Shown here: piece after piece, positions 1-64,000 of the stretch | Layout of the letters: every line of letters starts with the position of its first letter | Numbering within the stretch: position 1 is the stretch's first letter | Source of the DNA: a bacterium | Lineage (GTDB): Bacteria > SZUA-79 > Acidulodesulfobacterales > Acidulodesulfobacteraceae | Assembly (NCBI GenBank): GCA_027319095.1 | Contig: DAHVNW010000005.1 | Coordinates: 1-64,000 of the forward strand | Length of the DNA: 64,000 nt | Direction of reading: 5' to 3' | The notes under the pieces: generated by a model | The model's input: only the letters and a program-made list of their open reading frames with translations | Database searches by the model: none | What the model was told of the DNA's origin: nothing | Program-made: the position numbers and the translations under genes

Positions 1-1140
1 ATTCGCTAAGTCGTTGCTTGCAACCGAAACAAGCACGGATAGACGCCTGCCGAGACGATGCTGATAGGCGAAGGAAACGCCGGGCTGTCCGTTGAACTCC
101 GCCATCGATAGCGCAACGGTATTTTGATGTTTTCCTGCGGCGACTTCCGCGTCTGCTCCCGCCATAGACGCAGCTACCGCTCCTACTTTATTTGCTTTGG
201 TATCCGCATAAGATTCTGCGCCGTTAAGTCCCCGGTTAAGCTGTCCGAGGTTTACCGCGTCGTTAGGTTCCGTCCCCGGAGCTACGTTGGTAATCTGCCG
301 GGTCATTCCCGCGGCGGCATTGCCGACCGATACCGAATCGGGACGGTTAGCGGCGGAACCCTGGCCTAACGCCACCGAATCGTTGCCGTTGGCCGTGGTA
401 TTAGCGCCTAATGCCACGGAATTGTTTCCGTTGGCTACCGCGTTATTGCCTACGGCAGTGGTAGGGTCGGCGTTAGCCTGCGCGCCTGCGCCTATTGCAA
501 CGGAACCGGCATAACTGGCGGAAGCTCCGTCGCCTATGGCCGTAGTGTTCGTGCCGTCGGCTTGGGCGTTGTTGCCGATAGCTTGCGCATTTGTTCCTTT
601 AGCGGATGCACCGGCGCCGCAATATACGCCGCCGCCTGTTGCCGATTTACAAATCCCTGCCGCCGTAAGACTGGATAATGCGCTATCGATTGCGCTTATT
701 TGCGCTTTTGTGTAATTTTCCGAAGCAGTTACCGCACTTGTTACTTGACCGACACTTGCCGCACTTGCCGCATTGGCGGCGGACTGCGCAGCCGCAGCAT
801 TTGCAATGGCCGTATTGGCCGTGGACTGCGCCGCGGTAACGTTCTGGTTGGTCGTATAAAGCTGGCTGCCGTTAACCGCGTCGGTGCTGGTAGATGAAAG
901 GCTGCCTGCCTTTACGTTGGTAATGGTGCGCGTTGCGCCGGGCGAACCGACGCTTAATACGTTGGATTGTCCGCCGCCGTTGCTTCCTTCGCCTATAGCA
1001 ACGGAATTGTTTCCCGTAGATTGCGCGCCTGCTCCTATAGCTACGGAATTGCCGCCGGAAGCTATTGTAGAACTTGCGGAAGAACTGCCGATTGCGATGT
1101 TGCCGTTAGTGCCGGCAGTTGAACCGTTGGCATTTCCCGC
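1..1140 (-). CDS. Trimeric autotransporter adhesin (YadA-like), fragment, truncated at window start; 5' end unresolved
   Basis: The minus-strand frame is open from 1353 down to base 1. Read N to C it shows YadA-type head repeats such as NSVAIGAGAQ and NNSVAIGEGS, a neck (TRTITNVKAG, then STDAVNGSQLYTTNQN), an Ala-rich coiled-coil stalk, a second head block (NNSVALGANTT, NDSVALGQGS), a second neck (RQITNVAPGTEPNDAVNLGQL) and the start of a membrane-anchor-like segment (VALSMAEFNGQPGVSFAYQH) that leaves the window. Proteins of this family trimerise in the outer membrane and bind surfaces or host matrix. No ATG or signal peptide lies in frame upstream. Between 1141 and 1353 the frame reads low-complexity sequence, so the 5' end is missing, frameshifted or misassembled. 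GC content is visibly higher than in the rest of the window. Plus-strand ORFs here are shadows. Confidence 0.82.
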
Positions 1141-1210
1141 GGAACTGCATTTTCCCTGGAAGGCGCGGCGGCGGCGTATAAAGCAAGACGGGCTGAAAGG
1201 CGGAAAGGGC

Positions 1211-1270
1211 GGGAACCAAGCCGGCAGAACGGGAACGAAGTTGGCAGAACGGGAACTAAGCCGGCAATAG
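1211..1270. repeat. Three imperfect 20-bp tandem repeats upstream of the adhesin frame
   Basis: Three units starting GGGAACCAAG, GGGAACGAAG and GGGAACTAAG lie at 1211-1230, 1231-1250 and 1251-1270. Each continues with a variant of CCGGCAGAAC. The period does not match a codon-based adhesin repeat of the downstream frame. Confidence 0.8.
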
Positions 1271-1311
1271 CCGGCGCTTGGTTGGCAGGCCGGCAATATA
1301 TTAAAGCGGCA

Positions 1312-1321
1312 GGGGGGGGGG
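1312..1321. repeat. G10 homopolymer tract at the GC-rich/AT-rich boundary
   Basis: Ten consecutive G lie on the plus strand (C10 on the adhesin strand), just upstream of the adhesin frame. Base composition switches abruptly from GC-rich to AT-rich at this point. Such tracts can vary in length by slipped-strand mispairing, and they also cause assembly errors. Confidence 0.85.
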
Positions 1322-1480
1322 TCTTTTATTGGCTTTATAAAAAAGTTCTTGATTTATCAAACCTGTTTGTATTAAAATAAAAATACCTCATAATTACTGC
1401 TTTGATTTTTTAAATTGAAAAAATAAATTTGACGGGATTTTTTGTTTTAAAAATTAGGTTTAATAATATAAATAATCAAA

Positions 1481-2368
1481 GTGAAGAAAGCTATTACTTA
1501 TTTTTCGGGATGCTTAGATTCTAAAAACGCGAAAAATTTAGAATGCATATTTAAAGAACTTGGTTTGGAAATTAAACCCGTTTCGGAATGGAATTGCTGC
1601 GGCGCCCCTCCTTCTTATTATAAGCCGGATTTTTTCAACAAAGCGGTTATGCCGCTTAAGAATCTCGGTATATGCCAGCAAAAAGGCGATAATTTTTTGT
1701 ATTCGGGATGCCAAGTCTGCGTAAAGCAAATAAACGACGCCGTTAAGATAATTAATTCCGAACCTATGTTTCAAAAGCAGGCGGATTACAGCCTTAAGCC
1801 TTTTAATGCGGGTTTGAAGGAAACAAAATCAGGCTCTACCGGCGCAATACATCTTTTGGACGCGATTACGGATTTAGAAATAGAAAGCCGCATTGCCGGT
1901 AAAGCCGTTAGGAATTTAAAAGGAACGTCGATACTTCTTTATACCGGATGTTATCCGGACGCCGAAAAGATAGACATATTTAAAAAAACCTTAAGTAATT
2001 TCGGCGCGGAAGTAGCCTTATTCAAGGAATGCTGCGGGGGCGAAAAGCTGCAAAATACTACTCCGGTTCATTCAAAAAGGATAGAAAATGTTGCATGCGC
2101 CGATAAATTTTTCAAAACAATCAATAAAGAAGCCGACGATACCAATTCCGATTATATTCTTACATTATGTTCGATGTGCGAGAAAAACATAAAAGACGGA
2201 ATAGAGCTATCCGACCTCGAAATTTTTGCTCCGGTTGTAGGCTTGACGGAGTTCATAGGGTTTCTGTTAGGAATTAAAGGAAACGGGGATTTGATAGCCG
2301 CCGAAAATAACGACGATAACGCCGGTTCGATTACGAAACATGCATATAAAACTTTTGCACCCTCCTGA
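1481..2368 (+). CDS. HdrB-like CCG-domain protein (heterodisulfide reductase subunit B family)
   Basis: This 295-residue protein begins with GTG and has no strong Shine-Dalgarno. It carries two cysteine-rich CCG units. The first has GC near residue 10, WNCCG near 37-41 and GCQVC near 76. The second has TGCYP near 154, ECCGG near 183 and CSMC near 229. In HdrB such units bind noncubane [4Fe-4S] clusters that reduce disulfides. The motifs are less canonical than in the HdrB at 41394-42281. It lies 111 bp upstream of the molybdopterin oxidoreductase in the same direction, so it may be an electron-transfer partner of that enzyme; this is inference. No HdrA or HdrC lies beside it. Confidence 0.75.
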   Translation: MKKAITYFSGCLDSKNAKNLECIFKELGLEIKPVSEWNCCGAPPSYYKPDFFNKAVMPLKNLGICQQKGDNFLYSGCQVCVKQINDAVKIINSEPMFQKQADYSLKPFNAGLKETKSGSTGAIHLLDAITDLEIESRIAGKAVRNLKGTSILLYTGCYPDAEKIDIFKKTLSNFGAEVALFKECCGGEKLQNTTPVHSKRIENVACADKFFKTINKEADDTNSDYILTLCSMCEKNIKDGIELSDLEIFAPVVGLTEFIGFLLGIKGNGDLIAAENNDDNAGSITKHAYKTFAPS

Positions 2369-2479
2369 CGTATAAATCCAAAATTAATTAGCATTAATTT
2401 AACTATTTTATTTACAGGCACATTATACAGCAATAAAAATTATTTAAGTATCTATACTAAATTAACACGGAGGTAAAAA

Positions 2480-5023
2480 ATGGATTTAGAAGAGCTAAAA
2501 AACGAGAAATTTTTGCGGGTTAAAGATAACAGGCTTATGAAAATAAAACCGGACCATCGCCCGCAGGAGTCATCGAAGGATTACGATACCGTCCGCTATT
2601 CTACCTGTACGAATATGTGCGAGAGCGGCTGCGGTCTTAAAATATTTTTAAAGGACGGCAAAATCGTCGACGTTATGGGCGATCCCGAACATCCGCAGAA
2701 CAGAGGCGGTCTTTGTTCTAAAGGCGTAGGACAGATTCAATGGTGGTATGACCCCCTGAGGGTACATTATCCCATGATGAGAAAGTCTTTGACTGACGAC
2801 TTTAAAAGGGTTTCCTGGGACGACGCTCTCGATTTTGCCGCGGAAAGGCTTATTAAACTGCACGACGAATACGGACCCGAAGCCCTTTCCGTTTTTAGAA
2901 CGGGAAGGTCTTCATTCGGAAATAAAGAGGGGGGGGCTAGGTTTGGAAGGATTTTCGGCACCCCAAACGTTTACGGACAAGGTCCTATATGCTGCGAAAG
3001 TCCCGGCGTTTCAATGAATTACGTTTTTGGCGCAAAAGGTCTGGGGAGGCTTATGAATCCGTCGCAGGACTGGAAAAATTCAAAGTGCATACTCGTCGTC
3101 GGCACCAATATGGCGGCGCAGGAAACCATCACGATGACCCATCTTCTCGATGCAAGGGACAACGGCGCATTTTTGATTGGCGTCGACCCCCGTTTTAACG
3201 CGACGCTTTCGAAATGCGATATAGGAATGAGGATACGTTCCGGTTCCGACGCGATTTTATTCCTTGCCATGGGCAATATTATCATTAAAGAAAAACTTTA
3301 CAATAAAGAATTTGTCGATAAATGGGTTAACGGATTCGAGGAATATTCCAAAGAATGCGCCCAGTGGACTCCGGAGAGGGCAGAAAAACTTACTTACGTT
3401 CCAAAAGAAATGATTATAGAAGCGGCAAGAAGGTTCGGTTCCGCAAGGCCCGCTTCCGTAACCGGCAATCTCGGCACGGCCCAGATATATAATTCAAATA
3501 ACGTCAACAGGTCCATTGCAGCTCTTTTGGCTCTTACCGGTTCTATAGGAGTTAAAGGCGGCGGCTGGAACTGGCTCCATAACTGCCGTCCCCCGTTAAA
3601 TTACGGCAACGATTTAAAAGTCCTGCCTAATTTTAAAAGACCCCAGATAACCGATAAATTAATATCATGGGGCGACAGCTCCGTTCCATGTATTATAAAC
3701 GCTATGATGTACGAAAAACCTTATCCCGTTAAGGGAATCATATGGAACGGCGACCATCTTCCGCAGTTTCCAAATTCTTGGAAAATGGAAGAGGCCATGA
3801 AAAGAAATATAATTAATATTCACCTTTCTATTTATCCGAACCACACGTATATGTTCAGCCATGTAGCTTTTCCGATAGCGATTTCCGTTGAAACGGACAG
3901 TATTTGCCATCACGGAAACAACAGGCTTATACAGTGGCACAACAAGGTAATACCTTATCAGCATGAACACAGAGCCGATATAGACGTATTCGACGGCCTT
4001 GCAAAAAGACTTAAAGGCAAAGCCGGACATTTCGATAAAATAGAATTCAGTCCGTGGGGGTATTACGAAGACGGACAGGATAAGGGAAGAGTAAACGAAA
4101 TCAAGATGACCGACTTCTTCAACGAACAGGAATCATTTACAAGAGGTATTACTTACGACCTTTTAAATCCGGAAAAAAATCCGAAAGGCGGGCTTATGTG
4201 GCCGGTTCTTTCAAAGAAAGAGGCCGTGTTTGAAGATGACGAGGCTGTTTTAAGAGGCAAGTGGATAATGTATAAAGAAGGTGAAAACTATCCCGAAACC
4301 GACAAAAGGTTCCCGACGCCTTCCGGAAAAATAGAACTTGCGTCCGCAGCCCTGGAGAAAATAGGCTGGTATAAAGTTCCAACCCAGGTCGAAAGCTCCG
4401 AATCTCCTTTGGGAAATTTCGAAAGAGCAAAAAAATATCCGCTCGTTTTAAATACGACGCGTATCGCGCAGTCGTTCCACGAAGGCGGTCATTGGTGGCC
4501 ATGGAACGACGAACTCGAACCCGACAGGAACATAGAAATTAATCCTGCTACTGCCGCCGTTATGGGAATAGAAGACGGGGACATGGTTATCGTCGAAAAC
4601 GACAGGGGATGGGTAGAAGGCCCGGCATGGGTTACCGAGATGGTTCCCGAAGACGGAATATGGGCAAATTTCGGATTCGACAGGTATCAGCCGTTTCATC
4701 CATACGAGTCTATTAATACCGTAATAGACGATATAATAAAAGACCCTGTTTACGGACAAATTCAGTTTAAGGCTATTCTTTGCAGGGTTTACAGAAAAGA
4801 AGACCCTAATCCTGAAGCTACCGCGAAGAAAACGCTGGAATTTTTACAGAAAAGGTTTCCTGAGGTATGGGACCCTCAACATCAGGATAAAAACGTTATC
4901 GTGGGGAAATGGAAAGAACACTGGAAAGAATATCACGAGCTGAGTATCGGCTGGAAAAAGTTAGTGAATTTTAAAGAGCCGGTAGAATGTACGCCCGATT
5001 CTTGCGATATACGCAAGTATTAA
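2480..5023 (+). CDS. Molybdopterin oxidoreductase catalytic subunit (CISM/DMSO-reductase superfamily)
   Basis: 847 residues, start supported by GGAGG eight bases upstream. The N terminus has a [4Fe-4S] motif C-x3-C-x3-C-x27-C (C43, C47, C51, C79). The bis-MGD domains follow, with a Cys-Cys-Glu-Ser segment at 171-174 where the Mo ligand is expected, so a Cys-type ligand is likely but not proven. The last ~130 residues match the molydopterin-binding C-terminal domain (INPATAAVMGIEDGD). No twin-arginine signal is visible, suggesting a cytoplasmic enzyme. The substrate cannot be read from sequence; formate, polysulfide, thiosulfate and acetylene-type enzymes share this fold. The next gene is its four-cluster ferredoxin subunit. 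No membrane-anchor gene follows. Confidence 0.9.
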   Translation: MDLEELKNEKFLRVKDNRLMKIKPDHRPQESSKDYDTVRYSTCTNMCESGCGLKIFLKDGKIVDVMGDPEHPQNRGGLCSKGVGQIQWWYDPLRVHYPMMRKSLTDDFKRVSWDDALDFAAERLIKLHDEYGPEALSVFRTGRSSFGNKEGGARFGRIFGTPNVYGQGPICCESPGVSMNYVFGAKGLGRLMNPSQDWKNSKCILVVGTNMAAQETITMTHLLDARDNGAFLIGVDPRFNATLSKCDIGMRIRSGSDAILFLAMGNIIIKEKLYNKEFVDKWVNGFEEYSKECAQWTPERAEKLTYVPKEMIIEAARRFGSARPASVTGNLGTAQIYNSNNVNRSIAALLALTGSIGVKGGGWNWLHNCRPPLNYGNDLKVLPNFKRPQITDKLISWGDSSVPCIINAMMYEKPYPVKGIIWNGDHLPQFPNSWKMEEAMKRNIINIHLSIYPNHTYMFSHVAFPIAISVETDSICHHGNNRLIQWHNKVIPYQHEHRADIDVFDGLAKRLKGKAGHFDKIEFSPWGYYEDGQDKGRVNEIKMTDFFNEQESFTRGITYDLLNPEKNPKGGLMWPVLSKKEAVFEDDEAVLRGKWIMYKEGENYPETDKRFPTPSGKIELASAALEKIGWYKVPTQVESSESPLGNFERAKKYPLVLNTTRIAQSFHEGGHWWPWNDELEPDRNIEINPATAAVMGIEDGDMVIVENDRGWVEGPAWVTEMVPEDGIWANFGFDRYQPFHPYESINTVIDDIIKDPVYGQIQFKAILCRVYRKEDPNPEATAKKTLEFLQKRFPEVWDPQHQDKNVIVGKWKEHWKEYHELSIGWKKLVNFKEPVECTPDSCDIRKY

Positions 5024-5036
5024 AATTAAATGCATA

Positions 5037-5063
5037 GGGTATCCGGTTTCAAATCGGATACCC
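5037..5063 (+). other. Inverted repeat between the molybdoenzyme gene and its ferredoxin subunit
   Basis: GGGTATCCG at 5037-5045 pairs perfectly with CGGATACCC at 5055-5063 around a 9-base loop. No T-run follows, so it is more likely an RNA-stability or partial-readthrough hairpin than a strong terminator. Confidence 0.6.
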
Positions 5064-5106
5064 GGCAAAAATATAACAAAACAATAATAAAAATAGGAGC
5101 GCAAAT

Positions 5107-5760
5107 ATGTCTTCGGAATACGGATTCGATAGATTTCACCTTGGAGAAGAAAGAGCGGCGCGCATTACGCTAAAATCTTCAACTCCAAAATATTCGATGA
5201 AAGTAAATATAGACAGATGTATAGGATGTATGTCATGCGAAGTTTCATGTAAAAAAGAGCATAATCTTCCTGTCGGACCCAGAAGGATGAGGGTTATTCA
5301 GGTAGGACCTTACTTTATAAAAAAAGGCCAGTTGAAAACGGTTTATCTCCCGATGAACTGCTTTCATTGCGACGACGCTGCATGCGTAAAAGCTTGTCCC
5401 ACCGGTTCCATGCAAAAAAGGGCGGACGGTATAGTATTTAACGACGTCAATACATGCATAGGCTGCAAATCTTGTATTCATGCCTGTCCTTTCGGTTCTC
5501 CGCAATTTAACGAAGCGACCGGCAAAGTAACCAAATGCGATTATTGCAGGCACCGCGTTGACGAGGGACTTCTTCCCGCTTGCGTTACTTTATGCTCTAC
5601 GGACGCTCTTTGGTTTGGAAATATAAACAGAATATCCACAATCGACAGGGAGAAGACGGCGAGAAAATTAACCGAACATCTATTCGGGTTCGTTACCCCT
5701 AATAAGCCTATGGGGACTTCTTCGGCCAACGATACCGATAATCCTGTAAAAGTAGGTTAA
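5107..5760 (+). CDS. Four-cluster ferredoxin-type electron-transfer subunit of the molybdopterin oxidoreductase
   Basis: 217 residues with AGGAG upstream. Cysteine motifs for four [4Fe-4S] clusters are visible: CIGCMSCEVSC near 38-48, CFHCDDAACVKACP near 85-98, CIGCKSCIHACP near 117-128, and CDYC with a distant CVTLC near 140-160. This is the PsrB/PhsB/FdhB/DmsB arrangement, which wires a molybdoenzyme to its electron partner. No Tat or Sec signal is seen, consistent with the cytoplasmic catalytic subunit upstream. No NrfD-type or cytochrome b membrane subunit lies nearby, so the electron acceptor is probably soluble. Confidence 0.88.
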   Translation: MSSEYGFDRFHLGEERAARITLKSSTPKYSMKVNIDRCIGCMSCEVSCKKEHNLPVGPRRMRVIQVGPYFIKKGQLKTVYLPMNCFHCDDAACVKACPTGSMQKRADGIVFNDVNTCIGCKSCIHACPFGSPQFNEATGKVTKCDYCRHRVDEGLLPACVTLCSTDALWFGNINRISTIDREKTARKLTEHLFGFVTPNKPMGTSSANDTDNPVKVG

Positions 5761-5845
5761 ATAAGCGGGCTATTTTGCTTTTTGGCAGCGATGGTTAATA
5801 TTATAAATAAATATATTTAAAGCTTAAAAAACGGAGGTATTGTTT

Positions 5846-6091
5846 ATGGCAGATATGTTAAGCGGAGGAACCGTATATAACGCGCCTATAAGGGTGGATT
5901 ATATCAGCGGGGATTTTGACAAAGCGGAAGAGGTTCTTAAGAAAGCGGATATTCATATCGTCGGACGAAACGTAGCAAGCGTTACGCCTTATCATGCAAC
6001 TATATTCGTTGACCTTAAAGACGAAGAAAAGGCGCTAAGCGCTATAAAAAAATCGGGAATTAAAACATATCCGGTTGAACCATATTTTTAA
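5846..6091 (+). CDS. Small conserved-looking protein of unknown function, 81 aa
   Basis: GGAGGT at 5833-5838 favours the ATG at 5846 over the in-frame TTG at 5840. The protein has no cysteines or membrane segment. Alternating strands and helices (VDYISGDFDKAEEVLKKAD, then HATIFVDLKDEEKALSAI) suggest a compact alpha/beta fold resembling ACT or ferredoxin-like domains; this is inference. It sits between the molybdoenzyme ferredoxin subunit and moeA and is followed by a terminator, so it may be the last gene of the molybdoenzyme operon. The function is not recognised. Confidence 0.75.
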   Translation: MADMLSGGTVYNAPIRVDYISGDFDKAEEVLKKADIHIVGRNVASVTPYHATIFVDLKDEEKALSAIKKSGIKTYPVEPYF

Positions 6092-6110
6092 TAGGATATT
6101 TCTTTTATGA

Positions 6111-6144
6111 CAGCCGCCGCTTTAAACGGCGGCTGCGTTTTTTT
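6111..6144 (+). terminator. Rho-independent terminator after the molybdoenzyme operon
   Basis: CAGCCGCCG (6111-6119) and CGGCGGCTG (6127-6135) form a 9-bp GC-rich stem with a 7-base loop, followed by CG and a run of seven T. Confidence 0.9.
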
Positions 6145-6163
6145 AAGAATATAAATATAATTT

Positions 6164-7450
6164 ATGCCTGAAAAGACTGCCGAAAAATTATTGAATATTG
6201 CCGAAGCAAATATAAAAAAAATAAATGTTTCGGAAAACATACCCGTCGAGGATGCCATAGGAAGAATTATATCAAAAGATATAATACCTGATGTAAATAT
6301 TCCTCCTTTTATAAGGTCTGCCGTCGACGGTTTTGCTATAATGCATTCGGATGTCTCTGAAAAAAAAATAAATGTTTTTAATGTTGCGAGTCAAATTACG
6401 GCAGGCTATTCCGAACATATTGCTCCGTTGAACAGCGGAGATGCCGCATTTGTTACTACCGGAGCGCCTATTCCTTCAAATGCCGACTGCGTCGTCTTAA
6501 TAGAAGATGCCGATGAATTTTCCGGCGGGAAAATGGTTTACAAAAAAGCGGCGGAAAAAGGCTCATATATATCGCCGATAGGGGACGATATTAAATCCGG
6601 CACGGTTTTGTTTCAGCGGGGACACAGAATTAGATTTTGCGATATTGCGGCATTATCCGGCATCGGTTTAGATTTTGTTCCGGTATATAAAAAACCCCTA
6701 ATAGGAATATTATCCGGCGGAAACGAGCTGGCTTCCCCCGGAACTAAGCTGAGCGGCAACAAAATTTACGATATAAACACGACCGTTCTTAAATCTTTAG
6801 TTAAAGATTCGGGCGGAATTCCGGAAGTTATAGGAATAGTTGAAGACAGGTTGGAAAAATTAGTAGAGATTTTAAAAAATGCTGACGATTCCGGCAGGTA
6901 CGATTTACTAATTTCGACCGGAGGAACGGGAGCAAGTTTCCTGGTTTTGGAAAATAAGGAGATTACTAATTTTTACGACCTTGTTCCTTCCGCCGTCGAA
7001 AAAACCGGAAAATTATTATTTCACGGCGTAAAACTCATACCGGGAAAGCCTACGTCTTTCGGAATATTAAACGGCGGAACGCCTATATTTGCGCTTGCAG
7101 GATGGCCGTATTCCGCAATTATAACTTTCGACCTTTTTATCAGGCCGTCTATACAAAGAATGACGAACTGTAAAAATATATATAAAAGATATCCCGTCGT
7201 ATATGCTTCTTTAAAACACGACGTTTCTAAAGAAGAAGGCGTCAGAAAATATTTTCAGGTAAAATTGACCAAAGAAAACGAAGGTATTTATGCCGCCGTA
7301 ATACCTGCTCCAAAACCGCCTTCAGCCGCGCGGTCTTTAAGCCCTATGATTCAGGCCGGCGGAAGTTTCGTTATGGATGAAAAATCGGAAACTTTAAAAG
7401 CCGGAAGCATCGTTCCCGTTACGTTAAACGACTATGAAACTATAAATTAA
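6164..7450 (+). CDS. moeA: Molybdopterin molybdenumtransferase MoeA
   Basis: 428 residues, in the usual MoeA range of 400-420. MoeA inserts molybdate into adenylated molybdopterin. Visible family motifs include PPFIRSAVDGFAI near 47-59, the TTGAPIP segment near 103, the ILSGGNEL and GTKLSGNKIYDINT region near 180-205, STGGTGAS near 247 and the PGKPTSFGI region near 287. A C-terminal beta domain follows. It begins a same-strand run moeA-moaA-PTPS-like-mobA. The start follows the upstream terminator closely and lacks an obvious strong ribosome-binding site. Confidence 0.93.
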   Translation: MPEKTAEKLLNIAEANIKKINVSENIPVEDAIGRIISKDIIPDVNIPPFIRSAVDGFAIMHSDVSEKKINVFNVASQITAGYSEHIAPLNSGDAAFVTTGAPIPSNADCVVLIEDADEFSGGKMVYKKAAEKGSYISPIGDDIKSGTVLFQRGHRIRFCDIAALSGIGLDFVPVYKKPLIGILSGGNELASPGTKLSGNKIYDINTTVLKSLVKDSGGIPEVIGIVEDRLEKLVEILKNADDSGRYDLLISTGGTGASFLVLENKEITNFYDLVPSAVEKTGKLLFHGVKLIPGKPTSFGILNGGTPIFALAGWPYSAIITFDLFIRPSIQRMTNCKNIYKRYPVVYASLKHDVSKEEGVRKYFQVKLTKENEGIYAAVIPAPKPPSAARSLSPMIQAGGSFVMDEKSETLKAGSIVPVTLNDYETIN

Positions 7451-7478
7451 ATACAGGTTAAAAGGCTTTATTCAATAT

Positions 7479-8324
7479 ATGAAACAGTATTTATTTAAAT
7501 TATTTAACGAAAAAGAATATGAATCCGTTTACGGAAAAAATGAATTTAAAATTCCGTCTTTAAGAGTCTCATTGGTAAACAGCTGCAATGAAGACTGCTT
7601 TTATTGCCATAACGAGGGCGCGCCAAAAAATATGCCCGTATCTATTCAAGCGGGTGATATAATAAATACCGTATATTTATTAAAGAAATTCGGGCTTAAG
7701 AAAGTTAAATTTACCGGAGGAGAGCCCCTGTTGTTTAAAGACTTAAAAAATTTATTGTATAAAATAAAACATATTGCCGATTTAGACCTGTTTATTACGA
7801 CTAACGGAACGCTTATAAAGAAGAGGATAAGGGATTTAAGCCCTAATTTATTAAATAAAATATCCGTCAGCTTAGATACGTTAAGTCCCGATGTTTATAA
7901 ATTTATAACCGGAAAGAACTTGTTGGACGAAGTTATTGCCGGACTAAACATATTAAAAAAGAACGGATATAACGTTGAAATAGACTGCGTTTTGTTGAAT
8001 GGTTTGAATACGTCTAAAAACTCTATAAAATATGCCGCTATGTATTGCGCCGAAAACGGGTTCGATTTGCAGTTTATAGAATTGTCTGATAAAATGCCGC
8101 CCGGTTTATATTCAAAATATTATGCGGACCCATGCGCGGTTTTGCAAAACGCAGGATTTAATTTCAAAAAAGACAGAACTAACGACAGGCAATTTTTTAA
8201 GATAGGCGGTTCTAAAATGACTCTTTGCAGGTGCGTAAAAGATAAAGGCGAGTTTCATTCCGGCAGGAGGGGAGGACTCAGGCTTCTTCCCAACGGCGTT
8301 TTAAAAAATTTTCTTTACGAATAA
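7479..8324 (+). CDS. moaA: MoaA-like radical SAM GTP 3',8-cyclase, short form
   Basis: 281 residues. The radical SAM motif CNEDCFYC (C-x3-C-x2-C) lies near 36-43, and KFTGGEPLL (the GGEP motif that binds SAM) near 77. MoaA starts cofactor synthesis by cyclising GTP. The protein is shorter than typical MoaA of about 320-330 residues. The second, GTP-binding cluster normally uses C-x2-C-x13-C; here the C terminus shows LCRCVK and then LPNGVLKNFLYE, with Asn where the third Cys is expected. The usual Gly-Gly tail is absent. Its position between moeA and mobA supports the role, but the altered C terminus leaves room for a divergent reaction. Confidence 0.8.
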   Translation: MKQYLFKLFNEKEYESVYGKNEFKIPSLRVSLVNSCNEDCFYCHNEGAPKNMPVSIQAGDIINTVYLLKKFGLKKVKFTGGEPLLFKDLKNLLYKIKHIADLDLFITTNGTLIKKRIRDLSPNLLNKISVSLDTLSPDVYKFITGKNLLDEVIAGLNILKKNGYNVEIDCVLLNGLNTSKNSIKYAAMYCAENGFDLQFIELSDKMPPGLYSKYYADPCAVLQNAGFNFKKDRTNDRQFFKIGGSKMTLCRCVKDKGEFHSGRRGGLRLLPNGVLKNFLYE

Positions 8325-8371
8325 TTGAAAATAAGTAATTAAGAAATAATTTATACGGCTTAAAATACATT

Positions 8372-8866
8372 ATGATTGTAGAACTTATAGGTAAAGAAGC
8401 AGATTTAACGTTTGAATGCATGCACATAGTTCCGGGCAAAGGCGATTGTTCGAGGATACATCCGCATTTCCATTACGTGGACGTCCTTGTGGACGGGGAA
8501 TTCGACGATAAAAGGAGGATAGTTCATTTATATAATTTGAAAGCCGTCGTTAAAAGAATATGCGGTATGTTCGAAGATAAAATTTTAATAGCCGATTATC
8601 CGCCGGGCATTCAACGCGTAACATCGGAAGAATTGCATTACAGGATAGAAATAAACGGCAAGCTTTATCTTTTGCCTAAAGCCGATATTTTAAAAATAAA
8701 AAGTCCTTCGTTAAACATAGAAGATTTAACCGTTTATTTTGCCGAGGAGCTTGCTATAGATTTAAAAAATAAAGAAATGTTTAATCCTTTGAATTATTTT
8801 GAGGTTACGCTGAGCGAGGGGCACGGACAAAGGGGCAGAATTAGAATAGATTTAAATAATGGATAA
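8372..8866 (+). CDS. PTPS/QueD-like (6-pyruvoyl-tetrahydropterin synthase family) protein within the Moco genes
   Basis: 164 residues. The zinc-site pattern is clear: FECMH with His18, then DCSRIHPHFHY with Cys26, His30 and His32, equivalent to the CGRLHGH motif of QueD. A segment like the PT-x-EN loop (SPSLNIEDLTVYFAEEL) and a C-terminal strand with Glu (FEVTLSEGHG) follow. The conserved Asp-His before LN in QueD is not evident (KILIADY instead), so the chemistry may differ. The family acts on dihydroneopterin triphosphate, from the same GTP pool MoaA uses. It overlaps mobA by 8 bp and lies after moaA, which ties it to cofactor synthesis; the exact role is unknown. Confidence 0.7.
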   Translation: MIVELIGKEADLTFECMHIVPGKGDCSRIHPHFHYVDVLVDGEFDDKRRIVHLYNLKAVVKRICGMFEDKILIADYPPGIQRVTSEELHYRIEINGKLYLLPKADILKIKSPSLNIEDLTVYFAEELAIDLKNKEMFNPLNYFEVTLSEGHGQRGRIRIDLNNG

Positions 8867-9863
8867 AACAAGCTGTATTATACTTGCCGGAGGAGAATCT
8901 AAAAGATTTGGAGAGGACAAGGCTTTTTTTAATTTTAAAGGAAAATCCTTTTTGGAAAGAGCTTTAGATACGGCAATGGAAACGTGCGGAGATGTCGCAA
9001 TATCCGTTAGAGACGAAAGCAGGATTAAAGATTATCTTGCCGAAGCAAAAAGCGTCGTCCGAAAAAGAGCGGCGGCGGGTAAAAAAAACGCGATGCCTAA
9101 GATAATAGCCGACGCCGGCGATAATAACTGCGGCTTCAGAGGTCCCTTGAGGGGCATATATACTTCTGTTAATGCCGTAAAAGGACAATATGCGCTTGTT
9201 ACGGAATGCGACGCCCCCTTTTTTAATTCAAATGCCGCAAAAGAATTGATAGAAAAGTTGGAAGAGGAAAACGTAAGCGCCGTAGTTCCTTTATGGCCGG
9301 ATTCTGCGGTGGAACCCCTCTTGGCCGTTTATAAAATAAAAGAAACGGTTTTTGTTTTAGAAATGCTTAATAATTATGCCTTAAATCTGAAAGAATATTT
9401 TTTATTTACCGATTCGGTGAATATTGGAAGGTTTTTATCATCCGTATATTATTATAACATTTTTGAGGCGTCAAAAAATAATAATTTTATAAAACCTGAA
9501 TTCTTTATAAATATAAATTCAAAAAAAGAGATTAAAGCAAAGAACGCCGGTTTAGACGCGGAAGCGGTAATCGCCGGAAAAAAGCATAACGGTCCCGGCT
9601 TAAAAAGCGTTAAGATAAGAAAGACCAACAGGTTTTACGATATAAAAAACCCGGTAAATAAACCGTACGGCATACTTGCAAGGGCGCTGTATTACTGGTG
9701 GGTTTATGCTAAAACCGGGAATTTAATATATTTTAAAAAATCTTTCGAGTGTTTTAAAAAAGACGGTTCGATATACGATAGGAATAATCTAAATTTCATC
9801 GGAAGTAAAATAGTAAAGACCCTGCAAAATACTCTGGCGTCAGCCGGTCTGTCGGCGCTTTAG
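8859..9863 (+). CDS. mobA: Molybdenum cofactor guanylyltransferase MobA-like, with C-terminal extension
   Basis: 334 residues. The N-terminal nucleotidyltransferase domain begins CIILAGGESKRFGEDKAFF (LAGG-x-S-x-R-x-G-x-x-K). A GPLRGIYT motif lies near 95 and TECDAPFF near 112. MobA attaches GMP to molybdopterin. MobA is normally about 200 residues; the extra ~110 C-terminal residues (ALYYWWVYAKTGNLIYF and onward) match nothing I recognise. The start overlaps the preceding gene by 8 bp, indicating translational coupling. bis-MGD is the cofactor expected in the upstream molybdoenzyme. Confidence 0.85.
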   Translation: MDKTSCIILAGGESKRFGEDKAFFNFKGKSFLERALDTAMETCGDVAISVRDESRIKDYLAEAKSVVRKRAAAGKKNAMPKIIADAGDNNCGFRGPLRGIYTSVNAVKGQYALVTECDAPFFNSNAAKELIEKLEEENVSAVVPLWPDSAVEPLLAVYKIKETVFVLEMLNNYALNLKEYFLFTDSVNIGRFLSSVYYYNIFEASKNNNFIKPEFFININSKKEIKAKNAGLDAEAVIAGKKHNGPGLKSVKIRKTNRFYDIKNPVNKPYGILARALYYWWVYAKTGNLIYFKKSFECFKKDGSIYDRNNLNFIGSKIVKTLQNTLASAGLSAL

Positions 9864-9973
9864 CTTTGGATAATGTTTATTTACATTATATTTTAATACG
9901 GCGTATATAAATAAGATAAATAAAGCATAATAATAAAGCATATATAATATATAAATTGGAGAGAGAGGCTGCC

Positions 9974-10522
9974 ATGAATAAAAATAAAAAGCTTACGAAT
10001 TTAAAAGAAGACTTAAAGAAAAACCAGATGGAAATAATGCTCTATCCTTCTAAATGCGACGGATGCATAGACGAAGGGATGGCGGCATGCGTAAAAGCGT
10101 GCGAAACGCATATGGGTAAAAAATACGGTTCAAAATATACCGGGGCAAGAATTAACATAAAGAAAAAAACCGGGAAATTTTTTCCGGTAATATGCCATAA
10201 CTGCGAAGAAGCTCCGTGCGTAGATGCCTGTATGCCCGGCGCAAGATATAAAGATTCGGAATCAGGCTGGACGATAACAAACTATAAGAAATGCGTGGGA
10301 TGCTGGATGTGCGTTATGTCCTGTCCTTTCGGCGCAATAGAAAGGATAGGGAAAGACCATTTTGCTTCTAAATGCGACGGATGCATAGACGAAGCCGCTC
10401 CTAAATGCGTGGAAGCATGCAAAAAAGGGGCGCTTAAAAGAACCGGCATTAGAAACTATTCATACGAAAGAAGGCTTATGGTCGCTAAAAAAATTTACGG
10501 CCCATATATTAAATCCATTTAA
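9974..10522 (+). CDS. Four-cluster polyferredoxin (HycB/CooF-like)
   Basis: GGAGAGAGG at 9958-9966 places the start at the ATG at 9974 rather than the in-frame TTG at 9956, giving 182 residues. Clusters: CDGCIDEGMAACVKAC near 30-45, CHNCEEAPCVDAC near 75-87, CVGCWMCVMSCP near 109-120, and CDGCIDEAAPKCVEAC near 136-151. The first and last motifs are near-duplicates, suggesting internal duplication. It lies 78 bp before an FAD/NAD oxidoreductase and probably exchanges electrons with it. Confidence 0.85.
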   Translation: MNKNKKLTNLKEDLKKNQMEIMLYPSKCDGCIDEGMAACVKACETHMGKKYGSKYTGARINIKKKTGKFFPVICHNCEEAPCVDACMPGARYKDSESGWTITNYKKCVGCWMCVMSCPFGAIERIGKDHFASKCDGCIDEAAPKCVEACKKGALKRTGIRNYSYERRLMVAKKIYGPYIKSI

Positions 10523-10600
10523 AATATATAAAATTAATAAGGAAAAAAAGGTAAGGCGCCCTGATTAAGTACGGGCGGCTAATAAAAAGGGGAATAGATT

Positions 10601-11926
10601 ATGAAATACGTTATTATCGGAAATTCATACGCAGGTTTGTCCTGTGCAGACGCTATAAGAAGGTTTGATAAATCCGGAGAAGTAGTTATCGTATCCGACG
10701 AAAAATACAGGGCTTATGCAAGGCCTCTTATATCGTATTATCTCGAAGGAAAAACAACCGACGAAACCATATGGTATAAGGACGACGATTACTACGAAAA
10801 AAATAATTTCCAGTTTTTGCCCGGAAAAAAAGTAGTTTCGGTTGATACTGCTTCAAAAAGAGTTATAACCGAAGACGGCGAGAATATAAATTACGACAAA
10901 CTTTTTATAGGTCCCGGAGGAACGCCTTTTATTCCGCCTACGGAAGGATTCAATCCAGATTCGCCTATGATGGGAACGTTTACGAGGTTCGACGATGCAA
11001 AAAAAATGGAAAAAGCCGCTAAAATCGCAAAACATAAAGAAGCGATAGTAGTCGGCGGCGGGCTTATCGGATTAAAGGCTTCCGAAGGATTAAGGGGGCT
11101 GGGTCTTCACGTTACCATAGTGGAGTTGCTGCCGCGTGTTTTAGGTCTTGCCTTAGACGAAATGTCGGGAAATATTACCGCTAAAAGACTTAACGAAAAC
11201 GGCATAGATACTGCAACAGGCGAAACCGTTACGAAAATTAACTTAGACGAAGCCGGCAATCCTACGAGCGTAATATTGAAAAGCGGCAAAGAGCTTATAG
11301 CCGATATTGTAGTCGTCGGCGTAGGCGTCAGGCCTAACGTAGGGTTCCTTGAGGGCAGCGGAATAAAAATAGACAGGGGTATCGTAGTCGATAAAACTAT
11401 GATGACGAGCGTTCAAGACGTTTATGCCGGAGGAGATGCCGCCGTGATTTACGACGTTATAAACAAGCGTCCGAATATTATCGCTATCGTTCCTCTTGCC
11501 TGCGAGGAAGGAAGGGTAGCCGGCACCAATATGGCAGGCGTTTACAGGGAATATCCCGGCGGAATGGGTTTAAATTCCGTTGAAATTTACGGGCTGCCCA
11601 TAGTTACTATCGGTTTGACCAATCCGTCTAACGAATCTCAAAAAGTCTATATATATCAGGATGAAAAAGTTTATAGGAAACTTGTGTATGACGACGAGGT
11701 TTTAGTAGGGGCCATTCTTCTCGGCGATATTTCGGGAAGCGGCATATTGTCTGCAATTATACGGCAGGGTTTGAAAAGCCTTAAATACAAAGACGAGTTT
11801 ATTAACGGAAATATTTATTCTTTCGTTATAGATAACGAGTTCGAGATATATAATATAAACGAGGGCTATGCCATAAGGGGCGATTTTGAGGACTTGCCTG
11901 AGTTTTCGAGGGCGAACTGGCGTTAA
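10601..11926 (+). CDS. FAD/NAD(P)-dependent pyridine nucleotide-disulfide oxidoreductase
   Basis: 441 residues. The N-terminal FAD fold (VIIGNSYAGLSCADAIR) lies at 4-20, the NAD-binding fold (VVGGGLIGLKASEGL) near 149, and a second FAD-contact motif (DVYAGGDAAV) near 268. The layout matches NirB N-terminal/rubredoxin-reductase-type enzymes rather than lipoamide dehydrogenases, because no redox CxxxxC is visible. It follows the polyferredoxin gene, suggesting NAD(P)H:ferredoxin electron transfer; the partner and direction are inferred. A large palindromic repeat starts just after its stop codon. Confidence 0.85.
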   Translation: MKYVIIGNSYAGLSCADAIRRFDKSGEVVIVSDEKYRAYARPLISYYLEGKTTDETIWYKDDDYYEKNNFQFLPGKKVVSVDTASKRVITEDGENINYDKLFIGPGGTPFIPPTEGFNPDSPMMGTFTRFDDAKKMEKAAKIAKHKEAIVVGGGLIGLKASEGLRGLGLHVTIVELLPRVLGLALDEMSGNITAKRLNENGIDTATGETVTKINLDEAGNPTSVILKSGKELIADIVVVGVGVRPNVGFLEGSGIKIDRGIVVDKTMMTSVQDVYAGGDAAVIYDVINKRPNIIAIVPLACEEGRVAGTNMAGVYREYPGGMGLNSVEIYGLPIVTIGLTNPSNESQKVYIYQDEKVYRKLVYDDEVLVGAILLGDISGSGILSAIIRQGLKSLKYKDEFINGNIYSFVIDNEFEIYNINEGYAIRGDFEDLPEFSRANWR

Positions 11927-11934
11927 AATCGCCC

Positions 11935-12040
11935 GAGGAAAGGCTTCGGATTTATTTTTATTTTCAGGCGGTCAGGCAGCAACTTATGATAAAAAGCACA
12001 TACGGCAATCTGAAAATATATAAGTCTGAAGCCTTTCCTC
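11935..12040. repeat. Large palindromic repeat, CAGATTTA-core family, copy 1
   Basis: Outer arms 11935-11954 and 12021-12040 pair over about 18 of 20 positions (GAGGAAAGGCTTC on the left, GAAGCCTTTCCTC on the right). Inner arms TATTTTCAGG and TCTGAAAATA pair again. It lies 9 bp after the oxidoreductase stop and could also stop transcription, although no T-run follows directly. Confidence 0.75.
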
Positions 12041-12120
12041 TCGCTCGCATGTTTTAAATACGTATAGCCATTATCAAAAACAAAAAAAACAAAAAAAGAG
12101 AAAAAAGGTGGAGAAAAAAA

Positions 12121-12172
12121 GGCGTCAGATTTATTTATTTTAAGGCACGAGTCTTATTACAAACGCCTTTTT
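12121..12172. repeat. CAGATTTA-core repeat, copy 2 (incomplete palindrome)
   Basis: Bases 12121-12163 are identical to 12447-12489 over 43 bp. Here the right half is missing; instead CGCC and a T-run (12164-12173) follow, so only a GGCG/CGCC clamp could close. It flanks the small ORF at 12193-12420 on its upstream side. Confidence 0.8.
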
Positions 12173-12192
12173 TTCTTTTGGAAATAATTTAT

Positions 12193-12420
12193 ATGAATAA
12201 CGAAAACGATAACGGTAACTTAGACGGACGAAACGTTTCCGAAAAAACTTTAAGCATCTTAATAGAGGAATTATTAATCGAAGTAAAGGGCGTTTCGGAA
12301 GAAAATTTCCCAAAGTGGTACGAAAAGAAAAGGAAAGTTTTTAACATAGGAGTTAAAGCCTGCCCAACCAAAGAGGAATTTATAAAATATCTTAATTATG
12401 CTTTAACTATAAGATTCTAA
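12193..12420 (+). CDS. Small hypothetical protein, 75 aa, between direct repeats
   Basis: The ATG at 12193 gives MNNENDNGNLDGRN and onward; an in-frame TTG at 12178 would add five residues. Ribosome-binding signals are weak (TGGAAA about 10 bases upstream). The product is acidic at the N terminus and helical afterwards (SEKTLSILIEELLIEV, then FPKWYEKKRKVFNIG) with one cysteine. It is flanked by two 43-bp identical repeats, which suggests it travels with or was captured by that element. No family recognised. Confidence 0.45.
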   Translation: MNNENDNGNLDGRNVSEKTLSILIEELLIEVKGVSEENFPKWYEKKRKVFNIGVKACPTKEEFIKYLNYALTIRF

Positions 12421-12446
12421 TGTCATAAGCAAAAAAAAGCAAAAAA

Positions 12447-12524
12447 GGCGTCAGATTTATTTATTTTAAGGCACGAGTCTTATTACAAAGAACACGGTAA
12501 TATAAAATAAATAAATCTGACGCC
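12447..12524. repeat. CAGATTTA-core palindromic repeat, copy 3 (complete); likely also a terminator
   Basis: Arms 12447-12468 and 12503-12524 are perfect 22-bp complements. The loop contains a second pair, TATTAC (12481-12486) with GTAATA (12497-12502). A-runs precede and T-runs follow, so it can act as a bidirectional terminator between the small ORF and the convergent ATPase gene, whose stop codon is 5 bases away. Confidence 0.85.
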
Positions 12525-12528
12525 TTTT

Positions 12529-14850
12529 TTACGCCAATTTTTTCATTAATGGCGCTTTTATAAAGTCTAAGAGCGCCATATAAATAAAAGTTCCTGCAAA
12601 CAGAACCGCAATATCCGCAAACGGAATATTCCGCATGAGTATTCCGAAATATGCCATTAAAGTAATTATTATTAAATCCAGAGCGCTCGCGAGCATTAAA
12701 TAATTGCCCGGTTTCGATTTGTAAAAATGCCTCTGTTCCCTTACCAAATATACCGTAGCCTGGGCGCTGAATACCAAAGACAGAAACGAAAGGGTCTGAA
12801 CCTGCGGCAGAGTCAGGTTTATAATATAATAGCCTATGCAATAAACTGCAAAAGAATACAAAAGCCAGGCGCCTGCAATCAAAAGGGATGCAGAAACTAT
12901 GAGCTTTATTTTCCATTTATCGGGCTTGCCGGAATATACCGCATTATCGTTTGCGATGGACATAGTAACGAAATCGTTTGCAAAAATTAATATAAGGATT
13001 AATTTCGGAGTGGTAACGAATTTGCCGAAAAAAATTAAGCCTAAGCTCAGGAACAAGGCTACCTGAAAGGTTTTAGAAATTTTGTTTAACGTATATGTAA
13101 GCATTCTTCTGTAAACTATTCTGCCGTATTTTACGGCTTCTACTATATTAGACAATCCGGACTCGGTTAAAATCAGGCTTGCGGCGGCTTTTGCCACGTC
13201 GGTAGCGTTGGCTACGGCTATTCCGACTTCGGCCTGCTTAAGGGCGGGAGCGTCGTTAACCCCGTCCCCCGTCATTCCGGTAATCTTTTTTAATTTTTGA
13301 ATTCCCTGCACGAGATGAAATTTATCTTCGGGAAAAACTCCGGCAAATACATCGCATCCCGAAGGGTTTTTAAAGTTTTCCTTAGCGCATACTTTTTCGC
13401 CTAACCCTATTGACTTTGCCGTAATTTTCGCCGTAAGTTCCGTATCCCCCGTTACCATTCTAACCCTTATTCCCAAATTTTTAAGTTCTTCCAGCAATTT
13501 TTTTGAATCTTTCCTTGGAGGGTCAGATAATCCAAGGATGCCGACCGGAAAGAACCTTCCGGTTTTTTTATCTTCCATCATCACCGCTATAACGCGGTAT
13601 CCATTAGCTTCAAATCTCTCCGATTCTTTAGAAACCCTATCCGCATCCGTTTTATTCAAATTTTGAGATACTATTATGGGTGAGCCTTTAATGACGCTCA
13701 TTTGTATTTTTTCGTTTCCGGCCGGTTTTTCTATTACGGCTTCCGCCCTCTTAGTTTGGGGGTCGAAAGGAATAAACTTAATTACTTTGCCTATTTCGGG
13801 AATTTTTATTTTATTCGAGTTAACGTATGAAATTATAGACAGGTCTATCGGGTCCTGGGTCGATTCGTCCGATGCGGCCATTGCATAAGCAAACAGCTCT
13901 TCATTGCCGAATGGCTCTAAAGGTTTAAATGCCGTAAGAGCAAGAGCATTTTCGGTTAACGTACCGGTTTTATCCGAACATAATTCTTCCATAGAGGCAA
14001 TATCTTCTATCGCCGAAAGATGCGTAACTAGTATGCCGCTGTTTGCAAGCTGCATCGAAGCTAACGCCATCGCAAGGGTAAACGTAACCGGGAGGGCTAC
14101 CGGTATCGAAGCTACTAAAAGAATTAAGGCAAACGGCAGCATCTCGTCAAAATTCATTTTGTTTATTAAAGCATATACAAATATCAAGGCGACGAGAATA
14201 CCGTCTATCATAACGAAATAACGGACTATTTTGAGGATTAATTCTTCGAGATGGCCTTTAGTTTTAGCCGATTTTATCAATTCCGCCGTTTTACCGAAGT
14301 AGCTTTCCGCTCCTGTAGCCGTGACTTTACAAGTCGCTTCGCCTCTTTTGATTACAGAACCTGAGTAAACCGATTCCCCGTCGTTCCTATCCGCAGGTTG
14401 AGATTCGCCGGTTAAAGCGGATTGGTCAACTAATACGCTGCCCGAAATAATTTGAGTATCGGCTGGAACTAAATCGCCCATTCTAATGTGAATTATATCC
14501 CCCGGAACCAATTCTTCGGCGGATAGTTTAATCCATTTTCCGTCTCTTAATACCCTTGCGATAATTTTTAGGCGTTTTTTTAATAATTCTAGAGCTTTTT
14601 CTGCTTTATTTTCCTGTTTGAACGAAATTATTGCGTTAAATAAAAGCAATCCTATAACGATATACGCTTCTACATATTTTCCAAGGATTAATTCCGCAAT
14701 AAAAGTGAATTCCAACATCCATGCTACAGGGTTCCAAAATTTGGAAAGTAAAATTAAGGCGGGATGTTTTTTTTGTTCTTTTATGCCGTTAAGGCCGTAT
14801 CGCTTAAGCAATTTTTCGGCTTCGGCGGAAGATAGTCCTTGAAAATCCAT
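12529..14850 (-). CDS. P-type ATPase, P3A plasma-membrane proton-efflux type
   Basis: 773 residues with an N-terminal cation-ATPase domain (LSSAEAEKLLKRYGLNGI), the TGES actuator motif near 148, a transmembrane pair with PVALPVT near 251, and the phosphorylation site CSDKTGTLTEN near 290. The hinge motif MTGDGVNDAPALKQAEVGIAV lies near 540, followed by C-terminal membrane helices. The length and lack of heavy-metal CPC or CxxC motifs fit P3A H+-ATPases, which pump protons out of the cytoplasm. In an acidophile this would defend internal pH. It is transcribed alone and converges on the palindrome at 12447-12524. Confidence 0.9.
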   Translation of the reverse strand: MDFQGLSSAEAEKLLKRYGLNGIKEQKKHPALILLSKFWNPVAWMLEFTFIAELILGKYVEAYIVIGLLLFNAIISFKQENKAEKALELLKKRLKIIARVLRDGKWIKLSAEELVPGDIIHIRMGDLVPADTQIISGSVLVDQSALTGESQPADRNDGESVYSGSVIKRGEATCKVTATGAESYFGKTAELIKSAKTKGHLEELILKIVRYFVMIDGILVALIFVYALINKMNFDEMLPFALILLVASIPVALPVTFTLAMALASMQLANSGILVTHLSAIEDIASMEELCSDKTGTLTENALALTAFKPLEPFGNEELFAYAMAASDESTQDPIDLSIISYVNSNKIKIPEIGKVIKFIPFDPQTKRAEAVIEKPAGNEKIQMSVIKGSPIIVSQNLNKTDADRVSKESERFEANGYRVIAVMMEDKKTGRFFPVGILGLSDPPRKDSKKLLEELKNLGIRVRMVTGDTELTAKITAKSIGLGEKVCAKENFKNPSGCDVFAGVFPEDKFHLVQGIQKLKKITGMTGDGVNDAPALKQAEVGIAVANATDVAKAAASLILTESGLSNIVEAVKYGRIVYRRMLTYTLNKISKTFQVALFLSLGLIFFGKFVTTPKLILILIFANDFVTMSIANDNAVYSGKPDKWKIKLIVSASLLIAGAWLLYSFAVYCIGYYIINLTLPQVQTLSFLSLVFSAQATVYLVREQRHFYKSKPGNYLMLASALDLIIITLMAYFGILMRNIPFADIAVLFAGTFIYMALLDFIKAPLMKKLA

Positions 14851-14987
14851 AATTTGCCCCTTTAAAATATTTTTAATTTTGCGTAAAAAATATTAAAATT
14901 TGCTATAATTAATTGTATGGTATTATATATCTAACGCCGGTTCATTTCAAAATTAAATTAAAAAATTAAAAATAAATTATGTAAATT

Positions 14988-15524
14988 ATGCCTGGAAATA
15001 AAAAAATAAAAAATCCGGGAATTATCTCTTTTATCGCAAAATCCGGTACAGGTAAAACCACTTTAATAGTAAAAATTATAAAAATATTATCGGAAATGGG
15101 GTATAAAGTTTCTTCTCTTAAGCATACGGACCATGATTTCGAAGCTGATATCCGGGGAAAGGACTCGTGGAGGCATAAAAACGCGGGAGCGTTTTCTACG
15201 ATGATTCTTTCAAGCGGCAAAGCCGCTTTTTTTAGCGGCGTAGATTCGGCTTTCAGCATTAAAATAGAAGATATAGTATCTAAATATTTCGGTAATTCCG
15301 ATATTGTTATTATAGAAGGTTTTAAAGACCTTAACGTAAAAAAAATAGAACTTTTAAGAAAGGAAATAGACCAGGATTTAAAACCTGTATTTAAAGACGA
15401 CCCTAATCTTGTACTTGTTTGCTCCGACGAAACGATATGCGGTTTAAAAACTCCCCAAATAAATATAAACGACGCCGAAAAAATAGCCGGCTTCATAGAA
15501 AGCCATATTATAAACGGACGATAA
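14988..15524 (+). CDS. mobB: Molybdopterin-guanine dinucleotide biosynthesis protein MobB
   Basis: 178 residues with a Walker A motif, AKSGTGKTTLIVKII, at about 17-31. The family signature SSLKHTDHDFEADIRGKDSW lies near 43-62, and IIEGFK near 106. MobB is a GTPase that assists MobA. The gene is 5.1 kb from mobA and leads a plus-strand run with dusB 8 bp downstream. An almost fully overlapping minus-strand ORF is a shadow. Confidence 0.9.
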   Translation: MPGNKKIKNPGIISFIAKSGTGKTTLIVKIIKILSEMGYKVSSLKHTDHDFEADIRGKDSWRHKNAGAFSTMILSSGKAAFFSGVDSAFSIKIEDIVSKYFGNSDIVIIEGFKDLNVKKIELLRKEIDQDLKPVFKDDPNLVLVCSDETICGLKTPQININDAEKIAGFIESHIINGR

Positions 15525-15532
15525 GATAATAA

Positions 15533-16573
15533 ATGGCAGGGAACAACATTAATCTGGGCCGGTGCATTCTTGCTCCTATGGCGGGAATTACCGGTTTTCC
15601 TTTTAGAAAAGTCGCTTTAAAATGCGGCGCCGAATTTTGTTTTACGGAAATGGTCAGCGCGACAGGTTTTTTGCATAACGACAAAGGAACTGCCGAACTT
15701 TTTTATGCCGGGAACGATGTCATGCAGACCGGAATCCAGCTTTTTGGAAGTTCTCCGGAAATCCTTGCCCAAGCGGCTGAAAAAGCGGCGGACAAGGGGT
15801 TTAAGGTTATCGATATAAATATGGGCTGTCCCGTGAAAAAGGTAATTAAAATCGGAGCCGGCAGCGCAATATTAAAGGATTTGCAAACGCTATCAGCAAT
15901 AGTAAAGTCGGTACGGCCGGCGCTAAAAGATTCTTTTTTAACTATAAAAATTAGGAGCGGATTCGACGAAAATTCTATTAATTTTTTGGAAACCGGCAGA
16001 ATTGCCGAGGAATCCGGGGTCGATGCGGTCTTTTTTCATCCGCGGACACGTTCGCTTATGTTCGGCGGCGCGGCAGACCATTCTTTGACTAAAAAACTAA
16101 AAGAAAATATAAGCATACCTGTTTATGCAAGCGGCGATATTTTTTCGGCAGGCGATGCGCTAAGGATAAAACATTACACCGGAGCCGACGGTATTATGTT
16201 TGCGAGAGGCGCTATCGGCAGACCCTGGATATTTTCCGAATATTTATCGGCCGGGTATAATAATATATTTGCGGAATCCTTAAAAAAAGGCAATAGCTTA
16301 GCGGAATCGGCCGCCGCCGTATTATCCGGCATAGAGCGCGATATAGGACATAAAATAAATATAATGATAGAACTGGCCGAGGAAATGTGTTTATTTTACG
16401 GAAAAGAAAGAGGCTGCAATCTTATGAAGCCGCATCTTTATAATTTTTTGAAAGGTTCTAAAGGCTCTAAAAATTTGAGGGTTATGGTAAATAATGCAAA
16501 AACCGGAAAAGAAATAAAAGACATTTTAAATATGTTTAAGACATTAAACGATGAATATATTGGGATTAATTGA
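15533..16573 (+). CDS. dusB: tRNA-dihydrouridine synthase, DusB type
   Basis: 346 residues. The FMN-barrel begins CILAPMAGITGFPFRK; INMGCPVKKVIKIGAGSA near 98-115 contains the catalytic Cys in the M-G-C-P motif. HPRTRSLMFGGAADH near 180 is the usual substrate-binding stretch, and MFARGAIGRPWIF near 226 closes the FMN phosphate site. The enzyme reduces uridines in the tRNA D-loop. Its 3' end overlaps the next gene by 23 bp. Confidence 0.92.
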   Translation: MAGNNINLGRCILAPMAGITGFPFRKVALKCGAEFCFTEMVSATGFLHNDKGTAELFYAGNDVMQTGIQLFGSSPEILAQAAEKAADKGFKVIDINMGCPVKKVIKIGAGSAILKDLQTLSAIVKSVRPALKDSFLTIKIRSGFDENSINFLETGRIAEESGVDAVFFHPRTRSLMFGGAADHSLTKKLKENISIPVYASGDIFSAGDALRIKHYTGADGIMFARGAIGRPWIFSEYLSAGYNNIFAESLKKGNSLAESAAAVLSGIERDIGHKINIMIELAEEMCLFYGKERGCNLMKPHLYNFLKGSKGSKNLRVMVNNAKTGKEIKDILNMFKTLNDEYIGIN

Positions 16574-17681
16574 AAAAATATTAAATAGCCGCGGCAATAA
16601 TGAAATCTCCGTAAGTCCCGATTTCTGCGTCAGGCTTAAAACGCCTATGGCTGGCTGTTACGAATGCATAAATAAATGCCCCGATTTATCCATAAAAATA
16701 ACGGGCAACGACTTAACGATTTTGGAAAACTGTTCTAAATGCAATGCCTGCATTTATATCTGTCCTAATTCGGTTTTTTATATTAAAGGCGATGATTCGC
16801 AAGAACGGCAGGTTTCCTTCCCGTTGGGAGACAGTTTTTATTATTTTTGCGTAAAAGCTGTTTCCGCTTTAAAAGCCGGAATGGATAAAAAACTGGCCAA
16901 TAATATAAAAGAATGCGTTTATGCGTTGGAAGACATAGATATAATATCGGCTATAAAAAACGGCAATAAAATATCGTTTGTTACGGAGGAATGCAAAACC
17001 TGCAATTTAATCTATTTTCATAATAAAAAATTAAAAAGAATAACCGGAATAAAGAAATTTTTTAAAAGGGACGATGCTTTTTTAGAAATTAACATAAAAG
17101 ATTTCGATTTACCCGAATTTTTGGAAAGGCAGAATTTATTTAACGCCGGAAAAAATAAAGAAGATAAAAATGAGGGCGAAAACTGCGGCGGCGAAGCGGA
17201 AATTTTGGACAGGAGGGCTTTTTTTAAGAATTCTATTAAAGGCATAAAAAATAACGCCAAAAGAATAATGGGGGATATTTCTTTAGAAGACCTGCCGTTA
17301 TCGGAGCTTTATTCAGCATATATAGATTCCGGAGCTAATAGCGGCGAAAAAAAAATTAACAAGCTGCTTTTAAAAAGACAGAGCATAATTTACCGTTTCT
17401 TAAAAAATAACGCGGAACTTTTGCCGCTTTTTAATATAAGGCTTCCAAAGATTAACCAAAATTGCGTTTTTTGTTCTAACTGCTGGGAATTATGCCCTAC
17501 CGCAGCTTTAAATTATAAAGAAAAAGAAGGGAAAATAATTCTTGAGCCTTTTTTATGCACCGGATGTAATATGTGCAAGGATATTTGCAGTTTTGGAGCG
17601 GTAAGAATGTATAAGGCAAAAAAAATTAAAGATATTTCAGGTAAAAGAATTTTACTTAAACGGACGGAATATGAAGTTTAA
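16551..17681 (+). CDS. Multi-cluster [4Fe-4S] protein of unknown role
   Basis: 376 residues. An N-terminal cluster pair (CYECINKCP near 36-44 and CSKCNACIYICP near 62-73) and a C-terminal pair (CVFCSNCWELCP near 305-316 and CTGCNMCKDICS near 337-348) flank a 230-residue linker. The linker is lysine-rich with an extra CKTC and no catalytic signature I recognise. It starts inside the end of dusB, which implies translational coupling, although a functional link is not obvious. No transmembrane helix or signal is seen, so it is probably a cytoplasmic electron carrier. Confidence 0.8.
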   Translation: MNILGLIEKILNSRGNNEISVSPDFCVRLKTPMAGCYECINKCPDLSIKITGNDLTILENCSKCNACIYICPNSVFYIKGDDSQERQVSFPLGDSFYYFCVKAVSALKAGMDKKLANNIKECVYALEDIDIISAIKNGNKISFVTEECKTCNLIYFHNKKLKRITGIKKFFKRDDAFLEINIKDFDLPEFLERQNLFNAGKNKEDKNEGENCGGEAEILDRRAFFKNSIKGIKNNAKRIMGDISLEDLPLSELYSAYIDSGANSGEKKINKLLLKRQSIIYRFLKNNAELLPLFNIRLPKINQNCVFCSNCWELCPTAALNYKEKEGKIILEPFLCTGCNMCKDICSFGAVRMYKAKKIKDISGKRILLKRTEYEV

Positions 17682-17783
17682 ACAACGTGATAAAAGTCAC
17701 ATTATTTAACGGGAGCATATATTATAATTTAACCAAGATTTTAATTAAATTAAATAAATTTAAATTTTATTATCGATTCTATT

Positions 17784-18386
17784 ATGGAAAACGGAGAAGC
17801 GAAGATTAAGAACTGCGTGGAAATTATCGACGAAGACATCAGAAAAGCGTTTGAAATGCATAAAACTTTTATAGACATTTCCATGGACGATTTTATGAAA
17901 ATATACCGGGACGCTTTTAACCTTGCGTTAGACAGAGTCCATGCCGTTACGGTTGGAGAGGCGATGTCTAAAAAATATATTTCCGTGCCGGAGGATTCCG
18001 ATATAAATTCGGCGACGGATTTGCTTGCGAAGAACGGATTGACCTGCGCTCCGGTCGTAAGCGATAAAAATTTAGTTACCGGGTTTGTTTCCGAGGCCGA
18101 TATCTTAGCCTCCGCCGGTGTCGTAAAAAAGCATACCATAAAGGATTTGGTCAGACACGTTATCGGCGAATCTACGCCGCATCCGCATATATACAAAGAT
18201 GCAAAAAATATTAAAGACATAATGTCGTCGCCTGCTATAACGGTAACGGCAGGCACAAGCATAAAAGAAGCGTCGGAGATATTTAACGACAAGAGGATAA
18301 AGAGGATGCCCGTGGTAGATAAAGACGGCAAAATCGTCGGCATAATATCTACTACAGATATAGTTAAATATTTAGGAAAAAGATAA
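17784..18386 (+). CDS. Tandem CBS-domain protein
   Basis: 200 residues. An N-terminal helical region of ~55 residues is followed by two CBS motifs: MSKKYISVPEDSDINSATDL near 61-80 and IMSSPAITVTAGTSIKEASE near 144-163. Each is followed by a typical V(T/V)GxxSxxDI closing stretch. CBS pairs bind adenosyl ligands and regulate partners. The next gene, 26 bp downstream, is an HPP membrane protein; HPP proteins are often fused to CBS domains, so this is probably its regulatory subunit in split form. Confidence 0.88.
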   Translation: MENGEAKIKNCVEIIDEDIRKAFEMHKTFIDISMDDFMKIYRDAFNLALDRVHAVTVGEAMSKKYISVPEDSDINSATDLLAKNGLTCAPVVSDKNLVTGFVSEADILASAGVVKKHTIKDLVRHVIGESTPHPHIYKDAKNIKDIMSSPAITVTAGTSIKEASEIFNDKRIKRMPVVDKDGKIVGIISTTDIVKYLGKR

Positions 18387-18411
18387 AAAAATTAAATTAG
18401 AGGTTTATAAA

Positions 18412-18960
18412 ATGTGGTTTAAGGAATACGTAAGCAGAATGAAAGGGGGCGGAAAAAGTGCGGCGGGCGTCGATATGCACGTAATTTTTTGGTCCGGACT
18501 TGCTTCTTTTATCGGAATAGGGATAGTCGCATATTTATCGAATAAATATTTCAGTCCTTATGCGTTAACTTTACTTATAGGTTCTTTCGGCGCTTCGGCG
18601 GTTCTTGTTTACGGCGCCATAAAAACTCCTCTTGCGCAGCCAAGAAATCTTTTGGGAGGACACGTTCTTTCGGGCATAGTAGGAGTTGCAAGCTATAAAC
18701 TTCTGGGGCATGTCAATATGCCTTTGGCAGCTGCCGTTGCAGTTTCTTTTGCCATTATGCTTATGCATATTACGAAGACGCTCCATCCTCCGGGCGGCGC
18801 TACGGCGCTTATTGCCGTTATAGGCGGAAAAGGGATATATAAGCTCGGTTTTCTTTACGCTTTTATGCCGGCGGGTCTTGGAGCCCTCATTCTTTTAATA
18901 GTGGCAGTGTTAGTCAATAATCTTTCCAAACATAGAAAATATCCGGAATATTGGTGGTAA
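18412..18960 (+). CDS. HPP-family integral membrane protein
   Basis: 182 residues with about four transmembrane helices (starting near 26, 48, 85 and 145). The defining motif KTLHPPGGATALIAV lies near 122-136. A short N-terminal loop (KEYVSRMKGGGKS) precedes the first helix. Plant HPP proteins move nitrite across chloroplast membranes; bacterial roles are mostly untested. Ribosome binding is supported by AGAGG upstream of the ATG. The CBS protein is encoded immediately before it. Confidence 0.88.
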   Translation: MWFKEYVSRMKGGGKSAAGVDMHVIFWSGLASFIGIGIVAYLSNKYFSPYALTLLIGSFGASAVLVYGAIKTPLAQPRNLLGGHVLSGIVGVASYKLLGHVNMPLAAAVAVSFAIMLMHITKTLHPPGGATALIAVIGGKGIYKLGFLYAFMPAGLGALILLIVAVLVNNLSKHRKYPEYWW

Positions 18961-19008
18961 TAAAATTTCCGACCCAAAATTGCCAATTTTAGGCAGCCAA
19001 AAAATTTC

Positions 19009-19042
19009 TTGACAAAAAAATAAAATTATTGAATAATATAAT
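19009..19042 (+). promoter_or_regulatory. Sigma-70-type promoter of rplM-rpsI
   Basis: TTGACA at 19009-19014 is followed after 17 bases by AATAAT (19032-19037); TAATAT and TATAAT overlap slightly downstream. It lies about 55 bases upstream of the rplM start. The exact -10 is uncertain. Confidence 0.6.
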
Positions 19043-19093
19043 GCTACGCTTAAATGATAATAATAAATACATCAAAGCCGGGAGAAAATATAA

Positions 19094-19504
19094 ATGACGG
19101 AAAGCAAATGGGTACTGATTGACGCAAAAGGATTAAGCCTGGGGAGGGTTGCAAGTTTTGCCGCAAACAAGCTTATGGGCAAAGATAAAGCAAATTGGAC
19201 GCCATATGCGGATAACGGAGATTTCGTAATTATTATAAACAGCGCTAAGGCAAAGATAACCGGCAGAAAATCTGCAAATAAGGAATATCATTTTCACAGC
19301 GGTTATCCGGGCGGACTTAAAACTTTTAACTATAAAGATATGCTTAAAAAAGACGCTGCTTATCCTCTTTTAACCGCAATCAAAGGCATGCTGCCGAAAA
19401 ATAAGCTTTCTAATGCAATAATTAAGAAAGTTAAAATATATGAAGGCGAAGAACATCCTCATGCGGCCCAGCAGCCCATTAAGGCCGATATCGTAAAAAT
19501 ATAA
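19094..19504 (+). CDS. rplM: 50S ribosomal protein L13
   Basis: 136 residues, slightly shorter than the usual ~142. The N terminus WVLIDAKGLSLGRVASFAA and the GDFVIIINSAKAKITGRK segment near 48 are typical. A GGGAGA ribosome-binding site precedes the start. It pairs with rpsI 21 bp downstream, the conserved L13-S9 operon. It acts in the large ribosomal subunit and binds 23S rRNA. Confidence 0.96.
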   Translation: MTESKWVLIDAKGLSLGRVASFAANKLMGKDKANWTPYADNGDFVIIINSAKAKITGRKSANKEYHFHSGYPGGLKTFNYKDMLKKDAAYPLLTAIKGMLPKNKLSNAIIKKVKIYEGEEHPHAAQQPIKADIVKI

Positions 19505-19525
19505 TAATTTAAATAAGGAATGCTT

Positions 19526-19921
19526 ATGGCAAAAAAGAATATAATACACGCGGTAGGAAAGAGAAAAACCGGCATTGCGAGAGCGTATTTCAAGGAAGGA
19601 ACCGGCAAAATAATAGTAAACGGCAGGGATTTCGATAATTATTTCCCGTTAGAAAGCCACAGGGTAACGGCTGTTAAGCCCTTATCGTTTTATCCTATCG
19701 AAAATAAATACGATATATACGTTAACGTCGTCGGCGGAGGATTAGCCGGTCAGGCTGGAGCAATCAAACTTGCGCTTGCAAAAGCTATTCTTTTAATAAA
19801 TCCCGATATTAAAGAAACTCTTGCAAAAGCTTCGATGCTTACAAGGGACCCAAGAGTAAAAGAAAGAAAAAAATACGGTCAGAAAGCGGCAAGAGCAAGA
19901 TTCCAGTTTTCAAAGAGATAA
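19526..19921 (+). CDS. rpsI: 30S ribosomal protein S9
   Basis: AAGGA at 19515-19519 favours the ATG at 19526 over that at 19520; the product is then 131 residues, the standard length. It begins with an AVGKRKTGIARAYF segment and ends with the KARARFQFSKR-type basic tail (here AARARFQFSKR) that reaches the ribosomal P site. It is cotranscribed with rplM. Confidence 0.96.
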   Translation: MAKKNIIHAVGKRKTGIARAYFKEGTGKIIVNGRDFDNYFPLESHRVTAVKPLSFYPIENKYDIYVNVVGGGLAGQAGAIKLALAKAILLINPDIKETLAKASMLTRDPRVKERKKYGQKAARARFQFSKR

Positions 19922-19951
19922 TAATCTTACGCCGTTATTAAAATAATTTAG

Positions 19952-21052
19952 ATGATTAAAATTTCGATTGTAGGAGCATCCGGCTACAGCGGTATATATT
20001 TATTATATGCGCTGGCGTCGAGACCGGATGTTTTTATATCGGCTATAACTTCGCAAACATATTCCGGCAAAAAATTATCCGAAGTTTTCCCTGTATTTTC
20101 AAAATCCGGTTTTTTAAAGCGCAATTATGTTTCCGAACTTAAGTTCGAGCTTTTTGACCGCGATAAGATATCGGAATCTTCCGATGCGGTATTTTTTTGC
20201 CTGCCGCATAACGAAAGTTCAAAACTTGTCCCCGGCATTTTAAACAAAAACGGAAAAATTAAAATTATAGACATAGGCGCAGATTTCAGGTTCGACGAAA
20301 TAGAAACATACGAAGAATATTACGGGAAACATAGCGCTGCGGAGTTAAATTCAAAATTTTTGTATGGCCTTGCCGATATTTTTGCCGATAAAATTAAAAA
20401 TTCGCAATTTATATCTAATCCGGGATGTTATCCCACCGGCGCATTGCTTCCAATTTTGCCTCTTGTAATTAACGGCGCCGTAGATTTCTCCATTCCCATA
20501 ATAATAGATTCTTTATCGGGAATTTCAGGCCGCGGCAGGAGCGTAAAGCCGGATAATATGTTCTGCGAGGTCGAAAACTCCGTAAAGGCTTATAACGTTT
20601 GGTCGCACAGGCATCTTCCCGAAATTAAGGAAAAAGTGGAAAATGCGCATTTAAATTCGGGCGGCAGACAGGAAAATAGCACTCCTTATATTATATTTAC
20701 CCCGCACGTTATTCCGGTATCGAGGGGCATACTTACCACGATATACTTAAAATTAAATAAAGGCGTAACGGAAGAAATCGTATCGGAAGTTTATGAAAAA
20801 TTTTACGGCGGCAGTCCGTTCGTTTCCATACGCGGCAACGCCGAAGACTGCAACTTAAAAAACGTCCTTTATTCCAATAACTGCCATATAGCTTTTAAAG
20901 CCGATAAAAAACAAAATAAAGAGATGCTGAAGGTTATAAGCGCCATAGACAATCTCGGCAAGGGCGCTTCGCTTCAGGCGGTTCAAAATATGAACCTTAT
21001 GTTAGGGTTAGAGCCGGATAGCGGTATCCCGGAATATTCGCCCTTTCCTTAA
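19952..21052 (+). CDS. argC: N-acetyl-gamma-glutamyl-phosphate reductase
   Basis: 366 residues. The NADP-binding GASGYSGIYLLYAL lies at 8-21 and the active-site motif SNPGCYPTGALLPI near 150-163 contains the catalytic Cys. HRHLPEI near 209 provides the conserved His. ArgC reduces N-acetylglutamyl phosphate in arginine synthesis. No other arg gene lies nearby. It follows rpsI by 30 bp and may be partly cotranscribed with it. Confidence 0.94.
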   Translation: MIKISIVGASGYSGIYLLYALASRPDVFISAITSQTYSGKKLSEVFPVFSKSGFLKRNYVSELKFELFDRDKISESSDAVFFCLPHNESSKLVPGILNKNGKIKIIDIGADFRFDEIETYEEYYGKHSAAELNSKFLYGLADIFADKIKNSQFISNPGCYPTGALLPILPLVINGAVDFSIPIIIDSLSGISGRGRSVKPDNMFCEVENSVKAYNVWSHRHLPEIKEKVENAHLNSGGRQENSTPYIIFTPHVIPVSRGILTTIYLKLNKGVTEEIVSEVYEKFYGGSPFVSIRGNAEDCNLKNVLYSNNCHIAFKADKKQNKEMLKVISAIDNLGKGASLQAVQNMNLMLGLEPDSGIPEYSPFP

Positions 21053-21209
21053 AAATCTAACCGTTAAAAACCCAAATCCCGACTTATAAAATATTTATAA
21101 GTTTGAATGCTAATCCAGTGCTTGCATATCGGGAGCTATTTAAACATTTCTGTAGGTAATTTTGTGTAAAAACTTACCTCTTTTTATTATCATATTATAT
21201 AATAACGAT

Positions 21210-22850
21210 ATGAATTTAGCAGGTAAAAAAAAACGGAAAGTATTTTTATTTATAGCCTTATCGGCTATTGCATTAGCGTCGCTTATATTTGTATTTCCGC
21301 ATTTTGAAAAGTTTAGAAAAACCGGCAAAATTATTTCCGTTAAAAATAATTTAAAAAATACGCTGATTATCGGTCTTCCGGCGGACGCCACAAATCTCAT
21401 AGGAAATATGGCGGCAGACGCCCCTACGGCGGATGTGACTTCCCAGATTTACGACGGATTAGTAAGGTATAGCAGAAACTTTAAGATAGTTCCCGACCTT
21501 GCCAAATCATGGAAAATAACGAACGGAGGGAAAACCATAACCTTTTATCTCCGCAAACACGTACATTGGCAGAACGGCGACAAATTTACCGCCAAAGACG
21601 TTCTTTTTACCTACCGCCTGATGATAAACCCTAAAACCCCGACGCCTTATGCCGCCGAATATTTAAAGGTATATAAGGCAAAAGCAATCGGAAAATATAT
21701 ATTTCGCGTTAAGTATAAAAAACCTTATGCTCCAGCGCTGTCTTCCTGGGGTTTAAGCATTTTGCCGGAAAAACTTATCAAAGGAAAAAACCTGCTTACG
21801 ACTAAATTAAGAAGCCATCCTATAGGCACCGGGCCGTATGAATTCGATAAATGGATACACGGCTACGAAATAGTTTTAAAAGCGAACCCTCATTATTTTA
21901 TGGGCGCTCCCCATATAAAACGCTTGATTTATAAAATAGTCCCCGATCCTTCTTCGATGTTTTTAATGCTTAAATCAAACGGTATAAGCTATATGGGATT
22001 AAGCCCCATACAATTTAAATATGAGTCAGGAGGTAAAAAATTTAATTCAAAATTTAAAAAATATATACATCCTTCCTTAAGTTTTACTTTTTTGGGGTAT
22101 AACCTTCTCGACCCGCTTTTTAAAAGCATAAAAGTTAGGCAGGCTTTAAGCTATGCCGTAAATAAGAAGGAAATAATAAAGGGAGCCTTGCTTGGCCTGG
22201 GAGTTCATTGCTATGGTCCTTTTATGCCCGGAACTTATTTTTACGATAAAAACGTTAAAAGATACGGTTATAATCCGGTTAAAGCGTTAAGGCTTTTTAA
22301 TCAAGCGGGATGGCATATCGAAAACGGAGTTTTAGAAAAAGACGGAAAACCTTTTAAATTTACGGTTTTAACTCCGCAGGGAAATCAGGAAAGATTATCT
22401 GCCGCAGAGATTATACAGCAAAATTTAAAAAAAATAGGAATAAAAGTAGATATAAGGGTTATGGAGTGGACGTCTTTGATATCAGAATTTATAATGAAAA
22501 AAAAGTTTCAGGCGGTACTGCTCGGATTTACCATTACGCCTGACCCGTACGACAATGCCGCCATATTCACCGGGTCCAACATAGTTCCTAAAGGCTTAAA
22601 TTTTACTTCTTTTAACGACCCTGAAATAAACGCTTTATTTAGAAAGGCGCGTTCCACTTTTAATCTAAAAAAACAGCGCGTGTATTATTTTAAAATTCAA
22701 AAAATTCTTGCCGTTGAATCCCCTTACGCTTTTTTATATATTCCGTATGCGATGCCCGTAGTACAAAAAGGCATTAAAGGAATAAAGCCGGCGCCTGCAG
22801 GAATCGGATACGACATAAGAAAATGGTATTACGGCAAATTTACCGATTGA
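21210..22850 (+). CDS. ABC-type oligopeptide/nickel substrate-binding protein, SBP family 5
   Basis: The ATG at 21210 gives 546 residues beginning with a basic stretch and a hydrophobic signal or anchor (KKKRKVFLFIALSAIALASLIFVF); an in-frame GTG at 21162 would add 16 residues before it. The family hallmark PDLAKSWKITNGGKTITFYL near 94 is followed by DVLFTYR and the GTGPYEFDKW region. These proteins bind peptides, dipeptides or metal chelates outside the inner membrane. No permease or ATPase gene is adjacent, so it is an orphan here. No lipobox is evident, so it is likely membrane-anchored by the N-terminal helix. Confidence 0.85.
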   Translation: MNLAGKKKRKVFLFIALSAIALASLIFVFPHFEKFRKTGKIISVKNNLKNTLIIGLPADATNLIGNMAADAPTADVTSQIYDGLVRYSRNFKIVPDLAKSWKITNGGKTITFYLRKHVHWQNGDKFTAKDVLFTYRLMINPKTPTPYAAEYLKVYKAKAIGKYIFRVKYKKPYAPALSSWGLSILPEKLIKGKNLLTTKLRSHPIGTGPYEFDKWIHGYEIVLKANPHYFMGAPHIKRLIYKIVPDPSSMFLMLKSNGISYMGLSPIQFKYESGGKKFNSKFKKYIHPSLSFTFLGYNLLDPLFKSIKVRQALSYAVNKKEIIKGALLGLGVHCYGPFMPGTYFYDKNVKRYGYNPVKALRLFNQAGWHIENGVLEKDGKPFKFTVLTPQGNQERLSAAEIIQQNLKKIGIKVDIRVMEWTSLISEFIMKKKFQAVLLGFTITPDPYDNAAIFTGSNIVPKGLNFTSFNDPEINALFRKARSTFNLKKQRVYYFKIQKILAVESPYAFLYIPYAMPVVQKGIKGIKPAPAGIGYDIRKWYYGKFTD

Positions 22851-22907
22851 TTTAATTAAAAATTTATTTTAAATTTAAGCTTAAATTTGAACATGGAGGA
22901 AATAGAA

Positions 22908-23408
22908 ATGAAAACCGAAAAAATTGAGAAAACTGAAGCGGCTTTGTCGCATATAGACGAAAAAGGAATGCCTAAAATGGTAGATGTTTCGCAAAAAATA
23001 GAGACCGTTAGAATTGCGTCCGCCCACGCTAAAGTATCCATGTCGGAAGGGGCTTTTAAACTTGCACTCGGTCGTGGCGGGAAAAAGGGCGACGTTTTAG
23101 GCACGGCAAAAATTGCCGGAATTATGGGAGCAAAAAAAACTTCCGCGCTAATTCCTTTGTGCCATCCTTTGAATATCGAAAGTTGCGATATTGCTTTCGA
23201 ACCGGACGAAAGCAATAATTCCATAATTATAATTTCTACCGTTAAAATTTCCGGCAGGACGGGAGTCGAAATGGAGGCCTTAACCGCTGTTTCGATTGCA
23301 GCGCTTACCGTTTACGATATGCTTAAGGCTGCCGATAAGTCCATAGAAATATCGGAAATATATCTTATGGGCAAAGAGGGCGGAAAAAGCGGCATTTATA
23401 AAAGATAA
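22908..23408 (+). CDS. moaC: Cyclic pyranopterin monophosphate synthase MoaC
   Basis: GGAGGA at 22893-22898 points to the ATG at 22908 rather than the upstream TTG at 22887; the product is about 166 residues. Signatures include PKMVDVSQK near 23, IPLCHPLNI near 84, and GRTGVEMEALTAVSIAALTVYDM near 123. MoaC completes the first step of Moco synthesis after MoaA. The gene is about 15 kb from moaA and precedes sdhA. Confidence 0.94.
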   Translation: MKTEKIEKTEAALSHIDEKGMPKMVDVSQKIETVRIASAHAKVSMSEGAFKLALGRGGKKGDVLGTAKIAGIMGAKKTSALIPLCHPLNIESCDIAFEPDESNNSIIIISTVKISGRTGVEMEALTAVSIAALTVYDMLKAADKSIEISEIYLMGKEGGKSGIYKR

Positions 23409-23537
23409 AGAAAGCTATGCATCCAAAAATTTCCGGCAATTTTTGGTGAAATATTATATTGCAAATTTTAAAGGTTTATCTTATAATATCAAAAATTGCA
23501 TTCCTGAAAATTAAGATTATAAAAATAGAGGTTATAA

Positions 23538-25211
23538 ATGTTTAAACATGACGTTGTTATCGTCGGCGCCGGGCTCGCCGGATTGAGGGCTGCCGTCGAA
23601 CTTAGAAAAAAAGGCATCGACGCCGTAATCGTAAGCAAGGTTTATCCCACAAGGTCTCATTCCGGAGCAGCGCAGGGTGGAGTTAATGCCGCATTCGACG
23701 AAAAAGATTCGTGGGAATCCCATTTTTTCGATACCGTAAAAGGAAGCGATTATCTCGGCGACCAGGATGCCATAGAAATTCTGACTAGCGAAGCCCCCGC
23801 CAACATACTAGATCTTCAAAGAATGGGCGTCGTCTTCAATAGAAACGATTTCGGCGGTATTGCCCAGAGGCCTTTCGGCGGGCAGAGCTTTCCCCGCTCC
23901 TGCTATTATGCCGACGCCGTAGGGCATATGATGCTGCATGGGCTTTTCGATAACGTCCTGAAATACAAAACGAAAATTTTATACGAATATTTTGTTACGA
24001 GTCTCGTTACCGATAACGGAAAAGTTGCCGGAGTAGTGGCTTACGATATTAAAACGGGAAATTTCGAAGGAATTGCCGCAAAAGCGGTTTTATTTGCTAC
24101 CGGAGGTTACGGGCAAGTTTATTCTTCGAATACGAATGCCCTTATAAATACCGGCGACGGCATGGCGGTTTCCATAAAAGCCGGCGTTCCGTTAATGGAT
24201 ATGGAATTCGTCCAGTTTCATCCGACTACGCTTAAAAGCACGGGTATATTAGTTACCGAAGGCGCAAGAGGAGAGGGGGCATACCTTCTTAATTCTCTCG
24301 GAGTCAGGTTTATGTCGAAATATGCTCCAAAGGCGATGGAACTTGCACCGAGGGATGTCGTCGCGAGGGCGGAACAGACCGAAATAAATGAAGGAAGGGG
24401 CGTGGAAGGCGCTATTCTTTTAGACGTCAGGCACCTCGGCAAAGAAAGAATAATGGAAAGGCTTCCGCAGATAATGCAGTTGTCCATAGATTTCGAAGGA
24501 GTAAATCCCGTATACGAGCCTATTCCTATAAGACCCGGCGCTCATTATTCCATGGGCGGCATTAAAACCGATTATAACGGCAGAACCTTAATAGAGGGTT
24601 ATTACTCGGCAGGCGAATCCGCCTGCGTCAGCGTTCACGGGGCAAACAGGCTCGGCGGCAATTCGCTTTTAGATACCGTCGTTTTCGGCAGAAGGGCGGG
24701 AACCGATATAGCCGAATACTTAAAAAGTGCCCGGGAAAGAAAGTTCGACGAATCTGCGGTAAAAAGAGACGAAGAAATTTTCGAGAACCTTAAAAAATCT
24801 TCCGGAAAAGAAAGATACGGCTTGTTAAAATCGGAGCTTCAGGAAGAAATGAGAGCGGACGTCGGCGTGTTCAGGGAAGAAAACGCCATGAAAAGAGCCT
24901 TGGAAAAGATTATAGAGCTCAAAGAACGCGCTAAAAACATAGGTATAGACGATAAATCCAGAACTTTCAATACCGACTTAGTCGAGGCATTCGAATTTAA
25001 TAATATTTTACTGATAGCCGAAGTTATTACGCGGGGGGCAATTTTAAGGCAGGAATCCCGCGGCGCTCATTACAGAACTGATTTTCCGGAAAGAGACGAC
25101 GAAAAATGGCTTAAACACACTCTTGCTGTTTTAGACGGCAAGGGCGGTATAAAATTCGATTTTTCGGAAGTTTCTATAACGAAATTTAAACCTCAGCCGA
25201 GAACATATTGA
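23538..25211 (+). CDS. sdhA: Succinate dehydrogenase/fumarate reductase flavoprotein subunit
   Basis: 557 residues. The FAD fold VVIVGAGLAGLRAAVEL lies at 5-21, and the flavin-linking region TRSHSGAAQGGVNAAF near 36-51 contains the His that carries covalent FAD in the family. HPTTLKSTGILVTEGARGEG near 231 and the C-terminal RGAHYRTDFPERDD complete the catalytic set. It oxidises succinate or reduces fumarate. Unlike most SdhABCD operons no cytochrome b genes follow; the next genes are an SdhB with extra Cys and an HdrB-like SdhE, i.e. type E. Confidence 0.92.
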   Translation: MFKHDVVIVGAGLAGLRAAVELRKKGIDAVIVSKVYPTRSHSGAAQGGVNAAFDEKDSWESHFFDTVKGSDYLGDQDAIEILTSEAPANILDLQRMGVVFNRNDFGGIAQRPFGGQSFPRSCYYADAVGHMMLHGLFDNVLKYKTKILYEYFVTSLVTDNGKVAGVVAYDIKTGNFEGIAAKAVLFATGGYGQVYSSNTNALINTGDGMAVSIKAGVPLMDMEFVQFHPTTLKSTGILVTEGARGEGAYLLNSLGVRFMSKYAPKAMELAPRDVVARAEQTEINEGRGVEGAILLDVRHLGKERIMERLPQIMQLSIDFEGVNPVYEPIPIRPGAHYSMGGIKTDYNGRTLIEGYYSAGESACVSVHGANRLGGNSLLDTVVFGRRAGTDIAEYLKSARERKFDESAVKRDEEIFENLKKSSGKERYGLLKSELQEEMRADVGVFREENAMKRALEKIIELKERAKNIGIDDKSRTFNTDLVEAFEFNNILLIAEVITRGAILRQESRGAHYRTDFPERDDEKWLKHTLAVLDGKGGIKFDFSEVSITKFKPQPRTY

Positions 25212-25235
25212 TATATTAAATAATAAAAAGGGGTA

Positions 25236-25286
25236 GGGGACAGACTTAATAATATAAAAGGGAAAGAGACTTTTAAGTCTGTCCCC
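25236..25286. repeat. Palindromic repeat between sdhA and sdhB, CAGA(C/T)TTA-core family
   Basis: GGGGACAGACTTA (25236-25248) pairs perfectly with TAAGTCTGTCCCC (25274-25286). The core CAGACTTA/TAAGTCTG resembles the other palindromes of this window. It lies 24 bp after sdhA and 20 bp before sdhB, so transcripts would carry a 13-bp stem between the two subunits. Confidence 0.8.
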
Positions 25287-25305
25287 CTTATTAAAGGGGA
25301 ATATA

Positions 25306-26304
25306 ATGGAATTTAGAATAAGGGCATATAGGTTTAATCCCGAGGCGGACAAAAAACCTTATTATAAAGAATATACGGTCGAGGATTTTCCGGGAATGAC
25401 TGTTTTAAACGCTTTAATGAAAGTTAAAGCCGAGTCGGACGGAACTTTGAGCTTCAGAAGGTCATGCAGAAGCGCAATATGCGGTTCTTGCGCCATGAAG
25501 ATAAACGGCATAACTAAACTTGCCTGTAAAACTCAAGTAGGACCAGAGATAGATAAATTCGGAATAATTAACGTCGAGCCTCTGGCTAATATGCCGGTTA
25601 TTCGAGACCTTATCGTAGACCAGGAAAACTTTTTCAATAAAATAAAAGAAATTAAACCTTACCTTCTCGGCCAGAGGGAAGACGAGGCGTATGAGGCTTT
25701 TCATGTATTGCAAGAAGGAGAAAAAATAAATCAGCCGCTGTATTATAAATCGGAATTTCAAAATTTGACCGGCAATAACGATACTCCAAACTGTATATTA
25801 TGCGAATGCTGCTATTCGGAATGCGGAGGGGTAGTAGGCAACCCAAAATATTTGGGTCCTGCCGCATTAGCTAAACTTTACAGATATAGCGAAGACCCAA
25901 GGGATAACGACAGGAACGGGTCCCGTTTAGTTAACGGTTCTAAACCGGAGGGCATATGGGATTGCGTTCACTGCCAGTCTTGCGAAGAATTCTGCCCTAA
26001 AGGTATTTCTCCAGTAAAATCTATAGTAAAACTTCACGAGAAAGCCGTTAAGAATTCTATCACTTTTTCTGCTGGTTCAAAACACGTCGTTTCGATTGCC
26101 AAATCTATCGGGGAAACCGGAAGGTTAGACGAAATAAAGGTCGCGTTCGAATCGGGCGGGATAACTGGACTTATAAGCGATTTACCTGTGGCTTTCGGCG
26201 CGGGACTCAAAGGAAAAATTCCTCCCTTAAGGCATAAATTGATAAAAGATATGGAAGACATACGGCTTGCATACAAAGAATTGGACTTGGAGGATAAATT
26301 ATGA
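25306..26304 (+). CDS. sdhB: Succinate dehydrogenase/fumarate reductase iron-sulfur subunit, type-E form
   Basis: 332 residues, longer than the ~240 of cytochrome-b-linked SdhB. The [2Fe-2S] motif SCRSAICGSC near 57-66 closes at LAC near 78. The second domain has CILCECCYSEC near 163-173 and CVHCQSCEEFCPKG near 224-237. The extra Cys at the fourth position of the latter motif, where many SdhB have a non-Cys residue, matches archaeal and epsilonproteobacterial type-E SdhB. An ~80-residue C-terminal extension follows. It overlaps sdhE by 4 bp. Confidence 0.9.
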   Translation: MEFRIRAYRFNPEADKKPYYKEYTVEDFPGMTVLNALMKVKAESDGTLSFRRSCRSAICGSCAMKINGITKLACKTQVGPEIDKFGIINVEPLANMPVIRDLIVDQENFFNKIKEIKPYLLGQREDEAYEAFHVLQEGEKINQPLYYKSEFQNLTGNNDTPNCILCECCYSECGGVVGNPKYLGPAALAKLYRYSEDPRDNDRNGSRLVNGSKPEGIWDCVHCQSCEEFCPKGISPVKSIVKLHEKAVKNSITFSAGSKHVVSIAKSIGETGRLDEIKVAFESGGITGLISDLPVAFGAGLKGKIPPLRHKLIKDMEDIRLAYKELDLEDKL

Positions 26305-27188
26305 TTACTTATGCTTATTATCCCGGCTGCGTAGCTCAGGAAAGCGGCAAGGAACTCGATAACTCGGTTAAATTCATAGCAAATAAACTCGGGGTTAATT
26401 TAATTCCTATGCCGGAAGCGTCATGTTGCGGCGGCGGAGTAATAGACGGGTTCGATAAAAATTTAAAACTCTTTATTAACGGCAGGACGCTTGCATTAGC
26501 CGAAAAAGAAGGACTCGATATATTGACGATATGCAACACCTGCACGCTGACACTTAGCGAAGTGAACGAAGAACTGATAAATAATCCTAGGTCTTTGGAA
26601 AAAACAAACGGATACCTTGCAAAGATAGGGCTTAGATATTCGGGAAAAGTTAAAGTTAAACATATTTTATATGCGGTTAGAGACGACATAGGTTTCGACA
26701 AACTCAAAGAAAAAGCCGTAAAGAGTTTAAAGGGATTAAATATAGCTCCGTTCTACGGATGCCATATACTCAGGCCGTCAAGCGTCGTTAAGTTCGACGA
26801 CGTCGAAAATCCGAGAGGATTCGAGGAATTAATAAAAGCTTTAGGCGGAGAACCTGTCTCTTATGCCCGCAGGATAAACTGCTGCGGTTTCCAGACTATA
26901 TTGGTAAACGAAGCCACTTCTACGTCTTTGGCTGGAAACGCTATTTATGAAGCACAGCAGAAAAATGCCGACGTAATGGTAACTCCTTGTCCGTTATGCC
27001 ATTTAAGTCTCGATACCTATCAGACGGTCGCGGCAAAAAGCATAAATCAAAAGCTATCATTGCCGATATTGCATCTTCCACAGCTTATAGGCATAGCCCT
27101 CGGCGGCGATTATGCCGAAATGGGTTTTTCGCGGCACAACATATCCCTTAGAAGCGTAATGGCAAAAATAAGGCAGAACGAAATTTGA
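26301..27188 (+). CDS. sdhE: SdhE/HdrB-like CCG-domain membrane-anchor subunit of type-E succinate dehydrogenase
   Basis: 295 residues with two canonical CCG units: YYPGC near 7-11, ASCCGGG near 41-47 and CNTC near 76; then FYGCH near 153, NCCGF near 194 and CPLC near 233. In archaeal SdhE and Campylobacter/Wolinella MfrE/SdhE this subunit replaces cytochrome b and passes electrons to or from quinone or another acceptor. The ATGA overlap with sdhB shows coupling. It differs from the HdrB at 41394, which sits with HdrA and HdrC. Confidence 0.85.
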   Translation: MITYAYYPGCVAQESGKELDNSVKFIANKLGVNLIPMPEASCCGGGVIDGFDKNLKLFINGRTLALAEKEGLDILTICNTCTLTLSEVNEELINNPRSLEKTNGYLAKIGLRYSGKVKVKHILYAVRDDIGFDKLKEKAVKSLKGLNIAPFYGCHILRPSSVVKFDDVENPRGFEELIKALGGEPVSYARRINCCGFQTILVNEATSTSLAGNAIYEAQQKNADVMVTPCPLCHLSLDTYQTVAAKSINQKLSLPILHLPQLIGIALGGDYAEMGFSRHNISLRSVMAKIRQNEI

Positions 27189-27259
27189 CAAAATTTTTAA
27201 AATAAATAAAATTAATTAATCACTATTATTAAGAATGAATAACAAGAGGAAGGTTGAAA

Positions 27260-27553
27260 ATGTCGGATAATATAAGTTTAGTTCTTAAAGCGCTTAAGGG
27301 TCTTTCCATTATTGCTCAGGAGAAATTGGACGATTACGTCGATATATCCGACGAGGAAAGCAGAGAGGCGGCAGACCAGATTGTCGAAACGGTAAAATAC
27401 GAATCCGGAGTCATATTTAAGTCTATAAAAGAAAAATTAGCCGATATTTTATTAGACGAAATGCATTTTGCCTCTACATACGACATAGAAGAACTTACCA
27501 AAAAAATTCAGAAATTAGAAAACAAAATAGAAGAATTATCTAATAAAAAATAA
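27260..27553 (+). CDS. Small acidic coiled-coil protein downstream of sdhE, possible fourth subunit
   Basis: GAGGAAGG before the start favours the ATG at 27260; the product is about 97 residues. Its C-terminal third (IEELTKKIQKLENKIEELSN) is a clear coiled coil; the middle is acidic and helical. No membrane helix or cysteine is present. Type-E Sdh operons often encode a small SdhF-like subunit at this position, so that role is inferred from context only; a CCG-associated assembly factor is another option. Confidence 0.65.
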   Translation: MSDNISLVLKALKGLSIIAQEKLDDYVDISDEESREAADQIVETVKYESGVIFKSIKEKLADILLDEMHFASTYDIEELTKKIQKLENKIEELSNKK

Positions 27554-27583
27554 AGTAAAAAGCGGTTTTTGAACTTTTGAACG

Positions 27584-27676
27584 AATGGAAAAACGTAAGA
27601 TTTTTTATTTTCAGGCAATAACTCAGTTACAGATATTAAACGTAAGCGGTAACCTGAAAATATTAAATCTGCCGCC
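27584..27676. repeat. CAGATTTA-core palindromic repeat between convergent genes
   Basis: TATTTTCAGG (27605-27614) pairs with CCTGAAAATA (27653-27662), with outer AGATTT/AAATCT and an inner GTTAC/GTAAC pairing. The arrangement copies the element at 11935-12040. It fills the gap between the small sdh gene and der and may terminate both. Confidence 0.7.
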
Positions 27677-27677
27677 T

Positions 27678-29018
27678 TTACCTTCGCGAATATCTCTTAT
27701 ATTCGATTAAAACTTCCACATTCGATTTTATTCCGAATTTTTCTTTTATGCTTTTTCTTAAAAACTTTATATCAGTCATAGTGAATATTTTTCCTTTATT
27801 TCCGGTAAATAAAATAAAAGTGGGAATTTTTTCGCCTTCTTTTTGCACGCCGTAGGTTATATATTTATATACCCTGCCGTTTTTCGGGTCAATTTTTGCT
27901 TCTTCTATAAATTTATTAAAATCTTTCCTTTTAATTTGGATGTTTTTCGTATCGATTATTTCTATCGACATGTCCAATAATTTATTCAGGTTCTTATTTG
28001 TTTTGGATGAAATATAAACAAAGGGCAATCCGGCAAATTCTTTTAATTTAAACTTAATTTCTTTTTTTAGTTCCGTAACGCAGCAGTTCTGTTTTTCTTT
28101 CAAATCCCATTTTGTAAAAGCGATTATAACCGGTTTTTTTTCGAGCGTTACTCTCCTTAGCAGCGAAAGATTTTCATGCGTCGTTCCTTCGTTGATATCC
28201 GTAAAAAGAATAATGACATCTGCTCTTTTAATCTGCCTTAGGCTTTGTTCTTGAAAAGCTGCGGAATTAAAATCCAGTTTATTTTTTTTCCGGATGCCGG
28301 CCGTATCGACTAACGTTATATGACGTCCTTTATATTTAATATAGGTGTCTATAGAATCCCTTGTCGTTCCGGGTTTTTCGTCGGTGAAAAGCAAATCCTC
28401 CTTTAAAACCGCGTTAATGTATGTAGATTTTCCGCTGTTAGGTTTTCCGATAATGGCGATTTTAAAACCGTTTTCGTCGGCTATATTTTTAGGTTTTACC
28501 GGTTTTTTTAAATTTATTTCGTCGGAAATTTTTTCGAGTATTTCGTCCATCCCGGTTCCTTTTTCGGCAGATGCGGCGATTATTTTTTTTGCTCCGAGGC
28601 TTGAAAACTCGGCGATAGCGTTTTGGACGTATTTTGGGGAATCGACTTTATTGATAACGAGAATAATGTTAGATTCGTTTTTAATTAAATTAAGGAAAAT
28701 TTCCCTGTCTTCAGGTATGAATCCGCTTTTAAAATCCACTACGAGCAAAACCGCCTTAGATTTTTTTAAATATGCGAAGACCTTTTTCTTAATTTTTTCC
28801 TCAGTTTCGTTTGCCGGAGAAATGTTAAAGCCGCCGCTGTCCGAAATAAGGAAATCCGACCCGTTATAAGAAATCTTTTTTATATTTAAATCGAGGGTGG
28901 TTCCGGCCTGTTTTGACGACAAGGCAGAAGCGTAACCGGTAATTTTATTAAATATGGTCGATTTACCGACATTCGGCCGTCCTATTATAAGTACGAAAAA
29001 ATCTTTGTCCTTTATCAT
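27678..29018 (-). CDS. der: GTPase Der (EngA), ribosome biogenesis
   Basis: 446 residues with two GTPase domains in tandem. G1 motifs are GRPNVGKSTIFNK near 13-25 and GKPNSGKSTYINA near 191-203; G3 regions are DSGGF and DTAGI, and G4 motifs NKVD and TKWD. A KH-like C-terminal domain follows. Der assembles the 50S subunit. It is last in a minus-strand run behind mtaB with an 83-bp gap. Confidence 0.94.
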   Translation of the reverse strand: MIKDKDFFVLIIGRPNVGKSTIFNKITGYASALSSKQAGTTLDLNIKKISYNGSDFLISDSGGFNISPANETEEKIKKKVFAYLKKSKAVLLVVDFKSGFIPEDREIFLNLIKNESNIILVINKVDSPKYVQNAIAEFSSLGAKKIIAASAEKGTGMDEILEKISDEINLKKPVKPKNIADENGFKIAIIGKPNSGKSTYINAVLKEDLLFTDEKPGTTRDSIDTYIKYKGRHITLVDTAGIRKKNKLDFNSAAFQEQSLRQIKRADVIILFTDINEGTTHENLSLLRRVTLEKKPVIIAFTKWDLKEKQNCCVTELKKEIKFKLKEFAGLPFVYISSKTNKNLNKLLDMSIEIIDTKNIQIKRKDFNKFIEEAKIDPKNGRVYKYITYGVQKEGEKIPTFILFTGNKGKIFTMTDIKFLRKSIKEKFGIKSNVEVLIEYKRYSRR

Positions 29019-29101
29019 TTATTATTTATTCATCCCTACTGCGCCGTAGCTAAGAGCTTAATAATCTACAATTATTCAATTATCTTGCGCTATTATTAAT
29101 G

Positions 29102-30514
29102 TTAGACTATCAATGCGTCTATTTCGACTCCTATTTCGGCATTGCCGGTCGGGGCTTTATTTTGACTGCCGTCGCTAAAGGTTTCTGGTATTTCTTTTAT
29201 TTTTCCCGTGAACGGCGTTCCGGCTTCGACTATAGAATCTGCTATTATTTTAGCCTTTATATAGTTGGAACTTATTGCCTTATTATCGTTTAATGCAAGA
29301 AATTCCAAAGTTTTGTTTTGGAATTTTTTATGAAATTCGATTTTTTTTTGTTCGGAAATATTTCTTATTATATTTGTTCTACGTTTTATTTCGGTTTCGC
29401 CTATTTTTTGTTTAAAGGCATAAGATTTTGTTCCCGGCCTGTCCGAATATGAAAAGGCGTGAATATAATGAAGCGGCAAGATTTTAAGCCTGTCTTCCGT
29501 TTCTGCAAAATCTTCATAAGTTTCCCCGGGAAATCCGCTGATTATATCAGTGCCTATGGAAACATCTTTGACCGCTTCGCTTATTTTCTCGATTGTTAAA
29601 GCATAATCCCTAAAATTATAATTTCTGTTCATGGATTTAAGAATTTTATCGGATGCGCTTTGAAGGGGAATATGGAAATGATTCCGTATTTTTTTAGACG
29701 AGGCGAATATTTTTACCGTTTCGTCGTCGATATAAACCGGATCGATAGAACTCAACCTTATTCGTACATTGCTTTTTAATTCTTCTATGCCGGCAAGAAG
29801 ATTTTTAAGCTTTGTTTTTGAGTTTTTATCCGTGTAGGAACCTAAGTTTACTCCGGTCAAAATCACCTCTTTATATCCCGATTCGCCGAGTTTTTTTATG
29901 ATGTCCAAAATATTTTTAGCGTCCATAGACCATTTTACCGGTCTTGCCTTAGGTATTATGCAGTATGCGCAGTTTAATTCGCATCCTTCCTGTATTTTTA
30001 AATAGGGCCGCGTCCTCTTTTGCCTGAGGATTGCATCGGGAAATTTTTCCGCAGAAATTTTTAACAGTTCGGTTTTTTGGACGTTGTCTATCAGTTTTAT
30101 GTTGTTCATTTCCGAAAATTTGTTTTTATTAAGCTGTGCGGAACACCCGGTTAAAATAATCATTCCGTCGGGATATTTTCTTCTGATTTTCCTTATTATC
30201 CTATTTGTTTCCGTCTCTGCTTTTTCCGTAACGGTGCATGTATTGACTAAAAACAGGCCGATATTTTCGTCAAGCCCGCTATTTTTTACGGCCGAAGGCA
30301 AGCCTTCCATCATATTTATATTTATGTCGAGATTATTAAGCCGCTTGAATAAGACTTCCAATTGAGACGACTCGAACCGGTTAAGTTTGCATCCGGAAGA
30401 AATAACGGCGCAGTTAATATAATCCGCGCCCCCCTTACTCTTAAGGTAATTTATCTCTTTTTCGTTAAATCGCATTAAACGAATTATATTGCTTAGATAT
30501 TTTTCATTTTTCAT
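29102..30514 (-). CDS. mtaB: tRNA N6-threonylcarbamoyladenosine methylthiotransferase MtaB-like
   Basis: 470 residues. The UPF0004 domain starts SSGCKLNRFESSQLEVLF near 39 with further Cys in VNTCTV near 90 and TGCSAQ near 121. The radical SAM motif CELNCAYCIIP lies near 178-188. A TRAM domain at the C terminus is weakly visible. The enzyme adds a methylthio group to t6A37 in tRNA. There are ~35 residues before the usual N terminus. Its ATG is directly adjacent to the mnmA stop, so both are coupled. Confidence 0.88.
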   Translation of the reverse strand: MKNEKYLSNIIRLMRFNEKEINYLKSKGGADYINCAVISSGCKLNRFESSQLEVLFKRLNNLDININMMEGLPSAVKNSGLDENIGLFLVNTCTVTEKAETETNRIIRKIRRKYPDGMIILTGCSAQLNKNKFSEMNNIKLIDNVQKTELLKISAEKFPDAILRQKRTRPYLKIQEGCELNCAYCIIPKARPVKWSMDAKNILDIIKKLGESGYKEVILTGVNLGSYTDKNSKTKLKNLLAGIEELKSNVRIRLSSIDPVYIDDETVKIFASSKKIRNHFHIPLQSASDKILKSMNRNYNFRDYALTIEKISEAVKDVSIGTDIISGFPGETYEDFAETEDRLKILPLHYIHAFSYSDRPGTKSYAFKQKIGETEIKRRTNIIRNISEQKKIEFHKKFQNKTLEFLALNDNKAISSNYIKAKIIADSIVEAGTPFTGKIKEIPETFSDGSQNKAPTGNAEIGVEIDALIV

Positions 30515-31630
30515 TTATTTAATTGTTCCGCCGCCTAATACTTTAATTCCCGAATATAATACCGCCGCTTGGCCTGGAGTTATAAATTTTACTTTTTCTT
30601 TAAATTTAATTGCGATTTCACCGTTTTCTAATACGGATGCCCTGCATTTATAATCAGGCGAAGAATATCTTATTTTGACAGTCGTTTCCATTTCGGCAAG
30701 CCTGTTTTTATCTTCGCCGTTTATAAAATTAAAATTACGGACGGTTAAGGAATCCGCAAAGCAATCCTTTATATTTCCTACGAAAATTTCGTTGTTTTCG
30801 GCGTCAATCTTAACTACGTATAAGGGGTTTTTAGAGGAAATTCCGAGCTTTTTTCTCTGTCCCACCGTATAATGAAAAATGCCGTTATGCCCTCCAATTA
30901 TTTCGCCTTTTAAGTTTTTTATAGCGCCTTTTTTTGCATAATTGCCGGCAATACCTCCAGACTGTTCCGATTGTTTTTCTATAAACCCGGCGTAATCGTT
31001 GCCGGGAACGAAACATATTTCGACGCTGTCTTTTTTACCGGATATTTGGACGAATCCGGCATCCAAAGCAATTTTTCTGGTTTGCCGCTTATCTAAATTT
31101 CCGACCGGAAATATAATATGTTTTAGATTTTCGCCGGATAAATTATAAAGAACGTAAGACTGGTCTTTTGTTAAGTCTTTAGATTTTAAAAGAAAATATT
31201 TGCCGGCATTGTTTGCGGCAATGCGGGCATAATGTCCGGTTGCAAGAAAATTTGCCCCAAGTTCCTTTGTTCTTTTAAGGAGAACGTCGAATTTCATAAA
31301 GCAGTTGCATAAAATGCACGGATTTGGGGTTTTTCCTTCGAGATATTCCAAAACGAACGGTTCTATAACTGCTGTTTTAAATTCATTTTCGAGGTTTACG
31401 ACGAAATGAGGTATGCCTAATTTTACGCAGACTCTTTTTGCGTCGATTATATCTTCGGTGTTGCAGCATGTTTTTAAGCCTGCCGCAGAGCCGGTTTCTC
31501 CGGATATTAAATGCATCGAAACGCCTATTACCGAATACCCCCTGTTTTTTAGCATAACGGCGCTTGCCGAACTGTCCACCCCTCCCGACATGGCTACGGC
31601 TACGGTATTATTTGACTTTTTTATAAGCAT
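30515..31630 (-). CDS. mnmA: tRNA-uridine 2-sulfurtransferase MnmA
   Basis: 371 residues. The PP-loop motif [16 protein letters not shown] lies at 11-26. NPCILCN near 103 carries the nucleophilic Cys, and the second catalytic Cys lies in VEICFVP near 203. The C-terminal [10 protein letters not shown] segment is typical. MnmA thiolates U34 of Lys, Glu and Gln tRNAs using sulfur from a cysteine desulfurase, which is encoded immediately upstream. Confidence 0.95.
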
Positions 31631-31679
31631 ATTATATATATTTATATTGCGTTATGTATTATTTAAGCCTGCTTAAGAG

Positions 31680-32849
31680 TTAATCGTGAACCGCTCTTAA
31701 TTTAAGGACTCCTTTTTTAATCGCGCTTACGGCATAATCTAAGTCGTCGCCGGTAGTAAATCTTCCTATGCTGAATCTTATAGCGGATTCTATTCTGTTT
31801 GAATCGTATCCGTGCGCCCTTAAAACATGGGATAGCGAAACGGCTCCGGCGTTGCAGGCGGAACCGGCGGAAGCGCTGATTCCGTAAAGGTCGAGATTAA
31901 AAAGCAAGGTTTCCGATTTCACCCCGTCGAAAGAAACGTTTACGGTATTTTTAAGCCTGTTTACAGGATGGCCGTTAAGCCTTATGCCTTCTATGCCGTA
32001 AAAAAGCTTATCTAAAAAAGCGCCCCCCAGCGCATTTATTCTGTTTAGTTCTTCATTCATCAGGTTTTTCAGTATATTAAGGGACTTAGACATCGAAACG
32101 ATGCCGGCTATGTTTTCCGTTCCGGCTCTTAATCCCCGTTCCTGATGTCCCCCGTGAATTATCGGGTCGATGTTTACCCCTTTTTTTATATATAATGCTC
32201 CGCAGCCTTTTAGCGCATAAAACTTATGCCCGGAAAAACTGCATAAGTCTAAAGGAATATCTTTAAGGCTGAAGCAGCTTTTCCCTATTATTTGAACCAA
32301 ATCGCTATGGAACAAAACGTCATCCTTAATTTTTTTAACTTCTTCAAAAATTTGCTTTAAAGGAAAAATCGTTCCAGTTTCGTTATTTGCGCCCATTATA
32401 GAAACAAGCACCGTATTTTCCTTTATAGACGAAATAAGGTCGTCCATTAAGAGCTCCCCAAATTCGCTAACCCCGACATATGTGGTTTCAACCCCCAATG
32501 ATTCTAAAAATTTAAAGGTATTCAGGACGGCATGATGTTCTACGCGCGAAGCAATAATATGAGGAGTCTTTTTTGTGTTGTTCCGCATATAGGCGTAAAC
32601 CGCGCCGATTATCGCAAGGTTAATAGATTCCGACCCGGATGAAGTAAAAATTATTTCTCCGGAAGTTCCCGCGTTGATAAACGATTTGATAAATTCCCTC
32701 GAATCTTCTATCAGGATTCTCGCGGCTCTTCCTTCTTCGTAAACCGAAGAAGGGTTGCCCTGATAGTTTTTTAAAGCCGAGGCTGCCTCTTCCAATACCA
32801 TCGGGTCTAAAGGAGTAGTCGCATTATAGTCCAAATAAATTCTCGGCAT
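31680..32849 (-). CDS. iscS: Cysteine desulfurase, NifS/IscS type
   Basis: 389 residues. The N terminus IYLDYNATTPLDPMV and the PLP-lysine region SFSGHKFYALKGCGALYI near 203 are diagnostic. The mobile loop SAGSACNAGAVSLSHVL near 330 holds the sulfur-accepting Cys. It releases sulfur from cysteine for Fe-S clusters and tRNA thiolation. Neighbours support this: an Rrf2 regulator and cysE upstream, mnmA downstream. No iscU lies in the window. Confidence 0.93.
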   Translation of the reverse strand: MPRIYLDYNATTPLDPMVLEEAASALKNYQGNPSSVYEEGRAARILIEDSREFIKSFINAGTSGEIIFTSSGSESINLAIIGAVYAYMRNNTKKTPHIIASRVEHHAVLNTFKFLESLGVETTYVGVSEFGELLMDDLISSIKENTVLVSIMGANNETGTIFPLKQIFEEVKKIKDDVLFHSDLVQIIGKSCFSLKDIPLDLCSFSGHKFYALKGCGALYIKKGVNIDPIIHGGHQERGLRAGTENIAGIVSMSKSLNILKNLMNEELNRINALGGAFLDKLFYGIEGIRLNGHPVNRLKNTVNVSFDGVKSETLLFNLDLYGISASAGSACNAGAVSLSHVLRAHGYDSNRIESAIRFSIGRFTTGDDLDYAVSAIKKGVLKLRAVHD

Positions 32850-32893
32850 ATATTGTTTCCTGTTGTTTTTATTACGGCGAAGCGGTTTTTTTG

Positions 32894-33397
32894 CTATCGG
32901 CTTTGCGGATGGCTCCGAAGATTTGTATTTTGTTTCTGCCTTTCTGCCGTATGTTTTTGTTCCTGTTTTTGCTTATATTCGTTTATTACGTCTTCTATAG
33001 TAATGGAATTCAAAAATTCCGTTATTTTGTTAGAAATGAAATTCCACATATCGAAGGCGAGGCATACCGATTTTCTGCCGCACTCTTTTTTGTCTTTAGA
33101 TTTGCTTATGCAGCTGATAATTTCTATCGGTTCTACCGAAGCGATTATGTCTCCTATAAATATCTCGGACGGCTTTTTGTTAAGCAGATATCCGCCCATA
33201 GGCCCCCTAAGGCTTTTAACTATTCCCGCTTTTTTTAAAATAAAAAATATCTGCTCTAAATAGTGCAGGGAAATAAATTCGTTTTTTGCGATGTCCTTTA
33301 AGCTGACGGGCGTCGGTTTTCCGTTAGGATTATTAGAATTATACGTTAAATATATTAAAGCCCTGACCGCATATTGTCCTTTTGAAGAAAGTTTCAT
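32894..33397 (-). CDS. Rrf2-family transcriptional regulator, IscR-like
   Basis: 167 residues. The N-terminal winged helix begins MKLSSKGQYAVRALIYLTY, typical of Rrf2 proteins. Three cysteines spaced C-x9-C-x5-C near 97-113 match the Fe-S-sensing positions of IscR. The C terminus is Gln- and Lys-rich. It lies between cysE and the cysteine desulfurase, as in many isc/cys operons, and likely represses them when Fe-S clusters are plentiful. No palindromic operator could be assigned with confidence. Confidence 0.9.
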   Translation of the reverse strand: MKLSSKGQYAVRALIYLTYNSNNPNGKPTPVSLKDIAKNEFISLHYLEQIFFILKKAGIVKSLRGPMGGYLLNKKPSEIFIGDIIASVEPIEIISCISKSKDKKECGRKSVCLAFDMWNFISNKITEFLNSITIEDVINEYKQKQEQKHTAERQKQNTNLRSHPQSR

Positions 33398-33436
33398 TTT
33401 CAGTTTAAACCGTTATTAATTATTTTTTTTATTAGT

Positions 33437-34102
33437 TCAATCTTTTTCATTTAATTTTTTTTTGTCTTCGATTTCTTCTATTTTATTTGCCAGTTCAAAT
33501 ATTTTCGACTTTAAGAGCGATATTTCGTGAAAAGCCGGGTCGAAAAGCCTGTTGTGCTCGAGGTCGATATTGTCGTGGACTTCGGACTCGTCTCTTTTCG
33601 TAGATTTTGCAGGAATTCCTACGACCGTCGAGTGAGGCGGCACTGCATTGACTACTACGGAATTAGCGCCTATCTTGGAATCGTTGCCTACGGTAAGCGG
33701 CCCCAATATTTTTGCGCCGGTGCCTATTATGACCCTGTCGCCTATAGTAGGATGTCTTTTTTCCTTTTTCCAGCTCGTTCCTCCAAGAGTCACACCGTGA
33801 TAAATAGTTACGTCGTCGCCTATTTCCGCCGTTTCGCCTATTACGACCCCCATTCCGTGGTCTATGAAAAACCGCCTGCCTATTTTTGCTCCGGGATGAA
33901 TTTCTATACCGGTTAAAAATCTTCCGAATTGCGAAAAAAGCCTGCCGAACAGCTTGCATTTATGCGTCCACAAAAAATGCGAAATTTTATGGATATAAAC
34001 TGCGTGCAGACCCGGATAGCACGTAATTACTTCCAACGGGCTCCTTGCAGCGGGGTCCCTTTCGTAAACGGAATTTATGTCCTCTTTTAAAGTTTTAAAC
34101 AT
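33437..34102 (-). CDS. cysE: Serine O-acetyltransferase
   Basis: 221 residues, the short EpsC-like form. A left-handed beta-helix of hexapeptide repeats includes [18 protein letters not shown] near 68-85 and [21 protein letters not shown] near 90-110. The motif [18 protein letters not shown] follows. It makes O-acetylserine, the precursor of cysteine, feeding the desulfurase two genes downstream. It is the first gene of the minus-strand run. Confidence 0.94.
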
Positions 34103-34221
34103 CGTTATGCTTTATTAATTTTTTTAGCATATACAAAAGCACTATATTATATATTCTGTTATTATTAATAATAACAGAAATTTAATAAATTTTAAAGATT
34201 TAGGATTTTTTATCGGCAGTT

Positions 34222-34617
34222 TTGGGGTTTGAAAATATATTGACAAGGTTGAGCGATTTAAAAAATTATTACGATTCTTTTCTTGTCCAGTGTAACGAAT
34301 TGGGGATGCATGCCGTCGGAATAGACGTTTCCAGTTTTAATGCCTTTATAAGTAATGCCAAAGTCGGCAAATACGACATTGAATTATTAAACAGGACGGT
34401 CAATAAAATAACCGAAAGATTAATTAATTATACTGCCCGGCCCATTAATAAGGCATTATTCGTATCTCAGGGCTTCCACCGGGTTCATTCTGGAGGCTTT
34501 AAAAGCGGGGTAAAAACCGAAAAATATTCCTACGCAGAGGGAAAAAACGAGGGAGATTATTATAGGTTCGGTAGTAACTATCGTTTTAAGCGGGGAAAAG
34601 GAGGATATGGCGCTTGA
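34222..34617 (+). CDS. Doubtful small ORF, converging with the ABC permease gene
   Basis: A TTG-initiated 131-residue frame has a plausible helical first part (LSDLKNYYDSFLVQCNELG, then NRTVNKITERLINY). Its last ~50 codons are antisense to the permease C terminus and look like a shadow. It may be a small gene whose true 3' part decayed, or chance. No family recognised. Confidence 0.2.
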   Translation: MGFENILTRLSDLKNYYDSFLVQCNELGMHAVGIDVSSFNAFISNAKVGKYDIELLNRTVNKITERLINYTARPINKALFVSQGFHRVHSGGFKSGVKTEKYSYAEGKNEGDYYRFGSNYRFKRGKGGYGA

Positions 34618-35700
34618 AATAGCGAAGCCGAGACCTACGCCGAGTATTCCGCCAAAAAGGCTCAAAACTGAAGATTCTATTAAAAACTGTTTTAAAATAT
34701 CCGATTTTTTAGCTCCTATAGCCATTCTTATTCCGATTTCTTTCGTTCTTTCGGTTACGGAAACGAGCATTATATTCATAATTCCTATCCCGCCGACTAA
34801 AAGGGAAACCGCGGCTATGCTTGCTAAAAGAATGGTAAAAGTAGCTGCGCTCGAATTTGCCGCCTGGGCTATTTCGGTTAGGTTGCGCACGAAAAAATCG
34901 CTCGGCTTGTGCAAAGGGATATGGTGCCTTTGCCTTAATAAAGCCGTAATTTCTGATTGGGCTAAAACGGTATCTTTTTGGGTTTTAGCCGATACCATTA
35001 TGGCATGGACCCAAGTCGTGCCGGCAATTTTTTCCATCATTGTAGTTATGGGTATTACCACTACGTCGTCCTGGTCCTGTCCGAAAGCGTTAAAACCTTT
35101 AACCGTAAGTTCGCCTATTACCGTAAAAGGGATACTATGTATGAGTATTATATGCCCTATGGGGCTTATTAGTCCGAAAAGTTCGGTAGCGGCGGTATTG
35201 CCTATAACCGCGACGTTTGCAGCCGAAACGACCTGCTGGCGGTTAAAAAAAACACCTCTGGCTACCGGCCATTTCCTGATTTCCGTAAAAGTAGAATTAG
35301 CGCCGTTTATCAGAGTAGTCCAGTTATTGCCCCGCCATATGACCTGCTGCGACATTCCAAGCATTCCGGAGTCCGTTTTTACCGCCTGCAAGGTTCTTAT
35401 CGCGTAAGCATCGTTTAAAGTGAGAGTCGGCAGGACGCCGAATCCGCTTCTTATGCCGCCCAGAGAAGAAGAACCCGGAAGTATTACCAGCATATTGGAA
35501 CCCATGGAATTAATCGAATTTTGTATTGCTTTCGACGCCCCCTGTCCTATGCTTACAGTGGCTATAACCGAACCTACCCCGATTATTATTCCGAGTATTG
35601 TCAAAAGAGACCTTATTTTATTTCTTAGAAGCGTTTTATAGGCCGATTCTAAGTCAAGCAAAAATGCAAATTTAACTTTATTTTGTTTTTTCGTTCCCAT
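34456..35700 (-). CDS. MacB-type ABC transporter permease (FtsX family)
   Basis: 414 residues. An N-terminal transmembrane helix (LLTILGIIIGVGSVIATVSIG) near 33 is followed by a large periplasmic domain of ~220 residues and three C-terminal helices, including LLASIAAVSLLVGGIGIMNIMLVSVTERTKEIGIR near 287. In MacB the ATPase is fused N-terminally; here it is a separate gene 18 bp upstream. MacB-type pumps act by mechanotransmission with a periplasmic adaptor and TolC. All partner genes are present in order. Confidence 0.92.
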   Translation of the reverse strand: MGTKKQNKVKFAFLLDLESAYKTLLRNKIRSLLTILGIIIGVGSVIATVSIGQGASKAIQNSINSMGSNMLVILPGSSSLGGIRSGFGVLPTLTLNDAYAIRTLQAVKTDSGMLGMSQQVIWRGNNWTTLINGANSTFTEIRKWPVARGVFFNRQQVVSAANVAVIGNTAATELFGLISPIGHIILIHSIPFTVIGELTVKGFNAFGQDQDDVVVIPITTMMEKIAGTTWVHAIMVSAKTQKDTVLAQSEITALLRQRHHIPLHKPSDFFVRNLTEIAQAANSSAATFTILLASIAAVSLLVGGIGIMNIMLVSVTERTKEIGIRMAIGAKKSDILKQFLIESSVLSLFGGILGVGLGFAISSAISSFSPLKTIVTTEPIIISLVFSLCVGIFFGFYPAFKASRMNPVEALRYE

Positions 35701-35718
35701 TTTTATCCTGCTAATTTT

Positions 35719-36435
35719 TTATACTATTTCTCCGTCTTTTACGGTTATAAGCCTTCTGGCGTAGCCGGCTACGTTTTTGTCGTGGGTTACGAGAATAATA
35801 GTCGCCCCTCTTTCCCCGTTTATCTTTTCAAAAAATTTCATTACGTCCGCGCCCCTGACGGAATCTAAATTTCCGGTAGGTTCGTCAGCCATAATTATCG
35901 GCGCGTCGTTTACTATAGCTCTTGCAATAGCCACGCGTTGTTGTTCCCCGCCGGATATCTGGTTGGGAAATTTGTTTCCTTTTTCGAATAAATCGACTAA
36001 TTTTAAAGATTCAAAAGCCATTTTTTCCGCATCTTTCGAATGAAGTCCGGCATAGTACAGCGGAAGCATGACGTTTTCTAAAATGGATAATCTTTGTATA
36101 AGATTGAATCCCTGAAATACGAAACCTATTTTTTTGTTTCTGATTTCCGCTAATTCGTCCGACGTCAAGCCTGAAACATCTTTGCCTTCCAAAAAATAAC
36201 TGCCCGAAGTGGATTTGTCGAGACATCCTAATATATTCATAAGAGTGGATTTACCAGAGCCGGACGCTCCCATTACAGATACGAACTCGCCTTTGTTTAT
36301 GAGCAGATTTATTTTCTTTAATACTTCGTAAGAAATATCGCCGATTTTGTAAATCATGCCGATATTTTCCAATCTTATTAACGGTTCGCCGCTATTGCGG
36401 CTATTATTTATATCGTAATCGTTGCCAGTATTCAT
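35719..36435 (-). CDS. ABC transporter ATP-binding protein, MacB/LolD type
   Basis: 238 residues. Walker A GASGSGKSTLMNILG lies near 55-69, the signature NQISGGEQQRVAIARAIV near 156, and Walker B IIMADEPTG near 180, with the H-loop VTHD near 217. It energises the permease encoded downstream. Substrates for this class include macrolides, peptides and lipoproteins; here the substrate is unknown. Confidence 0.93.
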   Translation of the reverse strand: MNTGNDYDINNSRNSGEPLIRLENIGMIYKIGDISYEVLKKINLLINKGEFVSVMGASGSGKSTLMNILGCLDKSTSGSYFLEGKDVSGLTSDELAEIRNKKIGFVFQGFNLIQRLSILENVMLPLYYAGLHSKDAEKMAFESLKLVDLFEKGNKFPNQISGGEQQRVAIARAIVNDAPIIMADEPTGNLDSVRGADVMKFFEKINGERGATIILVTHDKNVAGYARRLITVKDGEIV

Positions 36436-36444
36436 AATTCAGAA

Positions 36445-37635
36445 TTAGAAAAACATCCTGCCGTGGGGCGCGGCGGCGCTTTGATAAGAAGATTTTACCC
36501 CGGTTATTATTTTTGTTCCGGCTTTGATATATTTGGAAATAATTTCGGTATATTCGTCGTTGCTTATGCCCAAGTTTGCGACAACCGGTTCGGGTTTGCC
36601 TTTTTTTAACAGCCATACGACGCCTTCGCCGACTTTTAGCTTTTTGGAAATATTATCTAATATTGCTTTGTTTTCGCCGGCCGGGATAAATCTTAAAGCG
36701 GTATTAGGCACGCCGAGGACGCCTTTTTTTTCAGAAACGTAAATTTTAACGAGAGCCGTCATACCCGGAAGTATAAGCCTTTTTTTATTATCGAAAAATA
36801 TCGTAACGTTATAGCTTACCACACCAGAAACCGTAGTAGGATTTATTCTGACGTTATGGACGTAGCCCCATATCGTCTTATTAGGATATGCATATACCGT
36901 AAACGACGCTTTATTTCCCTTCTTTATTCCGCTTAAGTCGGCTTCGTTTGTCGTGGTATCTACTTCCATTTTCGATATATTTTCGCCTATAGTAAAAAGA
37001 TTTGGAGTTTGAAAATTAGATGCGACGGTTTGGCCTACGACGACGTTTACATTTATAATAATGCCGTTTACGGGCGAATATATTTTAGTATAAGACAGGT
37101 TCGTTTCGTCCTGTGCAAGCGCCGCCTTATCGGCATTTACAATGTCCCCTAAATATTTTAGCTGCGCTACGTCCTGAAGATAAACGCTGAATGCGTTTTG
37201 TTCCGCCGCGTGTGCTATAAGATTTTCTTTCCACAATTTTTTGTTTCTTATATATGTAAGCTTATCGTATGCCAGCTGGGCTTTTTGCTTAAGAACATTG
37301 GCTTTCGCCGAATCGATGGCGGCTTTATCCTGGTCGGCCTTTTGTATAAAAGGGGCGGGGTTTATTTCCGCCAGTATTTCCCCTTTTTTTACTTCCGAAT
37401 TATACCAGACGTTAAGCTTAGAAAATATGCCCGATACCTGTGCGCCGACGAGGATTGTGTTAATGGGGTTCGTCGTGCCGGTGGTAGTTACGTATTTTTG
37501 TATCGTTAATGGTTTTACGGAATATAATTCGTACGAAACTTTTTTAGCCTTCGATTTTATTAAAAAAAATGATAATGCCGATAATAAAATTATAATAATT
37601 AAGGTTATTATGATAGTTTTTTTACTTTTCTTCAT
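36445..37635 (-). CDS. Periplasmic adaptor protein, MacA/HlyD family
   Basis: 396 residues. An N-terminal inner-membrane anchor (IIITLIIIILLSALSFFLI) lies at 8-26. A lipoyl-like half-motif (SVKPLTIQKYVTTTGTTNPINT then VNGIIINVNVVVGQTV near 183) brackets a coiled-coil hairpin (residues ~95-165). The beta-barrel and membrane-proximal domains follow. It bridges the permease and the TolC-like channel, encoded on either side. Confidence 0.91.
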   Translation of the reverse strand: MKKSKKTIIITLIIIILLSALSFFLIKSKAKKVSYELYSVKPLTIQKYVTTTGTTNPINTILVGAQVSGIFSKLNVWYNSEVKKGEILAEINPAPFIQKADQDKAAIDSAKANVLKQKAQLAYDKLTYIRNKKLWKENLIAHAAEQNAFSVYLQDVAQLKYLGDIVNADKAALAQDETNLSYTKIYSPVNGIIINVNVVVGQTVASNFQTPNLFTIGENISKMEVDTTTNEADLSGIKKGNKASFTVYAYPNKTIWGYVHNVRINPTTVSGVVSYNVTIFFDNKKRLILPGMTALVKIYVSEKKGVLGVPNTALRFIPAGENKAILDNISKKLKVGEGVVWLLKKGKPEPVVANLGISNDEYTEIISKYIKAGTKIITGVKSSYQSAAAPHGRMFF

Positions 37636-37662
37636 TCTTTTTTCACCGTTTTTATTTCGTTT

Positions 37663-39087
37663 TTATTTTAAATAATGCGAACGCAATAAACCCAAATCGG
37701 AATAGAGCCTGGCTTTCAAATAAAAATATGTGTATTCGCCGTTTATATAATCCGTTAAAGCGGAGACGTACTGCGAGTTGGCGTTAACGAGCTGAACCAT
37801 CGAGCCGACCCCTACCTCGTAGCTTTTTAATGCGAGAACGTATGCCAAATTTGACGCTTTTTCGGAGGATTTCATGGCTTTTACCGTTAAATATTGATTT
37901 GTTAATGCGTAGTAATCGTTGGAAACGCTATATATAATATTGTTTTCGGTAAGCTGTTTATTCCATACGTTTCCGTTTAATACCGCCTTTGAATAATCTA
38001 TTTCGTTTTGGGTTAAAAATCCGTTAAAAATAGGTATCGAAACGGAAAGTCCGACGGAATAGTTTTTGTTTAAAGGAAAAGAAGAGTTTGCTCCGGTATA
38101 TGAAAAATCCGCGTTAAAAGTAGGAAAATATCCGCCGCCGGCTTTTTTAACGGATGCATTAGACGCTTTTACGGCATAAACCGCCTGTTTTAATTGCGGG
38201 TTATATTTTACGGCCGTTTGAATGAGTTTTTTAAGTTTGTTTTTAAAAGGTTTGAATTTAAGCGTATTTACAAAACGGTAATTTTTTGAAAGCGGGGGAA
38301 GTCCGACAGCGTTCAAAAGCGCAAGCTTAGCAATTTTAACGTTAAACTTAGAATTAATATACGTCGCTTTGGCGGTTTCCATAGTCGCTTTGGCGGTTTC
38401 GGCGTCTAAAAGATCTCCGGTTCCTACTTTATAATAGGCTTCCGCGGCTTTATACTGAATTTTATCGTTTTTCAGGTTTTCGCCGGCGGCTTTCATCAGT
38501 TCTTTATCGGCAAAATATTGGGCGAAGTCGAGAATAACTTCATAAAGGTCGCTGTTTATATCGTAGTCGTATCCGGCCCGCGCTCCTTTCATCTGATACT
38601 TTGCGTTCAGATAATTATAATAGCGCGAGCCGAACGAATAAAGAACGTACGATGCGTTTAACGATGCCGAATAATCGTTTAAAGAATAGTTTATCCCCGG
38701 TCCGTTTATTATTTGTCCGCCGGAAATAACGTTTTTATTATTGACGTCCATATAGGAATTTTTTGAAAACCCGGCGTTTCCCGAAATTTGCGGATAATAT
38801 TGCGAAAGGGTTTGGTTTTTAGCGTAAATGGATGCAATATATGAATATTTTGAAGACAGTATGCCCGGATAAAACTTTAAGGCGAGACGAAGAGCGCCGC
38901 TTAAAGTGATAATTTCCGGCGATGCTTTTGCCGGTTCCGGCACCGGGTTTTTTAATATTTTATAAGAAAGCTGGGCCAAAATTTCGTGTTTTCCGGTTAT
39001 GCCGGTTCCGGCAAACGACCTGGAATTAAGGCCGGCAATCGAGTATAGAAATAAAAAAAGCATAACAAGGCATGCATTTTTTTTCAT
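37663..39087 (-). CDS. TolC-family outer-membrane efflux protein
   Basis: 474 residues with a signal peptide (KKNACLVMLFLFLYSIAG, cleavage near residue 26). Two outer-membrane-efflux repeats each hold a long helical hairpin (GALRLALKFYPGIL near 64; KLIQTAVKYNPQLKQAVYAV near 288). It forms a trimeric channel through the outer membrane. First gene of the four-gene minus-strand efflux operon. Confidence 0.9.
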   Translation of the reverse strand: MKKNACLVMLFLFLYSIAGLNSRSFAGTGITGKHEILAQLSYKILKNPVPEPAKASPEIITLSGALRLALKFYPGILSSKYSYIASIYAKNQTLSQYYPQISGNAGFSKNSYMDVNNKNVISGGQIINGPGINYSLNDYSASLNASYVLYSFGSRYYNYLNAKYQMKGARAGYDYDINSDLYEVILDFAQYFADKELMKAAGENLKNDKIQYKAAEAYYKVGTGDLLDAETAKATMETAKATYINSKFNVKIAKLALLNAVGLPPLSKNYRFVNTLKFKPFKNKLKKLIQTAVKYNPQLKQAVYAVKASNASVKKAGGGYFPTFNADFSYTGANSSFPLNKNYSVGLSVSIPIFNGFLTQNEIDYSKAVLNGNVWNKQLTENNIIYSVSNDYYALTNQYLTVKAMKSSEKASNLAYVLALKSYEVGVGSMVQLVNANSQYVSALTDYINGEYTYFYLKARLYSDLGLLRSHYLK

Positions 39088-39332
39088 TTTTATGGCATTA
39101 GCACCTGTTTTATATTATAATAATCACCGCTAACTTATATTATATAACTTTAGTGTAAATAAAATATAAACAAGATATAAATGATATAAACGTTTACATT
39201 TCTAAATCCAATGATAATGACTTTTAAGTCATTTGTCAATATATAAAATAAATTCCAATCCCTATTTAGAAAATATTTATTAAGTTTTATTTATAAGTTT
39301 TAATGTTAACTAAATATTAAAATAAATGATAA

Positions 39333-40676
39333 ATGCCGTTAAGTTTTAATCTGATAAGTTTAGGATGTCCTAAAAATCAAGTAGATTCCGAACTGATGTT
39401 CACCAGCTTGGAAAAAACGGATATAAAATTTACTTCGGATGCCGATAACTGCGACGTGTGCGTCGTAAATACCTGCGGATTTATCGAGGCGGCGCGAAAA
39501 GAATCTATAGGCGTGATAATGGAAGCCGTCCAAAAAAAGCTCGAAGGTTCGATTAAATACATAGCGGTAACCGGATGCATGGTTAATAATAATATAGACG
39601 CGCTTAAAAAAGAACTGCCGGAAGTCGATTTGTTTTTGTCCACGTTCGACGAAGAAAAAATTGCAGGCGAAATATCGGCTGCCTTCGGCAAAGACGCAGG
39701 CGGATTAAAATCCGATAAAGGTCACGAAAAGCCAGTCTTCGAAAGGGAGCATTTTAATTTAAAACGCACGGCGTATTTAAAAATTTCGGAAGGATGCGGC
39801 AGGGCATGTTCTTTTTGCACCATTCCTTCTATAAGGGGAAGCTACAAATCCAAATCTATAGAAGATATTAAAAAGGAGGCGGTTTATTTAGCTTCCGCGG
39901 GAGTAAGGGAACTTATAATAATTTCGCAGGATACCTCATGCTACGGATTAGATTTAAACATTAAGAACGGATTATATAAGCTCTTAAAAGAATTGATTAA
40001 AATAAAGTATATAAAATGGATAAGGCTTATGTATATTTATCCGTTGAAAAGCCTGTTTACGGGCGATTTAATAAACCTTATAAAAAATGAAGAAAAAATC
40101 CTTAAGTATATAGACATGCCTGTTCAGCATATAAGCGGCAGCGTTTTAAAAATGATGAAGCGCGGCGATACTAAAAACGATATTTTATACTTAATAGGAA
40201 AAATAAGAAAAGAAATGCCCGAAGCGGCTTTAAGGACTTCCCTCATAGCCGGTTTTCCGGGTGAAACGGACCGAGATTTCGAAGAGCTTTTGAATTTCGT
40301 TAAAGGCGTCAGGTTCGACAATCTCGGAGTCTTTAAATATTCGGACGAGAAAGCCGCCTATTCTTATAAGTACGGTTCAAAAGTCGACGCAAAGACGAAA
40401 ACGTCAAGATATAAGGCTTTGATGGAAACACAAAAATCGATTATGACGGACGTTTTATCTAAGCATATAGGAAAGACTTACGGCGCGATTGTTGACGGAA
40501 CGTCCAATAAAACCGTAAAGTTGAGAACTTATTTTCAGGCTCCCGATATAGACGGCTGTGTTTATTTATATTCCGGAGATTTAAAAAATCGTCTTAAAGG
40601 CAAAACCGGCGAAGATTTCGTTCCCGTTAAGATTTTAAAGCTAAAAGGCTACGATTTAATCGGACTTCCAAGTTAA
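39333..40676 (+). CDS. rimO: Ribosomal protein S12 methylthiotransferase RimO
   Basis: 447 residues. The N-terminal motif ISLGCPKNQVDSELM near 8-22 is diagnostic for RimO over MiaB. Cys in NTCGFI near 48 and TGCM near 82 complete the auxiliary cluster, and the radical SAM motif is CGRACSFCTIPSIRGSYKS near 156. A TRAM domain ends the protein. It methylthiolates Asp88 of S12. The start lacks a strong ribosome-binding site. It precedes the hdr cluster by 150 bp. Confidence 0.94.
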   Translation: MPLSFNLISLGCPKNQVDSELMFTSLEKTDIKFTSDADNCDVCVVNTCGFIEAARKESIGVIMEAVQKKLEGSIKYIAVTGCMVNNNIDALKKELPEVDLFLSTFDEEKIAGEISAAFGKDAGGLKSDKGHEKPVFEREHFNLKRTAYLKISEGCGRACSFCTIPSIRGSYKSKSIEDIKKEAVYLASAGVRELIIISQDTSCYGLDLNIKNGLYKLLKELIKIKYIKWIRLMYIYPLKSLFTGDLINLIKNEEKILKYIDMPVQHISGSVLKMMKRGDTKNDILYLIGKIRKEMPEAALRTSLIAGFPGETDRDFEELLNFVKGVRFDNLGVFKYSDEKAAYSYKYGSKVDAKTKTSRYKALMETQKSIMTDVLSKHIGKTYGAIVDGTSNKTVKLRTYFQAPDIDGCVYLYSGDLKNRLKGKTGEDFVPVKILKLKGYDLIGLPS

Positions 40677-40826
40677 TTTAAAAAGTCTAAATGCCGCCAT
40701 TCCCCCTTTTCCTCCGCCTTTCCCATATATTTCCTCTTAAAATCTGTTGACTAAAAATTATAAATAAAATATAATAATAAGACTTGTTTAAAATTCAATA
40801 AAAAAATAAATCCGGTAAAAATCATT

Positions 40827-41375
40827 ATGAAAACAGTCATAAATGAACAAAACAGACGAAGTTTTTCTTCTCAAGTCGAATCCATGCTCCACGATAAGCT
40901 TGCAAAATGTTACCAGTGCGGGAAATGTTCCGCCGGATGCCCCGTTAATTTCGAGATGGATTATACGCCAAACCAGATTATAAAAATGACGGAACTTGGG
41001 ATGGAAGATGCGGTTTTAAATTCTAAAACTATATGGCTTTGCGTTTCTTGCAATACGTGTTCGACCCGCTGTCCGAAGGGTTTCGAGGTTACGGGAATTA
41101 TGGATGTTTTGAGGGAGATAGCCGAGAAAAAAGGCATTACGTCTAAGGCCGAAAAAGAGATTCAGATGTTTCACGAAGTCTTTCTCGACAACGTCAAGTC
41201 TAACGGCAGGATATTCGAACTTGAACTTGTCGGCAAATATAAGCTTAAGACGCGCCATCTATTCAGGGATATGTTTTTAGCTCCTAAAATGCTTGAAAAA
41301 GGTAAACTGAAGATGCAGGGAGAAAAAATATCCGGTTTAAATCAAATCGCCAAAATCTTTAAAGATTTTGAATAA
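40827..41375 (+). CDS. hdrC: Heterodisulfide reductase subunit C (HdrC)
   Basis: 182 residues with two [4Fe-4S] motifs: CYQCGKCSAGCPVNF near 28-42 and CVSCNTCSTRCPKGF near 72-86. HdrC relays electrons from HdrA to HdrB. It begins a seven-gene run hdrC-hdrB-hdrA-flxD-(two FeS subunits)-flxA. No membrane segment is present, so the complex is soluble, unlike QmoC, which fuses HdrC to a cytochrome b domain. Confidence 0.9.
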   Translation: MKTVINEQNRRSFSSQVESMLHDKLAKCYQCGKCSAGCPVNFEMDYTPNQIIKMTELGMEDAVLNSKTIWLCVSCNTCSTRCPKGFEVTGIMDVLREIAEKKGITSKAEKEIQMFHEVFLDNVKSNGRIFELELVGKYKLKTRHLFRDMFLAPKMLEKGKLKMQGEKISGLNQIAKIFKDFE

Positions 41376-41393
41376 AAGGAGAAATCTAAATAT

Positions 41394-42281
41394 ATGGGTA
41401 AATTGGCATATTATCCCGGATGTTCTTTGAAGGGAACGTCGTTCGAATATGAAGTGTCCCTATTAAAAATACTCGAAGCGCTAAATATAGAAATTAAAGA
41501 AATTTCCGATTGGAATTGTTGCGGAGCTTCGGCGGCGCACAGTATAAACCACAACCTGTCGATAGCTCTTCCCGCAAGAAATCTCGCCATAGCCGAAAAA
41601 GACGGATACGATTCGGTTCTTGCCCCCTGCGCAGCATGTTCCAGCCGCCTCAAAAACGCCGATTACGAATTAAAAAATGACGACGTATTAAAAAAGAAAA
41701 TAACAAATTCTTTGGAAATGAATTACGTTCCTGCCGGAATGAGCATCAACAATATGCTTGAATTCCTTATCGGCGAAGTGGGAAAAGACAGAATAAAATC
41801 CATGGTAAAAAAACCCCTGTCCGGACTTAAAGTCGCTTCTTATTACGGCTGTTTATTAGTCCGGCCTCCTAAAATAATGCAGTTCGACGATGCCGAAAAT
41901 CCGGTTACCATGGACGAACTCGTTGCGCTAACAGGCGCCGAGCCTGTTGACTATTCTTTTAAAACCGAATGTTGCGGGGCGATTAATTCTCTTTCCAAGC
42001 CCGACGTCGTTATGGCTTTAACGGGAAAGGTTCTTTACGACATTAAAAAACACGGCGCAGACCTCGTCGTAGTAGCGTGTCCCCTCTGCCATTCAAATTT
42101 AGACGTCAGGCAAAGGGAAATAGAAAGAAAATACGAAGAAAAAATCGGCTTGCCCGTTCTTTTCATTACCGAACTAATCGGTCTTTCGTTTGGAATAAAT
42201 CCAAAAGACCTTGCGATAGACGGACATATGGTAACGGCGGACAGCGTATTGAGAAAAATCGAAGAATTAAATAATAAATAG
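41394..42281 (+). CDS. hdrB: Heterodisulfide reductase subunit B (HdrB), canonical two-CCG form
   Basis: 295 residues. CCG units: YYPGCS near 6-11, WNCCGAS near 40-46 and CAACSS near 79; then YYGCLL near 152, ECCGA near 195 and CPLCHS near 234. In HdrB two noncubane [4Fe-4S] clusters cleave a disulfide. An AAAGGAG ribosome-binding site precedes the start. In organisms without coenzyme M the disulfide substrate is unsettled. Confidence 0.92.
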   Translation: MGKLAYYPGCSLKGTSFEYEVSLLKILEALNIEIKEISDWNCCGASAAHSINHNLSIALPARNLAIAEKDGYDSVLAPCAACSSRLKNADYELKNDDVLKKKITNSLEMNYVPAGMSINNMLEFLIGEVGKDRIKSMVKKPLSGLKVASYYGCLLVRPPKIMQFDDAENPVTMDELVALTGAEPVDYSFKTECCGAINSLSKPDVVMALTGKVLYDIKKHGADLVVVACPLCHSNLDVRQREIERKYEEKIGLPVLFITELIGLSFGINPKDLAIDGHMVTADSVLRKIEELNNK

Positions 42282-42338
42282 CGGTATGAATAATAAGCGG
42301 TAAAAGTAACTAAAGATGGAAGAAGCGAGGTATATATT

Positions 42339-44321
42339 ATGGCAAGAATAGGCGTATTTGTCTGCTGGTGCGGTTCCAATATAGCCGGAACGGTGGACGT
42401 CGAGAAGTTAAGGGAAGAGGCGGCTAAGATTCCGGGCGTGGTCAGCGCCTCAGACTATAAATATATGTGTTCCGACCCTGGCCAGAACAGTTTGAGAAAC
42501 GTAATAAAAGAACAAAAGCTGACCGGCGTGGTGCTTGCGGCCTGTTCGCCCCACATGCACGAAAATACTTTCAGGAAAGCGGCCGTCAAGGAAGGATTGA
42601 ATCCCTATTTCGTAGAAATAGCCAATATAAGGGAGCAGGTGTCATGGGTTCACGAAGATAAAGAAAGAGCTACCGCAAAAGCTGTCGACCTGATGAAAAT
42701 GATGGTAGAAAAAGTCAAAAGAGACAGACCCGTCGAAGACGTAAAAGTCCCTTTAAATAAAAAAGCCCTTGTAATAGGCGGCGGTATTTCCGGAATACAG
42801 GCGGCTCTCGATATTGCCAACGGCGGAGTAGAAGTTATTCTCGTCGAAAAAGAACCTTCCATAGGCGGAAGAATGATTCAGCTTGACGAAACCTTTCCTA
42901 CGCTTGACTGTTCCAGCTGCATTATGACGCCTAAAATGGTCGAAGTAAACCAGCATCCCAACATAAAGCTTTATACTTATTCCGAAGTCGAAGACATTTC
43001 AGGTTATATAGGCAATTTTAAGGTAAAAATTAAGAAAAAAGCAAGGAGCGTCGTAGAAAAAGACTGTACCGGATGCGGCGAGTGCTGGAACGCTTGCCCG
43101 ATGCATAAAAACGTAAAAAGCGAATTTAACCTTAATCTTTCGGAACGGACTGCGATATACGTTCCGTTTCCTCAGGCGGTTCCTCTTATTCCGGTGCTTG
43201 ACAGGTCTGTATGCCTTCATTTCAAAAAAGGCGGAAAATGTCAAAAATGTTACGATGCGTGCGGTCCTAAATGCATAAATTTCGATTTGCAGGACGAAAT
43301 AATAGAAGAAACCGTAGGAGCTATAGTCGCATCCACCGGCTACGACCTTATGGACACCTCGATGTACGGAGAATACGGCTATGGAAAATATAAAGACGTT
43401 ATATCCGGTTTGCAGTTCGAAAGGCTGCTTTCCGCTTCCGGTCCTACCGAAGGCGTAATAAAAAGGCCTTCCGACGGAAAAACTCCCCAGACTATCGTCT
43501 TCGTCCAGTGCGTAGGTTCCAGGGACCCCGAAAAAGGCGTTCCTTACTGTTCCAAAGTATGCTGTATGTACACTGCAAAACATGCAAAACTTTTTGCCCA
43601 TAAAGTTCACGGCTCGCAGAGTTATGTTTTTTACATAGACATAAGGTCGACAAGCAAAGGTTACGAAGAGTTCGTCAGGGGGACGATGGAGCAGGACGGC
43701 GCGATTTATTTAAGAGGCAGGGTATCTAAAATATACGAAGACGGCGGCAAGCTAATAGTTAAGGGAGCCGACACTCTTTCGGGCAATCAGGTAGAAATAG
43801 CCGCCGATATGGTAGTGCTTGCAACGGGCGTCATACCTAAAAAAGGCTCCGATAAACTTGCCCAGATGCTTGGAATATCTTACGATAAATACGGTTTTTA
43901 TACCGAATCCCATCCTAAGCTCCGCCCCGCGGAATCTTCTACGGCTGGTATTTTTCTTGCAGGCATGGCTCAGGGACCGAGGGATATTCCCGAATCGGTA
44001 GTTTCCGGTTCGGCGGCGGCATCCAAGATACTCGGACTGTTTTCTAAAAACGAATACGAAGTCGAAGGAACTATCGCTAACGTTAACGAAGCTACCTGCG
44101 TCGCATGTTTTTATTGCAGGAGGGTTTGCGCTTATAATGCGATTAGCAAAAAAGAAATTAAAGACAGAAGCGGCAAGGTCGTTAAAGTAGTCGCAAGCGT
44201 AAATCCCGGACTATGCACCGGATGCGGCGCATGCGTCAACGCATGCTTTTCTAAATCCATAGACGTAAAAGGATTTATGGACGACCAGATATACGCCGAA
44301 ATAAAAGCTTTAGCAATATAA
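42339..44321 (+). CDS. hdrA: Heterodisulfide reductase subunit A (HdrA), flavin-bifurcating core
   Basis: 660 residues. The N-terminal domain has VCWCGSNIAG near 8; the FAD fold VIGGGISGIQAALDI lies near 144, with CSSCIMTPKM near 196. Inserted and C-terminal ferredoxin motifs are CTGCGECWNACP near 246, CVACFYCRRVC near 588 and CTGCGACVNACF near 627. HdrA bifurcates or confurcates electrons at its FAD. Context with flxD and flxA indicates NAD(H)/ferredoxin/disulfide coupling. Confidence 0.93.
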   Translation: MARIGVFVCWCGSNIAGTVDVEKLREEAAKIPGVVSASDYKYMCSDPGQNSLRNVIKEQKLTGVVLAACSPHMHENTFRKAAVKEGLNPYFVEIANIREQVSWVHEDKERATAKAVDLMKMMVEKVKRDRPVEDVKVPLNKKALVIGGGISGIQAALDIANGGVEVILVEKEPSIGGRMIQLDETFPTLDCSSCIMTPKMVEVNQHPNIKLYTYSEVEDISGYIGNFKVKIKKKARSVVEKDCTGCGECWNACPMHKNVKSEFNLNLSERTAIYVPFPQAVPLIPVLDRSVCLHFKKGGKCQKCYDACGPKCINFDLQDEIIEETVGAIVASTGYDLMDTSMYGEYGYGKYKDVISGLQFERLLSASGPTEGVIKRPSDGKTPQTIVFVQCVGSRDPEKGVPYCSKVCCMYTAKHAKLFAHKVHGSQSYVFYIDIRSTSKGYEEFVRGTMEQDGAIYLRGRVSKIYEDGGKLIVKGADTLSGNQVEIAADMVVLATGVIPKKGSDKLAQMLGISYDKYGFYTESHPKLRPAESSTAGIFLAGMAQGPRDIPESVVSGSAAASKILGLFSKNEYEVEGTIANVNEATCVACFYCRRVCAYNAISKKEIKDRSGKVVKVVASVNPGLCTGCGACVNACFSKSIDVKGFMDDQIYAEIKALAI

Positions 44322-44355
44322 AAATATAAAATAAAAAACAGGGAGTCTTTCGTAA

Positions 44356-44820
44356 ATGGAAGATAAGGACTTAAAAACGGCCGCAAAAACGACGGATAAA
44401 AATTCGGGCGACCCAAGAATAATTGCGTTTGTTTGCAACTGGTGCACATATAACGGAGCAGACCTTGCCGGAACAAGCAGAATGAAATATTCAGATAACG
44501 TAAGGGTCATTAAGCTTCCGTGCACCGGAAGAATAGACCCGCTTTTTATAATCGAAGCGTTTAAAAAAGGAGCTAAAGGCGTTTTGGTTTCCGGATGTCA
44601 CCCTGGAGACTGCCATTATACGAGCGGCAATTATCATTCAAGAAGAAAATATGCAACGTTTAGGGATTTGCTCGGATATCTCGGGGTAGATTTAAACAGG
44701 GTCGAATTTTCGTGGATAAGCGCATCCGAAGGAAATAAATGGGTTGCCGTAATAAACGAATTTACCGATAAAATTAAATCTTTGTCCGGTAATTCTACCG
44801 ATATATTTACAAAAAAATAA
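44356..44820 (+). CDS. flxD: MvhD/FlxD-like [2Fe-2S] adaptor protein
   Basis: 154 residues. The family motif AFVCNWCTYNGADLAGTSRM lies near 24-43, followed by LPCTGRIDP near 55 and SGCHPGDCHY near 79. In Mvh-Hdr and Flx-Hdr complexes this protein links the electron-input module to HdrA. It lies 34 bp after hdrA. Here the partner is an NAD-binding module rather than a hydrogenase, since no hydrogenase genes are present. Confidence 0.9.
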   Translation: MEDKDLKTAAKTTDKNSGDPRIIAFVCNWCTYNGADLAGTSRMKYSDNVRVIKLPCTGRIDPLFIIEAFKKGAKGVLVSGCHPGDCHYTSGNYHSRRKYATFRDLLGYLGVDLNRVEFSWISASEGNKWVAVINEFTDKIKSLSGNSTDIFTKK

Positions 44821-44840
44821 AGGAAATATAGGAAATATTT

Positions 44841-45746
44841 ATGGCAAAAACAAAAACCGACGAAAAATTGCAAAAGATTGCAAAAGACCTGTTGGAAAGC
44901 AAAGAGATCAGCCTCTTAATAGGTTATGCCGGCGGCTCTAATCCCGGCAGGATGAGGCCTTTTTTTATTACTAAACCGGAAGAAACCGAAAAACTATCAT
45001 TCGGAAAATACGCAGTTCAAGACCTTGCCGTATTCCTAAAAAAGCCGGAAGTAAAAAAGTTCGGAAAAATCGGCATAGTAGTTAAAGGCTGCGACGAGAA
45101 GGCGGTTAACGCATTAATTCAGGAATTTCAAATTTCAAGGGACGACGTAAAAATAATAGGAGTCGAATGCAACGGCGTAATAAGGCAAAATCTTGCGGAT
45201 AAAGGAGAAACTAAAGTTTCGGAATCCACCGTTTACGATAAATGCCTTATATGCGAAGAGCATACCCCTGTTCTATATGATTTTATCGTAGAATCGGAAG
45301 AGCCTGAACTCGCAGTGTCCGGGAACGTTAAACCTTATGCGGACATAGAAAAACTCGAAGCTATGAGCGCCGTGGAAAAAAACGCTTTTTGGGCCAAAGA
45401 ATTCGATAAATGCATTAAATGCTATGCATGCAGGCAGGCATGTCCTTTATGCTACTGTTCGAGATGCATCGTGGAAAAAAATATGCCGCAATGGATAGAC
45501 ACCAATTCCGAAGAAACAGGCAACGCCCAGTGGAATCTCATCAGGGCTTATCATCTTTCGGGAAGATGCATAGGATGCGGCGAATGCGAAAGGGCATGTC
45601 CGGTCAATATCCCTCTTATGCTAATTAACGAAAAAATGGCGCGGGACGTTTATAAGCTCTTTGGTTATAAATCTGGCAAAGATATAGATGCCAAACCTGT
45701 TTTTGGAGTATTCGCCGAAAGCGATTTCAACGACTTTATAAAATAA
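44841..45746 (+). CDS. Iron-sulfur subunit of the Hdr-Flx complex (FlxC-like)
   Basis: 301 residues. The N-terminal ~150 residues form an alpha/beta region with Cys in KGCDEKA, VECNGV and YDKCLICEEH. The C-terminal half has CIKCYACRQACPLCYCSRC near 192-210 and CIGCGECERACPVN near 243-256. The architecture resembles the dicluster FeS subunits of FlxABCD and FrhB-type proteins. The label FlxC is positional. Confidence 0.75.
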   Translation: MAKTKTDEKLQKIAKDLLESKEISLLIGYAGGSNPGRMRPFFITKPEETEKLSFGKYAVQDLAVFLKKPEVKKFGKIGIVVKGCDEKAVNALIQEFQISRDDVKIIGVECNGVIRQNLADKGETKVSESTVYDKCLICEEHTPVLYDFIVESEEPELAVSGNVKPYADIEKLEAMSAVEKNAFWAKEFDKCIKCYACRQACPLCYCSRCIVEKNMPQWIDTNSEETGNAQWNLIRAYHLSGRCIGCGECERACPVNIPLMLINEKMARDVYKLFGYKSGKDIDAKPVFGVFAESDFNDFIK

Positions 45747-45767
45747 GATATCGGAGACGCGATTATA

Positions 45768-46802
45768 ATGGAAGAAAAATTTAAAGAAAAATATTTTGAA
45801 ATTTCGGCTGAAAATTTAAAGAGATTTATAAATGAGATTATAGCGGATAACTATGAAGTTATTGCTCCGGCGAATAAAGACGGAGACGTCTTTTACGGGA
45901 GGATAAACAGGTTCGAAGATGCAAATTTAGACGTTCTTCTGCCCAAAATGTCTTATAAAGAATTTCTTCTACCGGGAACGGAAACGCTTTTCGAATATTC
46001 TTTTTCCGGAGTAGAGACCGGTATTAAAGACGGACTGGAAGCGGTTAACGGAGCAAACCAAAAAAGGATAATTTTTGGCGGAAGGCCGTGCGACGCCGGC
46101 GCCGGGCCGATAATGGAAAAAGTTTTTAACTGGGATTATAAGGACGAATTTTTTAACGAAAGATTTAAAAACTTAACTATAGTATCCATAGCGTGCGAAA
46201 AACCGGACAACTATTGTTTTTGCACGGAAATGCAGCTTTCTCCGGAAAGTTCTTACGGTTCCGATATTTTGCTTAAAAAAGCCGGCGATAAATATTTTGC
46301 GACGGTAACGAGCGAAAAAGGATTAAATCTTGTTAAATTGCGTCAAAGTTTATTTAATGAAGCGGGGAATGATAAAATACCTGCCGATAAAGACTGGAAA
46401 AAGATTTTCGAAATAGAAAAAACTAAAAGCTTTTTAGATAAGAATTTCGAGCACAACTATTATCAGGAGAGATTTTTGTCGTGCATAGGATGCGGCGTAT
46501 GCACATACACATGCCCCACCTGCCACTGCTTCGATATTCAGGACGAAGGTAATTTAAGGGAAGGCAGAAGGATTAGAAATTGGGATTCGTGCCAGTTCGG
46601 CATATTTACCCTGCATACCTCCGGACATAATCCGAGAGTTACGCAAGGCGACAGATACCGGCAAAGGCTTATGCATAAATTTAAAATATACAGCGAAAAG
46701 TTCGACAAATACTTGTGCGTAGGGTGCGGAAGATGTTCCCGTAACTGTCCCGAAGATATAGATATTAAAGAAGTAGCTAAAGATTTAGCGGAACTTGCGT
46801 AG
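45768..46802 (+). CDS. AsrA/FlxB-like dicluster [4Fe-4S] subunit
   Basis: 344 residues. Cysteines include FGGRPCDAG near 104 and PDNYCFC near 145. The C-terminal pair CIGCGVCTYTCPTCHCFD near 238 and CVGCGRCSRNCPEDID near 315 binds two [4Fe-4S] clusters. The layout resembles anaerobic sulfite reductase subunit A and FlxB. It is followed by an AsrB/FlxA-like flavoprotein. Absence of a sirohaem catalytic AsrC gene argues for Flx rather than Asr. The name is tentative. Confidence 0.8.
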   Translation: MEEKFKEKYFEISAENLKRFINEIIADNYEVIAPANKDGDVFYGRINRFEDANLDVLLPKMSYKEFLLPGTETLFEYSFSGVETGIKDGLEAVNGANQKRIIFGGRPCDAGAGPIMEKVFNWDYKDEFFNERFKNLTIVSIACEKPDNYCFCTEMQLSPESSYGSDILLKKAGDKYFATVTSEKGLNLVKLRQSLFNEAGNDKIPADKDWKKIFEIEKTKSFLDKNFEHNYYQERFLSCIGCGVCTYTCPTCHCFDIQDEGNLREGRRIRNWDSCQFGIFTLHTSGHNPRVTQGDRYRQRLMHKFKIYSEKFDKYLCVGCGRCSRNCPEDIDIKEVAKDLAELA

Positions 46803-46871
46803 TTTAAAAGCCTTAAATTTATAAACAATTTAAATATATTTTTAATATAATATACAGGGAGCAGATAGTTA

Positions 46872-47696
46872 ATGGAAAATATTTACTTGCCTAAGCTGGC
46901 TGAAATAAAAGAAATCATTCAGGAAACCGCCGATACCAAAACGGTCCGTCTTACGATAAACGGCGGCAGCATAGATTTTTTGCCCGGTCAGTTCGGCGAG
47001 TTTTCATATATAGGAGAAGGGGAATCCACTTTCGGATTTGCATCTTCTCCATTGAGAAAAGGATATTTCGAATTCTGCTTTAGAACCTCCGGCAGGGCAA
47101 CTACCGGCATTAGCGGATTAAATCAAGGAGATAAAATAGCGTTCAGGGGCCCTTACGGAAATTATTTCGATACGTCTAAGATGAAAGGAAAAGACCTTGT
47201 TTTCGTCGGGGGCGGCATAGGCATGGCTCCGGTAAAATCGATTATGGAATACTGTTTCGACGAACGCGACGATTACGGCAAAATAACAGTATTGTACGGA
47301 GCAAGGTCTGTGGGCGACCTTCTATATAAGAATATTTTCGACGAATGGAAAAAATATAAAAACACCGACGTAATAATTACCGTTGATCCGGGCGGAGAAA
47401 CTTCCGGCTGGACCGGCAAAGTCGGTTTCGTTCCTACTGTTTTGGAACAGCTTCCGTTAAAAGGCGAAAACAGCGTAGCTATCGTATGCGGACCGCCTAT
47501 TATGATAAAATTTGCGCTTAAATCGCTCGAAGAAAAGATGGGGTTCGATAAAAGCGATATTATAACGACTCTCGAAAACAGAATGAAATGCGGATTGGGA
47601 AAATGCGGAAGGTGCAACGTAGGAAGCGTTTACGTCTGCAAAGACGGCCCTGTTTTTACCGCAAGGGAGCTTGAAAGCCTTCCGAACGACTTTTAA
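46872..47696 (+). CDS. flxA: FAD/NAD(P)-binding subunit of the Hdr-Flx complex (FlxA/AsrB-like)
   Basis: 274 residues. The FAD domain has TTGISGLNQGDKIAFRGPYG near 78-97; the NAD domain begins VFVGGGIGMAPVKSI near 113 and ends CGPP near 213. A C-terminal [2Fe-2S]-type motif, MKCGLGKCGRCNVG with VYVC, lies near 238. It is the ferredoxin-NADP-reductase fold used by dihydroorotate dehydrogenase PyrK and FlxA. It is last in the cluster and probably oxidises or reduces NAD(H). Confidence 0.88.
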   Translation: MENIYLPKLAEIKEIIQETADTKTVRLTINGGSIDFLPGQFGEFSYIGEGESTFGFASSPLRKGYFEFCFRTSGRATTGISGLNQGDKIAFRGPYGNYFDTSKMKGKDLVFVGGGIGMAPVKSIMEYCFDERDDYGKITVLYGARSVGDLLYKNIFDEWKKYKNTDVIITVDPGGETSGWTGKVGFVPTVLEQLPLKGENSVAIVCGPPIMIKFALKSLEEKMGFDKSDIITTLENRMKCGLGKCGRCNVGSVYVCKDGPVFTARELESLPNDF

Positions 47697-47727
47697 TTAT
47701 TTATATTTTAATATATAATACAAACTT

Positions 47728-49647
47728 ATGCGGTTACTCATAATTCACGCCGACGATTTTACTTATTCTTTAACCGGAAAGACTCCCGTTGCGGAGGAAA
47801 TAAACTTAAATCCCGAAAAAGAAAATTTAAATTCTTTCAAAGAACCGTTAGTGGTTTTTTGCACCGTCGAAAAAGCCGACGCAAAAAACACGGCGGATAT
47901 AGTTAAGCAGGCCTCGGACGAAATAAAAGGCATTGCCGATAAATTAAAACCTGCAACGCTAATTTTATATCCTTACGCCCATCTGTCTAACAGCCTTGCC
48001 GAACCGGGACTTGCCGTTTCCGCGCTTGAAGCTTTAAAAGACTCGCTTGGCCGGTTTTACGAAGTTTACAGGGCGCCTTTCGGGTGGTATAAAAGTTTTA
48101 AAATTTCGTGCAAAGGACATCCTTTAAGCGAATCTTCTAGGCATATAACATCGGAAGGTTCGTTCGAAACTTCGACTTCCGCAAGGAAAACAAGGGAAGA
48201 CGCCGTTAAGGATGTGGAAAGCGAGTTTTTTATCTTAAATTACGACGGTACGGAAGCAAAGATAGACTTAAAAGACGAAAAAATATTAGACGATAATATG
48301 CTTAAAAATTTTCCGTCCCTAAAAAAAGTTATCGCATATGAAGAATTTAAAATAAAAGAAGGCGAAACTCCGCCGTCGGTTGCCGCAATGAGGCGCCTCG
48401 AAATAGCCGACCATGAAGAAAATTCGGACTCAGGACATTTGAGGTTTTATCCTAAAGGAACTCTTTTATTTAAGCTTTTATCGGATTGGGCCGAAGATAT
48501 TGCGCTTAACCGGCTTCGCTGCATGGAAATAGAAACGCCCCTTATCTATAACTGGAATAAACCGGAGATAAAAGGGCAGGGCGAGTCTTTTCATGAACGC
48601 CATTATTCCGTTTTAGTGCCTGACGAAAAATCCGATACAGGCGGATTTGCTCCTTTAAAAGAATTTGTTTTAAGGTTTGCGGGAGATTTCGGCCTTTTTT
48701 CCATGCTTAAAGATGCAAAGATGAGTTATAAGCAGCTTCCGTTGAGGTTTTATGAAATATCTAAAAGCTTCAGGTACGAAAAAAGCGGCGAATTATCCGG
48801 ATTAAGAAGGCTCAGGGGATTTACCATGCCGGATATTCACAGCTTTTGTCTTAATATCGGCGAAGGATTTAACGAATATCAGACGCTTTATAAAACTTAC
48901 GCAGATTTGGCCGAAGGTACGGGAATAGAATATGCCGTCGTCTTTAGAATCGTCAAAGAATATTACGTTAAATACAAAGACAAAATAATCGAACTCTTAA
49001 GATATTCCAAAAAGCCTGCGCTAATCGAAGTCTTGTCTAAAATGAAGCATTATTGGGCGCTTAAGCATGAATTTCAGGGCGTCGATTCCGTGAACGGTTC
49101 ATGCCAGCTTTCCACCGTTCAACTCGACGTCGAAGACGCCAAGAGATACGGACTTAATTTTACCGCCGAAACGGGAGAAAAGACCGGCTGCATAATATGC
49201 CACTCGTCCATAGGGGCAATAGAAAGATGGATGTATCTTTTAATAGAAGAAGCCCTTAAAAAAAATATTCCGGTTTTTCCTCTTTGGTTAAGTCCCACGC
49301 AGGTTAGAATAATTCCCGTATCAGATAAGTTTGCCGATTTTGCGGTTAAGCTCAAGGAAAACTTAAGTGAGTCCGATATAAGAGTAGATATAGACGACAG
49401 GGATTTCAGCCTCGGCAAAAAAATTATGTTTGCCGAAGAGGAATGGGTTCCGTATATTGCCGTGGCAGGAGGGAAAGAAGCGGAGAGCGGCGTTCTTTCG
49501 ATAAGAGACAGATATAATGAAAGGAAAAATTTTAATTTTATTACTGCGGATTTTATAAAAAAAATTAAAAGCGCTACGGAAGGCATGCCGTTTAGAAAAC
49601 TCATTTTGCCGGATATGCTTTCAAAAAGGCCGATATTTGTAGGATAA
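47728..49647 (+). CDS. thrS: Threonyl-tRNA synthetase, archaeal type
   Basis: 639 residues. The first ~145 residues match the archaeal editing domain (DTD-like): RLLIIHADDFTYSL at the start, LILYPYAHLSNSLAEPG near 80, and APFGWYKSFKISCKGHPLSE near 118. Bacterial ThrRS instead has TGS and SAD domains. The class II core follows, with RYEKSGELSGLRRLRGF (motif 2) near 349 and the GAIERWMYLLIEEALKK region (motif 3) near 497, then an anticodon domain. No second thrS is in the window. Likely acquired from archaea; confident on type. Confidence 0.9.
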   Translation: MRLLIIHADDFTYSLTGKTPVAEEINLNPEKENLNSFKEPLVVFCTVEKADAKNTADIVKQASDEIKGIADKLKPATLILYPYAHLSNSLAEPGLAVSALEALKDSLGRFYEVYRAPFGWYKSFKISCKGHPLSESSRHITSEGSFETSTSARKTREDAVKDVESEFFILNYDGTEAKIDLKDEKILDDNMLKNFPSLKKVIAYEEFKIKEGETPPSVAAMRRLEIADHEENSDSGHLRFYPKGTLLFKLLSDWAEDIALNRLRCMEIETPLIYNWNKPEIKGQGESFHERHYSVLVPDEKSDTGGFAPLKEFVLRFAGDFGLFSMLKDAKMSYKQLPLRFYEISKSFRYEKSGELSGLRRLRGFTMPDIHSFCLNIGEGFNEYQTLYKTYADLAEGTGIEYAVVFRIVKEYYVKYKDKIIELLRYSKKPALIEVLSKMKHYWALKHEFQGVDSVNGSCQLSTVQLDVEDAKRYGLNFTAETGEKTGCIICHSSIGAIERWMYLLIEEALKKNIPVFPLWLSPTQVRIIPVSDKFADFAVKLKENLSESDIRVDIDDRDFSLGKKIMFAEEEWVPYIAVAGGKEAESGVLSIRDRYNERKNFNFITADFIKKIKSATEGMPFRKLILPDMLSKRPIFVG

Positions 49648-49719
49648 GATAAAGATAAGAGATAAATTAAATGATAGATAGGTATGTTCAAATCTTAAAA
49701 CAGAGGAGTTTTTTTAGTC

Positions 49720-50964
49720 ATGGAAAATGCGTCGAGCGAGATAGCAATAAAAGACGAAACATCGGTTAAAAAAAGCATTAATTTAAAATTAGACGAAAAA
49801 AGGACTGGCGAACTTTTGCAAAAAAAGCTCGAAACCGTTGCGAAAAAAGCGAATATTAAAGGGTTCAGACCAGGTAAGGCTCCAGTTTCCGTAATAAAAA
49901 AATATTATGAAGCCGAACTTTTCGAAGAAGCCGCCGCAGAAATATTAGACGAAGATTTTAAAAAAATTATGACAGAAAAAGGGATACGCGTAATAGGAAC
50001 CCCGATGCTCGAAAAGCAAGGCGAAGGCGGCGAGTATTTAATATCTTTCGACATAATACCCGAAATTAAAGATTTAAATTTAGATATTAAAGTTAAAAAA
50101 ATTGCGAAAAGAGATATTACCGAAGAAATTATAGGAGACGAGATAAACTTTTTGCTCGAAAGATTAGCCGAGGTACAACAGCTTGAAGATTGGGCCGTAA
50201 TAAATGCGGATGACAAATATTTCGTTAAAATAAATTATATAACCGTCGATGAAACAGGCAAGGAGATCGACAGCGCGAAGGATTATTCCATAAGCCTCAA
50301 TTCCGGCATTATAGAAAAAACATTCGAGGCTTCGTTTGCAGGCAAAAAGAAAGGAGACAACTTTGAATACTTCGATAAAGAAAGAAACGTAACGGTTAAG
50401 GGATTCATTAAAGAAATAGAAAGAAAAATCCTTCCGGAATTAAATGCTGAAACTGTTAAAAATTTCGGCGACTTTAAAGACGTCGAAGAATTTAAGAGAT
50501 ACGTCGAAAAAAACCTTAACGAATATGAAGAAAAACGCTATAGAGACGCTTTGAGGGCGGCTGTTTCCGATGAACTCGTAAACCTTAATCCGATCGAGCT
50601 TCCGGACTCCTTAGTAGAAGAAGATGCCCAATCGAGGTTAAAAGAATTAAAGAAAGAAGATAAATATAAAAATATGGACGAAAAAAAATCTGCCGAATTT
50701 ATGGGGATTTTAAGAATAATGGCAAAGCGGGATATTGCGCTTTATCTTTTGCTTGCCGAAATAGAAAAAAGAGAAAATATTGCTATTGAAGATGCGGATT
50801 TAGATGAATTTTATAAAAATACCGCATTGGCTTCAAATATGAAGGAAGACGAAGTTAAAGGTTTTTATTCATCAAAAGAGGCGCAGGATAATTTAAAACA
50901 CGCTTTGCTTGAGGATAAGACGTTTGATTTTCTTATTAAGAATAAGGTATCATATATTGAATAA
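49720..50964 (+). CDS. tig: Trigger factor, ribosome-associated chaperone
   Basis: 414 residues. The ribosome-binding signature GFRPGKAPVSVIKK lies near 48-61. The PPIase domain at about 150-240 looks reduced (FVKINYITVDETGKEI). A helical C-terminal arm domain follows. A GAGGAG ribosome-binding site is present. The tig-clpP-clpX order is the widespread bacterial arrangement. Confidence 0.92.
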   Translation: MENASSEIAIKDETSVKKSINLKLDEKRTGELLQKKLETVAKKANIKGFRPGKAPVSVIKKYYEAELFEEAAAEILDEDFKKIMTEKGIRVIGTPMLEKQGEGGEYLISFDIIPEIKDLNLDIKVKKIAKRDITEEIIGDEINFLLERLAEVQQLEDWAVINADDKYFVKINYITVDETGKEIDSAKDYSISLNSGIIEKTFEASFAGKKKGDNFEYFDKERNVTVKGFIKEIERKILPELNAETVKNFGDFKDVEEFKRYVEKNLNEYEEKRYRDALRAAVSDELVNLNPIELPDSLVEEDAQSRLKELKKEDKYKNMDEKKSAEFMGILRIMAKRDIALYLLLAEIEKRENIAIEDADLDEFYKNTALASNMKEDEVKGFYSSKEAQDNLKHALLEDKTFDFLIKNKVSYIE

Positions 50965-51051
50965 TAACGGTAAATAAAAACATTATAAAGAAATAAATTA
51001 AATAAATTAAAATAATAACGGCATAACTTTATAAATAGGAGAATAACAATA

Positions 51052-51651
51052 ATGTCGCTGGTTCCTATAGTAGTAGAACAAACCCACAGGGGGGAAAGGT
51101 CTTACGATATATATTCGCGTCTTTTAAAAGAAAGGATTATTTTTATCGGAGAAGCAATAGACGATACCTTTGCAAACCTTATAATAGCCCAACTCTTGTT
51201 CCTCGAATCCGAGGACCCGGAAAAAGATATAAATATATATATAAATTCTCCTGGAGGCGTTATAACGGCAGGCCTTGCAATTTACGATACTATTCAGTAT
51301 ATAAAGCCGGACGTTTCGACGCTCTGCATGGGTCAGGCGGCAAGCATGGGCGCCGTTCTTTTGGCGGCGGGAGCAAAGGGGAAGAGGTTCGCCCTTCCGC
51401 ATGCTAGAATTATGATACATCAGCCGTCGGGAGGTTTTCAAGGGCAGGCTACGGATATCGATATTCAGGCGAGAGAAATTTTAAGGATGAGGGAAGAGGT
51501 TAATCAGATTTTAGCGGCTCATACCGGTCAGTCTATAGAGAAAATAGGGGAGGATACGGAAAGAGACTTTTTTATGAGCGGCGGACAATCGGTCGAATAC
51601 GGAATTATCGATAAAGTTGTAGAAAAAAAGGAAGCTAAACATTTAAAATAA
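51052..51651 (+). CDS. clpP: ATP-dependent Clp protease proteolytic subunit
   Basis: 199 residues. Catalytic Ser lies in [14 protein letters not shown] near 97, His in [12 protein letters not shown] near 121, and Asp in the [10 protein letters not shown] segment near 172. It forms the tetradecameric chamber fed by ClpX, encoded 114 bp downstream. A GGAG ribosome-binding site precedes the ATG. Confidence 0.96.
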
Positions 51652-51765
51652 CCGCTTATTTTGTTTTTTTGCGGTATAATAATACGTTGTGAATATATTA
51701 CAGGTCTTATTACTCAATAATATATGCATGAAATTAATAAATATTAGAACACAGAGGAATTAAAA

Positions 51766-53166
51766 ATGGCAAAAAAATATAGCGGCGGAAGCAATGACGA
51801 CGAAAATTACAGCAGGGAACTATACTGTTCTTTTTGCGGCAAATCGCAGGACGAGGTGCGCAAACTTATAGCCGGACCTTCGGTTTATATTTGCGACGAA
51901 TGCATAAGTTTGTGCAACGACATAATATCCGACGAAGTACAGGCCGTCCCGCAAGAGGTAAAGTTAGAAAATTATCTTTATAAACCGGTTGAAATTAAAG
52001 CATTTTTAGACCAGTACGTAATCGGGCAGGAAAGGGCAAAAAAGGTTTTGTCCGTTGCGGTCTATAATCATTATAAAAGGATAGAGCATAACCTTTCTTT
52101 TAAAAATAAGGACAAGAGCGTCGAAAAGCCTAACCGGAATAAAATAGGAAAATCTGGCAAAGCCGGTTCCGATTATATCGCCAGCGATAAAAATAATTCC
52201 GACGTTGAAATGCAGAAGAGCAATATCTTGATAGTAGGTCCTACCGGAAGCGGAAAAACCCTTCTTGCGCAGACGCTTGCGAGAATGCTCGACCTGCCTT
52301 TCGCCATCGCCGACGCTACTACTCTTACCGAAGCCGGCTATGTGGGCGAAGACGTCGAAAGCATTTTGCTTTCCCTCCTGCAAAACGCAGACTATGATGT
52401 TGAAAGGGCACAGAAAGGCATTATATATATAGACGAAATAGATAAAATAGCAAAAAAAACCGATAATGTTTCTATAACCAGAGATGTATCCGGCGAAGGA
52501 GTTCAGCAGGCGCTTTTAAAAATTGTCGAAGGAACGGTAGCAAGCGTTCCTCCTAAAGGCGGTAGGAAACATCCACACCAGGAGTTCATAAAAATTGACA
52601 CGAGCAATATTCTTTTTATATGCGGAGGCGCTTTTAACGGTCTCGATAAAATTATAGAAAAAAGAACCCATCAGCAGCCTATAGGTTTTAATGCCGCCGT
52701 TGGTTTCGGCAAGCAGGCGAATCCATATGAAATAATGAAACAGGTTGAAACTAAAGATTTATTGAAATATGGTCTTATACCCGAATTTATCGGAAGGCTT
52801 CCTGTGGTCGCTACCTTAGAGGAATTAAACGAAAAAGCTTTAGTAGATATTTTAACCAAGCCTAAAAATGCCTTGATCAAACAGTATCAAAAACTTTTCG
52901 AACTCGAAGGCGTTAATTTAAGGTTTACGGATTCTGCAATTAAAGAAATTACGAAAAAAGCGATTAAACATGGTTCAGGCGCTAGAGGCTTAAGAACGAT
53001 TTTAGAATCCATAATGCTCGACGTTATGTATGAAATACCGACCGACCCGACCATTAAAGAATGCGTCATAAACGACGATGTTATTATTAATAACGGTCAG
53101 CCTATCCTGCTTTATGAAACTGAATATGGCGTAAATTCTAAGGATCCTGGCGCAAAATCGATTTAA
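51766..53166 (+). CDS. clpX: ClpX, ATP-binding subunit of Clp protease
   Basis: 466 residues. The zinc domain [15 protein letters not shown] with CDEC near 36 is at the N terminus. Walker A is [15 protein letters not shown] near 156; Walker [12 protein letters not shown] near 221; pore loop and sensor motifs follow. A ~35-residue insert before Walker A (near 110-145) makes it longer than the usual ~420. It unfolds substrates for ClpP. Confidence 0.96.
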
Positions 53167-53191
53167 ATATAATAAAATATTAATTTTTTTG

Positions 53192-53222
53192 TTGACATAT
53201 CATTAAAAAACATATATATATT
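53192..53222 (+). promoter_or_regulatory. Sigma-70-type promoter of the HU gene
   Basis: TTGACA (53192-53197), a 17-base spacer and TATATA (53215-53220), overlapping TATATT. The start codon is about 100 bases further, giving a fairly long leader that includes GGAGG at 53307-53313. Confidence 0.6.
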
Positions 53223-53319
53223 ATATATACTTAAAATAAATAGCCTGCAACGCTATGTTGAAGGCTCATTTAACTCAATTTAAACCATTAAAACCTTAAA
53301 TCGCAAGGAGGAAGTTAGT

Positions 53320-53601
53320 ATGACAAAAGCAGAATTGGTTGATGCTATTGCAAAATCGTCCAAGCTTACAAAAGCTGACAGCGAAAAAGCTCTTACTGCC
53401 GCAATCAATGCGGTAATCGGCGCCTTAAAAAAGGGCGATGCCGTTAGACTCGTCGGTTTTGGCACGTTCGAAGTGACGAAAAGAGCGGCAAGAAAAGGCA
53501 GAAATCCTCAGACTGGAAAAGAAATCCAGATTAAAGCCTCCAAATCTCCGAAGTTTAAAGCCGGCAAATCTTTTAAAGAAGCCGTCAATTCGGGAAAGTA
53601 A
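53320..53601 (+). CDS. hup: HU-family DNA-binding protein
   Basis: 93 residues, standard length. Begins MTKAELVDAIAKSSKLT; the DNA-binding arm includes GFGTFEVTKRAARKGRNPQT near 47-66, ending KFKAGKSFKEAVN. It binds and bends DNA non-specifically. GGAGG lies 8 bases upstream. A terminator follows. Confidence 0.96.
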   Translation: MTKAELVDAIAKSSKLTKADSEKALTAAINAVIGALKKGDAVRLVGFGTFEVTKRAARKGRNPQTGKEIQIKASKSPKFKAGKSFKEAVNSGK

Positions 53602-53668
53602 ACATATTTTTCTGCTGAAAAAGATATACTTTTTCAATGCACGCAGGAAAATATATGTTTCATCCAAG

Positions 53669-53730
53669 CCCTCATTTTATTACATTGCAATCGCATTATT
53701 CCTATTCTTTAAAAATGAGGGTTTTTTTTT
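53669..53730 (+). terminator. Terminator between the HU gene and tRNA-Val
   Basis: CCCTCATTTT (53669-53678) pairs with AAAATGAGGG (53712-53721) and is followed by nine T. A second inverted repeat (AAACATATTTTTCTGC from 53600 with GCAGGAAAATATATGTTT) lies in the HU 3' region. Confidence 0.8.
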
Positions 53731-53807
53731 GGGCGGATAGCTCAGCCGGTTAGAGCATCGGCTTTACACGCCGGGGGTCACAGGTTCGAATCCTGTTCCG
53801 CCTACCA
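53731..53807 (+). tRNA. tRNA-Val (anticodon UAC)
   Basis: Acceptor GGGCGGA pairs with TCCGCCT (one G-U at the end). The D-loop is AGCTCAGCCGGTTAGAGC, the anticodon loop TTTACAC gives UAC, the T-loop is GGTTCGAATCC, and CCA is encoded. Confidence 0.95.
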
Positions 53808-54300
53808 AAAAAATGTAAAAACGATACGGCTCGCCATAAAAAAATGCCCGACGTTTTCGACGCGGAGTATATTTGCCGAATTTTCATATTTGCAAATTTT
53901 CTTGACTTTTTTCAGGCGATAGTTTATTATTTAACGATATAATACTGTCAATTTTATTAATAAAAGAGGCGCTATTTACGGATGGATGCAGTTTTTGACA
54001 TTAGCTTATTCTGAAAATTTGATAGTTGCATGCATGCCGGAAAACCAGGTTAAAGTCTTAGCCGAAGCACAAGCAGGGGCTCTTTCGCCTGTATGTTTAT
54101 CCTATTATTATTACTAAGGCAGATTTTAATAACGGTTTAAAAGAGCTCTAATCAAGAATAGATATCAAAGAATAGTTTAGAAAAATGCCCAAAAAAGGTT
54201 TGCGGGATTGTTTTTAGTTCAAGGTGTTACGGCTTGAATTGTTATTGCCATTCTTAAACTGATACATTAATATATTTAACGTTTGTTGTTTTTCAGATGC
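53808..54300. other. Intergenic region between tRNA-Val and tRNA-Asp
   Basis: No convincing gene. A 43-codon frame at 53986-54117 (MQFLTLAYSENLIVACMPEN and onward, ending in four Tyr) reads like coding sequence but has no ribosome-binding site; it may be a gene remnant. A TTGACT-like box precedes it near 53902. No RNA gene recognised. Confidence 0.4.
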
Positions 54301-54377
54301 GGGGCTGTAGTTCAGACGGTTAGAACGCCGGCCTGTCACGCCGGAGGTCGCGGGTTCGATCCCCGTCGGCCCCGCCA
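54301..54377 (+). tRNA. tRNA-Asp (anticodon GUC)
   Basis: Acceptor GGGGCTG pairs with CGGCCCC, discriminator G, encoded CCA. The anticodon loop CTGTCAC gives GUC; the T-arm GCGGGTTCGATCCCCGT is intact. Confidence 0.96.
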
Positions 54378-54469
54378 ATAAAAATCAAAAAATAACTACT
54401 GCTTGTTTATCATTGAAATTTCTCCAGTTCACAAAATCTTCTATAAAATTAAATTGCCGCAAATTTTCT

Positions 54470-54554
54470 GCGAGAGTGGCGAAACTGGTATACGCACTGG
54501 ACTTAGAATCCAGCGGGGCAACCCATGGGGGTTCGACTCCCCCCTTTCGCACCA
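54470..54554 (+). tRNA. tRNA-Leu (anticodon UAG)
   Basis: Acceptor GCGAGAG pairs with CTTTCGC (one G-U), with encoded ACCA. The anticodon loop CTTAGAA gives UAG. A long class II variable arm (CGGGGCAACCCATG) confirms Leu. The last of three tRNA genes. Confidence 0.95.
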
Positions 54555-54688
54555 GTCCAATAAATAAGTCTTTCCGGCAGAATTCAAAAATTAAAAACAT
54601 GCTTCAATAAACGAATGCATAAATATCGCATATTCTTTGCCTGCGTTTAACTATGCGCGTCGTCTATGCAGGTAAATGACGGCGATAT

Positions 54689-54733
54689 TTCTGCCTGCAA
54701 GTTTACGTTAAGCATATTTTCGAAACAGACAAA
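54689..54733. repeat. Repeat motif upstream of yebC, partner of 58821-58868
   Basis: Starts TTCTGCCTGC and ends CAGACAAA. It aligns at roughly 80% to 58821-58868, which lies upstream of lpxC. Each sits about 100-120 bases before a start codon; both contain TTAAG(C/T)ATAT. A shared regulatory or mobile repeat is possible. Confidence 0.55.
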
Positions 54734-54853
54734 TACTATGTACATTATATCTTTCGCATGCTTAAAAAACATTGTTTTATTGTTTTTTATATAAAAATAT
54801 ATTATATTAAATAGATTAAAATTAATATATATACACGTAACCGGAGGAGTTTT

Positions 54854-55588
54854 ATGTCTGGACACAGCAAGTGGAGCACCATTAAAAGAAAAAAAGGCGC
54901 GTTAGATGCAAAGAGGGGTAGAATTTTTACCAATATTATACGCGAAATTATTACAAGCACCAGAATAGGCGGAAAAGACGCTTCTTCAAACCCAAGGCTA
55001 AGGTTGGCAATAGACGAAGCTAAAGCAAATAATATGCCTAAGGAAAATATAGAAAGGGCAATAAAAAAAGGGGCCGGAGAACTAGAAGGCGAAACATACG
55101 AAGAACTAATATATGAAGGCTACGGTCCGGCCGGCGTAGCCATCCTTATAGAAACTCTTACGGATAATAAGAATAGGACTGTTTCGGAAGTCAGGCATGC
55201 GCTTTCGAGACACGGAGGAAGTCTCGGCGAATCCGGATGCGTTATGTGGATGTTTAATAAAAAAGGCGCTATAGGTTTCGACGGGGATGCAAATAACGAA
55301 GACGCTGTTATGGAAATTGCGCTCGAGGCTGGAGCCGAAGACGTTAAGACCGAGGAAGGCGAAATTCTCGTTTATACCGACGCAAAAGACTTCGAAAAGG
55401 TAAAAGCGGCATTTGAGGCCAAAGGCATTAAAGAAAAGTTTTCGGAAATATCGTATATACCGCAGACCAATATAGAACTTAAAGGCAAAGAGGCAGACCA
55501 GATGCTCCGGCTTATGGATGCATTGGAAGAAATCGAAGGAATTCAAAACGTTTACGCAAATTTTGACATACAGGAAACCACGGCTTAA
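54854..55588 (+). CDS. yebC: YebC/PmpR-family protein
   Basis: 244 residues. The hallmark SGHSKWSTIKRKKGALDAKRG opens the protein; ANNMPKENIERAIKKGAGE near 56, then YEGYGPAGVAILIETLTDN near 88. Family members act as transcription regulators or as translation factors that relieve ribosome stalling. It precedes ruvC, a very common arrangement. GGAGGAG lies 8 bases upstream. Confidence 0.95.
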   Translation: MSGHSKWSTIKRKKGALDAKRGRIFTNIIREIITSTRIGGKDASSNPRLRLAIDEAKANNMPKENIERAIKKGAGELEGETYEELIYEGYGPAGVAILIETLTDNKNRTVSEVRHALSRHGGSLGESGCVMWMFNKKGAIGFDGDANNEDAVMEIALEAGAEDVKTEEGEILVYTDAKDFEKVKAAFEAKGIKEKFSEISYIPQTNIELKGKEADQMLRLMDALEEIEGIQNVYANFDIQETTA

Positions 55589-55682
55589 ATTTAAAAAGGG
55601 AAATTTTATTATGAATTAAGGGAATTAAAATTTGAAATTTGCAGGCTTTAAGCAATATATAAATAATATAATATAATCTATT

Positions 55683-56201
55683 ATGGGTTACAGGATTCTG
55701 GGGATTGACCCGGGTTCTCGGTTGACGGGTTGGGCGGTTCTGGACCTGCCTGCTTTCGGCAAGCCGTTCGATTTAATATCTTGCGGCCTGATAGACGCAA
55801 GAAAAGATAAATTTCCGTCAAATCTTAACAAAATATATGACGAGCTCAAAGAAATAGCTTTGAGTTATTCGCCGGACATTATGTCCTTAGAGGCGGTGTT
55901 TTCGGGTATAAACCCAGCCTCTTTAATTAAGCTTTCTCAGGCAAGAGGAGTCATATGCATGCTTTCGTCCGTTTTAAATATAAAACTCAAAGAATATTCT
56001 CCAAGGTTCGTCAAAAAAAGCATAGCCGGTTACGGAAACGCAAATAAAGCCCAGATGAAAGACTCCCTTATTTTGATATGTTCTTCCAAAAGCCGCAGCG
56101 TCAAAGACTTTTTAAAAGAAAATATAATCGACGACATATCGGATGCCCTTGCCATAGCCGTATGCTGCGCTACAGATATGACGAATTTTGTGGAAATATA
56201 A
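55683..56201 (+). CDS. ruvC: Crossover junction endodeoxyribonuclease RuvC
   Basis: 172 residues. ILGIDPGSRLTGWAVL near 5-20 contains the first catalytic Asp; SLEAVFSGINPASLIKLSQARG near 66 contains the Glu; the C-terminal DDISDALAIAVC supplies the last acidic residues. It resolves Holliday junctions with RuvAB, encoded next. Confidence 0.94.
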   Translation: MGYRILGIDPGSRLTGWAVLDLPAFGKPFDLISCGLIDARKDKFPSNLNKIYDELKEIALSYSPDIMSLEAVFSGINPASLIKLSQARGVICMLSSVLNIKLKEYSPRFVKKSIAGYGNANKAQMKDSLILICSSKSRSVKDFLKENIIDDISDALAIAVCCATDMTNFVEI

Positions 56202-56300
56202 AGATATTTGCTAAATTTATAGACATAATAATAAATAAAATAATGGTTTTTTAAATTAATGAAATAAATAAAAACATTATTAAGGCGCTATAATTATAAA

Positions 56301-57146
56301 ATGATAGCCTATCTTCACGGAAAGGTGATTTTGAGAGATATGGAAAAATCACTGGTCATACTTGAAACGCATGGCGTCGGTTACGAAGTATATATGCCTA
56401 TGCCTAATTTCGAAAAAAATTCCGCTTACGTGAGCGAAGGTTCGGACCTAAATCTTTTCATCTATACATACGTGAGGGAAGACAGGATAACACTTTACGG
56501 TTTTAATACCAAACTTCAAAGGGAAATTTTCTCCCTTCTTTTGGACGTAAAAGACGTTGGCCCCAAACTTGCCGTTACCATACTCTCAAGCATAGATTCG
56601 ACAAATCTTATAAATATTTTAACCGCGCAGGATATATCAGCCTTGTGCGGCATTAAAGGTATCGGGCAGTCTAAGGCGGAACGCATAATAATGGAGTTAA
56701 AAAACAAAATAATTAAAAAAGCTGCCGCATTCAACGATATAAAAGCCGACGATGTTTGGTATTCTTTTGCTCAGCTCGAAGAAGACGCGCCAGCTTCGGT
56801 TAAAGAAGCCAAGGCGGCCGGATTAAAACGCGCCGTTCACGGCGGCGGCGAAGACGGCGGAAACGAAAGCAACGAAAGCCGAAAAAACGCAGGAAGAATG
56901 GATTTTACCGGCGGCAAAGAAGGCGCAGCAGGTAAAACGGGCGCTCCTGCAAACGGCAAATGGGCTTCCGATATGATAATAGAATCGGCGCTTGCCTTAG
57001 AAACCCTCGGCTATACAAAATTAGATTCTTTTAATATATCAAGCAAAGTGTTCGGGATAGTTAAATCTTCGGGGAATATTCCTTCTAATACGGAAGAATT
57101 AACTAAGGAGTGCCTTAGGCATATTTATTCGCAGAAAAATAATTAA
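56301..57146 (+). CDS. ruvA: Holliday junction helicase subunit RuvA, with an extended linker
   Basis: 281 residues versus about 200 usual. Domain I begins MIAYLHGKVILRDMEKSLVI; helix-hairpin-helix motifs lie in DVKDVGPKLAVTIL near 82 and GIKGIGQSKAERIIMELK near 117. The C-terminal RuvB-contact domain (ALALETLGYTKLDS) is intact. The extra length is a Gly/Lys/Glu-rich segment near 160-225. It binds junctions and loads RuvB. Confidence 0.93.
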   Translation: MIAYLHGKVILRDMEKSLVILETHGVGYEVYMPMPNFEKNSAYVSEGSDLNLFIYTYVREDRITLYGFNTKLQREIFSLLLDVKDVGPKLAVTILSSIDSTNLINILTAQDISALCGIKGIGQSKAERIIMELKNKIIKKAAAFNDIKADDVWYSFAQLEEDAPASVKEAKAAGLKRAVHGGGEDGGNESNESRKNAGRMDFTGGKEGAAGKTGAPANGKWASDMIIESALALETLGYTKLDSFNISSKVFGIVKSSGNIPSNTEELTKECLRHIYSQKNN

Positions 57147-57394
57147 AATATTAGAATATAAGTATAAACAAAACATAAATAACCTTAACTAACCTTTATA
57201 GACTATAAAAATTGAGTCAAAGAGTTATAAATGCGAAGTACAGCGAAGATAAAAGAAATACGGCATATTTTTTTGCATGCTTTAAACAACATTGTTATTT
57301 TAGCTAACAAAGATGCTAAACAAAGTACAGCGAAGCTAATCCAGAAAATAAATTTATAACGGTTAGTTATGGATAAATACAAATTTAACCTTTT
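57147..57394. other. Intergenic region between ruvA and ruvB
   Basis: AT-rich and with no gene. AAGTACAGCGAAG occurs twice (near 57237 and 57315). A GCATGCTTTAAACAACATTG stretch near 57277 resembles one upstream of yebC near 54757. Function unknown. Confidence 0.5.
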
Positions 57395-58549
57395 ATGACG
57401 TCGTTTAAAAAAGAATTTAAAACGTCCGAAAATGGAAAAGTATTTGGAAATGTTGACGGTAACCGTCCAAACATGGATACCTCTGCGGCAGCTACCTCCG
57501 GTTTTGCTTCGCCGGATTACGGCGCTTCATCTCCGCTTTCGCTTGAAAAAGAAGACGGAGAAGGGTTAGACAATTCCGTCAGGCCGCCGTCTTTCGACGA
57601 ATATATCGGACAAATTAAACTTAAAGAAAATCTTCTTATTTTTATTAACGCCTCAAAAAAAAGAGCTGCCAGAATCGGTCATCACGACCTAGACCATATG
57701 CTCTTTTTCGGTCCTCCAGGTCTCGGCAAAACTACTCTTGCCGGAATTATAGCAAAAGAACTCGGCGTCAATATTAAAATTACTTCCGGCCCTTCGATAG
57801 AAAAAGCCGGAGATATAGCCGCTTTGTTGTCAGCGGTTTCCAACGGCGATGTGATATTTATAGACGAAATACACAGGCTTCCGAAACCTGCCGCGGAAAT
57901 GCTTTATCCCGCAATGGAAGATTTTAAATTAGACATAGTGATAGGCGAAGGCGCGACCGCAAAATCCATTAGAATTAGTTTGCCGCGTTTTACGTTAGTC
58001 GGCGCTACCACGAGGGCAGGGCTTATTCCTTCCCCTTTGCGCGACAGGTTCGGTTTTACGGCGCGGTTGGAATATTACGGCGCAAACGAACTTGTCCAAA
58101 TCGTAACGAGAAGCGCCAGGTTTTACGGGACAGGTATCGAAAGCGAAGCCGCATTGGAAATTGCCCGCCGTTCCAGAGGCACGCCCCGTATAGCCAATCG
58201 GCTTTTGAGGCGATTGAGGGATTATATGACGCATCTTAAAAAAAGCATTATAACGCTCGATGTCGCAAAATTCGGCATCGAAAGTCTAGGTATAGACGAA
58301 ACGGGATTAGATTCGAACGACGTATTGTTTTTGAAAACCGTCATAGAAAAATTCGGCGGCGGACCAGTCGGCATAGAGACCATTGCTCAAGCCATGAACG
58401 ACGAAAAAGACACCCTCGAAGACGTTGTAGAACCTTATTTGATTGCCTGCGGTTTTATACAGCGTTCCAAAAAAGGAAGAATTGCCACGGAACTTGCATA
58501 TAAGCACTTCGGCTTAACCAAAGAAAATCCTGAAAATCCACTGTTTTAA
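57395..58549 (+). CDS. ruvB: Holliday junction helicase subunit RuvB
   Basis: 384 residues, with ~50 extra N-terminal residues rich in Ser and Gly before the conserved RPPSFDEYIGQ. Walker A is GPPGLGKTTLAG near 109, Walker B VIFIDEIHRL near 155, and the arginine-finger region GATTRAGLIPSPLRDRFG near 206. It drives branch migration with RuvA. The extension makes the start less certain. Confidence 0.94.
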   Translation: MTSFKKEFKTSENGKVFGNVDGNRPNMDTSAAATSGFASPDYGASSPLSLEKEDGEGLDNSVRPPSFDEYIGQIKLKENLLIFINASKKRAARIGHHDLDHMLFFGPPGLGKTTLAGIIAKELGVNIKITSGPSIEKAGDIAALLSAVSNGDVIFIDEIHRLPKPAAEMLYPAMEDFKLDIVIGEGATAKSIRISLPRFTLVGATTRAGLIPSPLRDRFGFTARLEYYGANELVQIVTRSARFYGTGIESEAALEIARRSRGTPRIANRLLRRLRDYMTHLKKSIITLDVAKFGIESLGIDETGLDSNDVLFLKTVIEKFGGGPVGIETIAQAMNDEKDTLEDVVEPYLIACGFIQRSKKGRIATELAYKHFGLTKENPENPLF

Positions 58550-58593
58550 TCTATTAAAAAATTAAAATTGCGAACTATTTTTCGCATCAGTGA

Positions 58594-58629
58594 TTTTCTA
58601 TCTGCGAATAATAATTCGCAGATAGAAAA
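58594..58629 (+). terminator. Hairpin downstream of ruvB, probable terminator
   Basis: TTTTCTATCTGCGAA (58594-58608) and TTCGCAGATAGAAAA (58615-58629) are perfect complements around TAATAA. No T-run beyond the stem, so strength is uncertain. Confidence 0.7.
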
Positions 58630-58820
58630 AACGTTATTATTGAAAGTTATTAAGTTATTAAGTTTATTAATAAAATAAATTGGCTTTAGAAAATAAAATT
58701 TGGCATGTTTCTTGCTTGCAATATTTAAGGATATGAAACGCGAAAACCTTAATTTTGCATTATAGGTTACATTATATACTATAAAGCTATGTAAAATATG
58801 GATTTCCGCCAACCAGGTTT

Positions 58821-58868
58821 TTCTGTCTGCTAAGTTACATTAAGTATATCTTTGAATGTGCAGACAAA
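58821..58868. repeat. Repeat motif upstream of lpxC, partner of 54689-54733
   Basis: TTCTGTCTGC at the left and GCAGACAAA at the right make a short inverted pair (TGTCTGC/GCAGACA). The rest of 58630-58966 is AT-rich with no gene seen. Confidence 0.55.
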
Positions 58869-58966
58869 ATGCCGGCATTCATATAATTTTAAAGCCGTTT
58901 TAGAGATTTCTACCGGCAATTTTGAGTATAGATTTAATAATAACAGAGGTTAAGTAAATTTTAAAT

Positions 58967-60001
58967 ATGGGAACATACGCTATACTAAAAGAAGAAAAAA
59001 AAGAATTTCAATGCACGGTTTCCAATATCCTTTATTTTAAAGGAATCGGCTTGCATACCGGGAAAGAATCCTCCGTTATAGTCAAGCCGGCAAAAGCCGA
59101 TTCGGGCATTACCTTTATCAGGAAAGATTTAAATCCATGCGTAATAATAAAAGCAAAAGCCGATAACGTGTGTTCTACTATATTAAGGACGAGCATAGGA
59201 CTTAAAAAGAACCTAAGTGGAGTTGGCAATGAAGAGCGCATTGATGCTTCTAAAGCCGGAAATATCACAGACGGTGGAGTTTTGGGTTGTATTTCTACCG
59301 TGGAACACCTTATGAGCGCCTTGTGGGGAGCGGGAATAGACAATGCTTTGATAGAAGTTTACGGAGACGAAATTCCGGCTATGGATGGAAGCGCTAGAGC
59401 GTTTTACGAGTCTTTTTTCGAAAGCGGTATTAAAGAACTTAACGCAAAAAGAAAATATATCGAAATACTTAAGCCTATAGCAGCGGAAAGCGAAGCCGAA
59501 AAGGGCGTTTCTTTAGAAATCTATCCTTCGGAAGATTTTGAAATATTCTATGACATGGATTTTAGTCATCCGTTGTTGAAGTCCGGCTCTTTCGATATGA
59601 AAATAGACGGGTTTAATTTTTATAAAGAAATTTCTAAAGCAAGGACTTTCGGTTTTTTAAAAGACGTCGAGTATTTAAAGAAAAACGGTCTTGCGCTCGG
59701 AGGGAGCTTAGATAACGCATTAGTTTTAGACGAAACTTCGGTGCTCAACAAAGACGGTCTTAGATATAAAGACGAGTTTATAAGGCACAAAGTTTTAGAC
59801 CTGATCGGCGATCTATACCTGTCCGGCTACAGAATTAAAGGCAGGGTGCTTGCAAAAAAAACAGGACACGATATGAATTCCAAAATGGTAAAAAAAATAG
59901 GGGAATATTTAAACCCCGCAGGTATTTTAACAGACAACAAAAAAGAAGATAACGGTTTTTTAACCGTCGGCGTCGGCAAGACCGGAACCGTTTTTGCTTA
60001 A
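58967..60001 (+). CDS. lpxC: UDP-3-O-acyl-N-acetylglucosamine deacetylase LpxC
   Basis: 344 residues with ~17 extra at the N terminus. GIGLHTGKESSVIVKPA near 26 is typical. Zinc and catalytic motifs: STVEHLMSALWGAGID near 110 and RHKVLDLIGDLYLSG near 263, with the later KTGHDMN. It performs the committed step of lipid A synthesis and shows that the cell makes LPS. No other lpx genes are adjacent. Confidence 0.94.
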   Translation: MGTYAILKEEKKEFQCTVSNILYFKGIGLHTGKESSVIVKPAKADSGITFIRKDLNPCVIIKAKADNVCSTILRTSIGLKKNLSGVGNEERIDASKAGNITDGGVLGCISTVEHLMSALWGAGIDNALIEVYGDEIPAMDGSARAFYESFFESGIKELNAKRKYIEILKPIAAESEAEKGVSLEIYPSEDFEIFYDMDFSHPLLKSGSFDMKIDGFNFYKEISKARTFGFLKDVEYLKKNGLALGGSLDNALVLDETSVLNKDGLRYKDEFIRHKVLDLIGDLYLSGYRIKGRVLAKKTGHDMNSKMVKKIGEYLNPAGILTDNKKEDNGFLTVGVGKTGTVFA

Positions 60002-60079
60002 AAATTAAATATTATGTGTATATTAGAATATTTGCATAGTTATTTATAGTTATTTTTTCAAAAAAATTATTCATTTTGC

Positions 60080-60108
60080 TTGACAAGTCCTTTGCAAATA
60101 TGATAACT
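60080..60108 (+). promoter_or_regulatory. Probable promoter of the first porin gene
   Basis: TTGACA (60080-60085) with GATAAC at 60102-60107 (16-base spacer). A leader of roughly 100 bases includes AAGGAGGGAGG at 60142-60152, far from the start codon, and the true ribosome-binding site GGAGGT. Confidence 0.5.
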
Positions 60109-60216
60109 TTTAATTCATGGGTTTGATCATAGATTTATCGTAAGGAGGGAGGATAACTATAACAGTTTAGCTATTAAGACTTTTAATTTTAAAAATCTAT
60201 TACTATGGAGGTAAAG

Positions 60217-61863
60217 ATGAAAAAAAGATTATCATTGCCGGCATTGGCAGTCGCAGTGGCAATCGCCGGTTTTTTAACGTTAATTATGGCTCATAAGTCG
60301 TATGCCGCTTCTCAGTCGTCGTCAAATAATGGAGTTTCATTTTCTCTAAGCGGGCAGTATATCGGCAGGGGTCTTTGGGCACAAAACCAGGCCGAGGTTT
60401 TTGACAGTGCGCCCGGTTATCCGACTAGCAACACATTTGAATCGTTTACACAGAGATTAAGAGTCACCTCAACCGCCGATTACGGCAACGTAGGGGGAAT
60501 GCCTTTAGCAAGCTTGCTTACGCAGTTCGACCTTACGAATAATTATAACCCGGCCGGAGGAGGTTATGGGTCTAACGGTTGGGATACATTGGGATATACT
60601 CCGGCGCCGATAGGTTTTAACCACGATTTTAACACTTTCGGGTTAAGGGAGGCTTACATCCGTTTAGTCAGTCCGGTCGGTATGTGGATGTTCGGCAGGA
60701 TGCCCGTTAAGTTCGGTCTTGGAATAGGCGTTAATACACAGGCGGACGGGCTGGGGGATTTTCTTCCGTTAAAATCAGATGATTTAGGCGTGTTCTTAGG
60801 CGTGCTGTTCGGCAATGAAACTAATGCCGGAACGAATGGTGTAGGATATACAACACCAGGTACTATGTATCCGTCTGTTAGCCCGGATTATACCCATATG
60901 CAAATGGGAACTATACCCACTCTCGAAATTATGACGTTAAAACCGGTAAACGGCCTTTCGGGAAGCTTATGGCTGACCGAAGCCCATTTAAACCAGTTTG
61001 GAGCGTATCCGGGAGCGCAACTAAATCCCGTTACCGGCGCGGTTAATCCCGCACTTCCGACCGAAAGCCCGCTTTTCCCCGAAGCGAACATTACGTATGG
61101 CGGTATTAGCGGAACATATAATAATATGCAAGGCACCGTAGTTAAGGGCGAGTTTGATTATTTCAGAGGGAAAATAATTTGTTCGAATGCAGCTATCAGC
61201 GCGGGCGAATGTGCCGGTTATCTTCCGGTTACGCCGGATGTCGGCAGCAACTCCGATAAAATCAGCTCTTACGACTTATACCTGACGGGTTCCCAGGCTA
61301 TTAGCCTTTTTTCCTATCCTATGACCTTCGGGCTTACTTTCGGCATAGGCGGACCTATATCGTCAGGTCATTACGACATGACGTATTATTCGCAGGTTCA
61401 AAACACAAGGACTATATTCGGCGACGTACTGGGTTCCAACTGGCAGACGATACAGTTTAGCGCTCCAGGAGTAGGATATATGTGGAGCAGTAACGGTCCA
61501 TGGGCGCTTGGTACGAACCTTGCCAATAAATACGGCATTATGGGAGATTTAACCGAGCATTTAAGCGGGAGCAACGACGTTAAGGAATCTCTTGTATATA
61601 TGAGCTGGCTTAAGACATCGTTAACCGAGCCGGGAGCATCGACATCTACAGAAATGTTTGGCGGCCATGAGATAGGCACCGAGTTCGACCTTAACGTTAC
61701 GCATCACTTTAGTAAAACGCTTGCATGGCAGGCATGGGGAAGCTATGTATGGACGGGTTCCGGAGTTAACAGTTTTGGTCCAGCTGCCGGCATTTCAAGC
61801 GAAAGCGATGCAGCACATAAAGACGTAACGGCTTTAGGAACTGCCATTATCTGGAACTTCTAA
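60217..61863 (+). CDS. Outer-membrane porin-like beta-barrel protein
   Basis: GGAGGT at 60206-60211 selects the ATG at 60217 (548 residues). A signal peptide with cleavage near SYA-AS is followed by a long strand-rich region and a terminal Phe (IIWNF), the outer-membrane signature. Notable stretches are NTFESFTQRLRV, FGLREAYIRLVSP and WMFGRMPVKFGLG. It is paralogous to the partial protein at 63323 (shared YGSNGWD, LGYTPAP, FNHDFNTFGL, LFGNET). No specific porin family recognised; substrate unknown. Confidence 0.82.
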   Translation: MKKRLSLPALAVAVAIAGFLTLIMAHKSYAASQSSSNNGVSFSLSGQYIGRGLWAQNQAEVFDSAPGYPTSNTFESFTQRLRVTSTADYGNVGGMPLASLLTQFDLTNNYNPAGGGYGSNGWDTLGYTPAPIGFNHDFNTFGLREAYIRLVSPVGMWMFGRMPVKFGLGIGVNTQADGLGDFLPLKSDDLGVFLGVLFGNETNAGTNGVGYTTPGTMYPSVSPDYTHMQMGTIPTLEIMTLKPVNGLSGSLWLTEAHLNQFGAYPGAQLNPVTGAVNPALPTESPLFPEANITYGGISGTYNNMQGTVVKGEFDYFRGKIICSNAAISAGECAGYLPVTPDVGSNSDKISSYDLYLTGSQAISLFSYPMTFGLTFGIGGPISSGHYDMTYYSQVQNTRTIFGDVLGSNWQTIQFSAPGVGYMWSSNGPWALGTNLANKYGIMGDLTEHLSGSNDVKESLVYMSWLKTSLTEPGASTSTEMFGGHEIGTEFDLNVTHHFSKTLAWQAWGSYVWTGSGVNSFGPAAGISSESDAAHKDVTALGTAIIWNF

Positions 61864-61892
61864 ATTTAAAGGCCTAGAAGACTTAAATTAGT

Positions 61893-61940
61893 ATTAATAA
61901 AGAATTCCCAAGCGTTTAGTTTTGGGGATTCTTTATTAAT
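61893..61940 (+). terminator. Terminator after the first porin gene
   Basis: ATTAATAAAGAATTCCCAA (61893-61911) pairs with TTGGGGATTCTTTATTAAT (61922-61940) with one mismatch. A T-rich stretch follows. Confidence 0.8.
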
Positions 61941-62056
61941 TAATATTTTTAATTATAAACTTATAGATTGATTTTTTTTTAATAAATTAAGAAAACGAAT
62001 GCTCGTTTTAAATATTGCGCAAGATATTTTTTAATTTAAACTTAGGAGGATGTGTT

Positions 62057-63253
62057 GTGCCAGAGAAAAGGCTTTCTTTTTTGAAAAGAAAAAGTTATCT
62101 TTCTTTACTTTCTATATTTGCGGCTTTAGGGTTGTTAATTGGATCCTCGGCTCTATTGTCCGGCTGCGGCGCCGGCGGGAGGAGCGGGCCGACAAGCCTC
62201 CCCACGCCTACTTTTAATCAAATGGTAGCAGGGGCTGCATATACGGCGGAAAACGTACCTATAATACTCCCGATTGCTCCCAATCCAACCCCAGCCAACT
62301 CTCTTTACACCGATGTCGAGGACGGCAATCCCGAAAACTATTATATTTTAGATGTCAGGGAGCCATCTGATTTTAATGGAATGGGCCACATACCGGGCGC
62401 AGTTAATATTCCGTTGCAGACTCTTTTTTGCGGCGGGGCTTCCGCTCCTTATTTGAGCCTTCCCAAAAATCAGACAATAGTCGTTGCATCTTATGCCGGT
62501 ATGTCGCAGGCAATGGCAGGAATGATATTAAGCATGATGGGTTATAAAGTAGAATTGTTAAGATTCGGTATGTCTTCGTGGAACCAGAGCACTTATGGTT
62601 TTACGCCTTCAAGCAGTAGCGGGGATCCGGCTTATGCTCTTCACTTTACGCCCCAGAACGTTTCAACTCCGGCTCCTAACGATTACAGCACTTATCCAAT
62701 AACATCGGCTTTTGTCAGCCAACTGGCTTCAGATGCTTGCACGGCATTAAATCCTAACGGTTACGGTTCACAAGCGCCGTCTAACCCCGGAACCAGCGGA
62801 GCAGCGTCTGCTTTTAACCAGTATAACGACCAGTACAGTAATCCGACTAATACTACCGGTTTGGTAGGAATACCTATGATAACCGCCGACCAACTTAATA
62901 CTGAATATATTACCGACGGTAATCCGGATAATTATTATATTTTAGACGTAAGGACAAATGCTACTTTTAATAATAGCGTAAAGGCGCCAGGACAGCAGGT
63001 AGGGCATATCCCCGGCGCTCATAATATGCCTATTACCGATATTTTTACTCCACAGTATTTGCAGCAGCTTCCGACGAATCAGCCTATAGTCGTTATGTGT
63101 TATACCGGCAACTGGCAGTCGCAGGTGGCACCTGTGTTAAAAATACTTGGTTATAATGTTATTGAATTGCGATTTGGAATGTCCTCATGGAATGCGGAGA
63201 ACTACTTGCTTGAGCCTGAGAGCAGCGTGCCAAAGAACTATCCTTTATTATAA
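62057..63253 (+). CDS. Lipoprotein with two rhodanese domains
   Basis: GGAGG at 62045-62049 favours the GTG at 62057 (398 residues). A signal ends in the lipobox LLSGC with Cys37. Domain 1 (about 80-180) has YYILDVREPSDF and HIPGAVNIPL, but its active loop reads VVASYAGMS, with Ser145 where the sulfur-carrying Cys is expected. Domain 2 (about 270-395) has YYILDVRTNATF, HIPGAHNMPI and loop VVMCYTGNW with Cys348. Both end LRFGMSSWN. Domain 2 is likely a sulfurtransferase; domain 1 is likely inactive. Being a lipoprotein between two porin genes, it probably acts in the periplasm or at a membrane surface. Confidence 0.88.
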   Translation: MPEKRLSFLKRKSYLSLLSIFAALGLLIGSSALLSGCGAGGRSGPTSLPTPTFNQMVAGAAYTAENVPIILPIAPNPTPANSLYTDVEDGNPENYYILDVREPSDFNGMGHIPGAVNIPLQTLFCGGASAPYLSLPKNQTIVVASYAGMSQAMAGMILSMMGYKVELLRFGMSSWNQSTYGFTPSSSSGDPAYALHFTPQNVSTPAPNDYSTYPITSAFVSQLASDACTALNPNGYGSQAPSNPGTSGAASAFNQYNDQYSNPTNTTGLVGIPMITADQLNTEYITDGNPDNYYILDVRTNATFNNSVKAPGQQVGHIPGAHNMPITDIFTPQYLQQLPTNQPIVVMCYTGNWQSQVAPVLKILGYNVIELRFGMSSWNAENYLLEPESSVPKNYPLL

Positions 63254-63322
63254 AGGAACTCAAGAGAAAAGAAAATAGAAAATTTAAGCAAATCATGTAT
63301 GTATATAAAGGAGGAGAAAAAG

Positions 63323-64000
63323 ATGGAGAAAGGGATTAAAGTTAAATTAGCCGGTGCCTTAATGTTTTTTGCTTTGTTAATAGCGATATCGATTGGGATT
63401 TTCTATCCGTTAAAAAATTCGTCCGCCGCAACATACAAAAAAGACGGCGTCGGAGTGAGCCTATACGGGTATTATGCAGGAAAGGCATACTGGTCTATGA
63501 ATCAGGACCAGTATTTCAATTCTTTATCTCAATATCCAAGTAAAAATACGTTTGATGTATTATTTCAGTCAATCAGGCTGTTTTCTAAAATAAGTTACGG
63601 TCCTAAAACTTTTTATGATGAGCCGCTTGCGACTGTTTTTTTTGAAGCCGACCTGACGAACAACTATAATGGGATAAGCAGTTATTATGGAAGTAACGGT
63701 TGGGACATTTTGGGATATACCCCCGCTCCTGCGGGTTTTAACCACGATTTCAATACTTTTGGATTAAAACAGGCTTATTTGCGGTTTATGACGCCGGCAG
63801 GCGCATTTCTTTTCGGAAGAATGCCGGTATATCTGGGTCTTGGAATTGCCATGAACACAAATGCCGATGCTGTAGGCGACTATTATCCGATTAACGGAAA
63901 TTGGTCTATATTCGGCGGTGTTTTATTCGGAAACGAAACCTATGCGGGAACGAGTGGTTATGGATATACCGCATCAGGCGCTGTTTATCCGCAAGACAAT
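63323..64000 (+). CDS. Porin-like outer-membrane protein, paralog of the first, cut by the window end
   Basis: 226 codons are visible; AAGGAGGAG lies 9 bases upstream. A signal peptide (FFALLIAISIGIFYPL, cleavage after SSA) is followed by regions matching the protein at 60217: YGSNGWDILGYTPAP, FNHDFNTFGLKQAYLRF, LFGRMPVYLGLGIAMNTNAD and LFGNETYAGTSGYGYT. The 3' end lies outside the window. Confidence 0.85.
   Translation, partial: MEKGIKVKLAGALMFFALLIAISIGIFYPLKNSSAATYKKDGVGVSLYGYYAGKAYWSMNQDQYFNSLSQYPSKNTFDVLFQSIRLFSKISYGPKTFYDEPLATVFFEADLTNNYNGISSYYGSNGWDILGYTPAPAGFNHDFNTFGLKQAYLRFMTPAGAFLFGRMPVYLGLGIAMNTNADAVGDYYPINGNWSIFGGVLFGNETYAGTSGYGYTASGAVYPQDN

Follow-up and report, generated by a model that had tools for sequence, protein, structure and literature searches.

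A double-rhodanese lipoprotein and a paralogous porin in a candidate sulfur-handling envelope operon of an SZUA-79 bacterium

Organization of the locus

The window analysed here is a stretch of 64,000 bases (bases 1-64000 of contig C124, which is 72,305 bases long) from a genome of 1.78 Mb in 168 contigs. Its end carries the following features:

60080..60107, + strand: sigma70-type promoter of porin1, TTGACA followed by TATGATAAC; putative, matched to the consensus by eye
60217..61863, + strand: porin1, a predicted 18-strand AlgE-like outer-membrane barrel; core gene adjoining lpxC
61893..61940, + strand: terminator-like inverted repeat between porin1 and rhod2, with a 19-bp stem and a T-rich tail
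62044..62049, + strand: ribosome-binding site AGGAGG of rhod2, from the sequence
62057..63253, + strand: rhod2, an exported lipoprotein with two rhodanese domains, from the ORF, Pfam, and an orthologue
62057..62200, + strand: leader and lipobox (LLSGC37) of rhod2, related in DNA and protein to the leaders of beta-propeller lipoproteins
62300..62587, + strand: rhodanese domain 1, with serine in place of the active-site cysteine
62912..63199, + strand: rhodanese domain 2, with the loop CYTGNWQ and Cys348
63323..64000, + strand: porin2, a member of the lipoprotein-porin-NHL clade; the window holds only the start of the gene, which runs on the contig to the window-equivalent position 65077

The sequence-only reading of this DNA had described porin1, rhod2, and porin2 as three open reading frames on one strand, and all three are real according to the ORF calls. 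Beyond the window, the genes 3' of porin2 encode a secreted NHL-repeat protein (NHL), an MctP-like sodium/solute symporter, an NtrB-like kinase, an NtrC-like sigma-54 activator, and a CcdA-like protein.

The relatives recovered with the porin alignment are metagenome genomes of the SZUA-79 / Ca. Acidulodesulfobacterales type, among them Ca. Acididesulfobacter diazotrophicus AP1 and an isolate named SZUA-79. Judged by this relatedness, the host is a member of the SZUA-79 / Ca. Acidulodesulfobacterales lineage. The source of the Ca. Acidulodesulfobacterales lineage is acid mine drainage, and dsr genes and partial sox genes have been reported in it, with soxB expressed (PMC6776010). The host of rhod2, porin2, and NHL is an uncultured acidophilic sulfur bacterium. 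Porins were searched for in 61 genomes, 30 of which belong to the family; counts of rhod2 and ExtH refer to these 30 family genomes, and synteny was compared in about 20 relatives.

Porin1 is a core gene of the lineage

Porin1 is taken to start at position 60217. The ATG at 60205 would lengthen the protein but coincides in part with the ribosome-binding site, and MKKR forms the N-terminus of many orthologues. In most family genomes that have the porin, the gene is preceded by yebC-ruvC-ruvA-ruvB-lpxC. The promoter of porin1 was absent from the listing of the automatic promoter scan. G001 and G008 also carry the TTGACAAGT...ATATGATAACTTTTAATT block 5' of their lpxC-linked porins, and G003 has a weaker version. 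The putative promoter is of a conserved sigma-70 type rather than sigma-54. Sigma-54 promoters driven by the neighbouring NtrC were considered, and no convincing -24/-12 sites were present 5' of porin1, rhod2, porin2, or the symporter. Porin1 is an ordinary core gene of the lineage, probably transcribed separately from rhod2.

The three genes had been regarded as a unit, and conservation of the trio in relatives had been set beforehand as the check that could refute it. The trio was found in one of the 30 family genomes, and porin1 is linked to lpxC and has a terminator of its own. A conserved operon of all three genes is rejected because of the synteny in about 20 relatives and the terminator after porin1.

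The porin family

The predicted structure of porin1 is an 18-strand barrel of moderate confidence (mean pLDDT 59, pTM 0.61). Comparison of the model with the PDB by Foldseek identified AlgE as the best match (E 2e-15; 12–14% identity, query TM 0.48), and OprP was matched with an E of 1.5e-10. The C-terminal phenylalanine is invariant in 22 of 22 porin sequences. The model, the structural matches, and the final phenylalanine agree with the previous description of the porins as outer-membrane barrels.

In porin2, the ATG at 63323 is favoured over that at 63299, because GGAGGAG is positioned between the two. Porin1 and porin2 are 49% identical, and porin2 is assigned a beta-barrel fold from this identity. 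The two proteins are paralogues, as had been proposed, but the "long near-identical blocks" attributed to them were overstated: the longest exact common stretch of DNA is 29 bp, and the blocks that the two have in common characterize the porin family as a whole. Members of the family were found in 24 of the 61 genomes searched, all 24 among the family genomes, and in this collection the porins are confined to SZUA-79. Pfam and PDB sequence searches with porin1 and porin2 gave no match. Both porins are acidic and contain few arginines and lysines; an OprP-like ladder of these residues was sought in the barrels as a sign of anion selectivity, which is not evident from the few basic residues present.

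Porin2 forms a clade with porins of G002 and G026 (support 100/100), separate from porin1. In both genomes, the porin2-type gene is followed by NHL (71–73% identical) and preceded by a gene for a beta-propeller lipoprotein.

Rhod2 is a lipoprotein with one intact rhodanese active site

The best start of rhod2 is the GTG at 62057, downstream of the AGGAGG, and not the TTG at 62015. The signal peptide and lipobox, KRKSYLSLLSIFAALGLLIGSSALLSGC37GAGG, were identified by inspection, and the orthologue has LSGCGGGG at the corresponding position. The Pfam family PF00581 (Rhodanese) matches the protein in two stretches; the score of 95.8 bits (E = 2.3e-27) exceeds the cut-off of 22.2. No gaps interrupt the alignment of the two domains around the active site, where domain 1 has ASYAGM and domain 2 has MCYTGN. 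A lipoprotein with one intact and one cysteine-lacking rhodanese domain, as read from the sequence at the outset, is thus confirmed by the lipobox cysteine, the CYTGNWQ loop, and the serine of domain 1.

The serine is conserved in the sole full-length orthologue of rhod2 (G001, 76% identical). Two-domain rhodaneses such as TST and MST usually have an inactive first domain and an active second one. In G017, G024, and G026, secreted rhodaneses of two domains likewise combine an inactive N-terminal domain with an active C-terminal domain. Therefore, the serine/cysteine pattern of rhod2 is not odd in itself. The predicted structure of rhod2 is poor (pLDDT 41). The best matches of the protein among solved structures are weak, with E about 1e-4. 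Rhod2 is present in two of the 30 family genomes, those of the host and G001, and no relative was found in GTDB 220 genome contigs.

Rhod2, porin2, and NHL form an added block

Rhod2 and porin2 are on the same strand, and 45 bp separate the rhod2 stop codon from the porin2 ORF. A hairpin with a T-rich tail is located 3' of NHL (L010 13140-13167), and the block ends at about 66.1 kb. Since hairpins stand after porin1 and after NHL, rhod2-porin2-NHL is likely a transcription unit, with operon boundaries placed by consensus. The region contains 16 terminator-like sites, compared with 10.3 (sd 3.2) in shuffled sequences, and the boundary call therefore rests on the length and position of the two stems.

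The symporter gene that follows NHL in the host scores 503 bits with the MctP model, below the cut-off of 625. Downstream of lpxC-porin1, G001 and G014 carry the symporter and NtrBC, and G022 carries the symporter, encoded on the same strand; none of the three has the rhod2-porin2-NHL cassette there. Therefore, rhod2-porin2-NHL is a block added in the host. A foreign origin was not indicated by base composition: the GC content of rhod2, porin2, and NHL (0.41–0.46) lies within the 0.35–0.48 of the neighbouring genes.

Between the ribosome-binding site and the PTSLP codons, the leader DNA of rhod2 aligns with the gene of a propeller lipoprotein on contig C98 of the host (local score 68; maximum among shuffles 31). 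From PTFNQM onward, the body of the gene matches the rhod2 of G001. Thus, rhod2 is a mosaic of a cassette-lipoprotein leader and a rhodanese body, joined in frame and with the lipobox intact. The beta-propeller lipoproteins that occupy the slot 5' of porin2-NHL in G002 and G026 have the same leader as rhod2. Porin2 therefore does not need rhod2, as these two genomes combine porin2-NHL with a propeller lipoprotein instead of a rhodanese.

Linkage of rhod2 and the porins to sulfur genes

In G001, rhod2 belongs to a run of genes on one strand that starts with soxB at the contig end and continues with a porin, a small glycine-rich ORF, rhod2, an ORF for a retropepsin-like lipoprotein (recognized by eye), and TetR. 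The second part of the run encodes an exported rhodanese, NHL, TsuA/YeeE, a small membrane protein, two DsrE-like proteins, and a second exported rhodanese. The proposed tie of the rhodanese to sulfur gains support from this position of rhod2 between soxB-porin and a TsuA/YeeE-DsrE-rhodanese module. The rhod2-linked porin of G001 is a duplicate of the lpxC porin of that genome (100/99), not porin2. Because the rhod2 genes of the host and of G001 are linked to porins of separate clades (100/100 and 100/99), the pairing of rhod2 with a porin probably arose twice, independently.

The order NtrB-NtrC-CcdA-Trx-SoxY-SoxZ-X-SoxB is unbroken in G013 and on the porin1 contig of G001, and contains one extra gene in G002. 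On the G001 contig, Trx-SoxY-SoxZ-SoxB comes after lpxC-porin1-symporter-NtrBC-CcdA. In the g2 and g3 genomes, a porin paralogue directly adjoins NtrBC and soxYZB. The SoxZ, SoxA, and SoxB models passed their cut-offs, whereas SoxY was below its cut-off. Exported rhodaneses with one or two domains end YeeE-DsrE modules throughout the family, and NHL paralogues adjoin the thiosulfate/sulfur transporter TsuA/YeeE.

On the host contig, another, unrelated ORF begins 3' of CcdA, where relatives carry sox genes. The host has soxYZ on contig C55, a complete soxB on C119, and TsuA together with a partial soxB on C168. The TsuA gene on C168 adjoins a gene for a single-domain exported rhodanese; in G001, it is rhod2 to which YeeE/TsuA is linked. 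Overlaps between contig ends of the host genome that could place the sox genes were sought, and none were found. The G001 locus and the porin paralogues beside NtrBC-soxYZB support a link of rhod2 to sulfur metabolism at the level of gene neighbourhood.

Proposed function and alternative explanations

Rhod2 probably handles sulfur at the cell envelope, and the genomic context, formed by one sister genome and the porin paralogues, makes such a role plausible. We assign a probability of roughly one half to the reading, drawn from sequence comparisons, that rhod2-porin2-NHL is a small envelope operon handling sulfane sulfur in an acidophilic sulfur bacterium. In the most likely mechanism, rhod2 would receive sulfane-sulfur compounds such as thiosulfate, polythionates, or polysulfide either at the outer membrane or through it, and the porin may supply them. 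In this reading, porin2 is the outer-membrane barrel, NHL is a secreted propeller, and rhod2 is a lipid-anchored protein that would act on one or the other side of the outer membrane. Cys348 of the C-terminal domain would take up the sulfane sulfur as a persulfide, and the serine-bearing N-terminal domain may be structural or serve in binding. Rhod2 could then pass the sulfur to periplasmic carriers, which may be SoxYZ, exported DsrE, or the exported single-domain rhodanese, and from these it would proceed to oxidation or to import by TsuA/SoxT. Several findings weigh against this reading: rhod2 occurs in two of the 30 family genomes and the trio in one, soxZ and soxB of the host are on contigs other than that of the cassette, the porin2-NHL pairs of G002 and G026 go with a propeller lipoprotein, the acidic porins give no evident sign of anion selectivity, and an exported rhodanese-like protein of A. 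ferrooxidans (P21) was inactive as a rhodanese in vitro (PMC6335251).

Little is known about how poorly soluble or bulky sulfane-sulfur compounds pass the outer membrane, whereas the inner-membrane step by SoxT/TsuA has recently been worked out. If the proposed function is correct, a lipid-anchored rhodanese with a dedicated porin in an acid-mine-drainage lineage is a concrete candidate for the outer-membrane step. A more speculative extension, which we consider doubtful, is that SZUA-79 bacteria possess an exchangeable envelope cassette, in which one leader with swapped modules (beta-propeller or double rhodanese) stands 5' of a porin and the NHL propeller, and gives the pore a sulfur-capturing lipoprotein that feeds Sox/YeeE carriers.

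It is possible, though the odds are clearly against it, that a rhodanese body recombined by chance onto a porin-linked lipoprotein leader, so that rhod2 is a passenger and porin2-NHL performs an unrelated function with organic acids or sugars. The mosaic leader, the propeller that fills the rhod2 slot in G002 and G026, the rarity of rhod2, and the resemblance of the next gene downstream to the monocarboxylate permease MctP are consistent with a chance fusion. However, the reading frame and lipobox of rhod2 are preserved, and the rhod2 of G001, which has a different leader, also neighbours a porin, one from another clade, within a sulfur locus.

A role in reduction or detoxification rather than sulfur oxidation is improbable. 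By analogy to Geobacter, where normal reduction of selenite and tellurite requires ExtI (PMC5877670, PMC6148476), the porin might admit a chalcogen oxyanion such as selenite or tellurite, or another oxidant, to be handled by the rhodanese lipoprotein. Both systems combine a rhodanese lipoprotein with a barrel, but rhod2 scores 11.8 bits with the ExtH model (NF040901), which has a curated cut-off of 200, and none of the 30 family genomes passes; the cassette has no adjoining multihaem cytochromes, and the sister genome ties rhod2 to sox and tsuA. The least probable explanation is that rhod2 has no catalytic activity and serves as a sensor or scaffold that binds sulfur or thiols, through which the adjoining NtrBC reads the envelope sulfur status: one domain lacks the cysteine, and NtrB-NtrC is located 3' of the symporter in the host and 5' of the sox genes in relatives, but domain 2 has kept the canonical cysteine loop and the secreted rhodaneses of G017, G024, and G026 have the same inactive-active arrangement.

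Comparison with known systems

The proposed sulfur-handling operon has features in common with several described systems. Rhod2 resembles TST/SseA (3-mercaptopyruvate sulfurtransferase) in having two rhodanese domains with the active cysteine in the C-terminal one, and differs from it in being a lipoprotein with a long linker and a serine at the cysteine position of domain 1. The P21 protein of A. ferrooxidans, compared here by its description, is likewise an exported rhodanese-like protein of an acidophile. Metal sulfides and sulfur compounds reportedly induce P21, no rhodanese activity of it was found in vitro, and its size is about 21 kDa, in contrast to the two-domain lipoprotein rhod2 of about 40 kDa (cited in PMC6335251). 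The porins share the predicted 18-strand barrel of porin1 with AlgE and OprP, and differ in their lack of a Pfam match and low identity to AlgE.

The sulfur relays formed by SoxT/TsuA (YeeE) and TusA, DsrE, and rhodanese similarly have YeeE-family genes with DsrE-like, TusA, and rhodanese genes beside sox, and pass the sulfur of SoxYZ onward (PMC11582611, PMC11073785). In Hyphomicrobium, the sulfur of SoxYZ is believed to reach a cytoplasmic rhodanese by way of SoxT1A (PMC11582611). In contrast, the SZUA-79 rhodaneses are exported, and rhod2 is lipid-anchored and linked to a porin. A rhodanese that is exported and anchored would extend a relay of the Hyphomicrobium type by a step on the outer side of the inner membrane.

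The sequence-only reading knew of no described system with this layout, but similar ones have been reported. The closest one is extHI of Geobacter, in which the gene for a rhodanese-family lipoprotein is likewise followed by that for an outer-membrane barrel (PMC6148476, PMC5877670). The SZUA-79 cassette lacks the cytochrome genes (extKL and on) and is accompanied by NHL, the symporter, NtrB, NtrC, and CcdA; its rhodanese is linked to sox/TsuA, and its porin barrel is AlgE-like. Among 18 extHIJKL regions, 10 carry a different outer rhodanese (PMC6148476, PMC5877670), and the outer lipoprotein is thus exchanged between species or genomes in both systems. By analogy, rhod2 and porin2 may work like ExtHI without being members of that system. 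If so, the operon parallels ExtHI in that the outer lipoprotein is swapped and the barrel is kept.

Related lipoproteins and sulfur gene neighbourhoods

The genome sequences contain other lipoproteins with paired rhodanese domains:

L051 3245-4462, lipoprotein of genome G024
L052 6447-8628, lipoprotein of G036, a genome of another family, with both Cys loops present

In the G024 protein the pattern is reversed, with CWTG intact in the first domain and no Cys in the second, and no porin adjoins its gene. The G036 gene is adjoined by a multihaem cytochrome-like gene. A leader common with that of the two-rhodanese lipoprotein of the window is carried by beta-propeller lipoproteins:

L011 7202-9415
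L096 3189-5381
L097 8799-9956

Those of G002 and of the genome containing the window are internally duplicated, with about 730 residues in two closely similar halves.

A second YeeE-TusA-DsrE-DsrE module ends in a gene for a secreted two-domain rhodanese, the first domain of which lacks Cys:

L164 1-3055
L166 3631-7516
L165 6535-10698

The ORF list for G024 left the TusA and DsrE genes of this module uncalled. The module of G017 is separated by about 3 kb from the start of a porin gene, and the other end of a porin, on a separate contig, adjoins NtrBC-soxYZB. A further symporter-rhodanese neighbourhood is present in G020:

L050 5701-8043, MctP-like symporter beside an exported single-domain rhodanese

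The contig of the window, C124, ends in an ORF start:

L010 19247-19306, MPVHENIILFVITIGVVMAS

Therefore, the gene following CcdA is unlike the Trx-SoxY order of the relatives.

Comparison with DsrE relatives

Exported DsrE-like proteins occur in runs around SoxA, adjoining soxB:

L013 594-3872
L150 2557-5166

This secreted set is unusual, because DsrE relatives are for the most part cytoplasmic.
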